From Pseudomonas fulva (GTDB lineage Bacteria > Pseudomonadota > Gammaproteobacteria > Pseudomonadales > Pseudomonadaceae), in NCBI RefSeq assembly GCF_023517795.1, contig NZ_CP082928.1, forward strand, positions 124,001 to 188,000: DNA of 64,000 nucleotides, given 5' to 3'. The translations under genes and the position numbers were made by a program. The notes under the pieces are model-generated. The model was not told the origin of the DNA. It searched no databases and was given only the letters and a program-made list of their open reading frames with translations. Numbering within the stretch: the stretch's first letter is position 1; every line of letters starts with the position of its first letter. Below, piece by piece: positions 1 to 64,000 of this stretch.

Positions 1-2
1 GC

Positions 3-7205
<7,203 letters not shown>

Positions 7206-7290
7206 CAGGCGTTGCGCCGGCAGCCTTAGGGCACCGGCGCCCGCCCTGCACTCCACACGTTTTCACGGCCTACGGACTGGAACCAGAATC

Positions 7291-10200
7291 ATGAGCAACA
7301 TCGAGGACATCTACTCCCTCTCGCCCACCCAGCACGGTCTGCTGTTCCACAGCGTCTATGAACCGGATTCGCGCGTGTACTACCAGCAGCTCAGTCTGGA
7401 CATGACCGGGCCGCTCGACACCGACGCCTTCCGCCGTGCCTGGCAGGCGCTCATGCAGCGCCATGCGGTACTGCGCACCGCCTTTCTCTGGGAGGACCTG
7501 GACGACGCCTACCAGGTGGTGCAGCACGAAGTCCCCCTGCCGCTGAGCGAGCTGGACTGGCGCGACCGCGACGAGGCCGACGAGGCGCTGCGCCAGTGCG
7601 CACAGCAGGAGCGCGACCAGGCGCTGGAACTCAACGACGCACCGCTGATGCGCCTGTGCCTGGTGCGCCTGCCGGAACAGCGCTGGCATCTGATCTGGAC
7701 CTTCCACCATATCCTCATGGACGGCTGGAGCGTCGGCGTCGCCATCCAGGAATGGCTGGCCCTCTACTACCAGCAGGTGCGCGGCGACAACGCCGGCCTG
7801 CCGCCAAGCCGCAGCTACCGCGACTACATCGCCTGGCTCGCCGAACAGGACGTCCAGGCCACCGAGCACTTCTGGCGCGAACAACTGCAGGACTTCAGCG
7901 AACCCACGCCCCTGCCGAGCTTCGCCGCGCCGCCCGAGGCGCCGCAGGCGCACCCCTACGCCGAGCGCGAAACCCGCCTGGACGCCGCCGAGACCGAACG
8001 GCTGAACCAGTTCGCGCGCAGCCAGCACCTGACCGTCAACACATTGATCCAGGGCGCCTGGGCGCTGCTGCTGGGGCAACACGCCGGGCGTGACGAGGTG
8101 GTCTACGGCGTCACCGTCGCCGGTCGCCCGGACGGCTTGGCCGGTGTCGACAGCATGGTCGGCCTGTTCATCAACACCCTGCCGCTGCGTGTGCGCCTGG
8201 ACGACGACCGCACCCTCGGCGACTGGCTGCAGGATCTGCAGCGTTGCAACAGCGACCTGCGCCAGCACGCTTACCTGCCGCTGAGCCGCCTCAAACCGCT
8301 GAGCCAGGTGCCGGCCGAGCGCGCCCTGTTCGATTCGATCCTGGTGTTCGAGAACTTCCCCGTCACCGATGCGCTCAACCAGGATGCCGAGGGCCTGCGC
8401 TTCAGCGCCCCGCCAGAGCAGCGCCGGGCCGATGGCATCCGCCTGACCCAGGGCCGCAACCATTTCCCGCTGTCGCTGATCGTGGTGCCGGGTGAGCGCC
8501 TTCAATACCTGTTCAGCTACGACCGCAGCCGCTTCAGCGATGCCGAGATCGCCCTGCTCAGCGCCCAGTTGCGTGCGCTGCTGCTGGCCATGGCCAAGCA
8601 ACCGCAAGCCAAGGTGCAGGCGCTGGACTGGCTGAGCGCGGAAGAACGTCTGCGCCTGGAAGCCCACGGCCAGGGCGCGCACCTGGCGGTCGCCGCCAGC
8701 ACCCTGCAGCAACGCTTCGTCGACGCTGCAAAACGCCATCCCGAGCGCCTGGCCGTGCAGGATCGTTCCCGTGCCCTGAGCTATGCCGAACTGGATGCCG
8801 AGGCCAACCGCCTGGCCCATCGCCTGCACGCTCAGGGGATCGGCAGCGGCCAGTTGCTCGCCCTGGCTCTGGAGCGCAGCGTCGACTTCGTGGTGGCGCT
8901 GCTGGCCACCCTCAAGTGCGGCGCCGCCTACCTGCCGCTGGATCTCAAGCAACCCGCCGGGCGCCTGGCGGACATTCTCCAGGACAGCCGCGCCGATCTG
9001 CTGATCAGCCAGCGCGCCCTGGAGCCGCGCCTGCCCCGCAGCGAAAGCCCGGCCCGGCTGTGGCTGGACGATGAGGCAGACGCCATCGCCGCCCTGCCCA
9101 GCACGGCGGTACAGGCGGGCGACGATGCGGACGCCCCGGCCTACGTCATCTACACCTCCGGCTCCACCGGCACGCCCAAGGGCGTGGTGGTCGAGCACCG
9201 CGCCATCGTCGGCTACCTCGCCGCCGTCGCCGAGCTGCTCGATCCGCCTCCAGCGGCGCGCTATGGCCTGCTTTCGACGGTGGCGGCCGACCTCGGCCAT
9301 ACCCAACTGTTCGGCGCGCTGTGCAACGGCGGCAGCCTGATCCTGGTCGACGAAGACACCAGCTTCGATCCGCTGGCCCTGGCCGACTTCCTCGGCGAGC
9401 ACCCGGTGGATGTGTTGAAGATCACCCCCGGCCATCTGCAGGGCCTGCTCCAGGCCCACCCCGACCCACGCCTGCTGCCGCGCGAACGCCTGGTATTCGG
9501 TGGCGACGCGCTCAAGCCCGAGCTGCTGCGCCAGGTAGGCGCCCTGGCGCCGACCTTGCGCCTGTTCAACCACTATGGCCCGAGCGAGGCCACGGTGGGG
9601 GCCCTGGCCACCCCGCTGGCAGCCGACATCGGGCTGGTCCCCCTCGGTCGTCCCCTGGCCAACCGCCGCCTGCGGGTGGTCGACGGCAATGGCCGCCAAG
9701 TGGCCATCGGCGTTCCCGGCGAGCTGTGGATCGCCGGCGATCTGGCCCGCGGCTATCTGCACCGCGCCGACCTCACCGCCGAGCGCTTCGTCGACAGCGA
9801 CGGGCAACGCTGGTACCGCACCGGCGACCGTGTGCGCTGGCTGGCCGACGGCCAGTTGGCCTTCCTTGGTCGCGTCGACAACCAGGTCAAGATCCGTGGC
9901 AACCGCATCGAGCTGGGTGAGGTGGAGGCGCAGATCCGCCGTCTCTCGCCGCTGATTGAACAGGTGCTGGTGCGCGTGCTGGAGGTGGACGCCACACCGC
10001 GCCTGGTGGCCTACGTGGTGGCCAGCCAGTCGCTGTCGGCCAGCAAGCTGTGCGACGACCTGGGCCGCCGCGTGCCGGACTACATGGTGCCGGCCCACGT
10101 CATCACCCTCGACGCCATCCCCCTGACCGCCAACGGCAAGCCGGACCTGCGTCAACTGCCGCTGCCCAGTGCACCGGCTGCGGACGCCGCCAGCCACGTC

Positions 10201-13200
10201 GCACCACGCAATGAGGTCGAGGCGCTGCTCGCGCGTATCTGGCAGGAGGTGCTGAAGGTCGAACAGGTCGGGGTGCACGATAACTTCTTCAGCCTCGGCG
10301 GCGACTCGATTCTCAACCTGCAGATCATCGCCCGTGCCAACCAGCAGGGCTTGAAACTGACCCCCAAGCAACTGTTCGAGAACCGCACCATCGCCGACAT
10401 CGCCCAAGTGCTCGGTGCCGGCGCCGAAAGCGCCGCCGCCCGGCAACAGGGCGACGGTTTCGCCATCCCCCTGAGCGCCGGCCAACGTGCGCGCCTGGAA
10501 AGTGCGCTGCAGCCTAGCTGGCGTTGCCTGAGCATCGACGGCGAGCTGCCTGCCGCCCACCTGGCCCAGGCCCTGACGGCGCTGCAAGGCCATCACCAGG
10601 CGTTGCGCCTGGCCCTGCAACGCAGCGCCGATGGCGAGTGGCAACAGCGGGTACTGAGCACGCCCGCCACCATCGAAGTCAGCGAGTGCACGTACCATGA
10701 CGAGCCCCTGCAAACGCTGGCCGAGGCCACCTTCACTCGCCTCGACCTGGCCGCCGGGCAGGGCCTGCACGCCAGCCTGCTGCACGGCGCGGCAGGCGCT
10801 CGGCTGCTGCTGGTCGCTCACCCGCTGTGCCTCGACGAAGCGGCCTGGCCCCTGCTGCTCGCCGACCTCAACCTGGCACTCACACAACTGCGCTACCAAC
10901 GGCCGCTGCGCCTGTCCTACAGCGGCGGCGAACTCGGCGCCTGGTGCGAACACCAGCAGCAGGACGCCAGCAGCGAGCGCCTGGACGAAGTCTGGGAACA
11001 CTGGCTGCAATTCGCCGGGCTGGAGCTGCCCGTCCTCGATCTCTCCGGCCAGCAGGATGGACAGGCACAAGAGCGCCTGGACGCGGACACCTCGGCACGC
11101 CTCAAGCGCCTGGTCGACACCCTGCAACTGGACTGGGAGGTGCTGCTGGCCAGCAGCCTGGTCGACCGTCTGGGTGCTGAAAGTGGTGCACCGCTGGCCC
11201 TGACCGTGCAGGCCGGGCGCCCGGACGCCAACCGCCTGCCGCTGCAGGCGCCGATCGCCCTGGCGGACCTGGACCCGGCGCGGATGCTGGGCACGCTGAC
11301 CCTGCCAGTGCCCTTCTACCTGCAGGCCCCGAGCGGTGACGCACTGGCTCGTCTGCAAGACCTGGCCGCGCAGTTGCACTCCTATCCGCAGTTCGGCGCG
11401 GACTATGCCACCCTGCGCCACCTGGCGGACAACCCCTACCTGCTGGAACCCCTGCGCGAGCTGCCGACGCCGGCCCTCGCCCTGCGCTGGCTCGGCGATT
11501 GGGACGCGCACCGCGAGGCACAGGCGGTGCTCGCCGACATCCAGGCCGCCAGCCATGAACCGACCCTGGCCGAAGGGCTGACCCTCGACGCGTGCTGGCA
11601 TGAGAACAGCCTGCACCTGCGCGGCGAAGGGCCATTGGCCTGCACCTGGCTGCCTGGCCTGGTGGCACATCTGCGGGCCCTTGCAGCGCTGGCCGACAGC
11701 GCCGAGCTGCGTCCCGCCAGTTCGGCCTTCCCGCTGTGCCATGGGCAGGCCGCCACCCTGGCCAGCGAGCCGCTGCCCTGGGAACGCCTGGAAGATCTCT
11801 ACCCGCTCTCGCCCATGCAGCAGGGCATGCTGCTGCACACCTTGCTGCAACCGCACAGCGGCATCTACCTGATGCAGCAGCGCTACAGCTGGGACGGCGA
11901 GTTGCAGCGGCCGGCCATGGAGCGTGCCTGGAAGCTGTTCCTCGAACGCCACCCGATGCTGCGCACGGCGTTCTGGTGGCAGGAAGACCATGAGCCGTTG
12001 CAGTGCGTCTATCGCGATACCGAGCTGGCCTTCGAGTGGTATGACTGGCGTCACCTCGATGCCGAGCGTCAGCGCGAAGCGATGGATGCCGTACTGGCCG
12101 ACGAACGCCAACGCGGCTTCGACATGAGCCGCGCGCCACTCACCTACCTGCGTGTGTTCCAGTTGGCCGAGCAGCGCTTCAGCATGGTGCGCAGCTTCCA
12201 CCACATCCTCACCGATGCCTGGTGCTTCGGCCTGTTGATGGAAGACCTGCTGGCCATCTATCAGGCCCTGGCGCGTGGCGAAGCGGTGGCGCGTCCACGC
12301 TGGCGCCCGTTCCGTGGCTACATGAGCTGGCTCACCCGCCAGGACATGGACGCTGCGCAATCCTTCTGGCGGAGCGAACTGGCGGGTTTCGAGGCGCCCA
12401 CGCCGCTGCAGGTCGATCTGCCCGTGGCCCAGCCGGATCGTGCGCCGGACGTGGTCGGCGACTGCAACACCACGCTCAGCGTGGCGAGCACCCAGCGCCT
12501 GCAGCAACTCTGCCAGACGCACCAGCTCACTCCCAACACCTGGATCCAGGGCGCCTGGGCCTTGCTGCTGTCGCGCTACAGCGGCAACCGCGACGTGCTC
12601 TTCGGCGTCACCGTGGCCGGGCGCCCCACCGCGCTGGCCGGGGTCGAGGAAATGGTCGGCCTGTTCATCAACAGCCTGCCGCTGCGGGTCGACGTCGACC
12701 CCGAGCGCCCGGTGATCGACTGGCTGCAGGCGCTGCTGTCACACAACGCCGAGCTGCGCGACCATGAATACGCGCCGCTGGTGGAGATCCAGCGGGGCAG
12801 CGAGATTCCCCGTGGGCAACAGTTGTTCGACAGCCTGGTGGTGTTCGAGAACGCCCCGCTGGACGTCGCCAGCGTGCGGCTCGACGGCTTCAGCATCGAC
12901 ATCTACGAAGACCGCGTGCACACCAACTTCCCGATGACGGTGGTGCTCTATCCGGGCGACCGCCTGGGTATCCGCCTGTCCTATGATCAGGGCCGCTTCA
13001 GTGCGGACACCGTGCAGCGCATGCTCGGCCATCTGGTGCACCTGCTCGGTGAGATGCTCGAGCAACCCGAGGCGCCGCTCGGCCACCTGCAGATGCTGCC
13101 CGCGGCCGAGCGCCGGCAACTGCTGGTGGAGTGGAACGACAGCGCCGTCGACTTCCCGCTGCAGCGCAGCTACGCCGCCCTGTTCGCCGATCAGGTGCGC

Positions 13201-16200
13201 GCCCATCCGCAACGCCTGGCTGCAGTCTGCGCCGGAGAAACGCTCAGCTACGCCGAACTGGACCGGCGCAGCAACGCCATCGCCCACGCCCTGCAGCAGG
13301 CCGGTGCCGGCCCGGATACCCTGGTTGCCCTGGCCGCCGAGCGGGGCCTGGCGCTGCTGTGCATGATGATCGCCACACTCAGGGCCGGCGCCGCCTTCCA
13401 GGCACTGGACATCCAGCACCCGCCGCAGCGACTGGGCGAACTGCTGGAGCTGAGCGGCGCGCCGCTGCTGCTGGTGGACGAGAAGGCCAGCGGGCTGCTC
13501 GACCGGGTACTGGCAGGCGTCGCACGGCAGCCTGGCTGCCTGGTGGTGCAGGAGCTGTGGCAAGGCGACGCGGCGCCAGTGCAGTACGCCCATCGTCCCG
13601 ACCAGCTCGCCTACGTGATCTTCACCTCCGGCTCCACCGGTACGCCCAAGGGCGCCCTGGTGGAGCAACGCGGCATGCTCAACAACATCTTCGGCAAGGT
13701 GCCGACCCTGGGCCTGTGCAGCGAGGATCGCATCGCCCAGACCGCCTCGCCGGCCTTCGATATCTCGATCTGGCAGTTCCTCGCCGCGCCTATCGTCGGC
13801 GCCACCGTGCACATCCTGCCGGATGCCGTCGCCCAGGATCCGGCCGCCCTGCTCGATGCCATCGAGACCCAGCGCCTGAACCTGCTCGAGGCGGTGCCCG
13901 CGCTGATTCGCGGCCTGCTGCAGGAAGCCGGCCCGCAGCACCAGCTCGGCAGCCTGCGCTGGCTGTTGCCGACCGGTGAGGCGCTGCCACCGGCACTGGC
14001 CCGCGACTGGCGCAACCGCTTCCCCGGCACCCCGCTGATGAATGCCTACGGCCCGGCCGAGTGCTCCGACGACGTGGCCTTCCACGCCATACACGAGGCG
14101 TCGGAAAGCGACTGCGCGCACATGCCGATCGGCCGGCCGACCGCCAACAACCAGCTCTATATCCTCGATGCCGACCTGCGCCCGCAGCCCATCGGCGTGC
14201 CGGGCGAGCTGTGCGTCGCCGGCGTGGGTGTCGGCCGCGGCTACCTGGGCGATGCCGAGCGCACCCGCGCGGCCTTCGTCGAGCATCCGTTCGAGCCCGG
14301 CGCGCGCTTCTACCGCACCGGTGATATCGGCCGCTACCGCGCCGACGGTGTGATCGAATATCTCGGCCGCCGCGACCAGCAGGTGAAGATCCGTGGCCAC
14401 CGCATCGAACTGGGCGAGATCGAGAACCGCCTGATGCGCCACCCGCAGGTCGACAGCGCTGTGGTACTGGCCCTGCCGGACGCCCGCGGCGACCTGCAAC
14501 TGCTGGCCTGCTACGTGCCCCGCGACGCCGCGCTGGACGCTGCCACGGCGCAGGCACTGCTGGTCGAGCACCTGCGCGGGCAACTGGCGAGCTACATGGT
14601 TCCTGGCCACTGGCGTCACCTGGAAAGCCTGCCGCTGAATGCCAACGGCAAGGTCGACCGCCGTGCACTGGCCGCCCTGGGCCTGCCCAGCGAGGCATCC
14701 GCCCAGGCCCAGGTAGCCCCACGCACGCCCACCGAGCAGGCCCTGGCCGAACTCTGGCAGGACCTGCTCGGCCTGACCTCGCTGGGCGTCGACGACGACT
14801 TCTTCGCCCTCGGCGGTCATTCGCTGCTGGCCACCCAGGTGGTCGCACGCATCCGTCGCCGACTCGCCGTCGAACTGCCGCTGCGCGCCCTGTTCGAGCA
14901 TCGCACCGTGGCCGAGCTGGCCAAGGTGGTGGATGCCCAGACGCCCAATGCGGCCGCCACCGTCGAGGAGATCGTGGCGGTGTCTCGCAGCCAGGCGCTG
15001 CCGCTGTCCTACGCGCAGCAGCGCCTGTGGTTCCTCGACAGGCTGGAAGGCCCCAGCGCGGCCTACAACCTCTCCACCGCGGTACGCCTGGAGGGCGAGC
15101 TGGATGTCGAGGCGCTGCACGCCGCCCTGCAGCATGTACTGGATCGCCACGAGTCGCTGCGCACCGGCTTCATCCTCGACGGCGACACGCCGCGCCAGGT
15201 CATAGCCGACGCGGTGCGCCTGGAACTGCCATTGCAATCGCTGGCAGCGAGTGACCACGCGCAGTTGCAGCAATGCATCGACGAGGAAGCCGCGCGCCCC
15301 TTCGACCTCCAGCGCCCACCCATGCTGCGCGCACGCCTGCTGCGCCTGGGCGAGAAACGCCATGTGCTGCAGTTCACCCTGCACCATATCGCCACCGATG
15401 CCTGGTCCATGGGCATCCTGGTCGAAGAAGCCATCGCCGCCTACAGCGCTTACCGCAGCGGACAGGCACCGGCACTGGCGGCACTGCCCATCCAGTACGC
15501 CGACTATGCCCATTGGCAGCGCAGCCCCGCGCAGCAGCAGCGCCTGGCGCGCGACGTCGACTTCTGGCGCAGCCAGTTGCAGGGCGCACCGATGCTGCTG
15601 CGCCTGCCGCTGGACAAGCCGCGCCCGGCGCAGGCCGACTATCAGGGTGCAGCACTGCGCCAGACCCTGCCCAGGGCCCAGGCCGAACGCCTGCAAGCCT
15701 ATGCACAGACGCAGCGCGCCACGCTGTTCATGGTGCTGCTCAATGCCTTCAACTGCCTGCTGCAACGGGTCACCGGCGACGACGACTTCCTGGTCGGCAC
15801 CGATCTGGCCAACCGTGAGCAGCCCGCCCTGGAGCGCTTGATCGGCTTCTTCGTCAACGTGCTGCCACTGCGCGCGCGGCTCGACCCGGCGCAGGATTTC
15901 AACGCCCGCCTGCAACGCCTGCGCGACGATACCCTGGCCGCCTTCCAGCACCAGCAGGTGCCGTTCGACAAGCTGGTCGAGACCCTGCAGCCACCGCGCC
16001 AGGCCGGCGTCAACCCGCTGGTGCAGGCGCTGTTCGTCCTGCAGAACACGCCCCGCTCATCCGCCGAACTGCCCGGCCTGCACGTCGAGCACCTGGCCCC
16101 GCGCCAGGAAACCAGCAAGTTCGACCTGGCCCTGTTCGCCGAGGAAGACCAACAGGGCCTGACCCTGCGCTGGGTGTACCGCACCAGCCTGTTCCAGGCA

Positions 16201-17454
16201 GACACCATCGAGCAATTGCAGCGGGGCTTCGATGCGTTGCTGCAACGGCTCATCGAGGCCCCCGAACACGCCCTGCAAGGCTGGGACTGGCACCTGCACA
16301 GCCCGGCCGTCACGGAGAACACTGCCATGTACGATGCATCCACCCAGGACGAGGCAAGCCGCGCCTCGCGCAAGCTGTCCAAACTGAGCAAGCTCAAGCA
16401 AACCCGTGCCACTGCCGTCAGCCAGCGCCCCGAGGAACAGGTTCGCAGCGCGCCACTGGCAGCCGAACGCGCCCTGCCGCTGCTGATCGAGCCACGCCTC
16501 GGCGAGCTGGACCCAGTGATCTGGGCGCAGCAGGCCCGTGGCTGGATCGGCGAACAACTGCGGCGCCACGGCGGCCTGTTGTTCCGTGGCTTCGACCTGC
16601 CGGACGCCAGCGCCTTCGAGCAGTTCGCCCAGGCCATCGAACCCGATCTCTACGGCACCTACGGCGACCTGCCGAAGAACAACTCGGGCAAGAACATCTA
16701 CCACTCCACGCCCTACCCGGAGCAGCACATGATCCTGTTCCACAACGAGAGCTCGCACCTCGCACAGTGGCCGCGCAAGCAATGGTTCTACTGCGACAAA
16801 CCCGCACCGCAGGGCGGCTGCACCCCCATCGTCGACTGCCGCGAGGTGCTCGCCCGCCTGCCGCAACCGATCGTCGAGAAGCTGCACACCCAGGGCCTGC
16901 TCTACGTTCGTCACTTCACCGACAAGCTCGATGTGCGTTGGCAGGACTTCTTCAAGACCGAACACCGCGATGAGGTCGAGCAGCGTTGCCGCGAGGCCGG
17001 CACCCAGTGGCATTGGCTCGGCGAGGATGGCCTACGCATCGCCCAGCGCTGCCCGGCCATCGTCCACCACCCGGACACCGGCGAGGCATCCTTCTTCAAC
17101 CAGGTACAACTGCATCACCCGGCCTGCCTGGAGCCGGAGGTACGCAGCAACCTGCTGGAACTGTTCGGCCCCGAGCACCTGCCACGCAACGTCTGCTATG
17201 GCGATGGCAGCCCCATCGAGGACGAGGTGATGGCCGAGATCGGCCGGGTCTACGAGGCCTGCGCCGTGCGCTTCGCCTGGCAGAAGGGCGATGTGGTGAT
17301 GCTCGACAACATGCTGGTCGCCCATGCCCGCGACCCCTTCGAGGGCGAACGCAAGATCTGCGTCGCCATGGGCCAGATGATGCGCCGCGAGGAACTCGAT
17401 GCGCTCGCGAAAAACACCACGCGTGCTGAGCTGGCGCTGGAGGAGAGTCGCTGA
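7291..17454 (+). CDS. NRPS: C-A(Asp)-T-E-like(degenerate)-C-A(?)-T-C-dioxygenase
   Basis: A 3387-residue NRPS. Domains by residue: C (HHILMDG at 139), A (TSGSTGTPKG near 622), T (GGDSI near 1003), a degenerate condensation/epimerization-like domain (about 1054-1484, HPLCLDE at 1177 replacing HHxxxD), C (HHILTDA at 1637), A (near 2108), T (GGHSL near 2508), C (HHIATDA at 2698), then a clavaminate-synthase/TauD-like Fe(II)/2-oxoglutarate oxygenase (about 3060-3380) with HxE at 3151-3153 and a distal His at 3345. The first A code reads DLTKVGHVGK, aspartate. The second reads DIWELTADDK, which I cannot assign; its Glu278 suggests a basic side chain. The fused oxygenase resembles siderophore aspartyl beta-hydroxylases. 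It overlaps the next gene by one base (TGATG). Confidence 0.93.
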   Translation: MSNIEDIYSLSPTQHGLLFHSVYEPDSRVYYQQLSLDMTGPLDTDAFRRAWQALMQRHAVLRTAFLWEDLDDAYQVVQHEVPLPLSELDWRDRDEADEALRQCAQQERDQALELNDAPLMRLCLVRLPEQRWHLIWTFHHILMDGWSVGVAIQEWLALYYQQVRGDNAGLPPSRSYRDYIAWLAEQDVQATEHFWREQLQDFSEPTPLPSFAAPPEAPQAHPYAERETRLDAAETERLNQFARSQHLTVNTLIQGAWALLLGQHAGRDEVVYGVTVAGRPDGLAGVDSMVGLFINTLPLRVRLDDDRTLGDWLQDLQRCNSDLRQHAYLPLSRLKPLSQVPAERALFDSILVFENFPVTDALNQDAEGLRFSAPPEQRRADGIRLTQGRNHFPLSLIVVPGERLQYLFSYDRSRFSDAEIALLSAQLRALLLAMAKQPQAKVQALDWLSAEERLRLEAHGQGAHLAVAASTLQQRFVDAAKRHPERLAVQDRSRALSYAELDAEANRLAHRLHAQGIGSGQLLALALERSVDFVVALLATLKCGAAYLPLDLKQPAGRLADILQDSRADLLISQRALEPRLPRSESPARLWLDDEADAIAALPSTAVQAGDDADAPAYVIYTSGSTGTPKGVVVEHRAIVGYLAAVAELLDPPPAARYGLLSTVAADLGHTQLFGALCNGGSLILVDEDTSFDPLALADFLGEHPVDVLKITPGHLQGLLQAHPDPRLLPRERLVFGGDALKPELLRQVGALAPTLRLFNHYGPSEATVGALATPLAADIGLVPLGRPLANRRLRVVDGNGRQVAIGVPGELWIAGDLARGYLHRADLTAERFVDSDGQRWYRTGDRVRWLADGQLAFLGRVDNQVKIRGNRIELGEVEAQIRRLSPLIEQVLVRVLEVDATPRLVAYVVASQSLSASKLCDDLGRRVPDYMVPAHVITLDAIPLTANGKPDLRQLPLPSAPAADAASHVAPRNEVEALLARIWQEVLKVEQVGVHDNFFSLGGDSILNLQIIARANQQGLKLTPKQLFENRTIADIAQVLGAGAESAAARQQGDGFAIPLSAGQRARLESALQPSWRCLSIDGELPAAHLAQALTALQGHHQALRLALQRSADGEWQQRVLSTPATIEVSECTYHDEPLQTLAEATFTRLDLAAGQGLHASLLHGAAGARLLLVAHPLCLDEAAWPLLLADLNLALTQLRYQRPLRLSYSGGELGAWCEHQQQDASSERLDEVWEHWLQFAGLELPVLDLSGQQDGQAQERLDADTSARLKRLVDTLQLDWEVLLASSLVDRLGAESGAPLALTVQAGRPDANRLPLQAPIALADLDPARMLGTLTLPVPFYLQAPSGDALARLQDLAAQLHSYPQFGADYATLRHLADNPYLLEPLRELPTPALALRWLGDWDAHREAQAVLADIQAASHEPTLAEGLTLDACWHENSLHLRGEGPLACTWLPGLVAHLRALAALADSAELRPASSAFPLCHGQAATLASEPLPWERLEDLYPLSPMQQGMLLHTLLQPHSGIYLMQQRYSWDGELQRPAMERAWKLFLERHPMLRTAFWWQEDHEPLQCVYRDTELAFEWYDWRHLDAERQREAMDAVLADERQRGFDMSRAPLTYLRVFQLAEQRFSMVRSFHHILTDAWCFGLLMEDLLAIYQALARGEAVARPRWRPFRGYMSWLTRQDMDAAQSFWRSELAGFEAPTPLQVDLPVAQPDRAPDVVGDCNTTLSVASTQRLQQLCQTHQLTPNTWIQGAWALLLSRYSGNRDVLFGVTVAGRPTALAGVEEMVGLFINSLPLRVDVDPERPVIDWLQALLSHNAELRDHEYAPLVEIQRGSEIPRGQQLFDSLVVFENAPLDVASVRLDGFSIDIYEDRVHTNFPMTVVLYPGDRLGIRLSYDQGRFSADTVQRMLGHLVHLLGEMLEQPEAPLGHLQMLPAAERRQLLVEWNDSAVDFPLQRSYAALFADQVRAHPQRLAAVCAGETLSYAELDRRSNAIAHALQQAGAGPDTLVALAAERGLALLCMMIATLRAGAAFQALDIQHPPQRLGELLELSGAPLLLVDEKASGLLDRVLAGVARQPGCLVVQELWQGDAAPVQYAHRPDQLAYVIFTSGSTGTPKGALVEQRGMLNNIFGKVPTLGLCSEDRIAQTASPAFDISIWQFLAAPIVGATVHILPDAVAQDPAALLDAIETQRLNLLEAVPALIRGLLQEAGPQHQLGSLRWLLPTGEALPPALARDWRNRFPGTPLMNAYGPAECSDDVAFHAIHEASESDCAHMPIGRPTANNQLYILDADLRPQPIGVPGELCVAGVGVGRGYLGDAERTRAAFVEHPFEPGARFYRTGDIGRYRADGVIEYLGRRDQQVKIRGHRIELGEIENRLMRHPQVDSAVVLALPDARGDLQLLACYVPRDAALDAATAQALLVEHLRGQLASYMVPGHWRHLESLPLNANGKVDRRALAALGLPSEASAQAQVAPRTPTEQALAELWQDLLGLTSLGVDDDFFALGGHSLLATQVVARIRRRLAVELPLRALFEHRTVAELAKVVDAQTPNAAATVEEIVAVSRSQALPLSYAQQRLWFLDRLEGPSAAYNLSTAVRLEGELDVEALHAALQHVLDRHESLRTGFILDGDTPRQVIADAVRLELPLQSLAASDHAQLQQCIDEEAARPFDLQRPPMLRARLLRLGEKRHVLQFTLHHIATDAWSMGILVEEAIAAYSAYRSGQAPALAALPIQYADYAHWQRSPAQQQRLARDVDFWRSQLQGAPMLLRLPLDKPRPAQADYQGAALRQTLPRAQAERLQAYAQTQRATLFMVLLNAFNCLLQRVTGDDDFLVGTDLANREQPALERLIGFFVNVLPLRARLDPAQDFNARLQRLRDDTLAAFQHQQVPFDKLVETLQPPRQAGVNPLVQALFVLQNTPRSSAELPGLHVEHLAPRQETSKFDLALFAEEDQQGLTLRWVYRTSLFQADTIEQLQRGFDALLQRLIEAPEHALQGWDWHLHSPAVTENTAMYDASTQDEASRASRKLSKLSKLKQTRATAVSQRPEEQVRSAPLAAERALPLLIEPRLGELDPVIWAQQARGWIGEQLRRHGGLLFRGFDLPDASAFEQFAQAIEPDLYGTYGDLPKNNSGKNIYHSTPYPEQHMILFHNESSHLAQWPRKQWFYCDKPAPQGGCTPIVDCREVLARLPQPIVEKLHTQGLLYVRHFTDKLDVRWQDFFKTEHRDEVEQRCREAGTQWHWLGEDGLRIAQRCPAIVHHPDTGEASFFNQVQLHHPACLEPEVRSNLLELFGPEHLPRNVCYGDGSPIEDEVMAEIGRVYEACAVRFAWQKGDVVMLDNMLVAHARDPFEGERKICVAMGQMMRREELDALAKNTTRAELALEESR

Positions 17455-20400
17455 TGGAACAATTCCAGCTTTCACCGCAACAGCGCCTGCGCTGGCAGTC
17501 GGGCCTGCCTGCCGCCTCGCTGACACTCGATCTGCACGGTGCGGTCGACCTGTCGGAGCTGCATGGCCGCCTGCAGGCCCTGGTGGCACGCCATGAGGCA
17601 CTGCGCCTGCGGCTGTGCCCCTCGCCGGGGCTGCGCGTGCCCCTGCAACGGATCGTGCCGCCGAGCGAGGCGGTACATGCCGAAACCGGCGTGCGCCTGG
17701 AGTGCCAGGTGCTGGGCAGCGAGCACCAGCGCCTGCACCTGCAGTTGCCGGCACTGAGCGCCGACCGGGGTACCCTGCTGCGTCTGGCCAGGGCGCTGGC
17801 GTGCGAGGCGCAGGCGGACGACGAGGACATGAGCTACACCCAGTACAGCGCCTGGCTGTACGAACTGCAGGACGAGGAAGACGCCGAGCTGGGTCGCCGC
17901 TACTGGCGTGAGCAAGCCTTGGGCGAGCATGAGTCGGGCGAACTGCCCTATCGTCAGGTGCACCTGCAAGCCACGGCAGGCCATCTGATCGCTCAACTGG
18001 AGGGTACGCCGGAACTGACGACGCGGCTCGAAACCTTCTGCCGTCAGCACCAGGTGACTCCCGCCGAGGTCCTGCTGACGGCCTGGTGCGCCCTGCTGCA
18101 ACGTCTGACGCCGGGCGACGCGCCGGCCCTGACGATGAACTGGGTGCACGACTGCCGCGACGATTACGACGAACTGGCCGGCTGCTGGGGCGCGTTCGCC
18201 AAGTCCCTGCCCCTGGCCTGGCGCTTTTCGCTGCACACCCGCTTCGCCGAGGCACTCGACGGCGTGCAGCGGCTGTGCGACCGCGCACGCGAATGGCAGG
18301 AGTACTGCGACATCACCAGCGATCCCTCGCCAGATGCCAGGCGCTACGGCTTCGAGTGGGGCGGCCAGCTACCCCAGGCGCTGCCGATGGCGGGCAAGTC
18401 GGGCGTGCAGCTCTCGGTGCTGGAACTGAACTCACCGGCCCAGGCCTTCGACCTGTTGCTCACCCCGGAGGCCTTTCGCGACAGGCAAGGCGCCATCGTC
18501 TACCGCTTCAATCTCGCCTTCGCCAACACCGGCTACAGCCTGCAGAGCGCCCGGGTGCTGCTGGAGCAATACCGCTCCTTGCTGCTCGCCGCCCTCGACG
18601 ATCCTGAACAACGGCTACAGGCGCTGCCGCTGCACAGCCCGAGTTTCGACGCCACCCTGGCCGCTGTGCAGGGCCAGCGCAGCGAACTACCCGACCCGGC
18701 CTTCATGGCCTTCCCCCTGCGTTTCAGCCAGCAAGCATCACGCTTCGCCGAACGCCTGGCGCTGTGCGACGCCCGCCAGCAGTTGACCTATGCGCAACTG
18801 GAGGCGCGCAGCAACCAACTGGCGCGTTTTCTCAACGCACGCGGCATCGGTGCGGAGGATCGCGTGGCCCTGCACCTGGAGCGCAATGCCGACGCCATCG
18901 TCGCCATGCTCGGCGTGCTCAAGAGTGGCGCGGCCTTCCTGCCCTTGGACAACCAGCAGCCGCTGGCCCGCAGCCAGGCGATCCTGGCCGCCGCCCAGCC
19001 GGCCTTCCTGCTCATCGACGGCAGTGCCCCGGCACCGGCGCAAGCCGGCCTGGAGAGCCTCGACCTGGGTGACCTGCCACGCTGGCAGCACCTGCCGGAC
19101 GGCCCGCTGGAGCTGTCCGTTGTCGCCCACAGCGCCGCCTACGTGCTGCACACCTCCGGCAGCACCGGCACGCCCAAGGGCGTGGTGATCGAACATCGCC
19201 AGCTCGGCAGCTACGTGGACAGCCTGCTCCGGCGCCTGGCGCTGGCTCCCGGCGAGCGCAGCGCACTGGTCACCTCGCTGGCCGCCGACCTCAGCTATAC
19301 CCTGCTGTTCCCGGCCTTGCTCAGCGGCGGTGAGCTGCACGTGGTGGACAAGGCCACCAGCCTCGATGCGGCAACCTGGGCGGCCTACCAGGCACGTCAT
19401 CCGATCGATCACCTGAAAACCGTGCCCTCGTTGCTAGACGCCTGGCTCGCCCACAGTGCGGCCGCCGCCACCCTGCCGCGCAGGCAACTGATCCTGGGCG
19501 GCGAGCACAGCCCGCAACGCCTGCTGCAGAGCCTGCGGCGCCTCGCCCCCACACTGACGGTGTACAACCACTACGGCCCGACCGAAACCACCATCGGCGT
19601 GCTCATGCATCGCCTCGACCCGGCCATCGACTACCGCCACCTGCCCCTCGACGACCGCCTGGACGGCATGCGCACCTATCTGCTCGACGAGCAGGGCAAC
19701 CACGCTGCGCCCGGCCAGGCCGCCGAGCTCTATCTCGCCGGGCCGCAACTGGCACGCGGCTACCTGGACGAACAGCAGACCCGGGAGCGCTTCGGCGACC
19801 ACCCGCAGCTACCCGGTGAGCGCCTCTATCGCACCGGTGATCGCGCGCGCTACCGCCCGGACGGCAGCCTGGAGATCATCGGTCGCGTCGACCGCCAGGT
19901 GAAGATCCGTGGCTTTCGCGTCGAACTCGACGATATCGAGGCACAGCTCGCCCGCCTGCCCGGTGTGGCCCAGGCCGCCGTCACCTGCGTGGCACGTGGC
20001 CCCTTCGATCAGCAGTTGTTCGCCTTCCTCACCCTCGAACACGGCCAGGCCAGCACGCTCGCCCAGCTTCAGCACCAGGCGCAGGAGCGTCTGCTGGAGC
20101 ACATGCAGCCGGCCTTGCGCCTGGTCGATGGCCTGCCACTGCTGGGCAACGGCAAGCTGGATCGCAAGACCCTCGCCCAGTGGGCCGAACAGACGCTCGA
20201 CCAGGTCGGCGACAGCCTGCCGCGCACACCGCTGGAGCAGTTGCTGGCAGAGATCTGGGCCGGAGTGCTGGGTCTGGAACGGGTCGGCATCGAGGACGAT
20301 TTCTTCGCCCTCGGCGGCCACTCGCTGGCGGCGGTGAAGCTGGCCAGCCGCCTGCAGAATGCGCTGGGCACGGCGGTGCCGGTCAATGCCGTGTTCAATG

Positions 20401-21299
20401 CGCCGAGCGTGGCGCGTTTCGCCGAACTGGTGCAGGCACAGATGCAACTCTCGCCACTGGTATCGCTGTCGCGAGCCGATGAAGCGAAAGGCGACCTGTT
20501 CTGCTTCCACCCGTCCACCGGCCATGTGCAGGACTACCGCGTTCTGAGCGACGTATTGGTCGATTGGAACCTCTGGGGCCTGCAGGCCACCTATCTGGCC
20601 GAGGGCAGCCCGCAGCCAGGGCGCGACACGCTCGAGGCCCTGGCCGCGGTGTACGTCGAGCAGTTGCGCCGGCAGCAGCCTCACGGCCCGTACCATCTGC
20701 TCGGCTGGTCGCTCGGCGGCCTGCTGGCCTTCTGCGCGGCGGCGCAACTGGAGCAGGCCGGCGAGGAAGTCGCGTTTCTCGCCATCGTCGACTCGCAGAC
20801 CCAGCGCAGCACAGCGACGCAAAGCCTGGAGGCGTTGTTGCAAGCGGCCGCCGAACGACTCGACGCCGGGAGCCAGCAGCGGCTGTCGGCGTTGACCGAG
20901 GCGGCGCGCGCTCACCTGCTCGAGCGCACGCCAGACGAATGGCCACTGGCCCTTGCGCAGTGGGCTCGCCAGCAGGGCCTGCACCTGGCAGGCGACAGTT
21001 GGGAGCAACTGGAATACCGTTTGCGCCAGCATGCCCACACCCAGATGCTGATCGGCACCTTCCGGCCTGCCACGCTACGCTGCCCGCTGCACCTCTGGTG
21101 GGCCAGCGCGACCCTGCAGGCCGAAGACTTCAGCGCGCCGGACTGGCGCAACCTCAGCCAAGGCCCGAGCTGCGAGCAGACCGTTGCCGCGCAACACCTG
21201 GACATTCTGCGTCAGGAAGCCTGGCAACGGGCCCTGGTCGAGCGCCTGGCCAACCTGGGTACGCCACGGCGTGAACCTCTAGACCACGAGATGACTTGA
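17454..21299 (+). CDS. NRPS terminal module: interface-like domain-A(Asp)-T-TE
   Basis: A 1281-residue terminal NRPS. The first 420 or so residues form a condensation-superfamily domain without the catalytic HHxxxD (LPALSAD at 98-104). It has the YTQYSAW and YWREQ features I associate with interface domains that recruit aspartyl beta-hydroxylases. It is followed by A (about 440-930, HTSGSTGTPKG), T (GGHSLAAVKL near 955) and a type I thioesterase with nucleophile Ser1086 in GWSLGG. The A code reads DLTKIGHIGK, aspartate. With no functional C domain of its own, condensation must use the C domain near the end of the preceding protein, so the two proteins have to dock. The thioesterase releases the product by hydrolysis or cyclization; which is unknown. 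Confidence 0.92.
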   Translation: MEQFQLSPQQRLRWQSGLPAASLTLDLHGAVDLSELHGRLQALVARHEALRLRLCPSPGLRVPLQRIVPPSEAVHAETGVRLECQVLGSEHQRLHLQLPALSADRGTLLRLARALACEAQADDEDMSYTQYSAWLYELQDEEDAELGRRYWREQALGEHESGELPYRQVHLQATAGHLIAQLEGTPELTTRLETFCRQHQVTPAEVLLTAWCALLQRLTPGDAPALTMNWVHDCRDDYDELAGCWGAFAKSLPLAWRFSLHTRFAEALDGVQRLCDRAREWQEYCDITSDPSPDARRYGFEWGGQLPQALPMAGKSGVQLSVLELNSPAQAFDLLLTPEAFRDRQGAIVYRFNLAFANTGYSLQSARVLLEQYRSLLLAALDDPEQRLQALPLHSPSFDATLAAVQGQRSELPDPAFMAFPLRFSQQASRFAERLALCDARQQLTYAQLEARSNQLARFLNARGIGAEDRVALHLERNADAIVAMLGVLKSGAAFLPLDNQQPLARSQAILAAAQPAFLLIDGSAPAPAQAGLESLDLGDLPRWQHLPDGPLELSVVAHSAAYVLHTSGSTGTPKGVVIEHRQLGSYVDSLLRRLALAPGERSALVTSLAADLSYTLLFPALLSGGELHVVDKATSLDAATWAAYQARHPIDHLKTVPSLLDAWLAHSAAAATLPRRQLILGGEHSPQRLLQSLRRLAPTLTVYNHYGPTETTIGVLMHRLDPAIDYRHLPLDDRLDGMRTYLLDEQGNHAAPGQAAELYLAGPQLARGYLDEQQTRERFGDHPQLPGERLYRTGDRARYRPDGSLEIIGRVDRQVKIRGFRVELDDIEAQLARLPGVAQAAVTCVARGPFDQQLFAFLTLEHGQASTLAQLQHQAQERLLEHMQPALRLVDGLPLLGNGKLDRKTLAQWAEQTLDQVGDSLPRTPLEQLLAEIWAGVLGLERVGIEDDFFALGGHSLAAVKLASRLQNALGTAVPVNAVFNAPSVARFAELVQAQMQLSPLVSLSRADEAKGDLFCFHPSTGHVQDYRVLSDVLVDWNLWGLQATYLAEGSPQPGRDTLEALAAVYVEQLRRQQPHGPYHLLGWSLGGLLAFCAAAQLEQAGEEVAFLAIVDSQTQRSTATQSLEALLQAAAERLDAGSQQRLSALTEAARAHLLERTPDEWPLALAQWARQQGLHLAGDSWEQLEYRLRQHAHTQMLIGTFRPATLRCPLHLWWASATLQAEDFSAPDWRNLSQGPSCEQTVAAQHLDILRQEAWQRALVERLANLGTPRREPLDHEMT

Positions 21300-21300
21300 G

Positions 21301-22938
21301 ATGGATCTGTTACTGCTACTGGCGCGACGTTCCTGGCGCACCCTGCTGATCGCCACCGCCACCGGCCTGGCCTGCGGCCTGGCAGCCGCCGGTCTGATCG
21401 CCAACATCAACCACTCCCTGGCCGGCTTCAGCCAGTTGCGCCCGGCCGATGGGCTGCTGTTCGCCGGCCTGGTGGTGCTGGTCGTCAGCGGACGCATCGT
21501 CTCCGACGTGAGCCTGTTGCGCCTCGGGCAGACGGCGGTCAGCGACATGCGCCTGCACCTGAGCGGCAAGCTGATCGATACCCCCTACCCACGCCTGCAA
21601 CGCCTGGGCAAGCACCGCCTGCTGGCGATGCTCACCGACGATACGCAGACCATCAGCCAGGCGGTAGAGCTGGTGCCCATCCTCCTGGTCAACAGCGGCA
21701 TCGTGCTGGCCTGCCTGGGTTACTTGGGCTGGCTCAGCCTGCCGTTGCTGGGGCTGACCACGGCACTGATCCTGCTCGGCGCGGCAAGTTTCCACTGGCC
21801 GCAGCGCAAGGCGCTGACCTCCATCGGCAAGGCGCGGGAGCTGAAGGATCAGCTGTTCGACCAGTACCGCCTGCTCACCGACGGCAGCAAGGAACTGCAG
21901 CTCAACCACTCGCGGCGCCTGCAGTTCTTCGAGCGCCTGCTCTACCCCATCAGCCAGCAGTACCGCCGCGACTTCGTGCGCGGCATGAGCATCTACGCCC
22001 TGGTGCTCAACTGGGGTAACGGCATCTTCTACCTGCTGATCGGCACGGTGCTGTTCCTGGCACCACAGTTCATCGATCTTGGTGCGACCCTGGTGACCGG
22101 TTATATCCTCACCCTGCTGTACATGATCACGCCGCTGTCCGAGCTGATGAATGCCCTGCCCACCCTGGGCCGGGCCAGCGTCTCGCTGCGCAAGATCCGC
22201 GCACTAGAAGGACAGCTGGAAGTCGCCGGCACACCGGCGGATACCCTGTCGCCGGCCCGACACGTGGCACGCTTGCAATGCCGCGAGGTGCGCCACAGCT
22301 ATTACCGCGAGGGGGAGGACGGCCGTTTCACCCTCGGCCCGTTCGACCTCGAGCTGCGCGCTGGCGAGGTGGTCTTCATCACCGGTGGCAACGGCAGCGG
22401 CAAGACCACCCTGGCCCTGCTGCTGACCGGCCTCTATCAACCCGAAGGCGGCGACTTGCTGCTCGACGAGCAGGTATCCGCGAGCACCCAGAATCATCTC
22501 TACCGCCAGCATTTCTCGGCGATCTTCACCGACTTCTGCCTGTTCGAGCACCTGCTCGACGGCGATAACCCACACCTGATGCAGCAAGCCCGTGACTACC
22601 TGGCGCACCTGCAACTGGCGCACAAGGTCAATATCGAAGGCGGTCGCCTGTCCACCCTCGACCTCTCCACCGGCCAGCGCAAGCGCCTGGCCCTGCTGGC
22701 TGCCTACCTCGACGACCGCCCCTGCTACCTGTTCGACGAATGGGCGGCGGACCAGGACCCGGTGTTCAAGCGCTTCTTCTACACCAGGATCCTTCCCGAT
22801 CTGCGCCAGCGTGGAAAACTGGTGATCGTGATCTCCCACGACGACGCCTACTTCCACCTGGCCGACCGGCTGATCAAGGTGAACCAGGGCTGCGTGTCCG
22901 AAACCGGCACCGAGCCGCTCGCGGCTGCGGCCTACTGA
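21301..22938 (+). CDS. Cyclic-peptide/siderophore export ABC transporter (PvdE/SyrD type)
   Basis: A 545-residue inner-membrane half transporter with permease and ATPase fused. About six hydrophobic segments fill the first 300 residues. The nucleotide-binding part has a Walker A at 362-370 (GGNGSGKTT), an unusual signature LDLSTGQRKRLAL and the Walker B YLFDEWAADQDP, all typical of the PvdE/SyrD/cyclic-peptide exporter family. It begins one base after the terminal NRPS stop and is surely co-transcribed. By analogy with PvdE it should move the peptide or a precursor from cytoplasm to periplasm. That role is inference from family and context. Confidence 0.9.
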   Translation: MDLLLLLARRSWRTLLIATATGLACGLAAAGLIANINHSLAGFSQLRPADGLLFAGLVVLVVSGRIVSDVSLLRLGQTAVSDMRLHLSGKLIDTPYPRLQRLGKHRLLAMLTDDTQTISQAVELVPILLVNSGIVLACLGYLGWLSLPLLGLTTALILLGAASFHWPQRKALTSIGKARELKDQLFDQYRLLTDGSKELQLNHSRRLQFFERLLYPISQQYRRDFVRGMSIYALVLNWGNGIFYLLIGTVLFLAPQFIDLGATLVTGYILTLLYMITPLSELMNALPTLGRASVSLRKIRALEGQLEVAGTPADTLSPARHVARLQCREVRHSYYREGEDGRFTLGPFDLELRAGEVVFITGGNGSGKTTLALLLTGLYQPEGGDLLLDEQVSASTQNHLYRQHFSAIFTDFCLFEHLLDGDNPHLMQQARDYLAHLQLAHKVNIEGGRLSTLDLSTGQRKRLALLAAYLDDRPCYLFDEWAADQDPVFKRFFYTRILPDLRQRGKLVIVISHDDAYFHLADRLIKVNQGCVSETGTEPLAAAAY

Positions 22939-22949
22939 GGAGGCAGGTC

Positions 22950-23732
22950 ATGCATGCCCAGGTTCTGTCCGAGCAACGCCTTCCTGACTCGTCATGGATC
23001 CAGACCCGCCCGCTGCCCAGCGCGCGCCTGCGCCTGTTCTGCTTCCCCTTCGCCGGTGGCAGCGCCGGCAGCTTCATCCCCTGGTTCGCGAAACTGGCGC
23101 CGAGCATCCAGCTTTGCGCCATTCAGCTACCAGGACGTGGCGCACGCTTCGGCGAGCCGCCGCTGGATGACTTCGCCCAGTTGCTCGAGCAACTGGGCCA
23201 GGTCATCGCCCGGCACGACGACCGCCCCTATGCCTTCTTCGGCCACAGCCTCGGCGCCCTGGTCGCCTTCGAGCTGGCCCACCACTGCGTCAGACGCGGC
23301 CTGGCCTCTCCCCGCCATCTGTTCGTCTCGGCCAGCGGCGCGCCGCGCCACCGCGTCGGGGCACCGCGCTACCACCTGCTCAGTGACGGTGAACTGCTGG
23401 GCAAGCTGCGTGACTACGCCGGCACCCCGCCCGAAGTGCTGGCCAATCAGGAACTGATGACCTTGCTGCTACCGGCCATCCGCGCCGATTTCGCCCTGCT
23501 GAGCCGCTACCGCTACCAGCAGCGCCCACGCCTCGACGTACCCATGAGCGTGCTGGCCGGGCATGACGATGCCCATGTGGGTCGGGAAACGCTGCACGAC
23601 TGGCAGATGGAAACCAGAGCCGGCTGCGAATTGCACGGCTTCGAGGGCGGGCATTTCTTCGCCTTCGAGCAGCCGGAACAGGTAGTGGAACTGGTGAAGC
23701 GTCGGTTGGGAGTTGCCGAGACGATTGCGTAG
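22950..23732 (+). CDS. Type II thioesterase
   Basis: A 260-residue alpha/beta hydrolase of the GrsT/PchC family, which clears misloaded acyl groups from carrier-protein arms and so keeps NRPS assembly lines running. The N-terminal LFCFPFAGG motif, the nucleophile Ser100 in GHSLG and His235 in GGHFF fit a catalytic triad. The ATG at 22950 is chosen because a strong GAGGAGG sits about seven bases upstream; the open frame extends further but overlaps the transporter gene. It lies 11 bases after the exporter and is the last gene of the plus-strand NRPS operon visible here. Confidence 0.92.
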   Translation: MHAQVLSEQRLPDSSWIQTRPLPSARLRLFCFPFAGGSAGSFIPWFAKLAPSIQLCAIQLPGRGARFGEPPLDDFAQLLEQLGQVIARHDDRPYAFFGHSLGALVAFELAHHCVRRGLASPRHLFVSASGAPRHRVGAPRYHLLSDGELLGKLRDYAGTPPEVLANQELMTLLLPAIRADFALLSRYRYQQRPRLDVPMSVLAGHDDAHVGRETLHDWQMETRAGCELHGFEGGHFFAFEQPEQVVELVKRRLGVAETIA

Positions 23733-23742
23733 CCCGAGCGAG

Positions 23743-24474
23743 CTAGCCCTCGGCCCCGTAGATATAACGCAGATAGCTCGCCTGCTCCGCCTGGGGCAGG
23801 CGATGCAGCTTCGGGCAGGACTCGCACAGCACCTGCGGCTTGCCGGCTACTGGAGCATGCAACTGGTAGTGCAGGCAGCAATGGCGGCGCAAGGGGATGC
23901 GAGCACAGACCTCGGGCGCCGGCGAGTCGACCATCCACTGCAGGCTTCTGGGCTTCAGCCGTCCGTCAGCGACCACGGCACGCTCCAGCCAGCGGTGAGC
24001 CTCGGCGAATCCCTCACGCTCGAGGTTGGGGTCGATGCGGGCGAAGGCGCCATCCCAGATGGCGGCGAAGTTGCCCCATAGCACCTTCGGTGCCAGCCCA
24101 CCCCAGGCGGCAATGCTGGTGAACAGCGGTTCCAGGTGCTCATGCAGCAGACGCGCCCAGTAGTCATCACGCTGCCGGGCGGCAAGTGAGGCCTGTGGCG
24201 TCGGCAGCCACAAAGCGCGGGGCTGGCCCGCGTCATGCAACAAGGCGACTTCCCGCTCCCAGAAGGCGATGGTCAGGTCACGCGTCAACACGGCCGCCAG
24301 CGTGGCCGGCAGCATGACGCTGAAGTAATTCATCGACCACTGGGAGGCGACTGGGGGGCGCTTGATGCCGGGATAGAGTTCGGCGAAACGTTCGAGCATA
24401 GGGTGCAGCACCCTGGGGTCTGCAAGGTCGGCCAGCGGCACCGAAGTGCGCCCTTGGCTTTCCACCTGGATCAC
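23743..24474 (-). CDS. Siderophore-iron reductase, FhuF-like
   Basis: Cytoplasmic [2Fe-2S] ferric-siderophore reductase that frees iron from imported siderophore. The C-terminus has the CC...CxxC pattern of the FhuF family (CCLHYQL, then LCESCPKL). The first available conventional start is the GTG at 24474, giving 243 residues, but it has no Shine-Dalgarno sequence. Protein-like sequence (ELPDWLCQAWPPIQ) continues in frame upstream, and a GGAGG stands before an ATC codon at 24522-24520. The true N-terminus is therefore probably about 16 residues longer. It converges on the type II thioesterase with a 10-base gap, and a Fur-box-like site lies just upstream. Confidence 0.82.
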   Translation of the reverse strand: MIQVESQGRTSVPLADLADPRVLHPMLERFAELYPGIKRPPVASQWSMNYFSVMLPATLAAVLTRDLTIAFWEREVALLHDAGQPRALWLPTPQASLAARQRDDYWARLLHEHLEPLFTSIAAWGGLAPKVLWGNFAAIWDGAFARIDPNLEREGFAEAHRWLERAVVADGRLKPRSLQWMVDSPAPEVCARIPLRRHCCLHYQLHAPVAGKPQVLCESCPKLHRLPQAEQASYLRYIYGAEG

Positions 24475-24552
24475 GCGCTGGATGGGCGGCCATGCTTGGC
24501 ACAGCCAGTCCGGTAGTTCGATGGCCTGCCTCCGCCACGCTGGGTCAAACCG

Positions 24553-24571
24553 ATGAGAACGATTAGCGTTG
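24553..24571. promoter_or_regulatory. Fur box (iron repression), divergent
   Basis: The 19 bases ATGAGAACGATTAGCGTTG closely match the common Fur-box form with GAGAAtGATTAtCaTT. The site lies between the FhuF-like reductase (minus strand) and the ABC transporter at 24631 (plus strand). A possible plus-strand promoter overlaps it: TTGATG at 24569 and TATAAA at 24590, with a rather short 15-base spacer. Fur control of both flanking genes is inference from position. Confidence 0.65.
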
Positions 24572-24630
24572 ATGGTATAGCCGCCCCTCTATAAACTCAA
24601 CGCGTTTCACGCCGGGCAACTCGAGGCCAC

Positions 24631-26376
24631 ATGCAGACATTACGTGATTTCTGGTTGCTCGCCCGGCCGTTCTGGTCGTCTGCCGAAAAACGCCCCGCCC
24701 TCCTGCTGTTGTTCGGCACGATCCTGATGAACCTGTGCCTGGTCGGGGTCAACCTGCTGTACAACTTCTGGAACCTGCATTTCTACAATGCGCTGCAGGC
24801 CCTCGATTACGACGCCTTCCTGATCGGTGGCATACAGTTTCTCTTCCTGCAGATGGGCCTGGCCGTCTTCACCGTGGCCGCCTTCCATTTCCAGCAGAAA
24901 CTCACCCTGCGCTGGCGCCGCTGGGCCACCGAGAACACCTTGCAACTCTGGCTGCAGCGCCAGCGTTACCTCAAGCTGCAGTTGACGGCCCCGGAAACGG
25001 ACAACCCCGATCAGCGCATCGCCGACGACATCAACCTGTTCATCACCATGTCGCTGAAACTCAGCCTGGGCCTGATGACCGCCCTGCTGTCGCTGTTCTC
25101 CTTCCTGCACATTCTCTGGCAGGCATCGAGTCTTGTGCGTATCCCCATCGCGGGGGAGGAACTGGTGATTCCCGGCCTGCTGGTATGGGCCGCGCTGCTC
25201 TATTCCATCCTCGGTACTGGCGGCGCCTTCTGGCTGGGGCGCGCATTGCCACGCCTGAATTTCATCCAGCAGCGTCGTGAGGCGGATTTTCGCTTCGCCA
25301 TGATGCGCCTGCGGGAAAACGCCGAAGCCGTTGCCCAGTATCGGGGCGAAAGCGAAGAGCACGCTCGTTTCAGCCAGCGCCTGGGGGCGGCACTGGAGAA
25401 TTTCTGGTCCCTGGTAAAACAGCAGAAGATCGTGCTCGGCTACTCCACCTTCTACATGCGCAGCGCCATGATCATTCCCATGTTCATCATGGCGCCCCAG
25501 TTCTTCGCCGGTGCCTTCCCCCTGGGCCGCCTGACCCAGCTCAGCGCCGCCTTTGGCGAGGTTCACGAGGCCATGGCCTATCTGGTCAAGGTATTTCCCG
25601 AGCTTGCCGAATGGAAATCGGTGGTCGACCGCCTGATCGGTTTCCAGCAACGCCTGGATGGTATCGGCAACGAGAACGGCCTAGACCTTGAATACCAGGC
25701 GGAGGGCTTCGACGTGCAGGATCTGTCGCTGTGGCTGCCCAATGGCAGGCGGCTGCTCAAAGGTTTCGACCTGCACCTGCAACCCGGTGAGCGCCTGCTG
25801 ATCCAGGCACCGTCCGGCTTCGGCAAATCCACGCTGATCCGCGCCCTGACCGGCATCTGGAACCATGCCAGCGGCGTGGTGCGCTACGACCTGGGCAGCA
25901 CCCTTACCCTGGCGCAGAAGCCCTACCTGCCCCTCGGCACCCTGCGCGACATGCTCTGGTATCCGTCAGCGCCACACCCTGAAGAAGATCCGCGACTGCT
26001 GGCGGCGATGCATCAATGCGACATCGGCCACCTGAGCGAACGGCTTGATGCCGAACTCGACTGGTCACAGACCCTGAGCATTGGCGAACAGCAGCGTTGT
26101 GCCTTCGTGCGCGCCCTGCTGCTCCAACCAAAGGTACTGTTCCTGGATGAAAGCAGCTCGGCACTGGACGAAGCGAGCGAAAGGAACTGTTATCAGCAAT
26201 TGCGCCATGCCTTGCCGGACGCCATCGTGATCAGCGTCGGGCATCGGGCATCGCTGGCCGCCCTGCATGGCAAGACCCTGGACCTCGACCACGACGCGAA
26301 AAGTGGCGACGGGGCTCGCCAGCACATCGCCAATAGCCCAACACCCTGCCGACAGGCGCACAGTTCCACCTCGTGA
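24631..26376 (+). CDS. ABC transporter permease/ATPase, SbmA/BacA-YddA family
   Basis: A 581-residue fused membrane-ATPase protein. The N-terminal 330 or so residues hold several hydrophobic helices characteristic of the SbmA/BacA/ABCD-like fold. The ATPase domain has a Walker A at 394-401 (PSGFGKST), the signature LSIGEQQRCAF and the Walker B VLFLDESSSALDE. The last 30 residues after the domain are low-complexity and may be a tail. Relatives move peptides, cobalamin or unknown substrates. Its Fur-box-like promoter and its place beside the NRPS genes suggest siderophore uptake or secretion, but direction and substrate cannot be read from sequence. Confidence 0.82.
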   Translation: MQTLRDFWLLARPFWSSAEKRPALLLLFGTILMNLCLVGVNLLYNFWNLHFYNALQALDYDAFLIGGIQFLFLQMGLAVFTVAAFHFQQKLTLRWRRWATENTLQLWLQRQRYLKLQLTAPETDNPDQRIADDINLFITMSLKLSLGLMTALLSLFSFLHILWQASSLVRIPIAGEELVIPGLLVWAALLYSILGTGGAFWLGRALPRLNFIQQRREADFRFAMMRLRENAEAVAQYRGESEEHARFSQRLGAALENFWSLVKQQKIVLGYSTFYMRSAMIIPMFIMAPQFFAGAFPLGRLTQLSAAFGEVHEAMAYLVKVFPELAEWKSVVDRLIGFQQRLDGIGNENGLDLEYQAEGFDVQDLSLWLPNGRRLLKGFDLHLQPGERLLIQAPSGFGKSTLIRALTGIWNHASGVVRYDLGSTLTLAQKPYLPLGTLRDMLWYPSAPHPEEDPRLLAAMHQCDIGHLSERLDAELDWSQTLSIGEQQRCAFVRALLLQPKVLFLDESSSALDEASERNCYQQLRHALPDAIVISVGHRASLAALHGKTLDLDHDAKSGDGARQHIANSPTPCRQAHSSTS

Positions 26377-26483
26377 TGGCCTCGGTAAGCAGCGCGGTGT
26401 ACGACATCGACAGGCACGGCGACGCCGAGACGCCCAGACAAAGATCGGTGCCTGATTCGTAACTTGGAGGGCGATAAACGCAA

Positions 26484-26540
26484 AACCGCCAATCATCCCA
26501 GCCATAACAGGGCTGGTTTGATCGGCGGTTAGCTTTTTCT
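26484..26540. terminator. Bidirectional rho-independent terminator
   Basis: A long stem (ACCGCC/GGCGGT flanks with ATCA/TGAT and an inner AGCC/GGCT) ends in CTTTTTC on the plus strand, after the ABC transporter. On the minus strand the same stem is followed by a T-rich stretch that can end the tRNA transcript. Confidence 0.7.
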
Positions 26541-26612
26541 GGACATCCAGCAGAACGGCATCGACCTGCTGAGCGACAGACTACAGACCTTGGATCGTCC
26601 GTAGTGAAGAAT

Positions 26613-26688
<76 letters not shown>

Positions 26689-26701
26689 ATTTACAACAAA
26701 T

Positions 26702-26777
26702 TGGCGTCCCCTAGGGGACTCGAACCCCTGTTACCGCCGTGAAAGGGCGGTGTCCTAGGCCACTAGACGAAGGGGAC
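26702..26777 (-). tRNA. tRNA-Glu(TTC), copy 2
   Basis: A 76-nt tRNA with acceptor GTCCCCT, anticodon TTC within CCTTTCACG, T-arm GGGTTCGAACCCC and encoded CCA. It looks identical to the copy at 26930-27005. Confidence 0.97.
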
Positions 26778-26792
26778 CTGGAACTTCTTACC

Positions 26793-26814
26793 GCGATCCA
26801 GCTGCCAGGCTGGA
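26793..26814. other. Intercistronic hairpin between tRNAs
   Basis: A perfect 8-bp stem GATCCAGC/GCTGGATC with a 6-base loop lies between the second tRNA-Glu and the first tRNA-Gly. It could be a processing signal for the precursor; no T-run follows, so it is not a terminator. Confidence 0.45.
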
Positions 26815-26823
26815 TCCAGAATC

Positions 26824-26899
<76 letters not shown>

Positions 26900-26929
26900 A
26901 ATCTTTTGCTGCTCCACTTCTTTTGGAAG

Positions 26930-27005
26930 TGGCGTCCCCTAGGGGACTCGAACCCCTGTTACCGCCGTGAAAGGGCGGTGTCCTAGGCCACTAGACGAAG
27001 GGGAC
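26930..27005 (-). tRNA. tRNA-Glu(TTC), copy 1
   Basis: First tRNA of the transcript. It has 76 nt, anticodon TTC and encoded CCA, and begins about 55 bases downstream of the predicted start site. Confidence 0.97.
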
Positions 27006-27059
27006 GTTGCCCGAAATTTCCGGCTTCCCCGCTGTGCTTTTCAGCATTACCGTGGAAGT

Positions 27060-27122
27060 GGCGCGCATTCTATGGAGCCTTTCAACACTCGTCAACCTCT
27101 CATATAAAATTTTTTAAAATCA
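27060..27122 (-). promoter_or_regulatory. Strong sigma70 promoter of the tRNA operon with UP-like element
   Basis: On the minus strand, TTGACG (27095-27090), a 17-base spacer and TAGAAT (27072-27067) are followed by a GC-rich GCGCGCC discriminator typical of stringently controlled stable-RNA promoters. An A/T-rich stretch at about 27105-27122 sits where an UP element would bind. Confidence 0.8.
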
Positions 27123-27320
27123 ACGACTTCACCCGGATTCCGGCATCGCGCGCGCAGTACAAACCAATGCTGCCTGCTTTAATGCAGCAGGCCGGCGTCG
27201 CGCGCCCTCGCCTAATGCGCGCAATGATGGCAGAACGCGAGTAAACTGGTCGGCATTGACAGGCAGCCCCGGCTCGCGGGTCGCTGCGCCCTGCACAACG
27301 GCATTCGAGAGGTTAAGACG

Positions 27321-28091
27321 ATGTCCTCGCTCGTGATCACCATGGCGATAATCGGCGGTATCACGCTGTTGGTGCTGCTGGCCTACCTGAATCAACTGGC
27401 CGAAAACAACAAGCGCAAGAAATCGCGCCTGAAAGCTGACCTGGCCGAACGCTATCGACGTGTTGCCGACCTCAACGAACAGTTCGCCGGCCAGTTCATG
27501 AGCCCCGAGCTCAAGTTGTTGCTGTGCCGCCTGCAGCTGCAGTTCGCCGAACGCATCCTGGAAGTCGACAAGCAGGACAGCGTCTACCTGACCATGGCCG
27601 AGGAACTGCGCAAGATGATCGCCCTGGGCCAGGACATTCCGGTACGCAATGCGCCTTTCCATGTGACCGATGATGCCAAGGCCACTCAGGTACGCGCACA
27701 GCTGGAGGCGCTGCACGGTCAGGTCGGCAAACTGGCGCAGACCGGCATGCTGCCCGTGGAGGAAGCCAAGCAGTGGGCCAAGGACATTCGCCACATGCTG
27801 GTGCAGCTGTATATAGACCTGTACGGCAACCAGGCCAAACAGGCGCTGCAGCAGCAACAGGCCGGGCACGCGCGGCTGGCCTTGGAGCGCGGCGTGCAGT
27901 TTCTGCAGAAGCAGGCCGACACTGCGCGCTACCAGGCGGTCCTGGCGCAATTCCAGAAGCAGCTCGAGCGTGTCAATGCCATGCTGGTCAGCTCACAGGC
28001 ACCTGGCGACGACGCCAACAGCGAGCTGACCGAGGGGCTCAAGTCGATGGAAGACGACGGCGACTGGAAGAAGAAGGCACTGTACGACTGA
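27321..28091 (+). CDS. Conserved membrane-anchored protein of unknown function
   Basis: A 256-residue protein. One N-terminal hydrophobic helix (about residues 4-24) is followed by a basic stretch (NKRKKSRLKADL) and a long, mostly helical, Gln/Leu/Ala-rich cytoplasmic domain with coiled-coil character (residues 30-75 and 150-225). The C-terminus is acidic. It has a Shine-Dalgarno GAGAGG before the ATG. I do not recognise a named family. It stands alone between the tRNA promoter and a convergent GAF-domain gene, and a scaffold or membrane-associated role would be a guess. Confidence 0.75.
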   Translation: MSSLVITMAIIGGITLLVLLAYLNQLAENNKRKKSRLKADLAERYRRVADLNEQFAGQFMSPELKLLLCRLQLQFAERILEVDKQDSVYLTMAEELRKMIALGQDIPVRNAPFHVTDDAKATQVRAQLEALHGQVGKLAQTGMLPVEEAKQWAKDIRHMLVQLYIDLYGNQAKQALQQQQAGHARLALERGVQFLQKQADTARYQAVLAQFQKQLERVNAMLVSSQAPGDDANSELTEGLKSMEDDGDWKKKALYD

Positions 28092-28108
28092 GAGGCCTGC
28101 GCCTCTCA
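28089..28108. terminator. Hairpin between convergent genes
   Basis: A perfect 8-bp stem TGAGAGGC/GCCTCTCA with a CTGC loop starts on the stop codon of the upstream gene, before the convergent GAF-domain gene. It lacks a T-run, so termination efficiency is uncertain. Confidence 0.35.
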
Positions 28109-28112
28109 GCCC

Positions 28113-28595
28113 TCAGCAATCACTGGCGCGCAGCAGCACGGCGGCCAAGCCTTCGATACCGCGCTGATCCGCCTCGCTGAAACGCCCTACCCGCGGGCTG
28201 TCCAGATCCAGCACACCGATCAACCGGCCCTCCTTGATCAAGGGCACCACCAGCTCGCTGTTCGAGGCGCTGTCGCAGGCGATATGGCCCGGGAACGCAT
28301 GCACATCCGCCACCCGCTGGGTTTGCCGCGATGCCGCCGCAGCGCCGCACACGCCGCGGCCAAAGGCGATGCGCACGCAGGCCACCTTGCCCTGGAACGG
28401 GCCGAGCACCAGCTCGTCATCCTTCACTAGATAGAAACCGGCCCAGTTCAGCCCCTCCAGCTCGTGATAGACGAAAGCGCTGAACTGCGCGGCATTGGCG
28501 ATGAAATCCCGCTCGCCAGACAGCAGGGCCTCCAGCTGGGCGGTCATCAGGGCGTAACCGTCCAGACCGGAACCGGTCTGACTCAAATCGATCAT
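28113..28595 (-). CDS. Free methionine-(R)-sulfoxide reductase (GAF domain)
   Basis: A 160-residue single GAF-domain protein of the YebR/fRMsr type, which reduces free Met-(R)-sulfoxide in the cytoplasm. The three cysteines expected for catalysis and resolving are present, in VACVRIA, GVCGAAA and IACDSAS, and the ELVVPL core strand is clear. The ATG at 28595 overlaps the upstream ATPase stop (ATGA), indicating translational coupling; the longer open frame inside the ATPase gene is ignored. Other oxidative-damage genes (gpx, msrB) lie nearby. Confidence 0.87.
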   Translation of the reverse strand: MIDLSQTGSGLDGYALMTAQLEALLSGERDFIANAAQFSAFVYHELEGLNWAGFYLVKDDELVLGPFQGKVACVRIAFGRGVCGAAAASRQTQRVADVHAFPGHIACDSASNSELVVPLIKEGRLIGVLDLDSPRVGRFSEADQRGIEGLAAVLLRASDC

Positions 28596-29482
28596 TGCGA
28601 AGTCTCCAGTAACTGCAGCCCGACCCATTGGCGGGCGAACTGATAGGCGCAGCGGCCATTACGATTACCACGGCCGGTGGCCCAGCGCACGGCGAGCTTT
28701 TCCAGCTCCTCGCTCCACTGCCACTGCAGGCCGGCCTGCTGCGCCTGGACCTCGATCCAGTGGCGCACCACATCCAGGTAATGCTGCTGGGTGAAGGGGT
28801 AGAAGGAAAGCCACAGGCCGAAGCGGTCCGACAGGGCGATCTTGTCCTCGACGGCCTCGTTGGGGTGCAGCTCGCCGTCGACCATCCTGGTATTGGCGTT
28901 GTCGCTCTCGCGCTCCGGCACCAGATGCCGGCGGTTGGACGTGGCATACAGCAGCACGTTTTCCGGCGAACGCTCCAGCGAACCGTCGAGCACGCTCTTG
29001 AGCACCCGGTAATCACCCTCGCCCGCCTCGAACGACAGGTCGTCGCAGAACAGAACGAAGCGCTGCGGCAGCTTCATCAGTTGCTCGACCACCCGCGGCA
29101 AATCAGCCAGGTGATCACGCTCGATCTCGATCAAGCGCAGCCCGGCGCCGGCATGCTCGGCCAGCAGGGCACGGACCAGCGACGACTTGCCGGTGCCACG
29201 CGCGCCCCACAGCAACGCATGGTTGGCCGGCATGCCCTGCACGAACTGCCGGGTGTTGCGCGCCAGCTGCTCGCGCTGGGTATCGACGCCGATAAGGTCG
29301 GACAGCTTCATGTCCAGGCTCACCTTGAGCGGCTGCAGGTAGCCCGAGCGGCCCTCGCGCTGCCAGCGCGCGGCCAGGGTATGACGCCAGTCCAGCGGCT
29401 CGCGAACAGCCGGCAACAGCGGTTCGAGGCGGGTCAGCACGCTTTCGGCGCGGCCCAGAAAATCGGTAATACGGGAATCCAC
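28592..29482 (-). CDS. AAA-type ATPase, DUF815 family
   Basis: A 296-residue P-loop ATPase with Walker A GARGTGKSS, a Walker B-like FVLFCDDLSF and a sensor-like YATSNRRH, matching the DUF815/YifB-unrelated ATPase family of Pseudomonas; its cellular role is unknown. The GTG at 29482 is chosen because GAGGAGCT precedes it by six bases; upstream in-frame sequence is not protein-like. It is divergent from the sagS-like kinase and coupled to the free-Met-sulfoxide reductase by a four-base overlap. Confidence 0.83.
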   Translation of the reverse strand: MDSRITDFLGRAESVLTRLEPLLPAVREPLDWRHTLAARWQREGRSGYLQPLKVSLDMKLSDLIGVDTQREQLARNTRQFVQGMPANHALLWGARGTGKSSLVRALLAEHAGAGLRLIEIERDHLADLPRVVEQLMKLPQRFVLFCDDLSFEAGEGDYRVLKSVLDGSLERSPENVLLYATSNRRHLVPERESDNANTRMVDGELHPNEAVEDKIALSDRFGLWLSFYPFTQQHYLDVVRHWIEVQAQQAGLQWQWSEELEKLAVRWATGRGNRNGRCAYQFARQWVGLQLLETSQ

Positions 29483-29585
29483 GTAGCAGCTCCTCGAGTA
29501 TTCAGTCTGTGAGGCAGGTGTGCCGAAAAACAGGCCAGATCGTCTATGCTTGGGCAGCGATCGGAACGAGACAGCGCCACCCAAT

Positions 29586-31895
29586 ATGGAAATACCACTC
29601 AGACAGCGACTGTCATTCAAGCAGGCAGGCCTCACCGTTCTCGTCGCGTTCATTCTGGGCGCATTGCTCAGCCTGGTGCAGATCGGCGTCGATTATGCCA
29701 GTGAAGACGCGGCCATCAACCGCGAGATTCGTGCGCTGATGGAGATCAGCCATAACCCGGCCGCCAGAATCGCCTACAACATCGATGCCGAACTCGCCCA
29801 GGAGCTGGTGGTGGGCTTGCGCCGCTCGCCCGCGGTAATCGGTGCGCGCATCGTCGACAGCAACGGCGAAGTGCTGGCCAGTGCCACCCAGCCATCCATG
29901 CAGAGCCGCTACCGGCTGTTCAGCGATTTCCTGTTCGGCAGCAGCCGCCATTTCGAGACCAAGCTCTCGGTCGATCACGCGCCGGACGAACAGCTCGGCA
30001 TGCTGCAACTGGACATCGACACCTATGCCTTCGGCAGCAACTTTCTCAAGCGTTCGGTGCTCACCATGGTCAACGGTTTCACCCGCAGCCTACTGCTGTC
30101 GGTGATCCTGCTGGTGCTGTTCTATTTCATGCTGACCAAGCCGCTCACCCAGGTGATCCAGGCGCTCGCCGGCCGCGACTTGCGCACGCCCGACCGCACC
30201 CAGCTGCCCTGCCCGCCCGGCCACGAAAGCGACGAGATCGGCGTACTGGTCAAGGTCGCCAACCGCCAGTTCGCCAGCATCGCCACCGAGATCGAGCACC
30301 GGCGCACCGCCGAGGATCGCCTGACCGACTACCTGGGGGAACTGGAGGCCATCGTTTCGGCGCGCACCGTCGAGCTGAAGGCGGCCAACAGCCGCCTCAG
30401 CCGCTCCAACCACGAGCTGGAGCAGGCCCGCCGCGACGCCCTGGCCATGGCCCAGGCGCGCTCGATCTTCCTGGCCAACATGAGCCACGAAATCCGCACC
30501 CCGCTCAATGGCTTGCTGGGCATGCTCGCCCTGTCGCTGGAAGGGCCGCTGAACAGCGAACAACGCCAGCAGCTGTCCATCGCCCACGACTCGGGCAAGG
30601 TGCTGGTGGACCTGCTCAACGATATCCTCGACCTGTCGAAATTCGAGGCCGGCCAGCTGGAACTCGAACGTATCGCCTTCGACCTCGGCGCCCTGGTGGA
30701 AGGCACCGCCAGCCTGCTGTCGCAAAATGCCCAGAGCGGCGTGGAGCTGACCTGCCTGATCGATCCCCGGCTACCTGCCCAGGTGCTCGGCGACCCGACC
30801 CGTGTCCGACAGATCGTCAGCAATCTGCTGTCCAACGCCCTGAAATTCACCCGCGAGGGCCGGGTCGACATCCGTATCGGCGCTGAAGGCGAACGCATCC
30901 GTATCGAGGTCTGCGACACCGGCATCGGTATCGCCGAGGATGCCCAGGCGCGCATCTTCCAGCCGTTCACCCAGGCCGGCGCCAACATCACCCGGCAGTT
31001 CGGCGGCACCGGGCTGGGGCTGGCACTGACCCGCCGCCTCTGCGAGGCGATGCAGGGCACCCTCGAGTTGCAGTCCACACCGGGCAGCGGCAGTCGCTTC
31101 AGCGCCATTCTGCCGCTGCCAAGCCTGGAAGCGCCGCTGCCGGCGCCGCAGTTGCGCGGGCGCGTGCTGGCGATCTGCGCTGCCGACACCGGTCTGGCCG
31201 AATTGCTGCCGCTGCTGATCGGCAGCTGGGGGCTGGACTACCGCCGCCTGGACAGCGCCCGGGATGCCGAGGATATCCCCGCCGACGTGATCATCAGCGA
31301 CTGCCCCAGCTGCATGGAAAGGCTGCGCCAGCAGACGGCGACCCCCATCATCCTGGTCACCGCCTATGGCAGCTTCCTGGACAGCGCCCAGGCTGCAGCG
31401 CTCGCGCCCCTGGAACAGGTCGCCAGGCCGCTGACCCGGCAGCACCTGCTGCAGGCGCTGAATCACGCGCTGAAGCGGCCATCCGACGACTCGGCTGGCG
31501 CGCCCAAGCCGATCCCCAGCGACCGCAAACCGGCGCGCGTGTTGCTGGTCGAGGACAATCCGGTCAACCAGCTGGTCGCCAAGGGCATGCTGGCCAAACA
31601 GGGCCTCGAGGTGGTGCTGGCCAACAACGGCCAGCAGGCCCTGGAGCGGCTGCAGGAAGAAGCCTTCGAGCTGGTGCTGATGGACTGCAACATGCCGGTC
31701 ATGGATGGCTACGAGGCCAGCCGCCGCATTCGGCAAAACCCGGCCTGGCAGCAGCTGCCGATCATCGCGCTGACCGCCAATGCCCTGTCGGACGAGCGCG
31801 AGCGCTGCCTGGCAGCAGGCATGAGCGATTACCTGGCCAAGCCGTTCCGCCGTGAAGAGCTGCTCGCCCTGCTCGACCAGTGGCTGCCCGCCTGA
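29586..31895 (+). CDS. sagS: Hybrid sensor histidine kinase SagS-like
   Basis: A 769-residue inner-membrane hybrid kinase. Two hydrophobic helices flank a periplasmic sensor of about 145 residues. HAMP-like sequence follows, then HisKA with His301 in MSHEIRTP, HATPase (N, G1 DTGIGI, G2 GTGLGL), a degenerate receiver (about 535-635) and a true receiver with Asp700 in LMDCNMPVMDG and TAN/KPF motifs. Gene order to ospR, gpx, msrB and alaA copies that of PA2824 (SagS), which controls surface growth and biofilm switching in P. aeruginosa. ATG 29586 is preferred to the upstream open frame because the latter is Arg/Asn-rich and unlike a membrane N-terminus. Confidence 0.85.
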   Translation: MEIPLRQRLSFKQAGLTVLVAFILGALLSLVQIGVDYASEDAAINREIRALMEISHNPAARIAYNIDAELAQELVVGLRRSPAVIGARIVDSNGEVLASATQPSMQSRYRLFSDFLFGSSRHFETKLSVDHAPDEQLGMLQLDIDTYAFGSNFLKRSVLTMVNGFTRSLLLSVILLVLFYFMLTKPLTQVIQALAGRDLRTPDRTQLPCPPGHESDEIGVLVKVANRQFASIATEIEHRRTAEDRLTDYLGELEAIVSARTVELKAANSRLSRSNHELEQARRDALAMAQARSIFLANMSHEIRTPLNGLLGMLALSLEGPLNSEQRQQLSIAHDSGKVLVDLLNDILDLSKFEAGQLELERIAFDLGALVEGTASLLSQNAQSGVELTCLIDPRLPAQVLGDPTRVRQIVSNLLSNALKFTREGRVDIRIGAEGERIRIEVCDTGIGIAEDAQARIFQPFTQAGANITRQFGGTGLGLALTRRLCEAMQGTLELQSTPGSGSRFSAILPLPSLEAPLPAPQLRGRVLAICAADTGLAELLPLLIGSWGLDYRRLDSARDAEDIPADVIISDCPSCMERLRQQTATPIILVTAYGSFLDSAQAAALAPLEQVARPLTRQHLLQALNHALKRPSDDSAGAPKPIPSDRKPARVLLVEDNPVNQLVAKGMLAKQGLEVVLANNGQQALERLQEEAFELVLMDCNMPVMDGYEASRRIRQNPAWQQLPIIALTANALSDERERCLAAGMSDYLAKPFRREELLALLDQWLPA

Positions 31896-31909
31896 GCGGC
31901 GGCCGGCTA

Positions 31910-32351
31910 CTAGGGTAACGGCTCGGCCAAGCGCTGCAGCAGCATGTCCAGCTGGGCGCGCAGGGGCTCCAGCTGCCTGGTATCGACGCCATGCTCGCAG
32001 AGCAACTGCTGCTTGAGAACCGGCACGCGGCGGCGTAGCTCGCGCCCTTGCGTGCTGAGGCAAAGGTGCATCTCGCGCTCGTCCACGGCGCTACGCCGGC
32101 GCTCCACCAGGCCTGCCGCCTGCAGGCGCTTGAGCAGTGGGGTCAAAGTGCCCGAATCGAGCAGCAGGCGTTCGCCCAGGGCCTTGACCGTCGGCTGCGC
32201 CGGCGCTGCCTCGTCCCATTCCCAGAGCACCAACATCACCAGGTACTGCGGGTAGGTCAGTTGCAGGCCGTCGAGCATCGGCTTGTAGGCACGTATCACC
32301 TGGCGGGACGCCGCGTACAGCTTGAAGCACAGCTGCCGGTCGAGGGCCAGA

Positions 32352-32359
<8 letters not shown>
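31910..32359 (-). CDS. ospR: MarR/OhrR-family peroxide sensor OspR
   Basis: A 149-residue winged-helix regulator with the OhrR hallmark: a reactive Cys near residue 11 (DRQLCFKLY), the conserved YPQYLVMLVLWE helix and the wing VDEREMHLCLS. By family it represses its target until the Cys is oxidised by peroxide. The ATG overlaps the end of gpx by eight bases, so the two form an operon. Position next to sagS and gpx matches P. aeruginosa OspR (PA2825). An OhrR-type operator lies upstream of gpx, suggesting autoregulation. Confidence 0.88.
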
Positions 32360-32840
<481 letters not shown>

Positions 32841-32860
32841 GGCGTCAGCGCTCTTCTCGA

Positions 32861-32907
32861 GAATGGAGCGAAAAGAGTAGCTAGCAATTGAATTGCACAC
32901 AATCTGA
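32861..32907 (-). promoter_or_regulatory. gpx-ospR promoter with OhrR-type operator in the spacer
   Basis: GCAATTGAATTGC (32884-32896) is a perfect palindrome around a central G. It closely resembles the known OhrR operator TACAATTnAATTGTA. Read on the minus strand, TTGTGT, a 17-base spacer containing the palindrome, and TACTCT form a plausible sigma70 promoter 45-75 bases before the gpx start. Bound OspR would block RNA polymerase directly. Confidence 0.65.
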
Positions 32908-32958
32908 CTCACCCAAGAACAGGCCCGCCATCAGCGCAGCTGATGGCGAGCCTGCCGC

Positions 32959-33357
32959 TTACGCCTCGCGCGGCACGTGCTTGAGCGACACCGAATTGAT
33001 GCAGTAGCGCAACCCGGTCGGCCGCGGGCCGTCGGGAAACACGTGGCCCAGGTGGGCTTCACAGTTGCTGCAGCGCACTTCGATGCGGTGCATGCCATGG
33101 CTGAAGTCGTCCAGTTCGGTGATCACCTGGTCGTCGAGCGGCTGGAAGTAACTCGGCCAGCCGCAGCCGGAGTCGAACTTGGCGTCCGAGTCGAACAGCG
33201 GCGTGCCGCAGCACACGCACTGATAGACGCCCGGCACCTTGCTGTCGTGGTACTCACCGGTGAACGGCCGTTCGGTGCCGCCCAGGCGGCAGACGTTGAA
33301 CTGTGCGTCCGTCAGCTCCTCGCGCCAGGTTTCCAGGGGTTTTTCGAGCTTGCTCAC
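32959..33357 (-). CDS. msrB: Peptide methionine-(R)-sulfoxide reductase MsrB
   Basis: A 132-residue MsrB that repairs oxidised methionine in proteins. Zn-binding CVCC and CSNC pairs, the GCGWPSY motif and the catalytic RYCINS are all present. The GTG start at 33357 is supported by GAGGAGG about eight bases upstream. It follows alaA divergently and precedes the gpx-ospR operon on the same strand (about 120 bases apart), so this is a cluster of oxidative-repair genes equivalent to PA2827. Confidence 0.95.
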
Positions 33358-33504
33358 AGGCCGTCCTCCTCGGGATAAAAAAGCCCTATCTGTATCTTTG
33401 CCCGATCCAGGCTGACACGTATGATTCGACACCTCAACCCGCCACGGCTCGCCGCCGCCTCGGCCCCTTGCAGGCCGCCTTTCTTCGATTCGGGATTCTT
33501 CACC

Positions 33505-34716
33505 ATGCAGGTCAGCAAATCCAACAAGCTCGCCAACGTCTGCTACGACATTCGCGGCCCGGTGCTCAAGCACGCCAAGCGTCTGGAAGAGGAAGGCCAG
33601 CGCATCCTCAAGCTGAACATCGGCAACCCGGCGCCGTTCGGTTTCGAAGCCCCCGAGGAAATCCTCCAGGACGTGATTCGCAACCTGCCCACGGCCCAAG
33701 GCTACAGCGATTCCAAGGGCCTGTTCAGCGCGCGCAAGGCAGTGATGCAGTACTGCCAGCAGAAGCAGATCGAAGGCGTCGGCATCGAGGACATCTACCT
33801 GGGCAACGGTGTGTCCGAGCTGATCGTCATGGCCATGCAGGCGCTGCTCAACAACGCTGACGAAGTGCTGATCCCGGCGCCCGACTACCCCCTGTGGACC
33901 GCTGCCGTGGCGCTCTCCGGTGGCAAGCCGGTGCATTACCTGTGCGACGAGCAGGCCGGCTGGTTCCCGGACATCGCCGACATGCGCGCCAAGATCACCC
34001 CGAACACCAAGGCGCTGGTGCTGATCAACCCGAACAACCCCACCGGCGCCGTGTATTCGCGCGAGGTGCTGCAGGACATCGTCGAACTGGCCCGCCAGCA
34101 CAACCTGGTGATCTTCTCCGACGAGATCTACGACAAGATCCTCTATGACGAAGCCCAGCACATCTCCACCGCCTCCCTGGCGCCGGACGTGCTGTGCCTG
34201 ACCTTCAACGGCCTGTCCAAGTCCTACCGGGTGGCCGGCTTCCGCTCCGGCTGGGTGATCATTTCCGGTCCCAAGCATCAGGCCAAGAGTTATATCGAAG
34301 GCATCGACATCCTGGCCAACATGCGCCTGTGCGCCAACGTGCCCAGCCAGCATGCGATCCAGACCGCACTGGGGGGCTACCAGAGCATCAACGACCTGGT
34401 GCTGCCCAATGGCCGCCTGCTGGAACAGCGCAACCGCACCTGGGAGCTGCTCAACGACATTCCCGGCGTCAGTTGCGTGAAACCCATGGGCGCCCTGTAC
34501 GCCTTTCCGAAGATCGACCCCAAGGTCTGCCCGATCCACAACGACGAGAAGTTTGTCCTCGACCTGCTGCTCTCCGAGAAGCTGCTGGTCGTCCAGGGCA
34601 CCGCGTTCAACTGGCCGTGGCCGGACCACTTCCGGGTGGTCACCCTGCCCCGCGTCGACGACCTGGAACAGGCGATCGGTCGTATCGGCAGCTTCCTCAA
34701 GACCTACCGCCAGTAA
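33505..34716 (+). CDS. alaA: Alanine-synthesizing aminotransferase AlaA
   Basis: A 403-residue class I PLP aminotransferase that makes alanine from pyruvate with glutamate. It shows the NPNNPTG motif, the SDEIYD motif and the PLP lysine in GLSKSYR followed by FRSGW. The ATG at 33505 (MQVSKSNKL) is the usual family start; the 28 extra upstream residues are dropped. It is divergent from msrB, as in P. aeruginosa PA2828. A 9-bp GC stem (34728-34751) without a T-run lies after the stop. Confidence 0.93.
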
Positions 34717-34777
34717 CCCGCGCCAGCGCGGATGCCGGCCCGGGCATCCGCCTCCACCGTTGCTAGAGCACGAGCCC

Positions 34778-35221
34778 ATGGACCTGCAGATAGACGACTT
34801 CTACAAGGATGCCGCCAGCGGCTTGCTGATGCTCTACCAGGCCTTTCCGCGCAAGGCCTCGCTGTACGTGGAAGACCTGATCGGCCGCGAGGAGCCGGAC
34901 GAGTTCGGCTTACCGAGCAAGCGCCACCAGGCCTGCCTGGGCGCGCTGTTGTGGCTGGCGGAAGAAGGCTACCTGCGCTACGAATCCACCATCGGCTATG
35001 ACGCCCTCGATCAGGCGGTGCTGAGCGAGAAGGGCTTCCTGCGCCTGTCGCGCGGCATCCCGCGGGCGGTCAACGAGGGTGAAGCCGTGCCGCCTGCGGT
35101 GGATCGGGTGCAGGCGACCCTGGCCTTTCAACTGCGCGACGCGCTCGCCCAGCAACATGGTGAACGGATTGCACGACTGACTCGCCAGCTGTTCGAACAG
35201 CGCCCGGCTGCGTCTGGCTGA
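34778..35221 (+). CDS. Conserved hypothetical protein
   Basis: A 147-residue soluble protein, predicted mostly helical, with no signal peptide or membrane segment. Conserved-looking parts are [20 protein letters not shown] and a central [21 protein letters not shown], which resembles a winged-helix-like core, but I would not assign DNA binding. It occupies the position of PA2829 between alaA and htpX. Function unknown. Confidence 0.8.
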
Positions 35222-35373
35222 GGGCCGTCGGCCCGCCGGCCACGCCTGGCAAGCGGCGGTTTTTCTCGGCCGCGATTGAAATAATCGCGAAAAAGCCCAT
35301 CTAAGCATTGTCGCCCATGCACGACCGTTTGCAGCGGACGGGCCAGGCGACACAGTTTGAAATAGTGACTCGG

Positions 35374-35403
35374 TTGAATCGCCATAGGGCGCGCCCTTAT
35401 ATA
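35374..35403 (+). promoter_or_regulatory. Probable sigma70 promoter of htpX
   Basis: TTGAAT (35374-35379), an 18-base spacer and TATATA (35398-35403) lie about 50 bases before the htpX start. A CTTGAAA-like TTTGAAA slightly upstream could hint at a heat-shock promoter, but no good partner -10 is at the right distance. Confidence 0.5.
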
Positions 35404-35450
35404 GCCGCCGTAATGAGCCTGTCTTTACTCGTGAGGAGTCGTTTCACACC

Positions 35451-36323
35451 ATGATGCGCATTATGTTGTTCCTGGCTACCAACTTGGCGGTACTGGTTAT
35501 CGCCAGCATCACCCTCAAACTGCTGGGGGTTGATCGCTTCACCGGCCAGAACCACGGCAGCCTGCTGATATTCTGCGCCGTCTTTGGTTTTGCCGGCTCG
35601 CTGGTCTCGCTGTTCCTGTCCAAATGGATGGCGAAGATGAGCACCGGTACCGAAATCATCACTCAACCGCGTACCCGCCACGAGCAGTGGCTGCTGCAGA
35701 CCGTCGAAGAATTGTCGCGCGATGCCGGTATCAAGATGCCGGAAGTGGGTATCTTCCCGGCCTACGAGTCCAACGCCTTCGCCACCGGCTGGAACAAGAA
35801 CGACGCACTGGTCGCCGTCAGCCAGGGCCTGCTCGAGCGCTTCTCGCCCGATGAGGTGCGCGCCGTGCTGGCCCACGAGATCGGCCACGTGGCCAATGGC
35901 GACATGGTGACCCTGGCGCTGATCCAGGGCGTGGTGAACACCTTCGTGATGTTCTTCGCACGTATCTTCGGCAACTTCGTCGACAAGGCGATTCTGAAGA
36001 ACGAAGACGGCCATGGCATCGGCTACTTCGTGGCGACCATCTTCGCCGAACTGGTACTCGGTATCCTGGCCAGCATCATCGTCATGTGGTTCTCGCGCAA
36101 ACGCGAGTACAAGGCCGACGAAGCCGGTGCACGACTGGCCGGCAAGGGCGCGATGATCGCCGCCCTGCAGCGCCTGCGTGCCGAACAGGGTGTGCCGGTG
36201 CAGATGCCCGACAGCCTGACCGCCTTCGGTATCAACGGTGGCCTGAAGAACGGCCTGGCGGGCCTGCTGATGACCCACCCGCCGCTGGAAGAGCGTATCG
36301 AAGCCCTGCGTCGCCTGGGCTGA
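35451..36323 (+). CDS. htpX: Membrane zinc protease HtpX
   Basis: A 290-residue M48 metalloprotease of the inner membrane that takes part in membrane-protein quality control. Two N-terminal hydrophobic helices are followed by the zinc site HEIGH (His142, Glu143, His146), two more hydrophobic stretches and the third zinc ligand region [17 protein letters not shown] precedes the ATG. A strong terminator follows, so it is probably monocistronic. Equivalent to PA2830. Confidence 0.96.
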
Positions 36324-36336
36324 TCGAAGCGCGAAG

Positions 36337-36363
36337 AAAAGGCGACCCGAGGGTCGCCTTTTT
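36337..36363 (+). terminator. Rho-independent terminator after htpX
   Basis: AAGGCGACCC/GGGTCGCCTT stem with a short GA loop, followed by TTTTTC. Confidence 0.88.
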
Positions 36364-36380
36364 CATGTCCGCGATTCGCC

Positions 36381-37031
36381 TCAGAGCAGGCGCAGGTGGT
36401 AAGCCCGCTCATCCATGCGCGACAGGCCCCGAGCCCTGAAACGGTCTTCCAGGGCATCCTGGCTTTCCAGCAATTCGCTCTCCCATACTTTGCCGCTCCA
36501 GCTGCGCACCTCGGCGTCACTTACCGAGAACGGCGGGCCGTCCATCAGCGCCTGATCGTAATCCAGGGTCACCAGCAGGCCGTGGCTTTCCGGCAGCAGG
36601 ATCTGCTGCAGGTGGCGCACGTAGCGCTCACGCATCTCGGCCGGCAACGCAATCAGCGCCGCACGGTCATAGAAAAGCGCGCAGCCGGGCATATGGCGCG
36701 CTTCGAAGGCGAAGAAATCGCCACAGAACAGTTCGACCCGGCCATGCCGATACACCTTGAAGGCATCCTCCTGGGTGATCAGCGGCTCGACGCCCTGCTC
36801 GGCGAAGAACGCCGCGACCGCCACTTCGGCCAATTCCACGCCCACCACCCGATGCCCCCGCGCCGCCAGCCAGGCGATGTCCAGACTCTTGCCGCATAGC
36901 GGCACCAGCACCGGCGCGTCGCTCGCTGCGGCCACCGTGGGCCAGTGGCGCTGTAGCAAGCCATTGACCTGCCGGGCGTGAAAGCCGATCTGATCGGCGT
37001 GCCAGCGTTGCAGCCAGAATGATTCCTGCAT
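36381..37031 (-). CDS. tpm: Thiopurine S-methyltransferase
   Basis: A 216-residue SAM-dependent methyltransferase. The opening WLQRWHADQIGFH and the SAM motif VLVPLCGKSLDIAWLA are diagnostic for bacterial TPMT, which methylates thiopurines and confers tellurite/selenite methylation in pseudomonads. GAGGAT precedes the ATG. It converges on htpX and matches P. aeruginosa PA2832. Confidence 0.95.
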   Translation of the reverse strand: MQESFWLQRWHADQIGFHARQVNGLLQRHWPTVAAASDAPVLVPLCGKSLDIAWLAARGHRVVGVELAEVAVAAFFAEQGVEPLITQEDAFKVYRHGRVELFCGDFFAFEARHMPGCALFYDRAALIALPAEMRERYVRHLQQILLPESHGLLVTLDYDQALMDGPPFSVSDAEVRSWSGKVWESELLESQDALEDRFRARGLSRMDERAYHLRLL

Positions 37032-37136
37032 GTTTTATCCTCAAGCCATCAAGAAAACAGATAACACCGAGCAGACTTTAGCCGTTGTTAGGCCAACTTG
37101 GCTGATGGATCATGATGACGCCACTAGGAGACCACC

Positions 37137-37904
37137 ATGCAGCCCAGCCTGTTCATTTCCCACGGTTCGCCCATGCTTGCCCTGCAACCCGGCGCCAGCG
37201 GCCCCGCCCTTACTCGCCTCGCCGCCCAGCTGCAACGCCCGGAGGCGATCGTGGTGGTATCGGCCCATTGGGAAAGCGAGGCGTTGCAGGTGATGAGCAA
37301 TGCGCAACCGCCAACCTGGCATGACTTCGGCGGCTTTCCTGCCGAGCTCTACCAGGTGCAGTACCCGGCGCCCGGCAATCCACAGCTGGCCGAGGACATC
37401 GTCCAGCGCCTGCGGGCAGCCGGCCTGGCCGCGCAGACCGATGAGCGCCGGCCTTTCGATCATGGCAGCTGGGTGCCGCTGTCGCTGCTCTATCCCGAGG
37501 CGAACATTCCAGTGCTGCAGGTTTCCCTGCCCAGCCGCCAGGGTCCGGCGCTGCAACTGCGGGTCGGCGAAGCGCTGGCCGGGCTGCGCGAGCGCAACGT
37601 GCTGCTGATCGGCTCGGGCAGCATCACCCACAACCTGGGCGAGCTGGACTGGCGCTCCACCGGGGACGAGGCAGCGCCCTGGGCCCTGGCGTTTCGCGAC
37701 TGGATGGTCGAACGGTTGCGCGAAGACGATCTGGCGGCACTGCTCGACTACCGTCGTCAGGCCCCCCACGCGCGGCGCAACCACCCCAGCGACGAACACC
37801 TGCTGCCGCTGTTCTTCGCCCGCGGTGCCGGCGGCACCTTCGCCATCGAGCACCAGGGCTTCACCCTGGGCGCCCTGGGCATGGATATCTACAGCTTTGC
37901 CTGA
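37137..37904 (+). CDS. LigB-family extradiol dioxygenase, DODA-type (YgiD-like)
   Basis: A 255-residue class III extradiol ring-cleavage dioxygenase of the 4,5-DOPA dioxygenase group. Metal-binding histidines are in FISHGSP, VSAHWE and FDHGSW, with SGSITHNL and the terminal LGALGMDIYSFA typical of this family. The natural substrate in pseudomonads is not established. AGGAG stands before the ATG. Its end overlaps the convergent pabB gene by 16 bases. Confidence 0.9.
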   Translation: MQPSLFISHGSPMLALQPGASGPALTRLAAQLQRPEAIVVVSAHWESEALQVMSNAQPPTWHDFGGFPAELYQVQYPAPGNPQLAEDIVQRLRAAGLAAQTDERRPFDHGSWVPLSLLYPEANIPVLQVSLPSRQGPALQLRVGEALAGLRERNVLLIGSGSITHNLGELDWRSTGDEAAPWALAFRDWMVERLREDDLAALLDYRRQAPHARRNHPSDEHLLPLFFARGAGGTFAIEHQGFTLGALGMDIYSFA

Positions 37905-39256
37905 AGGCAGCTCTGCTCCAGGGTACTGAGCAGCACCTGCACCTTGGTGATCGACTCCTGATACTCGGCCTGCCAGGCCGAGTCGGCGACGATACCGCCG
38001 CCGCCCCAGCAACTGATCACGCCGTCCTTGGCCAGCAGGCTGCGGATGGCGATGGAGCTGTCCATCTCGCCGCGCACGTCCAGGTACAGCAGCGAGCCGC
38101 AATAAGGTCCACGGCGCGTCGGTTCGAGCTCGTCGATGATCTGCATAGCGCGGATCTTCGGTGCACCGGTGATGGAGCCCCCCGGAAAGGCGCCCAGCAG
38201 CAGGTCCAGGGCGTCCTTGGCAGCGGCCAGCTCACCGGTCACCGCGCTGACCAGGTGGTGCACGTTGGGGTAGCTCTCCAGGGCGAACAGTTCGGGCACG
38301 CGCACCGAGCCGATACGGCAGCTACGCCCGAGGTCGTTGCGCAGCAGATCGACGATCATCAGGTTCTCGGCGCGATCCTTGCTGCTGGCGAGCAGCGCCT
38401 GGGCATTGCTGGCATCCTCCTGAGCATCACGGCCGCGGGGCTGGGTGCCCTTGATCGGCCGCGTTTCCACTAGCCCTCCATTGACCCGGATGAAACGCTC
38501 CGGCGACAGGCTCAGCAAGGCGCCGCCACCGGGCAGGCTCAGATAGCCGGCGAACGGCGTTGGGCAGACAGCCCGCAATGCGCCATAGGCCTGCCAGGGA
38601 GCGCCCTGATAGCGGGCCTGGAAGCGCTGCGCATAGTTGACCTGATAGCAGTCACCGGAGGCGATATAGGCCTGGATCCTGCCGATGGCCTCGGCGTAGC
38701 GCTGCGGATCGATATTCGCCTGAAACGGCGCCAGCAGCGCGAAGGCGGGCTGCTCCGGGACCTCAGCGGGGGGATGCTCGAACAGCGCCAGCAGGCGCGC
38801 CTGCTCGCCCGCCGGTAGCGAGGGATGTAACACCAGTTGGCTGGTACCCGCCTGGTGGTCGCTGATCAGCGCCCAGCCATACAGGCCGAACAGCGCATCG
38901 CCAAAGCCCAGGTCATCACCGGCCTGCACAGGCAGCGCTTCGATACGGCGGCCGAAATCGTAGGCCAGGTAACCGAGCAGGCCGCCAGCGAACGGCAGCT
39001 CGACACCTGGCGGCATTTCGGCGGGCCCCAGTGCTGCGAGCTGCTCGCGCAGGCGCGCGAAGAACGCAGCGCCCGACTCACCCTGCCCTGGCGCCAGCTG
39101 GGCCAGCGGCCAGGCACTGAGCAGATCATAGCGCCCACGGGTCGCCACCGGCCGACCGGCATCCAGCAACACAGCGCCCGGCGCCTGGCGCACGGCCTGG
39201 AAATAGACGGCTGGGTCGGCCTGATAGGGCAGCGGATGGACAAGACAGGTAGGCAT
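37889..39256 (-). CDS. pabB: Aminodeoxychorismate synthase component I
   Basis: A 455-residue chorismate-binding enzyme making 4-amino-4-deoxychorismate with PabA, for folate. The C-terminal catalytic core has RPIKGTQPRG, whose Lys marks PabB as distinct from anthranilate synthase, followed by ENLMIVDLLRNDLGR, PGGSITGAPK and YCGSLLYLD. Length and the N-terminal domain are normal. It is convergent with the dioxygenase gene and shares 16 bases with it. Confidence 0.94.
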   Translation of the reverse strand: MPTCLVHPLPYQADPAVYFQAVRQAPGAVLLDAGRPVATRGRYDLLSAWPLAQLAPGQGESGAAFFARLREQLAALGPAEMPPGVELPFAGGLLGYLAYDFGRRIEALPVQAGDDLGFGDALFGLYGWALISDHQAGTSQLVLHPSLPAGEQARLLALFEHPPAEVPEQPAFALLAPFQANIDPQRYAEAIGRIQAYIASGDCYQVNYAQRFQARYQGAPWQAYGALRAVCPTPFAGYLSLPGGGALLSLSPERFIRVNGGLVETRPIKGTQPRGRDAQEDASNAQALLASSKDRAENLMIVDLLRNDLGRSCRIGSVRVPELFALESYPNVHHLVSAVTGELAAAKDALDLLLGAFPGGSITGAPKIRAMQIIDELEPTRRGPYCGSLLYLDVRGEMDSSIAIRSLLAKDGVISCWGGGGIVADSAWQAEYQESITKVQVLLSTLEQSCLQAKL

Positions 39257-39350
39257 TTAGGGCATCACGAAAACAGGGACGGCCGATTGTAGAGCCGCTG
39301 GCAGGTTCGTCCTAGGCCCGGCAAGCGACGGTTCAGGTTCCAGAAACGAC

Positions 39351-39376
39351 TCGGGGGAGCCATTGGCTCCCCCGAA
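39351..39376 (-). terminator. Terminator after deaD
   Basis: A near-perfect 12-bp GC-rich stem (TCGGGGGAGCCA with its complement), followed on the minus strand by GTCGTTTC. The T-run is weak but the stem is strong. Confidence 0.6.
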
Positions 39377-39395
39377 TCAGTGCTGCATGACCGGA

Positions 39396-41069
39396 TCAGT
39401 CTTCGCGGTAGCGACGCAGCTTCAGCGGCTTGCCGGCAACGCGGGTGTCCTTGAGCTTGGTCAGCAGACGCTCGAGGCCATCTTCCGGCAGCTCCACCAG
39501 GCTGAAGCTCTCGCGGATCTGGATGCGGCCGATGGCTTCACGGGCCAGGCCACCCTCGTTGAGGATCGCGCCCAGCAGGTTCTTGGCGGCGATACCGTCA
39601 CGGGCACCCAGGGCGGTACGGCAGCGCGCACGGCCTTCGGCCAGCGGCATCGGCGCACGACGCTCGCGCGGCTCACCGCTGCGCTCGCCATCACGCTCAC
39701 GACGCTCGCGGGGAGCACCACCGACGCCCGGCACCAGCGGCTGCTCGCGCTCGACGCTGGCCAGATCCAGGGCCTGGCCGTTGGTGGCCTTCTTCAGCAG
39801 CGCAGCGGCCAGGGCACGCGGGCTGCAGCCGATATCGGCGGTCAGGCGGTCGAGCAGATCGCCATGGCTGGCTTCGGCGTCGGCAACCAGCGGCGCCAGG
39901 CTGTTGGTGAGTTTCTTGATGCGCGCATCCAGCACCTGCTGGGCGTTGGGCAGCTTGACCTCGCCAACCTTCTGGCCGGTGACGCGCTCGATCACCTGCA
40001 GCATGCGGCGCTCACGCGGCGTGACCAGCAGCAGCGCACGGCCATCGCGACCGGCGCGGCCGGTACGGCCGATACGGTGCACGTAGGACTCGGGGTCGTA
40101 CGGCATGTCCACGTTGAACACGTGGGTGATGCGCGGCACGTCGATACCACGGGCGGCGACGTCGGTGGCCACGACGATGTCCAGACGGCCATCCTTGAGC
40201 GACTCGATGACACGCTCACGCTGGTTCTGGGCGATGTCGCCGTTCAGTGCAGCGGCCTTGAAACCCTTGGCTTCCAGCGCGGCGGCCAGGTCCAGGGTGG
40301 CTTGCTTGGTGCGCACGAAGGCGATCAGCGCGTCGAACTCCTCGACTTCCAGCAAACGCAGTACGGCGTTGGTCTTCTGATCGGCGTGGATCATCAGGTG
40401 CGCCTGCTCGATGCGCGACACGGTCTGGGTCTTGGCAGCGATCTTGATGTGCTGCGGCTCGCGCAGGTGCTTCTCGGCGATGGCGCGGATCGAGTGCGGC
40501 AGGGTCGCGGAGAACAGCACGCTCTGGCGGCTCTCGGGCATGGCCTCGAAGATCACTTCGAGGTCATCCATGAAGCCCAGCTTGAGCATTTCGTCCGCTT
40601 CGTCGAGTACCAGGTACTGGATGGTCGACAGTACTTTCTCGTCGCGACGCAGATGGTCGACCAGACGGCCCGGGGTGGCGACGATGACCTGCGCGCCCTG
40701 GCGAATGGCTTTGAGCTGCGGGCCCATCGGTGCGCCACCGTAGACGGCGACCACGTTAAGGCCAGGCATCTGCTTGGAGTAGGTTTCGAAGGCGGTGGCA
40801 ACCTGCAGAGCGAGTTCGCGCGTCGGGGCGAGGATCAGCGCCTGGGGCTCACGCTTGGCCGGGTCGATCTTCGACAGGATCGGCAATGCGAAGGCGGCGG
40901 TCTTGCCGGTGCCGGTCTGCGCCTGGCCGATCATGTCCTGGCCGGAGAGGATCACCGGGATGGCCTGCGACTGAATGGGCGACGGCTCTTCGTAACCGAC
41001 GGCGGTCAGCGCGGCGAGAATATTGGAATGAAGTCCGAGTGCGGCGAAGCCGCCGATTTCCTGGGTCAT
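39396..41069 (-). CDS. deaD: DEAD-box RNA helicase DeaD/CsdA
   Basis: A 557-residue ATP-dependent RNA helicase used in ribosome assembly and cold adaptation. All helicase motifs are present: Q motif, AQTGTGKT, PTRELA, TPGR, DEAD, SAT, ARGIDV and HRIGRTGR. An Arg/Glu-rich linker (residues about 440-470) leads to a DbpA-type RNA-binding domain (LVELPEDGLERLL, GKPLKLR). The ATG at 41069 gives the standard MTQEIGGF N-terminus. A promoter about 215 bases upstream leaves a long structured leader. Confidence 0.94.
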   Translation of the reverse strand: MTQEIGGFAALGLHSNILAALTAVGYEEPSPIQSQAIPVILSGQDMIGQAQTGTGKTAAFALPILSKIDPAKREPQALILAPTRELALQVATAFETYSKQMPGLNVVAVYGGAPMGPQLKAIRQGAQVIVATPGRLVDHLRRDEKVLSTIQYLVLDEADEMLKLGFMDDLEVIFEAMPESRQSVLFSATLPHSIRAIAEKHLREPQHIKIAAKTQTVSRIEQAHLMIHADQKTNAVLRLLEVEEFDALIAFVRTKQATLDLAAALEAKGFKAAALNGDIAQNQRERVIESLKDGRLDIVVATDVAARGIDVPRITHVFNVDMPYDPESYVHRIGRTGRAGRDGRALLLVTPRERRMLQVIERVTGQKVGEVKLPNAQQVLDARIKKLTNSLAPLVADAEASHGDLLDRLTADIGCSPRALAAALLKKATNGQALDLASVEREQPLVPGVGGAPRERRERDGERSGEPRERRAPMPLAEGRARCRTALGARDGIAAKNLLGAILNEGGLAREAIGRIQIRESFSLVELPEDGLERLLTKLKDTRVAGKPLKLRRYRED

Positions 41070-41290
41070 GGGTCTGCCTCTGAGTGCATCCGCAAAGACC
41101 CATGTTCCAAAGCTGCGCATGCCATGTAGGACCTTGTGGGTCACCCTGGCAGCCTGGTCGGCGGGGATTTGCGAAAACGTGGTGAAAAGTGAATCGTCAA
41201 GATAGCCCGCTTGGCGGACTGGCTGCCGGAAAGCTTCCGGGCGAGTTGCACTACTTGAACGTGGCCATGAATTGGCCGGCGCGTACTATA
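41070..41290 (-). promoter_or_regulatory. deaD promoter and long structured 5' leader
   Basis: On the minus strand a TATAGT -10 (41290-41285) in an A/T-rich context predicts a leader of about 210 nt before the helicase ATG. The leader holds a perfect hairpin CCGGAA-AGC-TTCCGG near 41227-41241 and no convincing ORF. Long leaders are typical of cold-shock helicase mRNAs. The -35 is weak, so the exact start is uncertain. Nothing else is seen up to 41400. Confidence 0.5.
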
Positions 41291-41400
41291 CCGGAATTCA
41301 TACAGACGTGTGCGCTTTTTCACACAATAAAACAGGTGTTCGGCAGGCAGCGCACGGCTCGCGACAGTATGTCGCAGCCGTGCCGATGCTGATCGAGCGG

Positions 41401-41799
41401 TCAGGCTCTGCCGGTGAGCTGCGCTTCGATCGCCGCCTTGTCGACGACCGACCAGACTTCGCCGACCTTGCCGTCACGAAAGGCATAGAACACGTTCTCG
41501 CTGAAGGCCACCTTGCGGCCATTGACCGGCACATCGAGAAACCGGCCTTTCGGGGTGCAGTGAAAATCCAGGCGGCAGGCGATCATCGCTTCCTCGCAGG
41601 TCAACAGGCGGATGTTGAACTGCAGATCGGGTATCTCCTGGTAGTCACGCTCGAGCATCTCGCGGTAGCCATCGAGGCCCAGGCGCCGCCCGTTATGCAC
41701 CACATCGTGGTGAACGAACTGCCCCAGGTTCGCCCAGTCCTGCCGGTTGAGGCAGTCGATATAGGCGCGATACACCGTGGGAAGATCTTGATCGCTCAT
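41401..41799 (-). CDS. SnoaL-like ester cyclase/NTF2-fold protein
   Basis: A 132-residue single-domain protein of the SnoaL-like/ester cyclase superfamily. The pattern YIDCLNRQDWANLGQFVHHDVVHNG and the FSENVFYAFRDGKVGEVWSVVD strand are typical. Members bind small hydrophobic ligands or act as cyclases and hydrolases; the substrate here is unknown. It stands alone, divergent from nothing obvious and upstream of the deaD leader on the same strand. Confidence 0.82.
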   Translation of the reverse strand: MSDQDLPTVYRAYIDCLNRQDWANLGQFVHHDVVHNGRRLGLDGYREMLERDYQEIPDLQFNIRLLTCEEAMIACRLDFHCTPKGRFLDVPVNGRKVAFSENVFYAFRDGKVGEVWSVVDKAAIEAQLTGRA

Positions 41800-42153
41800 G
41801 ACAGGGCTCCGTCGCGAAGACTTGGGGGGATTCGCCTGCGCAGGCGACGGTGGGCGGCGCGCTGAGCAGGCGAGGCCCTAAAGGGACAGCGCCGCTGACG
41901 GTTAATTCCTGCCTTGGCTGAGGCGACCTTGGAACCTATTCATAATCTTTCAGCCCAGGCTCCCCCGATTCTGGCAGCCAAGTGTGGCAAAAGCAGACGG
42001 TGAATGCGTGGTTTTGTGGGAGGGGCTTTAGCCCCGAGCTCTTTGCTTACATTAATAAAAACTCGCGGCTAAAGCCGCTCCCACGCGGTCGCTGGGCGAC
42101 CGCCTCTGCCTTGTAGTTGCCGCTTCACGAGCATGAAGATCGTGAACAGGCTC
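41800..42153. other. Intergenic region with REP pair only
   Basis: About 350 bases between the SnoaL-like gene and the spermidine-synthase-like gene. Apart from the inverted REP pair at 42016-42084 I see no gene, RNA or convincing promoter. Confidence 0.6.
42016..42084. repeat. REPIN: two inverted REP sequences
   Basis: Two 23-base REP-like units, GTGGGAGGGGCTTTAGCCCC and its inverted partner GCGGCTAAAGCCGCTCCCAC, face each other across a 23-base A/T-rich spacer. Each unit carries the GGCTTTAGCC core common in Pseudomonas REPs. Such elements are moved by RAYT transposases elsewhere in the genome. Confidence 0.85.
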
Positions 42154-42942
42154 TTAGGTCGCCATGCGGACGGCATCGATCAACGGCTGCAGCGAATAGC
42201 CGAGCTGTGCCTGCAGGGTCTGGGCGCGCCGGCTCACCGCCTCGCGGTCGAACTGCTGGTCCAGCTCGGCCGGCACCAGCACCACCACGTTGCCCTCCAC
42301 CACCGGGCATTCCCAGTAGTGGCGATGATAAAGGCCGCGCAGCAGCGCAGCGCCCAACGGCTTGCCGTCGTCGCCGGCCCACTGGTTGATGATCAGCCAG
42401 CCGCCCGGATTGAGCTTGGCCCGGCAGTCATCGAGAAAACGCCAGGCCAGGTGGCCGACGCCGGGGCCGGTGTCGGTATACAGGTCGACGAAGATCAGGT
42501 CCGCGGTTTCCGCGCTGGGCAGCAACTGCATGGCATCGCCGATGCGCACCGTCAGGCGCTCATCGTCTTCGAGCCCCAGGTACTGTATGGCCAGGCGCGG
42601 CACGTCGGGGCGCAATTCGATGGTCTCGACATCGTTCAGAGGCAGAAAGCGCAGGCAGGCCTGAGTCAGGGTGCCGGCGCCCAGCCCCAGAAACAGCGCG
42701 CTTTCCGGCGCCTCATGGCACAGCGCACCGACGAACATGGCGCGGGTGTAGTCGTACTCCAGCCAGCTCGGGTCGGCGGTGAACACGCAGCTCTGCTCGA
42801 TCGACTCACCGAACTCGAGAAACCGGTACTCGCCGACCTCGACCACGCGGATCACCCCGAAGGCATCGTGCACCTCGGCCAGCACCACTTCGTCCTTCAT
42901 CTCCTCCACCGGAGGCAAGCCAGGCATGCGCAGATTCTCCAC
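42154..42942 (-). CDS. Spermidine-synthase-like methyltransferase-fold protein
   Basis: A 262-residue protein with the spermidine-synthase Rossmann fold: FLGLGAGTLTQAC nucleotide-binding loop, VETIELRPDV and ADLIFVDLYTD. The polyamine-binding acidic residues typical of SpeE are not evident, and it lacks the N-terminal tetramer domain motif, so it is probably not a true aminopropyltransferase. The GTG at 42942 is the likely start; a downstream ATG exists at codon 6. Function unknown. Confidence 0.8.
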   Translation of the reverse strand: MENLRMPGLPPVEEMKDEVVLAEVHDAFGVIRVVEVGEYRFLEFGESIEQSCVFTADPSWLEYDYTRAMFVGALCHEAPESALFLGLGAGTLTQACLRFLPLNDVETIELRPDVPRLAIQYLGLEDDERLTVRIGDAMQLLPSAETADLIFVDLYTDTGPGVGHLAWRFLDDCRAKLNPGGWLIINQWAGDDGKPLGAALLRGLYHRHYWECPVVEGNVVVLVPAELDQQFDREAVSRRAQTLQAQLGYSLQPLIDAVRMAT

Positions 42943-43099
42943 CGTCGCGTTCCCCGGCTGAGGCCGGGCTAGAAGGCGATTGTCGGCGATGGGGCGCGGT
43001 CAGGTCACGCGCTAAATGCCATCGGTTTTTGCCGGGCGCCATGCTCGGAGCCGGTCAGCGATCGGTTACCATGCCCCATCGCCAACAAGAGAAGCCGCC

Positions 43100-44446
43100 A
43101 TGAGTCAGCCCTGGAGCCCCGACAGCTGGAGAAGCCGCCCCATCCAGCAACAACCTCAGTACCCGGACGCCGCCAAGCTCGCCCAGGTCGAGCAGACCCT
43201 GGCGAGCTTCCCGCCCCTGGTATTCGCCGGCGAGGCGCGCGAGCTGCGCAAGCAGTTCGCCGAGGTGACCCAGGGCCGCGCCTTCCTGCTGCAGGGCGGC
43301 GACTGCGCCGAGAGTTTCGCCGAATTCAGCGCCGCGAAGATCCGCGACACCTTCAAGGTGCTGCTGCAGATGGCCATCGTCATGACCTTCGCCGCCGGTT
43401 GCCCGGTGGTGAAGGTCGGGCGCATGGCCGGTCAGTTCGCCAAGCCGCGCTCGGCCAACGACGAGACCCTCGACGGGGTCACCCTGCCCGCCTACCGCGG
43501 CGATATCGTCAACGGCATCGGCTTCGACGCGGCCAGCCGCACGCCCGACCCGCAGCGCCTGCTGCAGGCCTACCACCAGTCCACCGCCTCGCTGAACCTG
43601 TTGCGCGCCTTCGCCCAGGGCGGTTTCGCCGACCTGCACCAGGTGCACGGCTGGAACCTGGACTTCATCGCCAACTCGGCGCTGGCGCAGAAATACCACC
43701 AACTGGCCGACCGCATCGACGAGACCCTGGCCTTCATGCGCGCCTGCGGGATGGACAGCGCGGCCCAGGTGCGCGAGACCAGTTTCTTCACCGCCCACGA
43801 AGCCCTGCTGCTCAACTACGAGGAAGCCTTCGTGCGCCGCGACAGCCTGACCGGCGACTTCTACGACTGCTCGGCGCACATGCTGTGGATCGGCGACCGC
43901 ACCCGCCAGGTGGACGGTGCCCATGTGGAATTCCTGCGCGGCGTCGGCAACCCGATCGGCGTCAAGGTCGGCCCGAGCATGACCGACGAGGACCTGATTC
44001 GCCTGATCGACATCCTCAACCCGGACAACGACCCGGGCCGCCTCAACCTGATCGTGCGCATGGGTGCCGACAAGGTCGAGGCCGGCCTGCCGAGGCTGAT
44101 CCGTACCGTGCAGCGCGAAGGCCGCCAGGTACTGTGGAGCAGCGACCCGATGCACGGCAACACCATCAAGGCCTCGAGCGGCTACAAGACCCGGGATTTC
44201 GCGCAGATACTCGCCGAGGTGCGGCAGTTCTTCGCCGTCCACCACGCCGAGGGCAGCTATGCCGGCGGCATCCATATCGAGATGACCGGCCAGGACGTGA
44301 CCGAGTGCATCGGTGGCGCCAAACCGATCACCGAGGCCGGTCTGTCGGACCGTTATCACACCCACTGCGACCCACGAATGAACGCCGATCAGTCCCTGGA
44401 ACTGGCGTTCATGATCGCCGAGACGCTCAAGCAGGTGCGCCGCTGA
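43100..44446 (+). CDS. Class II (plant-type) DAHP synthase
   Basis: A 448-residue 3-deoxy-D-arabino-heptulosonate-7-phosphate synthase catalysing the first step of aromatic biosynthesis from PEP and erythrose-4-phosphate. Diagnostic motifs are [11 protein letters not shown], the metal/PEP-binding [36 protein letters not shown] and [18 protein letters not shown]. The ATG at 43100 has AAGAGAAG upstream. Pseudomonads usually carry such enzymes in addition to class I forms; this one resembles PA2843. It is single-gene, divergent from the spermidine-synthase-like gene. Confidence 0.95.
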
Positions 44447-44550
44447 ACCGCGCGTTAACCTGAACCAAGCGCAGCGACGGGCGGTCTTCAGCACAAGGCC
44501 TCGATACCTCGATCGACGCGAGGCCCATCACTCGATAGAAGGAGTCGCAC

Positions 44551-44718
44551 ATGCCCTGGTATGCCTGGTTGATCCTGATTCTGGCGATCGGCTCCATCGT
44601 CGGTGGCCTGCTGATGCTGCGCGACAGTGCCAAGAAGCTGCCGCTCAGCGACGAGCAGCTCAAACGCATCCACGAACGCGAAATCGAGCAGAACGCCAAG
44701 GACGCGCAAGATCGTTGA
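44551..44718 (+). CDS. DUF2897 small membrane protein
   Basis: A 55-residue protein. One N-terminal transmembrane helix (YAWLILILAIGSIVGGLLML) is followed by a charged cytoplasmic tail (SDEQLKRIHEREIEQ). AGAAGGAG precedes the ATG by seven bases. The tryptophan-led helix and tail match the DUF2897 family of pseudomonads; function unknown. It lies between the DAHP synthase and CPBP protease genes on the same strand. Confidence 0.82.
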   Translation: MPWYAWLILILAIGSIVGGLLMLRDSAKKLPLSDEQLKRIHEREIEQNAKDAQDR

Positions 44719-44776
44719 TCACCTGCACAAGCTGACCCCGCGACCCGGTAAACTGCGCCTCCACCCCGGAGGCGCA

Positions 44777-45532
44777 ATGCCGTTATTACCCCGCCTGTTA
44801 CTGCCCTGCTGCCCGTTATCGGCGGGTGTGCTCATGGGTCATATCCAGCCCATCGGCCTGCTGTGGGCCCTGCTGTTCATTGCGCTGGTGCTGCTGCCCA
44901 CGCGCCTGCCCAACGGGCTGTGGAGCATGCTGGTGGCAGTCGCCAGCGTACTGCTGGCAGCCCACCTGCTGCCTGGCTTTCGGCCTTGGGAAATTGCCCA
45001 GCCGCAGCGCATCAGCGCGGACGCCGCGCCTTACCAGCTGAGGCTGTCATGGGACAAGTTGCTGGTGGGCTGCACCCTGCTCGCCTGGTGGCTGGGCCTG
45101 CCACCGAGGCCGGGGCCACGGCCCGCTTTCGTGGTGCCGATATTCATCGTCACCCTACTGGCGGTTCCGGGCCTTGCGCTGCTGCTGGGCGTGGTCGCCT
45201 GGCAACCGAAGTGGCCGGAGCTGCTCGGCGCCTGGCTGGCGGTCAACCTGGTCGTCGCGGTACTGGCCGAAGAATTGCTGTTTCGCGGTTTGCTGCAGGC
45301 GCGCCTGGTGAGCAGGCTGGGGACATGGCCGGGATTACTGGTGACGGCGCTGCTGTTCGGCGCCGTGCATATCCCCTTCAGCCCGACCTTTGCAATGGTG
45401 GCTGCGGTAGCGGGGTTGGGTTATGGCCTGGTCATGCAGGTCAGCGGCCGGTTGAGCCTGGCCATCGCCCTGCACGGGCTGGTCAATCTGGTGCATTTCA
45501 CCTTGCTGAGCTACCCGCTGCGTATCGTCTAG
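44777..45532 (+). CDS. CPBP-family intramembrane metalloprotease
   Basis: A 251-residue polytopic inner-membrane protein with about eight hydrophobic helices. It has the CPBP (CAAX protease/bacteriocin-processing) motifs EELLFRGLLQ, LFGAVH and ALHGLVN, including the Glu-Glu and His residues that bind metal. GGAGG stands before the ATG at 44777; the longer open frame overlaps the DUF2897 gene and is rejected. Substrate unknown. Confidence 0.88.
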   Translation: MPLLPRLLLPCCPLSAGVLMGHIQPIGLLWALLFIALVLLPTRLPNGLWSMLVAVASVLLAAHLLPGFRPWEIAQPQRISADAAPYQLRLSWDKLLVGCTLLAWWLGLPPRPGPRPAFVVPIFIVTLLAVPGLALLLGVVAWQPKWPELLGAWLAVNLVVAVLAEELLFRGLLQARLVSRLGTWPGLLVTALLFGAVHIPFSPTFAMVAAVAGLGYGLVMQVSGRLSLAIALHGLVNLVHFTLLSYPLRIV

Positions 45533-45541
45533 GCAAACCCG

Positions 45542-46072
45542 CTAGCGGCGAAACTCGAACTGCAGTTCGGCACCCTCGACGGCATTCCAGTATTCGGAGC
45601 CCAGTTCGCCAGTCAACAGCTTGCCGCTGACCTGGAAGGGGTTGAGCGCGGATTTACGCTCTTCGAAGAACGCCGGCAGGATCGGCGGCGCACCGTCGGT
45701 CGCGGCCTTGTCTTCGGCATCCAGCGCGGCAGCCAGCTCGGGCGGCAGGCTGAGGTCCAGCTTGGTCTTGGGCGGCGTCTGGACGACCTTCTGCGCAGCC
45801 TTCTCGGGCTTGGCACGCTGGGCGATCTTCTTCGGCTCGGCAGGTACCGGTTTCTGCACCACCTCAGGCTGCGGCTGGGCCGGCGGCTGGACAGGCGGTG
45901 CCTCGACCTGTGCGGCCGGTGGCTCGTGCTTCCCGACCGGCTGAGCCGGCTTGGCGGGCTCGACGGCCACTGCCGGCTCACTGTCCTTGCGCGGCACGTC
46001 CTTGCCCTGCTCATCGGATCCACAGGCACTGAGCAGCACGGCAAGACACAGCGGCAACAACAGATAGCGCAT
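45542..46072 (-). CDS. Proline/alanine-rich lipoprotein
   Basis: A 176-residue lipoprotein. The signal peptide MRYLLLPLCLAVLLSAC ends in a lipobox with Cys17. A long low-complexity segment rich in Pro, Ala, Glu, Lys and Gln (about residues 20-115) leads to a compact C-terminal domain (DLSLPPELAAALDAED to the end). The extended linker would let the C-terminal domain reach across the periplasm, as in TonB-like or envelope-spanning proteins. No known family; convergent with the CPBP gene. Confidence 0.78.
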   Translation of the reverse strand: MRYLLLPLCLAVLLSACGSDEQGKDVPRKDSEPAVAVEPAKPAQPVGKHEPPAAQVEAPPVQPPAQPQPEVVQKPVPAEPKKIAQRAKPEKAAQKVVQTPPKTKLDLSLPPELAAALDAEDKAATDGAPPILPAFFEERKSALNPFQVSGKLLTGELGSEYWNAVEGAELQFEFRR

Positions 46073-46181
46073 CGAAATCCTCGCATCGGTTCGTATAACG
46101 ATAGTCCTGCATTCTAAAACGACTGGACGATAACGCCAGCCAGTCTGCCGAATGGCAGTGCCACCCGTCGCTCGCGCGCCA

Positions 46182-46736
46182 TCATTCCCTGGATAGACGG
46201 CGCAGCTCGGCCTCCACATCCAGGGTCGGATGCTCCGCCTGCAGGCGGTCGACGCGCTGCTGCGCCTGCTCTGCCTCACCCCGCTCACGCAGCTCGGCGA
46301 TCTCGCGCAGTGCGGCCAGCACGTGCGCAGGCAGCGGCGCCGCCTCCGCCGCCATGCGTGCCATGATTCGAGGGGCTTCACTCATCTCGGCCATCGGTGC
46401 CGGGCTGGCAGGGGCCTGCAAGGCCATGGGTGCCTGCCGCTGCATCGAGGCCGGCGGTGCGTCGTAGCGACTTGGCGCTTGCTCGAGGGTCTGCAGGCTC
46501 AGCCCGAGCCCCATGCCCAGCAGCGCCAGGCAACCAAAGGCGGCTGACCAGCGTCCCCGCGCCGAAGCCCCCCCTAGTGCGCGACGCAGTCGTGCCCAGA
46601 AGCCCTCCGGCGGGTGCCGCCTGGCCGCGGCCGCTTCGCCAGCTGCCGCCAGGATCCGTGCGTCCAGCGCCGGCCCTGGCCGCTCGCCGCTGTGCTCTCG
46701 GACGTGACGCAGCAAGCGCTCATCGTGATCATTCAT
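46182..46736 (-). CDS. Putative anti-sigma factor (single-pass membrane protein)
   Basis: A 184-residue protein. A charged N-terminal cytoplasmic part (DHDERLLRHVREHSGERPGP) precedes one hydrophobic segment (AAFGCLALLGMGLGLSL) and a periplasmic part rich in Met, Ala and Pro with a helical repeat (EIAELRERGEAEQAQQRVDRL). It has no zinc-binding ZAS motif. The start overlaps the ECF sigma stop by four bases (ATGA), the usual sigma/anti-sigma coupling. The anti-sigma role is inference from gene order and topology. Confidence 0.7.
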   Translation of the reverse strand: MNDHDERLLRHVREHSGERPGPALDARILAAAGEAAAARRHPPEGFWARLRRALGGASARGRWSAAFGCLALLGMGLGLSLQTLEQAPSRYDAPPASMQRQAPMALQAPASPAPMAEMSEAPRIMARMAAEAAPLPAHVLAALREIAELRERGEAEQAQQRVDRLQAEHPTLDVEAELRRLSRE

Positions 46737-47320
46737 GGTGCTACCTCTTCGGCCGTGCTGAGCAGGCGGCGCATTTTCTGCAGCGCATAACGCAGGCGGC
46801 TTTTTACCGTTTCTGCCGGTGTGCGGGTCAGCTCGGCGATCTCGTGCAGCTCCAGGTCGCCGTGGGCGCGCAACAGGAACACCTCGCGCTGCTCGGCCGG
46901 CAAGTCGGCAAGCGCCGCCTGGATGCGCGCCTGATCCTGGCTGAGGCTGAGCTGCCGCTCAGGGTCCGGCTCGGCCATGGCCTGGTCGTGCAGTTGCTCG
47001 TCGAACGCCTCTTCGCGCTGTTGGCGCTTGCCCTGCTTGCGCCAGTGGTCGATCAGGCGATTGCGCGCGATCTGGTACAGCCAGGTCTTGAACAGCACCG
47101 CCGCTTCACGCTGCAACGACTCGCTGCGAATCAGGCTCATCCAGGTCTCCTGAAACACCTCCTCGGCGACCGCCTGATCGCCGCACAAGCCCATGAGGAA
47201 GCGAAACAGCCCCAGGCGATGGCGCTCATAGAGTTGCGTGAAGGCTGCAGCGTCGCCGGCTCGGTAGCGCCGCAAGAGGTCGGCGTCGGCGGGCTCGGCG
47301 CTGGGAGGTTGGGCAGTCAC
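46733..47320 (-). CDS. ECF sigma factor
   Basis: A 195-residue extracytoplasmic-function sigma factor. Region 2 is clear (YERHRLGLFRFLMGLCGD, AEEVFQETWMSL, FKTWLYQIARNRLIDHWRK), as is region 4 (LPAEQREVFLLRAHGDLELHEIAELTRTPAETVKSRL). The two are joined by an acidic linker. It starts with GTG two bases after the VWA lipoprotein stop, and no FecR-type partner is present, so it is not an iron-starvation sigma of the usual kind. It probably responds to an envelope signal through the adjacent anti-sigma. Confidence 0.9.
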   Translation of the reverse strand: MTAQPPSAEPADADLLRRYRAGDAAAFTQLYERHRLGLFRFLMGLCGDQAVAEEVFQETWMSLIRSESLQREAAVLFKTWLYQIARNRLIDHWRKQGKRQQREEAFDEQLHDQAMAEPDPERQLSLSQDQARIQAALADLPAEQREVFLLRAHGDLELHEIAELTRTPAETVKSRLRYALQKMRRLLSTAEEVAP

Positions 47321-47322
47321 AC

Positions 47323-48981
47323 TTACTCGGCTCCAGAGGTGCGGGAGTCGACAGTTTGCAGGCTTTGCGCCAGTTCCACCAGTTGCAGGAACTCGTTGCG
47401 CAGGCCGAATGGATCATCGCCACGGCTGCCCCGCGCCAGCGCCGCAGTGGCCGCCCAGTCGAAATGGCCGGTGTACTGGCCCCCGCTCAGTTGCTGGGCG
47501 AACGCGGCGACGGCGGCGGCGAAACGCAGGTCCTCACTGGCGTCGCTGATCGGCGTGAAGGACCCGGGCGCCTGAATGGCGGTTTCCAGCAGCCGACTGC
47601 GGTTCTGCTCGGGCGTCTTGTAACGGATGCGCAGCCAGGCCAGTTCGCTATGGTCCGCAGGTGTTTGCGCCGCTTGCCGATAGCGCAGCGGCTCCAGCCA
47701 ACCCGGGTTGCCGACCGGCACGATTTCGTACAGCGCGGTCACGCTGTGCCCGGCGCCGATATCCCCCGCATCGACCTTGTCGTTGCTGAAGTCCTCGCGC
47801 TTCAAGGCGCGATTCTCGTAGCCGAGCAGGCGATATTCGCTGACCTGGGCCGGGTTGAACTCGACCTGGACCTTCACGTCCCGCGCCACCGTGGCCAGGG
47901 TCGAACTGAGCTGCTCGACCAGCACCTTGCGCGCCTCACGCAGGTTGTCGATATAGGCGTAGTTGCCGTCGCCGGCGTCGGCCAGCTGCTCCATCAGGTG
48001 CTCGTTGTAGTTGCCGGTGCCGAAGCCCAGGGTGGTCAGCGAGATGCCGGTCTTGCGCTTGGCGGCCGCCAGCGCCTTGAGGCTGTCGAAATCGCTGACA
48101 CCGACATTGAAGTCACCATCGGTGGCCAGCAGGATGCGGTTGATACCGCCCTTGATGAAGCCCTGCTGCGCCTGCCGATAGGCCAGCTGGATGCCCGACT
48201 CCCCCGCCGTCGAACCGCCGGCGCGCAGTTGCTCGATCGCCCCACGGATCTGCGCCTTTTGCGAGCCAGCCGTCGGCTCCAGCACTACGCTGGAGTCCCC
48301 GGCGTAGACCACCAGCGAAACACGGTCCTGGGCACGCAACTGGTCCACCAGCAGCTTCAGGGTGCTCTGCACCAGCGGCAGGCCGTCGGGGCGATCCATG
48401 GAGCCGGACACATCGACCAGAAACACCAGGTTGGCGGCCGGCAGTTGGGCAACCTGCATGTCGGAGGCTTTTATGGCGATGCGCAGCAGGCGGCTCTGGG
48501 AATTCCAGGGTGTTACAGCCAGCTCCGTGCCGACCCCGAACGGCGCGTTGCCTGTGGGCAAGGGATAGGCATAGGGGAAGTAGTTGACCAGCTCCTCCAG
48601 ACGCACGGCCTCGGCGGGCGGCAGGCGGCCTTCGTTGAGGAAGCGGCGCACGTTGGCGTAGCTGCCGGTGTCCACATCGATGCTGAAGGTCGACACCGGC
48701 GCCTCGGCAACCGACCGAACGGGGTTGGCAGCCAGGCGCTGATATTGTTCGCGGCTGGCTTCTGGCTGCGGCCAATACGCGTACTCGCGCGCAGCCGGTG
48801 CAGCCAGGCGGGTGGTCATCGGCGCCGGGACGATGGCTGGCGCGATGGGAGGCGTTTCAGCGCTCTGTGCCGGCTTGGCTAGCGACTCTTGCGAAGGGTT
48901 CTGCCCGGCACTGCAGGCGGTCAGCGACAGCACGATGCTGCCGGCGATGCTGTACGACACGAAGCGGGAACGGCTGCCCAT
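47323..48981 (-). CDS. VWA-domain lipoprotein, YfbK-like
   Basis: A 552-residue lipoprotein with lipobox SLTAC (Cys23), a von Willebrand A domain from about 180 to 360 with a complete MIDAS (DVSGSM, TDGD) and a C-terminal extension of the YfbK/DUF3520 type. The N-terminal conserved part STFSIDVDTGSYANVRRFL is typical. It probably mediates metal-dependent protein contacts at the membrane. It is first of a three-gene operon with the ECF sigma and its probable anti-sigma, which suggests it is part of the signal or its target. Confidence 0.87.
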   Translation of the reverse strand: MGSRSRFVSYSIAGSIVLSLTACSAGQNPSQESLAKPAQSAETPPIAPAIVPAPMTTRLAAPAAREYAYWPQPEASREQYQRLAANPVRSVAEAPVSTFSIDVDTGSYANVRRFLNEGRLPPAEAVRLEELVNYFPYAYPLPTGNAPFGVGTELAVTPWNSQSRLLRIAIKASDMQVAQLPAANLVFLVDVSGSMDRPDGLPLVQSTLKLLVDQLRAQDRVSLVVYAGDSSVVLEPTAGSQKAQIRGAIEQLRAGGSTAGESGIQLAYRQAQQGFIKGGINRILLATDGDFNVGVSDFDSLKALAAAKRKTGISLTTLGFGTGNYNEHLMEQLADAGDGNYAYIDNLREARKVLVEQLSSTLATVARDVKVQVEFNPAQVSEYRLLGYENRALKREDFSNDKVDAGDIGAGHSVTALYEIVPVGNPGWLEPLRYRQAAQTPADHSELAWLRIRYKTPEQNRSRLLETAIQAPGSFTPISDASEDLRFAAAVAAFAQQLSGGQYTGHFDWAATAALARGSRGDDPFGLRNEFLQLVELAQSLQTVDSRTSGAE

Positions 48982-49064
48982 GGTGTTTCTCCTGGATCGA
49001 AAGAGCGCTCTGATCCAGTAGACGCAGGGGGCCGGCCATTCGGGTTAACGCGATGCGGGTTGCC

Positions 49065-50495
49065 TCAGCCCGCTTCCTGACACAGCTGGGTGGCCAGCAT
49101 GCCCAGGGTCATCAGCGCGCGCTCCGCCTCGCGGTTCCACGGAATGCCGCAGTTGATGCGCACGCAGTGGTTGAACTGCTCGGTATTGCTGAAGATCAGC
49201 CCCGGGGCGATGCTGATGCCCTGCTGCAGCGCGCTGATGTGCAGGTCCTTGGTATTGACCCGCGCCGGCAGGCTGACCCAGAGGATGAAGCCACCGTTGG
49301 GCCGGGTAATCTGCGTGCCTTCGGGGAAATACTGCTGGATGGCCAGCTGGAAGGCGCTGAGATTCTTGCGGTACTCCTGGCGGATATGCCGCAGATGACG
49401 GTCATAGCCGCCGTTCTCCAGGTAGGCGGCAACGGCCATCTGGGTGACGCTGCACGCCGAATGGGTGGTGAACATCTGCAGGCGCTGCACCTCGTCCTGG
49501 TACTTGCCGGCGATGATCCAGCCGATCCGCACACCGGGCGACAGGGTTTTCGAGAAGCTCGAGCAATACACCACGCGCCCTTCCAGATCGCCGGCCTTGA
49601 GCGCCTTGGTACGGCCCTGTTCGAACATCAGCTCGCCGTAGATATCGTCCTCGATGATCTGGATGTCGAAATCGCTGGCCAGGCGCAGCAGCTGCTTCTG
49701 CCGCGCTTCGGGAATGGTGCCACCCAAGGGGTTGCTCAGGCGCGCGGTCAGCACCAGCGCCTTGATCGGCCATTGGCTGGCCGCCAGTTGCAATGCCTCG
49801 ACGCTGATCCCGGTGGTCGGGTCGCTGGGGATTTCGATGACCTTGAGGCCCAGCAGGTCGGCCAGTTGCAGCAGGCCGTAGTAGGTCGGCGACTCGGTGG
49901 CGATCAGGTCGCCCGGTTGCGTCAGCACCCGCAGGCTCATCTGCAGGGCATCGACGCAACCATGGGTGATCACCACTTCGGAAGGGTCGACCAGCACACC
50001 GGCATCGCGCATGCGAATCGCCACCTGACGGCGCAGCGGCTCGAATCCCGGGCTGAACATGTAGCTGAACGCCCGCGGGCTCTGGAAACGGGTGACCTTG
50101 GCGAGCTGCTGGTGCAGCGCACGCACCGGCAGGTAATCGACATGAGGCACCGCTGCACCGAGCGGAAACACGCCTTCGCGACGTGCTTCGCCGAGCACCT
50201 GGTTGATGATGCTGCTGCGCGTCACCAGGCCAGGCCGCTCGACCCGGGCGATATCCGGCGTGTCGGCGGTCAGCGCCGGCGTCTGGTGCACGTAGAAGCC
50301 GGATTGCGGCCGGGCGCGGATCAGGCCGAGATCCTCCAGGTTGGCATAGGCCTGCAGCACCGTGGCATGGCTGACGCTGAGCTGCGCGCTCATCTTGCGT
50401 ACCGAGGGCACCCGCTCGCCAGGCTGATAGACGCCGCGGCGGATGTCATCCGCCAGCTGTTGAGCGATACGCTGATAAAGCAACAGATTGGTCAT
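49065..50495 (-). CDS. MocR-type transcriptional regulator (GntR HTH + aminotransferase fold)
   Basis: A 476-residue regulator with an N-terminal GntR winged helix (about 5-75, PSVRKMSAQLSVSHATVLQAY) and a C-terminal class I aminotransferase-like domain holding the PLP lysine in SFSKTLSPG and the Arg of GVRIGW. Such proteins sense PLP or amino-acid derivatives. The ATG at 50495 avoids a longer in-frame extension. No aminotransferase or transporter target lies next to it, so it may regulate a distant gene or itself; palindromes upstream support autoregulation. Confidence 0.9.
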   Translation of the reverse strand: MTNLLLYQRIAQQLADDIRRGVYQPGERVPSVRKMSAQLSVSHATVLQAYANLEDLGLIRARPQSGFYVHQTPALTADTPDIARVERPGLVTRSSIINQVLGEARREGVFPLGAAVPHVDYLPVRALHQQLAKVTRFQSPRAFSYMFSPGFEPLRRQVAIRMRDAGVLVDPSEVVITHGCVDALQMSLRVLTQPGDLIATESPTYYGLLQLADLLGLKVIEIPSDPTTGISVEALQLAASQWPIKALVLTARLSNPLGGTIPEARQKQLLRLASDFDIQIIEDDIYGELMFEQGRTKALKAGDLEGRVVYCSSFSKTLSPGVRIGWIIAGKYQDEVQRLQMFTTHSACSVTQMAVAAYLENGGYDRHLRHIRQEYRKNLSAFQLAIQQYFPEGTQITRPNGGFILWVSLPARVNTKDLHISALQQGISIAPGLIFSNTEQFNHCVRINCGIPWNREAERALMTLGMLATQLCQEAG

Positions 50496-50545
50496 GGCCG
50501 TTTCTTCCCGGTACTGAACCATAACAGTAGTTCATCAAAATGTTT

Positions 50546-50559
50546 CTGTACCGGTACAG
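50546..50559. promoter_or_regulatory. 14-bp palindrome upstream of the MocR gene
   Basis: CTGTACCGGTACAG is a perfect palindrome 51-64 bases before the MocR start. A further inverted repeat TACTG/CAGTA with a shorter arm lies between it and the gene (50511-50528). This is the pattern expected of a MocR autoregulatory operator pair. No assay or known consensus was matched. Confidence 0.5.
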
Positions 50560-50598
50560 CCTTGAAATATCTGGACGATACACTCACGCCACGGGCAA

Positions 50599-50634
50599 TA
50601 AAAAACCCCGCCCTGTTATCCAGTGGCGGGGTTT
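50599..50634 (-). terminator. Rho-independent terminator after the OmpA-like operon
   Basis: AAACCCCGCC/GGCGGGGTTT stem with a 12-base loop, followed on the minus strand by TTTTTTA, just after the OmpA-like gene. Confidence 0.85.
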
Positions 50635-50647
50635 CGCGACAACCGAC

Positions 50648-51457
50648 TCAGCGCGTGGCGCCCAGACGCCCCTGCTCATCGGAGAACAGGATCTCCACCC
50701 GCCTGTTCTGCGCGCGCCCCTTGGCCGAGGCGTTTTCCGCCACCGGGAAGCTCTCGCCGAAGCCCTGCACCTCGATACGCTTGGCATCGATGCCCAGGTC
50801 GATCAGCGCATCGGCGACGGTTTGCGCCCGGGCTCGGGACAGCGCCAGGTTCTCTTCACGCTTGCCGCTGCTGTCGCTATAGCCTTCGATGCGCACGGTA
50901 CGCCGCCCATTGAGCTGGAGAAACTGCACCAGCTTGAGCACGGTGCGGTTGGCACTGGCCTTGAGACGCGCTTCGCCGGCATCGAACAGCACGTCACCCA
51001 GGGTCATCACCAGGCCACGATCGGTTTGCGCCGTGGCCAGGTTGACGATCTGCTCTTCCAGCCAGGCGTTCTGCTCCTGCACGCTGACCAGCTTGGCCTC
51101 GCGCAACGCCAGTTGCAGACGCTGTCGCTCCAGTTCCAGGCGCGCCGCTCGCTCCTGATCCAGGGCCAGCTTGGCATGCTCGCGGGCGATCTCGCTGTAG
51201 CGCTGGCTCAGGTAGGCGTAGTGGGCGACATCGTCGGCGCTGCCCCAGTAGCCCGCAAGCCGCTCGGCCCGGCCCAGGGACTCGCCGGCGCGAATCACGT
51301 CCTTGGGCGCGCTGCGCAGTACCTGCGGATCCTCCTTCACGGCCTGAAAGCTGGCACGGGCCGCGTCCAGCTCGGCCGTGTGCTCGTCCCCGAGGCCGGC
51401 ACAACCGGCCATGGCCAGGCTCATCAGCGCCAGCGCGCCAACACGTAGCGGGCTCAT
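50648..51457 (-). CDS. OmpA-family lipoprotein with DUF4398 region
   Basis: A 269-residue lipoprotein: lipobox MAGCA (Cys19), a DUF4398-like helical region (about 25-130), then a C-terminal OmpA/Pal peptidoglycan-binding domain (residues about 155-260, LKLVQFLQLNGRRTVRIEGYSDSSG, NLALSRARAQTV, GFGESFPVAENASAKGRAQNRRVEI). It probably anchors the outer membrane to the cell wall. It overlaps the upstream DUF4398 gene by four bases and is followed by a terminator. Confidence 0.9.
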   Translation of the reverse strand: MSPLRVGALALMSLAMAGCAGLGDEHTAELDAARASFQAVKEDPQVLRSAPKDVIRAGESLGRAERLAGYWGSADDVAHYAYLSQRYSEIAREHAKLALDQERAARLELERQRLQLALREAKLVSVQEQNAWLEEQIVNLATAQTDRGLVMTLGDVLFDAGEARLKASANRTVLKLVQFLQLNGRRTVRIEGYSDSSGKREENLALSRARAQTVADALIDLGIDAKRIEVQGFGESFPVAENASAKGRAQNRRVEILFSDEQGRLGATR

Positions 51458-51807
51458 GGCATGGCTCCCAGCTGATCACGCAAACGCCCGATACGGCGGT
51501 TGAGTTCGGTCAACTGCACCTGGCTGCGCAGCGTCAGCACCCGGGCTTCGGCCAAGCGTGCATCCAGCTCGGCCTGTTCGGCCTGCACCCGCGCCGTGCG
51601 GTAGGCGCCCGCTGCCATGGCGGCCTGGGCCTGGGCGAGTTTTTCTTCGGCCTGGCTCAACTCGGCAACGGTGTCGCCGGCGGCCACGGTACGCGCCTGC
51701 TCGACCACCTGTTCGGTCAGACGCATCTGCTCGGTCGGTGCGGGGTCGCTGGCACAGCCCTGAAGCAACAGCAGCGCCAGAGCGGCGCCGGTATATCGAT
51801 AGATCAC
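51454..51807 (-). CDS. DUF4398 lipoprotein
   Basis: A 117-residue lipoprotein. Lipobox LLLQGCA (Cys18) leads into two Ala/Glu/Gln-rich helices (about 30-110) typical of DUF4398. It lacks the OmpA domain of its downstream partner, so the pair looks like a heteromeric or duplicated arrangement. It lies nine bases after the periplasmic binding protein gene and overlaps the OmpA gene by four bases. Function unknown. Confidence 0.85.
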   Translation of the reverse strand: MIYRYTGAALALLLLQGCASDPAPTEQMRLTEQVVEQARTVAAGDTVAELSQAEEKLAQAQAAMAAGAYRTARVQAEQAELDARLAEARVLTLRSQVQLTELNRRIGRLRDQLGAMP

Positions 51808-51816
51808 GGGTACGTC

Positions 51817-52647
51817 CTACTGATTCGGAACACTGGCAGCCGCTGCGGGCTGTTGCTCCTTCCAGCGCTGCAAGTTGCGCTGCAGAAGGGTTTGCGGCAT
51901 GCCGGCGGCGGTGAATTCTGTCATTTTTTTGGCCAGCTGTCCGCGCAGCCAGGCGTCATTGCACGCCGAGTTGTGCGACAGCGCCAGGTGCAGGCCTTCG
52001 CTGGACACCGGCGGGTCGAGCACCTGCAGGTCGTCCTGCAGGCCCAGGGTCGAGGCCAGCGCCTGCCCCGGGTAGCGCTCGTAGAGCACGTAATCGGTAC
52101 GCTCGAGCAACAGTTTCTGGAACGCCTGGCTGAGGCTGGAAACGCCTTCCAGGGTCAGGTTATCGCGGGCGTAGGCATCGAAGGCCTGACCGAAGCTGTT
52201 GTTGACCAGGGTGTCGCCGGTACGCCCCTGCAGGTCGGCCCAGCTGGCGTATGGGAATTCCTGCCCCTTGCGCACCCACACCACGCTCGGCGTGGACAGA
52301 AAAGCCGGGTGCACGAAGTCCATGGTCTCCAGGCGCGGCACGGTTAGAAAAGCGCCGGCCAGCATGTCGACGCGCCCGGTGCGCACCTCCTCCTGGGCCC
52401 GCGACCAGGGCCCGGCATAGATCACCTCGATGCCGACGCCAAGATCCTCGGCCACCGCCTTGAGCAGATCGACCGTGGCGCCGATCAGCTTTTCCGGATT
52501 CTGCGGGTCACGCCACAGGTAGGGCGGATACTCGGGGTTGCCCGTGGCCACCAGCCGCTCGCACTTGCCGGCGGCCTGGGCGCCGCCAGCCAGCAACATG
52601 GCGGCGCCCACCCATAGCCCAGCCCAGCCAAAACCTCGCTTACCCAT
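51817..52647 (-). CDS. Periplasmic solute-binding protein, amino-acid (PAAT) type
   Basis: A 276-residue exported protein with a Sec signal (GLWVGAAMLLAGGAQA, cleavage near residue 26). The type 3 binding-protein fold is recognised by ATGNPEYPPYLW, IGATVDLLKAVAEDLG, RVDMLAGAFLT and VVWVRKGQEF. No ABC permease or ATPase is adjacent, so it may be an orphan sensor or serve a distant transporter. It is the first gene of a three-gene operon with two envelope lipoproteins. The ATG at 52647 is preferred over the earlier ATG because it gives a proper signal peptide. Confidence 0.86.
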   Translation of the reverse strand: MGKRGFGWAGLWVGAAMLLAGGAQAAGKCERLVATGNPEYPPYLWRDPQNPEKLIGATVDLLKAVAEDLGVGIEVIYAGPWSRAQEEVRTGRVDMLAGAFLTVPRLETMDFVHPAFLSTPSVVWVRKGQEFPYASWADLQGRTGDTLVNNSFGQAFDAYARDNLTLEGVSSLSQAFQKLLLERTDYVLYERYPGQALASTLGLQDDLQVLDPPVSSEGLHLALSHNSACNDAWLRGQLAKKMTEFTAAGMPQTLLQRNLQRWKEQQPAAAASVPNQ

Positions 52648-52745
52648 TGGCACACTCTCGATTCCGATGCAGCCGGCCATCCACCAGCCGGAGATTCATG
52701 ACATGCTAGCTCATACGATCTCGATAATCAGCGATAAGACGCCGC

Positions 52746-53717
52746 ATGAAGAAATTGATCCCTGCCCTGTTCGTTCTCCTGGCCGTTGCTGCCGGCACCC
52801 TTGTGTACCTCTCGCCAGCGGCGCAGTTGACGGTCTACCAGGGCGTCGAACAGTGGCGCGCGGGGCTGCACGAGCGCAGCGTCAGCGCAGGCGATCTCAA
52901 GCTCAGCTACTACGAAGGCGGCCCCCAGGGCGCCGAGACCGTGCTGCTGGTGCATGGCTTTGGCGCGGACAAGAGCACCTGGCTATGGTTCGCCCGGGCG
53001 CTGACCGAGCGCTATCACGTGGTTGCCGTCGACCTGCCCGGCTTCGGCGCCAGCGACCGGCCCCATGGCAGCTATGACGTCGGCACCCAGACCGAGCGCC
53101 TGGCGGCGTTCGTCGATGCCCTGGGCATCCGCCGCCTGCACCTGGCCGGCCACTCCATGGGCGGGCATATCGCCGCGCTGTATGCGGCCCGCTACCCCGC
53201 ACAGGTGACCAGCCTGGCGCTGATCGCCAATGCCGGGGTCAGTGCGCCGAGACGCAGCGCGTTTTTCCAGCGCCTCGAAGAACAGGGCGACAATCCGCTG
53301 CTGGTGGCCAGCGCACCGCAATTCGACGAGTTGCTCGACTGGCTGTTCGTCGCACCGCCGCAACTGCCCGAGCGTCTTCATCAGTACCTCGCACAACGCG
53401 CCGTTGCCGACAGCGCCCACCAGCGAGAAATATTCGAGCACCTGCAGCAGCGCTATCTGCCGCTGGAGCCCGAATTACCGAGGATCACCGCCCCGACGCT
53501 GCTGCTGTGGGGCGACCAGGACCGAATCCTCGATGTGTCGAGCATCGAGACGATGAAACCGCTGCTCAAGGATGCGAGCGTGGTGATCATAAAAGACTGC
53601 GGCCACGCGCCCATACTCGAGCGCCCGGAAGAAAGCGCTGCTGCTTATCTGAAGTTCATCGACCAGGCGAGCCAGCGTGCCGCTCAAGCACGACAGGCAG
53701 CGACCACAAATCAATAG
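52746..53717 (+). CDS. Alpha/beta hydrolase, lipase/esterase type
   Basis: A 323-residue hydrolase. An N-terminal hydrophobic helix (about 3-22) acts as signal or anchor. The fold shows HGFGADKSTW (oxyanion), the nucleophile in GHSMGG (residue near 138), WGDQDRI (acid) and GHAPILE (His). It corresponds to the probable lipase PA2949 that neighbours etfA in P. aeruginosa. Substrate unknown; likely exported or membrane-bound. Confidence 0.88.
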   Translation: MKKLIPALFVLLAVAAGTLVYLSPAAQLTVYQGVEQWRAGLHERSVSAGDLKLSYYEGGPQGAETVLLVHGFGADKSTWLWFARALTERYHVVAVDLPGFGASDRPHGSYDVGTQTERLAAFVDALGIRRLHLAGHSMGGHIAALYAARYPAQVTSLALIANAGVSAPRRSAFFQRLEEQGDNPLLVASAPQFDELLDWLFVAPPQLPERLHQYLAQRAVADSAHQREIFEHLQQRYLPLEPELPRITAPTLLLWGDQDRILDVSSIETMKPLLKDASVVIIKDCGHAPILERPEESAAAYLKFIDQASQRAAQARQAATTNQ

Positions 53718-53740
53718 ACGGTCGCTTTCCGACAGCCAAT

Positions 53741-53769
53741 AAAAAACCCGCTCGATGAGCGGGTTTTTC
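53741..53769. terminator. Bidirectional terminator between lipase gene and etfA
   Basis: AAAAACCCGCTC/GAGCGGGTTTTT with a GAT loop, with runs on both sides, so it can serve both converging genes. Confidence 0.9.
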
Positions 53770-53786
53770 GTTGCGGGGAAAGCGGA

Positions 53787-54716
53787 TCAGACCAGCTTTT
53801 CCAGCTCCGGTACGGCTTCGAACAGGTCGGCCACCAGGCCATAATCGGCCACCTGGAAGATCGGCGCCTCTTCGTCCTTGTTGATCGCCACGATCACCTT
53901 GGAGTCCTTCATGCCCGCCAGGTGCTGGATGGCACCACTGATGCCGACCGCGATGTACAGCTGCGGCGCGACGATCTTGCCGGTCTGGCCGACCTGCATG
54001 TCGTTGGGCACGAAGCCGGCGTCCACGGCAGCGCGGGAAGCACCCACTGCCGCGCCGAGCTTGTCGGCCAGGGTGTACAGGTGCTTGAAGTTGTCACCGT
54101 TCTGCATGCCGCGGCCGCCGGACACGACGATCTTGGCAGCGGTCAGCTCCGGACGGTCGGACTTGGCCAGCTCTTCACCGACGAATGCCGACTTGCCGGC
54201 GTCGCCACCGGCCGACACGTTCTCGATGGCAGCGGAGCCGCCTTCGGCCGCCACGGCGTCGAAGCCGGTGGCACGCACGGTGATCACTTTCACCGCAGCC
54301 GAGGACTGCACGGTGGCGATGGCGTTGCCGGCATAGATCGGCCGCTTGAAGGTGTCCGGGCTTTCCACGGAAACGATCTCGGAGATCTGGTCGACGTCCA
54401 GCTGCGCGGCGACGCGGGGCAGGATGTTCTTGCCGTTGCTGGTAGCGGCAGCCAGTACGTGGCTGTAGCTCTTGCCCAGCTCGGCCACCAGCGGCGCGAC
54501 GTTTTCCGGCAGCTGATGAGCGAACGCAGCGTTGTCGGCGACCAGCACCTTGGCCACGCCAGCGATCTTGGCAGCGGCTTCGGCAACGGCGCCAACGCCC
54601 TGGCCGGCGACCAGTACGTGGATGTCGCCACCGATCTTCTGGGCAGCGGCAACGGTGTTCAGGGTGGCAGGTGCCAACACGGAATTGGTATTTTCAGCGA
54701 TTACCAGGATAGTCAT
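53787..54716 (-). CDS. etfA: Electron transfer flavoprotein subunit alpha
   Basis: A 309-residue alpha subunit. It binds FAD and, with EtfB, carries electrons from acyl-CoA and other dehydrogenases to ETF:ubiquinone oxidoreductase. The C-terminal FAD-binding part has [35 protein letters not shown] and the [13 protein letters not shown] strand. It overlaps etfB by one base (TGATG on the minus strand). Confidence 0.97.
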
Positions 54717-55465
54717 CAGATCACCTTCGCTTCGGTTTTCAGTTTCTCGACCAGTTCGGCGACCGACTTGACCTTGATACCGGCGCCACGTGCCGCAGGC
54801 GCCTCGACCTTGATGGTCTTGACGGTGGACGCGGTGGAAACGCCCAGCGCGTCGGGGGTCAGGGTTTCCAGCGGCTTCTTCTTGGCCTTCATGATGTTGG
54901 GCAGCGAGGCGTAGCGCGGCTCGTTCAGGCGCAGGTCGGTAGTGACGATGGCCGGCAGGTTCAGGGCCACGGTCTGCAGACCGCCATCGATCTCACGGGT
55001 CACGTTGGCCTTGTCGCCATTGACTTCCACCTTGGAGGCGAAGGTGCCCTGGGCGTAGCCGGTCAGCGCGGCGAGCATCTGGCCGGTCTGGTTGTTGTCG
55101 CTGTCGATGGCCTGCTTGCCGAGAATGACCAGCTGCGGCTGCTCCTTGTCGACCACGGCCTTGAGCAGCTTGGCGACGGCCAGGGAGTTCAGCTCGTCGG
55201 CGGACTCGACCAGGATGGCACGATCGGCACCCAGCGCCAGGGCGGTACGCAGTTGCTCCTGGGCCTGGGTCGGGCCGATGGAAACCACCACGATCTCACT
55301 GGCCACACCCTTCTCTTTCAGGCGCACGGCTTCTTCAACGGCGATTTCACAGAAAGGGTTCATCGACATCTTGACGTTGGCAAGATCGACGCCACTGTTG
55401 TCCGGTTTGACGCGAACCTTGACGTTGTAATCGACCACTCGTTTGACAGCTACAAGAACCTTCAT
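54716..55465 (-). CDS. etfB: Electron transfer flavoprotein subunit beta
   Basis: A 249-residue beta subunit: [19 protein letters not shown] start, AMP-binding region [17 protein letters not shown] and the [22 protein letters not shown] segment that follows the recognition loop. GAGGAATCC stands before the ATG. It is first in the etfBA operon, divergent from the ETF-QO gene 320 bases away. Confidence 0.97.
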
Positions 55466-55646
55466 GGATTCCTCGTTACTCTCCGGTGAATAGGAATGTC
55501 GCCAGAAGCGAGCATGCGGGTGATGCAGACAAGCAGGACGCGAGCGACCTTCAGCCCAGACGGCGAGCGCAAAACCGCCCGTATCTTGACCGTACGACCC
55601 AACTCGGTCAATACGACTGGCTGCGAGCCATTCGTGTTGTAGCCGG

Positions 55647-55720
55647 ATTCTAGCAGGCCTACAGAAAATTCAAACAAACGTTTGTATTGGCCCTGATCCG
55701 GGCTCGCTATATACTGCGCG
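55647..55720. promoter_or_regulatory. Divergent etfB/ETF-QO promoters with PsrA-like site
   Basis: CAAACAAACGTTTG (55671-55684) fits the reported PsrA pattern C/GAAAC-N2-4-GTTTG/C. Immediately to its right, TTGGCC (55687-55692), 17 bases and TATACT (55710-55715) form a plus-strand promoter for ETF-QO. To its left, minus-strand TAGAAT (55652-55647) with a GTTTGA -35 that overlaps the site points toward etfB. The remaining 170 bases up to the etfB start hold no gene. PsrA control is inference from motif and pathway. Confidence 0.6.
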
Positions 55721-55785
55721 GGCGCGCCTCGGGAAGGATGCCGGCCCGCCATGAAAATTAGAGAGCCCAGATGAGGAGATAGCCC

Positions 55786-57450
<1,665 letters not shown>

Positions 57451-57453
57451 TAC

Positions 57454-57481
57454 AAAAAAGGCTCCCTCGGGAGCCTTTTTC
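57454..57481 (+). terminator. Terminator after ETF-QO
   Basis: AAAAAAGGCTCCC/GGGAGCCTTTTT with a TC loop, directly after the stop codon. Confidence 0.92.
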
Positions 57482-57487
57482 TTGCTG

Positions 57488-58054
57488 CTACTCCAGCGGC
57501 CCGATGGGAAAGAACACCCCGCCACTCCACACGCCCAGCCAGGGCTGGCCATCGATTTCGCGGGTCTGCGCCAGCTCCACCAACTGATAGAACACGTTGC
57601 GGTGGATCAGCGCTTCCAGGTTGGCGCGGATATGCACATAGGGCGATGGTTCCTGAGTTCGCCCATCGAGCTCGACGCGCAGCGGATGCTCGCCCCCCGC
57701 CTCCACCTCGTCGCCAACATTGGTGACGAACTTCAGCATCTGGGCTTCGCCCTGCCCGCTCACCTGCAGCGACACCGCCACGAAGGGGGCGTCGTCGACG
57801 GTGATACCGACCTTCTCCACCGGCGTGACCAGAAAGTAGTCATCGCCATCGCGGCGAATGATGGTCGAGAACAGCCGCACCATCGCCGGCCGGCCGATTG
57901 GCGTGCCCATGTAGAACCATGAGCCGTCGCGGGCGATACGCATGTCGATATCGCCACAGAAATCGGGGTTCCACAGGTGCACCGGGGGCATGCCCTTGCT
58001 GCCTGCGGGCGGAATCTGCGCCAGCAGATCGCCGGCCTTGTCGCCCTCGCTCAT
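57488..58054 (-). CDS. DUF1285 protein
   Basis: A 188-residue soluble protein matching DUF1285: [45 protein letters not shown] and the terminal [12 protein letters not shown]. No catalytic motif is evident. It lies 12 bases after the lipoprotein gene and is probably co-transcribed. The gene pair lies between the ETF and TetR genes as in P. aeruginosa. Function unknown. Confidence 0.88.
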
Positions 58055-58066
58055 GACCTCTCCCGG

Positions 58067-58672
58067 TTAACGGCTGAAACCCAGCAGTGTACGCGCATAA
58101 TCCTCGAGCGGCGCCCGGATCAGGTCTTCGGGGCGGGCGTCGTAAAAGGTCAGGAACCCGCCGCGGCTACGGATGCGCGCGGTGTCCACCAGAAAACGGG
58201 TGTTGGTTTCGATCAGCATCAGCTGCAGCACGCTGCGGTCGGTGCCCAGCCGCTCGAACTCTTCCTGGTCTTCCCATTCTTCCAGGGTGCCGATGCGGTC
58301 ATCGGCGTAGGCGAAACGGGTGTAGAGCAGATAATGAGCGCCGGCGGCACGGGCCTCACCCAGCGCCTCGTCGAGGCCGACCGGCGCTCTGGCCCGACGA
58401 ACCATGGGGAAGTACTCGACGAAGCCGCGAAACGCTTCCTCGGCCACCACGTTGGGCCGCGGATAGGCATGCTTGCCGTTGGGGGTGAACGGCCCCTGGG
58501 CGATGTAGATGAACGAATCGGGCTGCAAGCGCCAGGATGCCGAGCGGCGGATCTTGCTGTAGTCCAGCACGCCGGCATCGCGCAGGTGGTAGGTGGCGCC
58601 ATCGGCCATGTCGCTGACGTTCATGCAGCCGGTCAGGCTGAGCAGCAGGGCCAGGGCGAGCAGGTTACGCAT
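58067..58672 (-). CDS. DUF4823 lipoprotein
   Basis: A 201-residue lipoprotein (signal RNLLALALLLSLTGC, Cys16). The mature part has the GLDEALGEARAAGAHYLLYTRFAYADDRIGT and IRSRGGFLTFYDARPEDLI segments typical of DUF4823 of pseudomonads. Function unknown. It is upstream of the DUF1285 gene in a two-gene unit. Confidence 0.86.
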   Translation of the reverse strand: MRNLLALALLLSLTGCMNVSDMADGATYHLRDAGVLDYSKIRRSASWRLQPDSFIYIAQGPFTPNGKHAYPRPNVVAEEAFRGFVEYFPMVRRARAPVGLDEALGEARAAGAHYLLYTRFAYADDRIGTLEEWEDQEEFERLGTDRSVLQLMLIETNTRFLVDTARIRSRGGFLTFYDARPEDLIRAPLEDYARTLLGFSR

Positions 58673-58773
58673 AAGAAATCTCCCGACACCGGCGACGGAA
58701 AACCGGCGAATGACTGCTCCAAGCAGGTTTCGCGCCAGGAGAGGCGCGCGACCGGGGCAGGTCGCGCAGCAAC

Positions 58774-59412
58774 TCAGGCGGGAGGCGTTTCGCTGTCGCG
58801 CTTGCGCTTGTTGCCCATGCGCACGCCGATGTCCATCAGGAACTGGAAGAAGCCTTCCTGATCCTCGAGCACGTTGCTCCAGAACGGCGAGTGGTAGAGC
58901 GCCACGGCACCATGCACCAGCGCCCAGGCCGCGCAGTAGTGGAAGTACGGCGGCACGTCTTCGAGCTTGCCCTCGGCGATGCGCCCCTTGATCAGCTGGG
59001 TCAGGCGTTCGAAATTCGATGCGCGGATGGCGTGCAACTGCTCCACCAGTTCGGGCACCTGGTTGCCCTTGACCACCTTCTCTTCCAGGCGGTCGAACAG
59101 GCGGTAGCGCTGCGGGTCGCGCATGCGGAATTCGAAGTAGGCGCGCGACAGCGCTTCCTTGTCGCGATCGATATCGGACGAATGCAGCAGCTCGTTCAGG
59201 TCACGCTCGTAGTCGAGCATCAGGCGCAGGTAGATTTCCGCCTTGGATTTGAAATGCTTGTAGATGGTGCCCTTGCCGATGCCCACGGCGTCGGCAATCA
59301 TCTCCACGGTCACGCTGTCCTCACCCTGCTCGAGGAAGAGTTTCAGAGCGATATCGAGAATCTCCTGCTCGCGGCGGCGAAACTCACGGATCTTGCGGGG
59401 TTCTTTCTGCAT
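58774..59412 (-). CDS. TetR-family regulator
   Basis: A 212-residue repressor with an N-terminal HTH (ILDIALKLFLEQGEDSVTVEMIADAVGIGKGTIYKHFKSK) and a ligand-binding C-terminal domain. The ATG at 59412 (MQKEPRKIR) is chosen; the upstream extension overlaps the divergent aminotransferase gene and is discarded. It corresponds by position to PA2957. Its ligand is unknown; likely targets are itself and the divergent aminotransferase 73 bases away. Confidence 0.9.
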   Translation of the reverse strand: MQKEPRKIREFRRREQEILDIALKLFLEQGEDSVTVEMIADAVGIGKGTIYKHFKSKAEIYLRLMLDYERDLNELLHSSDIDRDKEALSRAYFEFRMRDPQRYRLFDRLEEKVVKGNQVPELVEQLHAIRASNFERLTQLIKGRIAEGKLEDVPPYFHYCAAWALVHGAVALYHSPFWSNVLEDQEGFFQFLMDIGVRMGNKRKRDSETPPA

Positions 59413-59485
59413 AGGGAAATGACAAGGTCGGAATTCAAGTCCGCTATTATGCCCAACTAACGCCAAATTGCACGGATCACGCGAC

Positions 59486-60619
59486 ATGAATGCCATCATC
59501 GACGAGTTTCCCCAGCCGGCCGATCTGTACTACCTGAATCATGCTGCGGTCGCCCCCTGGCCGGCGCGTAGTGCGCGGGCCGTGGAGCGTTTTGCCCGGG
59601 AGAATATCGCTACCGGCGCCCGCGACTATTCGCAATGGCTGGTTACCGAACGCACCCTGCGCGAGCGCCTGGCGCGCTTGCTCAACGCGGCCTCGCGCGC
59701 CGATATCGCACTGGTCAAGAACACCTCCGAAGCCCTGTCGTTCGTGGCCTTCGGCCTGGACTGGCACGACGGCGACCAGGTCATCATCAGCAGCGAAGAA
59801 TTCCCCTCCAACCGCATCGTCTGGGAAGCGCTGCGCCCACGGGGCGTGGAAGTGGTGCAGGTCGATCTGCAGGGTGGCGATGCCGAAGGCGCCCTGCTCG
59901 CCGCCTGCACACCGCGCACCCGCCTGATGGCCATCAGCGCCGTGCAGTACGCCAGCGGCCTGCGCCTGGACCTGGAGCGCCTGGGCATCGGCTGTGAACA
60001 GCGCGGCGTGCTGCTGTGCATCGATGCCATCCAGCAACTGGGCGCCCTGGCCATGGACGTGCAGCGCAGCCGCTGCGCCTTCGCCATGGCCGACGGCCAC
60101 AAGTGGATGCTCGGCCCGGAAGGCCTGGGCGTGTTCTATTGCCGCCAGGATCTGCGTGAGCGGCTGGCCCTGCACGAATACGGCTGGCACATGCTGGAAA
60201 ACGCCGGCGACTATGACCGCGACGACTGGGCGCCGGCCCGCAGCGCCCGCCGCTTCGAGTGCGGCAGCCCCAACATGCTCGGTGCCATGGCCCTGGAGGC
60301 CAGCCTGTCGCTGCTCGAGGAAGTGGGCATGACGCAGGTCGAACGGGCGCTGCACGAGCGCGTGCAGTGGCTGCTCGATGGCCTGAACGAAATGCCGGGC
60401 GTGCGCCTGCTCAGCGCCCAGGCACCTGACCGGCGCGCCGGCATCGTCACCTTCACCGCAGACGCCTGGGACAATCGCCAATTGCACGAACGCCTCAAGG
60501 GCGAACAGATCATCTGCGCCCAGCGCGGCGGCGGCATTCGCCTGTCACCGCATTTCTATACCGAAGCACGGGTGATCGAACAGAGTCTGCAGCGCCTGCG
60601 GGCGATCCTCAGCGAATAG
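59486..60619 (+). CDS. Class V PLP aminotransferase, SufS/CsdA-like fold
   Basis: A 377-residue PLP enzyme of the class V fold with YLNHAAVAPWP, NTSEALSFVA, CIDAIQQLGA, the PLP lysine in ADGHKWMLGPEG and RFECGSPN. The start at ATG 59486 (MNAIIDEFP) is favoured over a TTG upstream. No conserved desulfurase Cys is seen near the C-terminus, so a cysteine desulfurase role is doubtful; it may be a lyase or transaminase of unknown substrate. It is divergent from the TetR gene. Confidence 0.87.
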   Translation: MNAIIDEFPQPADLYYLNHAAVAPWPARSARAVERFARENIATGARDYSQWLVTERTLRERLARLLNAASRADIALVKNTSEALSFVAFGLDWHDGDQVIISSEEFPSNRIVWEALRPRGVEVVQVDLQGGDAEGALLAACTPRTRLMAISAVQYASGLRLDLERLGIGCEQRGVLLCIDAIQQLGALAMDVQRSRCAFAMADGHKWMLGPEGLGVFYCRQDLRERLALHEYGWHMLENAGDYDRDDWAPARSARRFECGSPNMLGAMALEASLSLLEEVGMTQVERALHERVQWLLDGLNEMPGVRLLSAQAPDRRAGIVTFTADAWDNRQLHERLKGEQIICAQRGGGIRLSPHFYTEARVIEQSLQRLRAILSE

Positions 60620-60697
60620 GCACTCAGAGTCGGCAGGAGTATTCCAAATCCGTTTAAAGACGCCATGGACGATGGCCGCGGATGACCAATACTCAAT

Positions 60698-60814
60698 CGT
60701 ACCGGTGCGGCATATTCCCCCAAGTGTCGCAGCGGCCGAAGTGCCGAGGACCGCGCACTTCGTTCGACTCCTAATGGTCTTGACCCGGATTCCGTCCCGA
60801 AGCCGGGTTTTTTT
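60698..60814 (+). ncRNA. rgsA: Candidate RgsA/P16 small RNA
   Basis: About 117 nt end at a clear terminator (ACCCGG/CCGGGT stem, 60783-60805, then seven T). A possible -10, CAATACT at about 60686, would start the transcript near 60698. The location between the PA2957-side genes and tatD (PA2959) is where RgsA (P16), an RpoS- and Gac-dependent sRNA of about 120 nt, lies in P. aeruginosa. No ORF fits here. The identity rests on size, terminator and synteny, not on sequence comparison. Confidence 0.55.
60783..60814 (+). terminator. Rho-independent terminator of the candidate sRNA
   Basis: ACCCGG stem with CCGGGT and a T7 run. The aminotransferase stop is 160 bases upstream, so this terminator more likely belongs to an independent short RNA. 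Confidence 0.8.
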
Positions 60815-60850
60815 GGCTCTTCGCATAGTTTGGGAAAGTTAGGGTTGCTA

Positions 60851-61148
60851 CCGGACTGGCAAGTTTGTGTGAGCTGTCGATAACTCGGCACCTTCCATTA
60901 GCGCGCCGCCTGGCCGGATGGGTTTCGCCCCTTACGGGCGAGTCACTTTCTCTTGCTTGCCCAAGAGAAAGTAACCAAAGAGAAGGGCACCCCACCATCC
61001 GGCCCCGGCTGCGCCGCGGTTCCCTCGCTCCATCACCACTCCAGGGGCACGCTGCGAAGGGCCATCCCTGGCCCATCGCAGCTCTCGCGACATCCATGTC
61101 GCTCAACCCCTTACGTGGCGATTCCACTCGGCCTCCTGAAGGGGATTT
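60851..61148 (+). repeat. Left arm of a long hairpin-rich inverted repeat
   Basis: The arm begins with CCGGACTGGCAAGT and contains five successive hairpins: 60926-60940, 60946-60971, 61003-61019, 61051-61082 and 61087-61102. The other arm (61235-61532) matches it in inverted orientation over about 300 bases. Stems differ between arms but keep pairing. Both arms have an open frame of about 60 codons whose translations align without gaps, but no start signal is convincing. Confidence 0.88.
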
Positions 61149-61234
61149 AGGCGTCGTCTGTGAGATCGGGCTTCAAGAGCAAAAGCCAAACGCTACCGAA
61201 TTTGATCTTGCGCAGATATCACAGGCTCGCGACA
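61149..61234. other. Spacer between the inverted arms
   Basis: About 86 bases with a weak internal inverted repeat CTGTGAGATC/GATATCACAG. No gene seen. Confidence 0.6.
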
Positions 61235-61532
61235 TGGTCCCCGTCAGGAGGCCGAGTGGAGGTGTTGCGTAGGGGAGCGAGCCGCATGGATGCGGCGAGA
61301 GGCTTAATGGGCCAGGGATGGCCCATGTAAGCCGGCCCCCGGAGCGGCGCCGGAGCGAGGGAAGTTTCGCGCAGCGAAACCCGGATGTCGGGGTGCCCTT
61401 CTTTGGCACACCTTTCTTGGGCAAGCAAGAAAGGTGTGGCGCCCGTAGGGGGCGCAACAAAGAGGCTCAGTAAACGCGGTAATGGATAGTGTGATGCCAG
61501 TAAGTGATACGCACACAGACTTGCCAGTCCGG
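61235..61532 (-). repeat. Right arm of a long hairpin-rich inverted repeat
   Basis: Inverted partner of 60851-61148, ending in ACTTGCCAGTCCGG. Hairpins, in plus coordinates: 61281-61296, 61301-61333, 61364-61380, 61407-61438 and 61439-61455, in the same order as in the left arm when read on the minus strand. The remaining 115 bases to the tatD stop show nothing. Confidence 0.88.
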
Positions 61533-61647
61533 CGTCAAGCCTATCCTCCCCGCGAAAATGCGGAGAACCTCTTTTGCCCACTCTCTGGCGGCCGGCCTTG
61601 CATCGGCGCAAACGACGGCAGAGCCGCTCGCGGTTTTCCTGGCTGCC

Positions 61648-62439
61648 TCAGGCGCCAGGAGCGACTCGTGCCAGCGGGAACAACCGCCTGAAGTTGTCCC
61701 CGGTCTGCTGCGCCAGGGTTTCGTAGCTGACGCCACGCAGGGTTGCCAGGTACTCGGCGACGTCACGCACGTACGCCGGCAGGTTCGGCTTGCCACGGTG
61801 CGGCACCGGCGCCAGGTACGGCGAATCGGTCTCCACCAGCAGGCGGTCGGCCGGCACCTGGCGGGCGACCTCGCGCAGCGCCTCGGCGTTGCGGAAGGTG
61901 ACGATGCCGGACAGCGAAATGTAGAAACCGATGTCCAGCGCCGCCCTGGCCATTTCCCAGTCCTCGGTGAAGCAGTGCAGCACGCCGCCCTGGGGCAGCG
62001 CGGCTTCGCGCAGCAGACTCAGGGTATCGGCACGCGCTTCGCGGGTATGCACGATTACCGGCTTGCCGGTGATCTGCGCGGCCTGCAGGTGCAGGCGAAA
62101 CGCCTCCTGCTGCAGCTCGGCCGCTTCGGGCTCGTAGTGATAGTCCAGACCGGTCTCGCCGATGGCCACCACACCGGGATGGTCGAGTTCAGCGAGCAGC
62201 CAGTCGAGCGCCGGCGCGCTGCCGGGCTCGAGATCCAGCGGGTGGATGCCGACGGAGCAGTCGACATCGGCGTAGCGCCCCGCCAGTTCACGCACGGCAG
62301 CGGCATTGTCGGCGCTCACGCCGATGCACAGGAAGTGGCCGACGCCACGGGCACGGGCGGCCGCCAGCGCGTCGTCCAGAGAACCGCCATGGGCGGCCAG
62401 GTCGAGACGATCGAGGTGGCAGTGGGAATCGATGAGCAT
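61648..62439 (-). CDS. tatD: TatD-family metal-dependent DNase
   Basis: A 263-residue TIM-barrel hydrolase with metal ligands in IDSHCHLD, GETGLDYH, VIVHTREA and LVETDSPYLAP. TatD/YcfH proteins are DNases linked to DNA repair and quality control. It follows pilZ on the same strand with an 85-base gap, in the order tmk-holB-pilZ-tatD found in P. aeruginosa (PA2959). Confidence 0.94.
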   Translation of the reverse strand: MLIDSHCHLDRLDLAAHGGSLDDALAAARARGVGHFLCIGVSADNAAAVRELAGRYADVDCSVGIHPLDLEPGSAPALDWLLAELDHPGVVAIGETGLDYHYEPEAAELQQEAFRLHLQAAQITGKPVIVHTREARADTLSLLREAALPQGGVLHCFTEDWEMARAALDIGFYISLSGIVTFRNAEALREVARQVPADRLLVETDSPYLAPVPHRGKPNLPAYVRDVAEYLATLRGVSYETLAQQTGDNFRRLFPLARVAPGA

Positions 62440-62524
62440 AAATCAGAACCTTGAGCGGCAGGCGGGATGCGCAGGGGGCGCGGCAGGCAAACAGGCCCGC
62501 CAGAGCTGCGCGAATGGGCCGCTA

Positions 62525-62881
62525 TTACATCGTATGGGTGGGGCGATCGGACTTGAGGGCGCCGGCCAGGTAGGTCTCGATCTTGTTGCGAGCGGTGTTG
62601 TCGCCTTCGTTGAACTGCACGCCTACGCCAGCGGCGCGGTTGCCCTGGGCGCCTTTCGGGGTGATCCACACCACTTTGCCAGCCACCGGGATCTTTTCCG
62701 GCTCGTCCATCAGGTTGAGCAGCATGAACACTTCATCACCGAGCTTGTAGCTCTTGTTGGTGGGAATGAACAGGCCGCCATTCTTGATGAAGGGCATGTA
62801 GGCGGCATACAGCACGGACTTGTCCTTGATGGTCAGGGACAGGATGCCGTTACGGGGTCCCAGATTAGGTGGCAAGTTCAT
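62525..62881 (-). CDS. pilZ: PilZ, type IV pilus protein
   Basis: A 118-residue PilZ protein needed for type IV pilus assembly in P. aeruginosa (PA2960). The fold is clear (SLTIKDKSVLYAAYMPFIKNGGLFIPT, GVGVQFNEGD), but the RxxxR and D/NxSxxG residues that bind cyclic-di-GMP in other PilZ domains are absent, as in the type protein. It likely acts through protein partners. AGGAATCACGC stands before the ATG. It is preceded by holB with a 34-base gap. Confidence 0.93.
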   Translation of the reverse strand: MNLPPNLGPRNGILSLTIKDKSVLYAAYMPFIKNGGLFIPTNKSYKLGDEVFMLLNLMDEPEKIPVAGKVVWITPKGAQGNRAAGVGVQFNEGDNTARNKIETYLAGALKSDRPTHTM

Positions 62882-62915
62882 GCGTGATTCCTGAAGTCAT
62901 GACGTGAGCCCGATT

Positions 62916-63902
62916 CTAGCCCGGTCCAGGCAGGCTTGCCCACTGCACCAGCAAGGCTTCGAGAAGCAGCACACGGTTGAGGTTGGCTTTGCCCAACACT
63001 TTCTGGCGCTGCTGCAGCAGCCACTCCTGGATGGCCAGCACCTTGGCCTGGGAAGACTTCTGCGCCAGGTACTGCACCACCTTGGCCATGTCCGCCGGGC
63101 CAAGGCCCTGCTCGTCCTGGGCCAGCTGATAACGCAGGGTCAGGTGGGCCCAGTCGCAGAACCAGTCGAACAACAGCGGCAGTGGCACGTCCTTCCAGGC
63201 TTCGGCCAACTGGCTGGCCGAGGCCTGCTGCTTGTGCAGCTTCTTGACGCCGTCGACCACCAGGGCGCGCTGCTCGCGTACGCCCTGCTCCTGCAGCCTG
63301 GCAGCGGCCAGCGGAGAGCCCGCCGCCAGGTACAGCAGCTCGCGGATGTCCTGTTCGCTGCTACCGGGCAGGGTTTCGCTCAACCAGTGCAGGCTCATCG
63401 CCTCGCTGGGCAACGGGCAGGCCTGCTGCACGCAGCGGCTCTTGATGGTCGGCAGCAGGCGGCTCGGCTGGTGGCTGATCAACAGCAGCACGGTATCGCC
63501 GGACGGCTCTTCGAGGCTTTTCAGCAGCGCGTTGGCAGCATTGAGGTTCATCGCCTCGGTGGGTTCGAGCAGCACCACCTTGCGCCCGCCCAGTTGCGCG
63601 GTCTGCACCACGAAGTTGACCAGCGCACGCACCTGGTCGACCTTGATCGGCTTGTCGGCCTCCTCCGGCTCGAGCACGTAGTTGTCCGGGTGGCTGCCAG
63701 CGGCCAGCAGGTGGCACGACTTGCATTGCCCGCACGGTTGCAGATCCACCGGCGACTTGCACAGCAGCAAGGCCATCAGGCGCTCGGCCAGGGCGCGCTT
63801 GCCGATACCGGCCGGGCCATGCAGCAGATAGGCGTGGGCATGCTGGGTGCGCCCGGCCAGTTGCTGCCAGAGCGCCGCCTGCCAGGGGTAGACGTCAGCC
63901 AC
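62916..63902 (-). CDS. holB: DNA polymerase III subunit delta'
   Basis: A 328-residue clamp-loader subunit of the DNA polymerase III gamma complex. Walker-like loop [11 protein letters not shown], zinc-binding [10 protein letters not shown], the [10 protein letters not shown] segment and the SRCVQQAC arginine/cysteine region are characteristic. The GTG at 63902 overlaps the end of tmk by eight bases. Conserved gene order tmk-holB-pilZ supports the assignment. Confidence 0.94.
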
Positions 63903-64000
63903 GCTGCAACTCCAGCAGCTGCGGCAGCAACGCATCCAGGTCCCGCTGCACGGCATCCAGGGACTGCGACGCATCGACAATGCGGTAACGCGCAGGCGCC
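63895..64000 (-). CDS. tmk: Thymidylate kinase, C-terminal fragment
   Basis: Only the last 35 codons are in the window; the gene continues beyond the right edge. The tail [19 protein letters not shown] is typical of thymidylate kinase, which makes dTDP from dTMP. Identified partly from the fixed tmk-holB order (PA2962-PA2961). The stop is at 63895-63897, overlapping the holB start. Confidence 0.8.

Follow-up and report, generated by a model that had tools for sequence, protein, structure and literature searches.

In a 64,000-nucleotide stretch of the Pseudomonas fulva genome (contig NZ_CP082928.1, positions 124,001 to 188,000; hereafter the window), we characterized a 755-bp mobile element that is inserted into the terminator of the rgsA small RNA gene and carries two inverted arms resembling the TwoAYGGAY RNA family. 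We put the probability at roughly 0.55 that the outward strands of these arms carry a predicted RsmA/CsrA-binding RNA of TwoAYGGAY type, set back to back in a terminator-targeting MITE, and that this RNA acts as a weak decoy beside RsmZ. The initial annotation had described two inverted arms of about 300 bases, each with five hairpins, at positions 60851 to 61532, and both parts of that description were recovered: segments 60981-61145 and 61238-61402 are 74% complementary and segments 60832-60871 and 61512-61551 are 80% complementary, and every one of the five hairpins is found in both arms. The first reading needs correction in that an outer two-part helix (P0a/P0b) is also present and encloses two of the hairpins, and in that the whole element, delimited by comparison of its terminal inverted repeats (TIRs), is larger, with TIRs of about 55 bp lying partly beyond the positions first given (Table 1).

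Table 1. Coordinates of the element, its arms and its neighbours (positions in the window)
Feature	Position	Strand	Evidence or remark
RgsA sRNA gene; its terminator T-tract is the insertion target	60625-60806	+	Rfam RF00628, 140.7 bits
Left target copy, rgsA terminator T-tract (GTTTTTTT)	60807-60814		T-run continues straight into tatD in five relatives
Whole MITE, 755 bp	60815-61569		TIR comparison
Left terminal inverted repeat, start GGCTCTTCGCAT	60815-60871	+	
Arm A, putative TwoAYGGAY-type RNA, sense on -	60925-61122	-	Rfam RF01731 at 61045-61109 (-), 39.1 bits, cutoff 43; covariation; arm-model match 60996-61105 (-)
Arm A, hairpins V and IV	V 60925-60941, IV 60942-60975	-	
Arm A, hairpin III	61003-61019	-	
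Arm A, closing helix P0a	61032-61039 with 61115-61122	-	
Arm A, hairpin II, loop AGGGAU	61051-61082	-	
Arm A, hairpin I, loop AUGGAU	61087-61102	-	
Centre between arms	61146-61237		No sigma-70 promoter match
Arm B, putative TwoAYGGAY-type RNA, sense on +	61261-61455	+	Rfam RF01731 at 61274-61339 (+), 41.3 bits, cutoff 43; covariation; arm-model match 61278-61387 (+)
Arm B, closing helix P0a	61261-61268 with 61344-61351	+	
Arm B, hairpin I, loop AUGGAU	61281-61296	+	
Arm B, hairpin II, loop AGGGAU	61301-61333	+	
Arm B, hairpin III, GCA triloop	61364-61380	+	
Arm B, hairpins IV and V	IV 61407-61438, V 61439-61455	+	
Right terminal inverted repeat	61513-61569	-	
Right target copy, decayed (TCTTTTGC)	61570-61577		
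tatD, convergent neighbour	61648-62439	-	PF01026, E 2.3e-82

The rgsA and tatD genes converge on the element, which sits between them at the T-tract of the rgsA terminator, with tatD on the far side. Coding frames in the arms were rejected, and the four open reading frames over the element are without a Pfam match; no clear conserved motif was found in the centre between the arms. Elsewhere in the window (26616-27005) lie four tandem tRNA genes whose scores are equal in two pairs.

The element is a MITE: it is short, bounded by TIRs, and devoid of a transposase, with target duplications in related copies and empty sites in relatives. A whole-element search of its own genome returned 39 alignments (both orientations counted), which resolve into seven two-armed elements, one half element, and six single arms; in one of the two-armed elements (L035) one arm is truncated and matches at only 36 bits. 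In its own genome a model built for the arm gives 21 matches, including a truncated one, and across the genus it matches 79 of 119 sampled genomes (the best 32 candidates per genome were scored); the early suspicion of a dispersed Pseudomonas repeat proved correct. The TIR consensus reads GGyTCTTCGCAT...ACCGGACTGGCAAGTTTGTGTG, and its exact 21-base core is present in 108 stretches of public genomes, all of them titled Pseudomonas except one Stutzerimonas and three of a gammaproteobacterial MAG. Where both TIRs of a pair fall within a single stretch, the unit they delimit measures 197 to about 980 bp, a length into which no transposase fits; a single span of 7,623 bp is an artefact of two separate elements in one locus (L060), and in 37 of the 108 stretches no pair was found at up to five mismatches, several of these stretches ending nearby.

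Boundary statistics were drawn from 46 copies, or from the 47 distinct insertion sites of 94 TIR pairs under 1,300 bp. An exact 8-bp target duplication flanks 14 of the 46 copies (not deduplicated) whose outer ends could both be placed, and a duplication score of at least 6 is reached by 27 of them, compared with 16% of re-paired controls; target-site duplications, which the initial annotation had named as a check, are thus seen in related copies, and that of the window's own copy has decayed. At least five T in nine bases were counted at 40 of the 47 distinct sites, and a stem of at least eight pairs stands beside the T-run at 31 sites versus 7 on the other flank. The insertion target is the T-tract of intrinsic terminators. 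Empty sites, the other check that had been named, were found in five relatives (G008, G013, G028, G054, and G027), in which the rgsA T-tract runs directly into the end of tatD, against filled sites in G000 and G001; of 10 loci compared for this purpose, one is filled (G001), five are empty, and four fall outside the text pattern used. Across 40 rgsA loci, an arm-like match occurs in two, G001 and, more weakly, G045; the latter (L246:884-1113, downstream of rgsA, nhmmer E 3.7e-17) may reflect a separate insertion close to this gene.

Several single arms have boundaries of other kinds. Two of them (L036:700-1600 and L040:700-1600) lie between different inverted ends (GAGCCTGTTC... / ...GAACAGGCTC in L036; similar but decayed in L040), which suggests a second, unrelated carrier element. 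Three others (L037, L041, and L042, at genome positions 1229116, 932725, and 3688676) have in common an abrupt left boundary (ATGTCTCCGGTCCGTACAGCATTGCCCC) that cuts hairpin IV and resembles an IS21-type end.

The ISL3 family of insertion sequences is marked by TIRs that start with GGTTCTTCG and by an 8-bp AT-rich target duplication. The element has both features in common with ISL3 insertion sequences and their MITEs and differs from them in being without a transposase, in having two RNA arms as its contents, and in its terminator T-tract target; on this likeness of sequence, an ISL3-family transposase likely drives it. We checked seven ISL3 loci, and in only one does the end match the TIR above chance: the end adjoining a degenerate ISL3 frame in G078 agrees with the TIR at 33 of 50 positions, where shuffles reach at most 30 and 30 other loci at most 28; the end of the G060 locus matches at 28 of 50 as do its shuffles, and the remaining five are lower. 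Each of 15 genomes searched has at least one match to PF01610, and in each this includes a weak one (about 40 to 44 bits) in a long frame. This recurrent weak match (L152 and similar loci) falls in a frame of 413 to 652 amino acids; in L152 it reads like a fatty-acid desaturase and not like an insertion sequence. The only PF01610 match in the element's own genome is in a 426-amino-acid frame with no clear TIR beside it and was rejected as an intact ISL3 element.

Selection on base pairing within the arms, as proposed from the covariation first noticed between them, is upheld by a larger alignment. For this test we used 50 arms aligned by MAFFT without structure and 37 pairs in helices P0a, P0b, I, II, and III: 92.4% of cells are paired, 22 pairs have changes on both sides, and the cells changed on both sides number 284 versus 96.4 (SD 12.0) in shuffles, with none of 500 shuffles reaching 284. 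Sliding the partners by one to three columns lowers pairing to 37 to 55%. Further pair types, one of five measures compared, show no excess, numbering 40 versus 44.3 in shuffles. An earlier 24-pair structure on 35 arms went in the same direction (113 both-side cells versus 41.5 in shuffles), with the number of pairs changed on both sides not clearly above shuffles (10 versus 8.9). Helix P0a was recognised only after the arms had been folded; all eight of its pairs change on both sides, and 98.0% of its cells are paired. Pairing in the local helices other than II is 94.8 to 98.4%, and in II it is 83%. Single arms also fold better than their shuffles (z scores of -6.2 and -6.1). In most copies, hairpin III ends in a GC-closed GNA triloop; in some arms (e.g., L039 and L053) tandem G-A/A-G pairs replace Watson-Crick pairs near this triloop, and tandem GAs are reported for a TwoAYGGAY stem (PMC4333381).

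The initial annotation had offered structured RNA or single-stranded DNA as the object of this selection, and of these the RNA is favored by the wobble pairs and the single-stranded DNA disfavored. The 400 cells of P0a comprise 319 Watson-Crick, 73 G-U, 2 A-C, and 6 other combinations (237, 51, 2, and 6, respectively, over 37 distinct configurations); because a G-U on the GGA strand is an A-C on the other, selection in P0a sees RNA of the GGA strand. Hairpin IV has the same asymmetry (G-U 12 versus A-C 2), counted over 22 distinct stems obtained by free search, at least two of which (L110 and L097) are not hairpin IV, and hairpin V has no wobble. The helices outside P0a, taken together, go in the opposite direction (G-U 12 versus A-C 30), and most of these 30 A-C cells come from two places: 15 from a single column pair of hairpin II, at which a one-base shift affects about half of the arms, and 7 from the junction-end pair of P0b. 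Hairpins I, inner II, and III are near-invariant (GT 16 and AC 10 after model fitting) and do not decide the strand. The first wobble counts (GT 14 and AC 43, or GT 43 and AC 39 after model fitting) were confounded by the one-base register shift in hairpin II and by the near-invariant stems.

Although the initial annotation knew of no named element with this form, the core of the arm matches the Rfam family TwoAYGGAY (RF01731, clan CL00106). Arms and family have in common two tandem hairpins with A-N-GGA-N loops, on the same strand, inside an outer stem, and this stem around both hairpins is present here as P0a. The arms differ from the family in carrying the extra hairpins III, IV, and V and in coming as divergent pairs in a MITE; moreover, loop I of the window arms fits AYGGAY, while their loop II fits only A-N-GGA-N. 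With Rfam at sensitive settings, arms A and B fall 3.9 and 1.7 bits, respectively, below the RF01731 cutoff, which is reached by 2 of 14 loci in their own genome (43.1 and 43.0 bits), 3 of the 6 other Pseudomonas loci given (50.6 to 65.7 bits), and 2 of 15 loci outside the genus (45.4 and 54.1 bits). Judged by sequence and predicted fold, the window arms are TwoAYGGAY-type RNAs and are not filed here as curated RF01731 members. A match to MIR810 (44 bits; cutoff, 170) covers the long inverted repeat and was dismissed.

The motif A-N-GGA-N is that of CsrA/RsmA, and both window arms have at least two such sites in hairpin loops. Across 215 distinct Pseudomonas matches, C-A-N-GGA-N-G is preserved in the 8-nucleotide loops (n = 184 for I and n = 202 for II), no fixed position having more than one exception, and the N positions vary, strongly so in loop II (G 137, T 53, A 11, and C 1 of 202); loops of other lengths (31 of 215 for I and 13 of 215 for II; insertions, deletions, or misfits) stand outside these counts. 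The model behind the 215 matches rewards these letters, and the fairer count is that of 52 arms gathered by whole-arm homology, which show the same loop pattern. Outside the genus, 18 matches yield 17 loops of 8 nucleotides for each hairpin, and all of these retain A and GGA. A single CsrA gene and a single RsmZ were found in the element's own genome. All 17 RF01731-positive genomes checked have CsrA, as do 15 of 18 comparison genomes, and since it is nearly universal in the class this co-occurrence is compatible with a link and does not discriminate. The decoy RNAs RsmX/RsmY/RsmZ and CsrB/CsrC are sRNA genes with their own regulated promoters. Like the arms, they present GGA in the loops of hairpins, in agreement with the CsrA/RsmA motif (see also PMC4333381); the arms differ in lying scattered on mobile DNA and in showing no promoter match. 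Gardner and Eldai (2014; PMC4333381) read the A-N-GGA-N loops as the CsrA/RsmA motif and treat TwoAYGGAY as a family of unknown function with predicted CsrA binding.

The GGA strands point outward in all 77 arm pairs (7 of 7 in the element's own genome and 70 of 70 at TIR loci). Divergent pairs account for 7 of 14 loci in the own genome and, among the TIR loci, for 70 of the 90 that the arm model matched (92 of the 108 TIR-core loci were searched with it, 16 being left out), and at other loci of the genus 18 of 20 pairs are divergent. The rare opposite, a convergent pair, was seen at L172 and L310, and a tandem pair at L182. The proposal that the two arms might be independent copies in opposite orientation was right in that they are homologous and inverted, and fails as to independent insertion, as they form one TIR-bounded divergent unit; single arms do exist elsewhere, without these TIRs.

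Within the class, the arm model matches 16 of 369 genomes (the best 10 candidates per genome) and RF01731 matches 18 of 274 (the best 9 per genome), 14 of them over the cutoff and often with several copies, the own genome being included in both counts. We hand-picked 20 loci in four other families from the RF01731 class matches, three of them for a visible close pair; eight of their nine close pairs are divergent and one is convergent, and 11 loci have single matches. Divergent pairs outside Pseudomonas thus occur in two gammaproteobacterial families (G387 and G276; G204), and several of these loci form imperfect palindromes in which some 600 to 710 bases align. All 14 loci of G387/G276 have hairpin IV (TTTCTTG-CTTGYCC-AAGAAA, its lower stems varying), which is absent from the 6 others. 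The ends of these two-armed elements differ from the TIR described here, suggesting that the back-to-back arrangement predates the ISL3-like TIRs.

In the reading that we favor, leaky read-through from either neighbour, rgsA or tatD, would make the arm RNA; with the arms inverted, read-through from either side would cross one arm in sense. The two loops, 28 nucleotides apart, are predicted to hold one RsmA dimer per RNA, and the many copies in the genome would act together as a weak decoy beside RsmZ. Counting against a decoy are the failure of a sigma-70 promoter search to find any match inside the element and the scores of the window arms below the RF01731 cutoff; in addition, a transcript of the whole element could fold into one giant hairpin (-479 kcal/mol, compared with -120 and -134 kcal/mol for the single arms) in which the loops are hidden. 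A more general proposal, which we advance only tentatively, is that TwoAYGGAY RNAs are cargo of widespread palindromic mobile elements with two outward RsmA/CsrA decoys, such that terminator leak would yield a decoy in any landing orientation.

Other roles for the arms have to be weighed against a decoy. They might act in cis, forming the 3' end of read-through transcripts and stabilising or insulating the convergent neighbours, with the GGA loops binding another protein or only drawing RsmA to those mRNAs. The insertions directly behind terminators would suit such a role, as would the Rfam typing of RF01731 as Cis-reg and two + strand matches resembling terminators close to hairpin IV (61386-61409), the latter at about shuffle level; on the other side, the fit of the loops to C-A-N-GGA-N-G at nearly all fixed positions speaks against it, and the table in Weinberg 2010 gives TwoAYGGAY a cis-reg entry of "n", listing it among probable RNAs and as neither a cis-regulator nor a riboswitch. 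We consider action in cis unlikely. To much the same degree we doubt a role of the arms in the service of the element, for example as a folded substrate or RNA used in transposition or as a shield of the long palindrome from cleavage, with RsmA irrelevant. Their place inside the TIRs and inverted in a MITE is what such a service would lead one to expect, and hairpin IV with its CTTGYC loop is common to two-armed elements with other ends in another family, but single arms persist without these TIRs, the G-U tolerance of P0a points to RNA of one strand, and we know of no role of A-N-GGA-N loops in ISL3 transposition.

A function of the arms as DNA hairpins or cruciforms, in single-stranded DNA, appears very improbable. 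The long inverted repeat speaks for it, as do the few wobbles of hairpins I, inner II, and III, the A-C excess outside P0a (mostly register shift and one junction pair), and the GC-GNA-GC triloop, which occurs in hairpin III and is a very stable DNA mini-hairpin. The wobble asymmetry in P0a and hairpin IV nevertheless leads us to set aside single-stranded DNA or a cruciform as the main selected form, and complementarity between the arms is no more than 74%, against nearly full pairing of their local helices, II apart.

Among known repeats, REPINs, which are paired REP hairpins moved by RAYT, resemble the element in consisting of two inverted hairpin units dispersed in Pseudomonas; they are about 100 bp long and are not known to have such TIRs and 8-bp duplications. 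Silby et al. (2009; PMC2718517) described the intergenic repeats R178 (101 bp, with an internal 11-bp inverted repeat) and R200 (320 bp) in P. fluorescens, whose size and structure could fit hairpin IV and the whole arm, respectively; these might be the P. fluorescens versions of the same sequences. The loop string CTTGCTTGCCCAAG had no match in the literature searched, and a search for literature on DUF1534 together with Pseudomonas found nothing. The TwoAYGGAY family and its proposed CsrA link are already known. In the literature searched, mostly by titles and the starts of abstracts, we found no description of mobility, divergent pairing, or a terminator-targeting carrier of TwoAYGGAY.

The element would link mobile DNA with an RNA family whose function is unknown, and divergent pairs on DNA that targets terminators would explain the copy number of TwoAYGGAY. 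With the arm model matching so large a share of the genus, the predicted CsrA link would become testable in ordinary pseudomonads. If the decoy reading is true, differences in copy number between strains would shift the Gac/Rsm switch, and the element would be a transposon that titrates its host's global post-transcriptional regulator.
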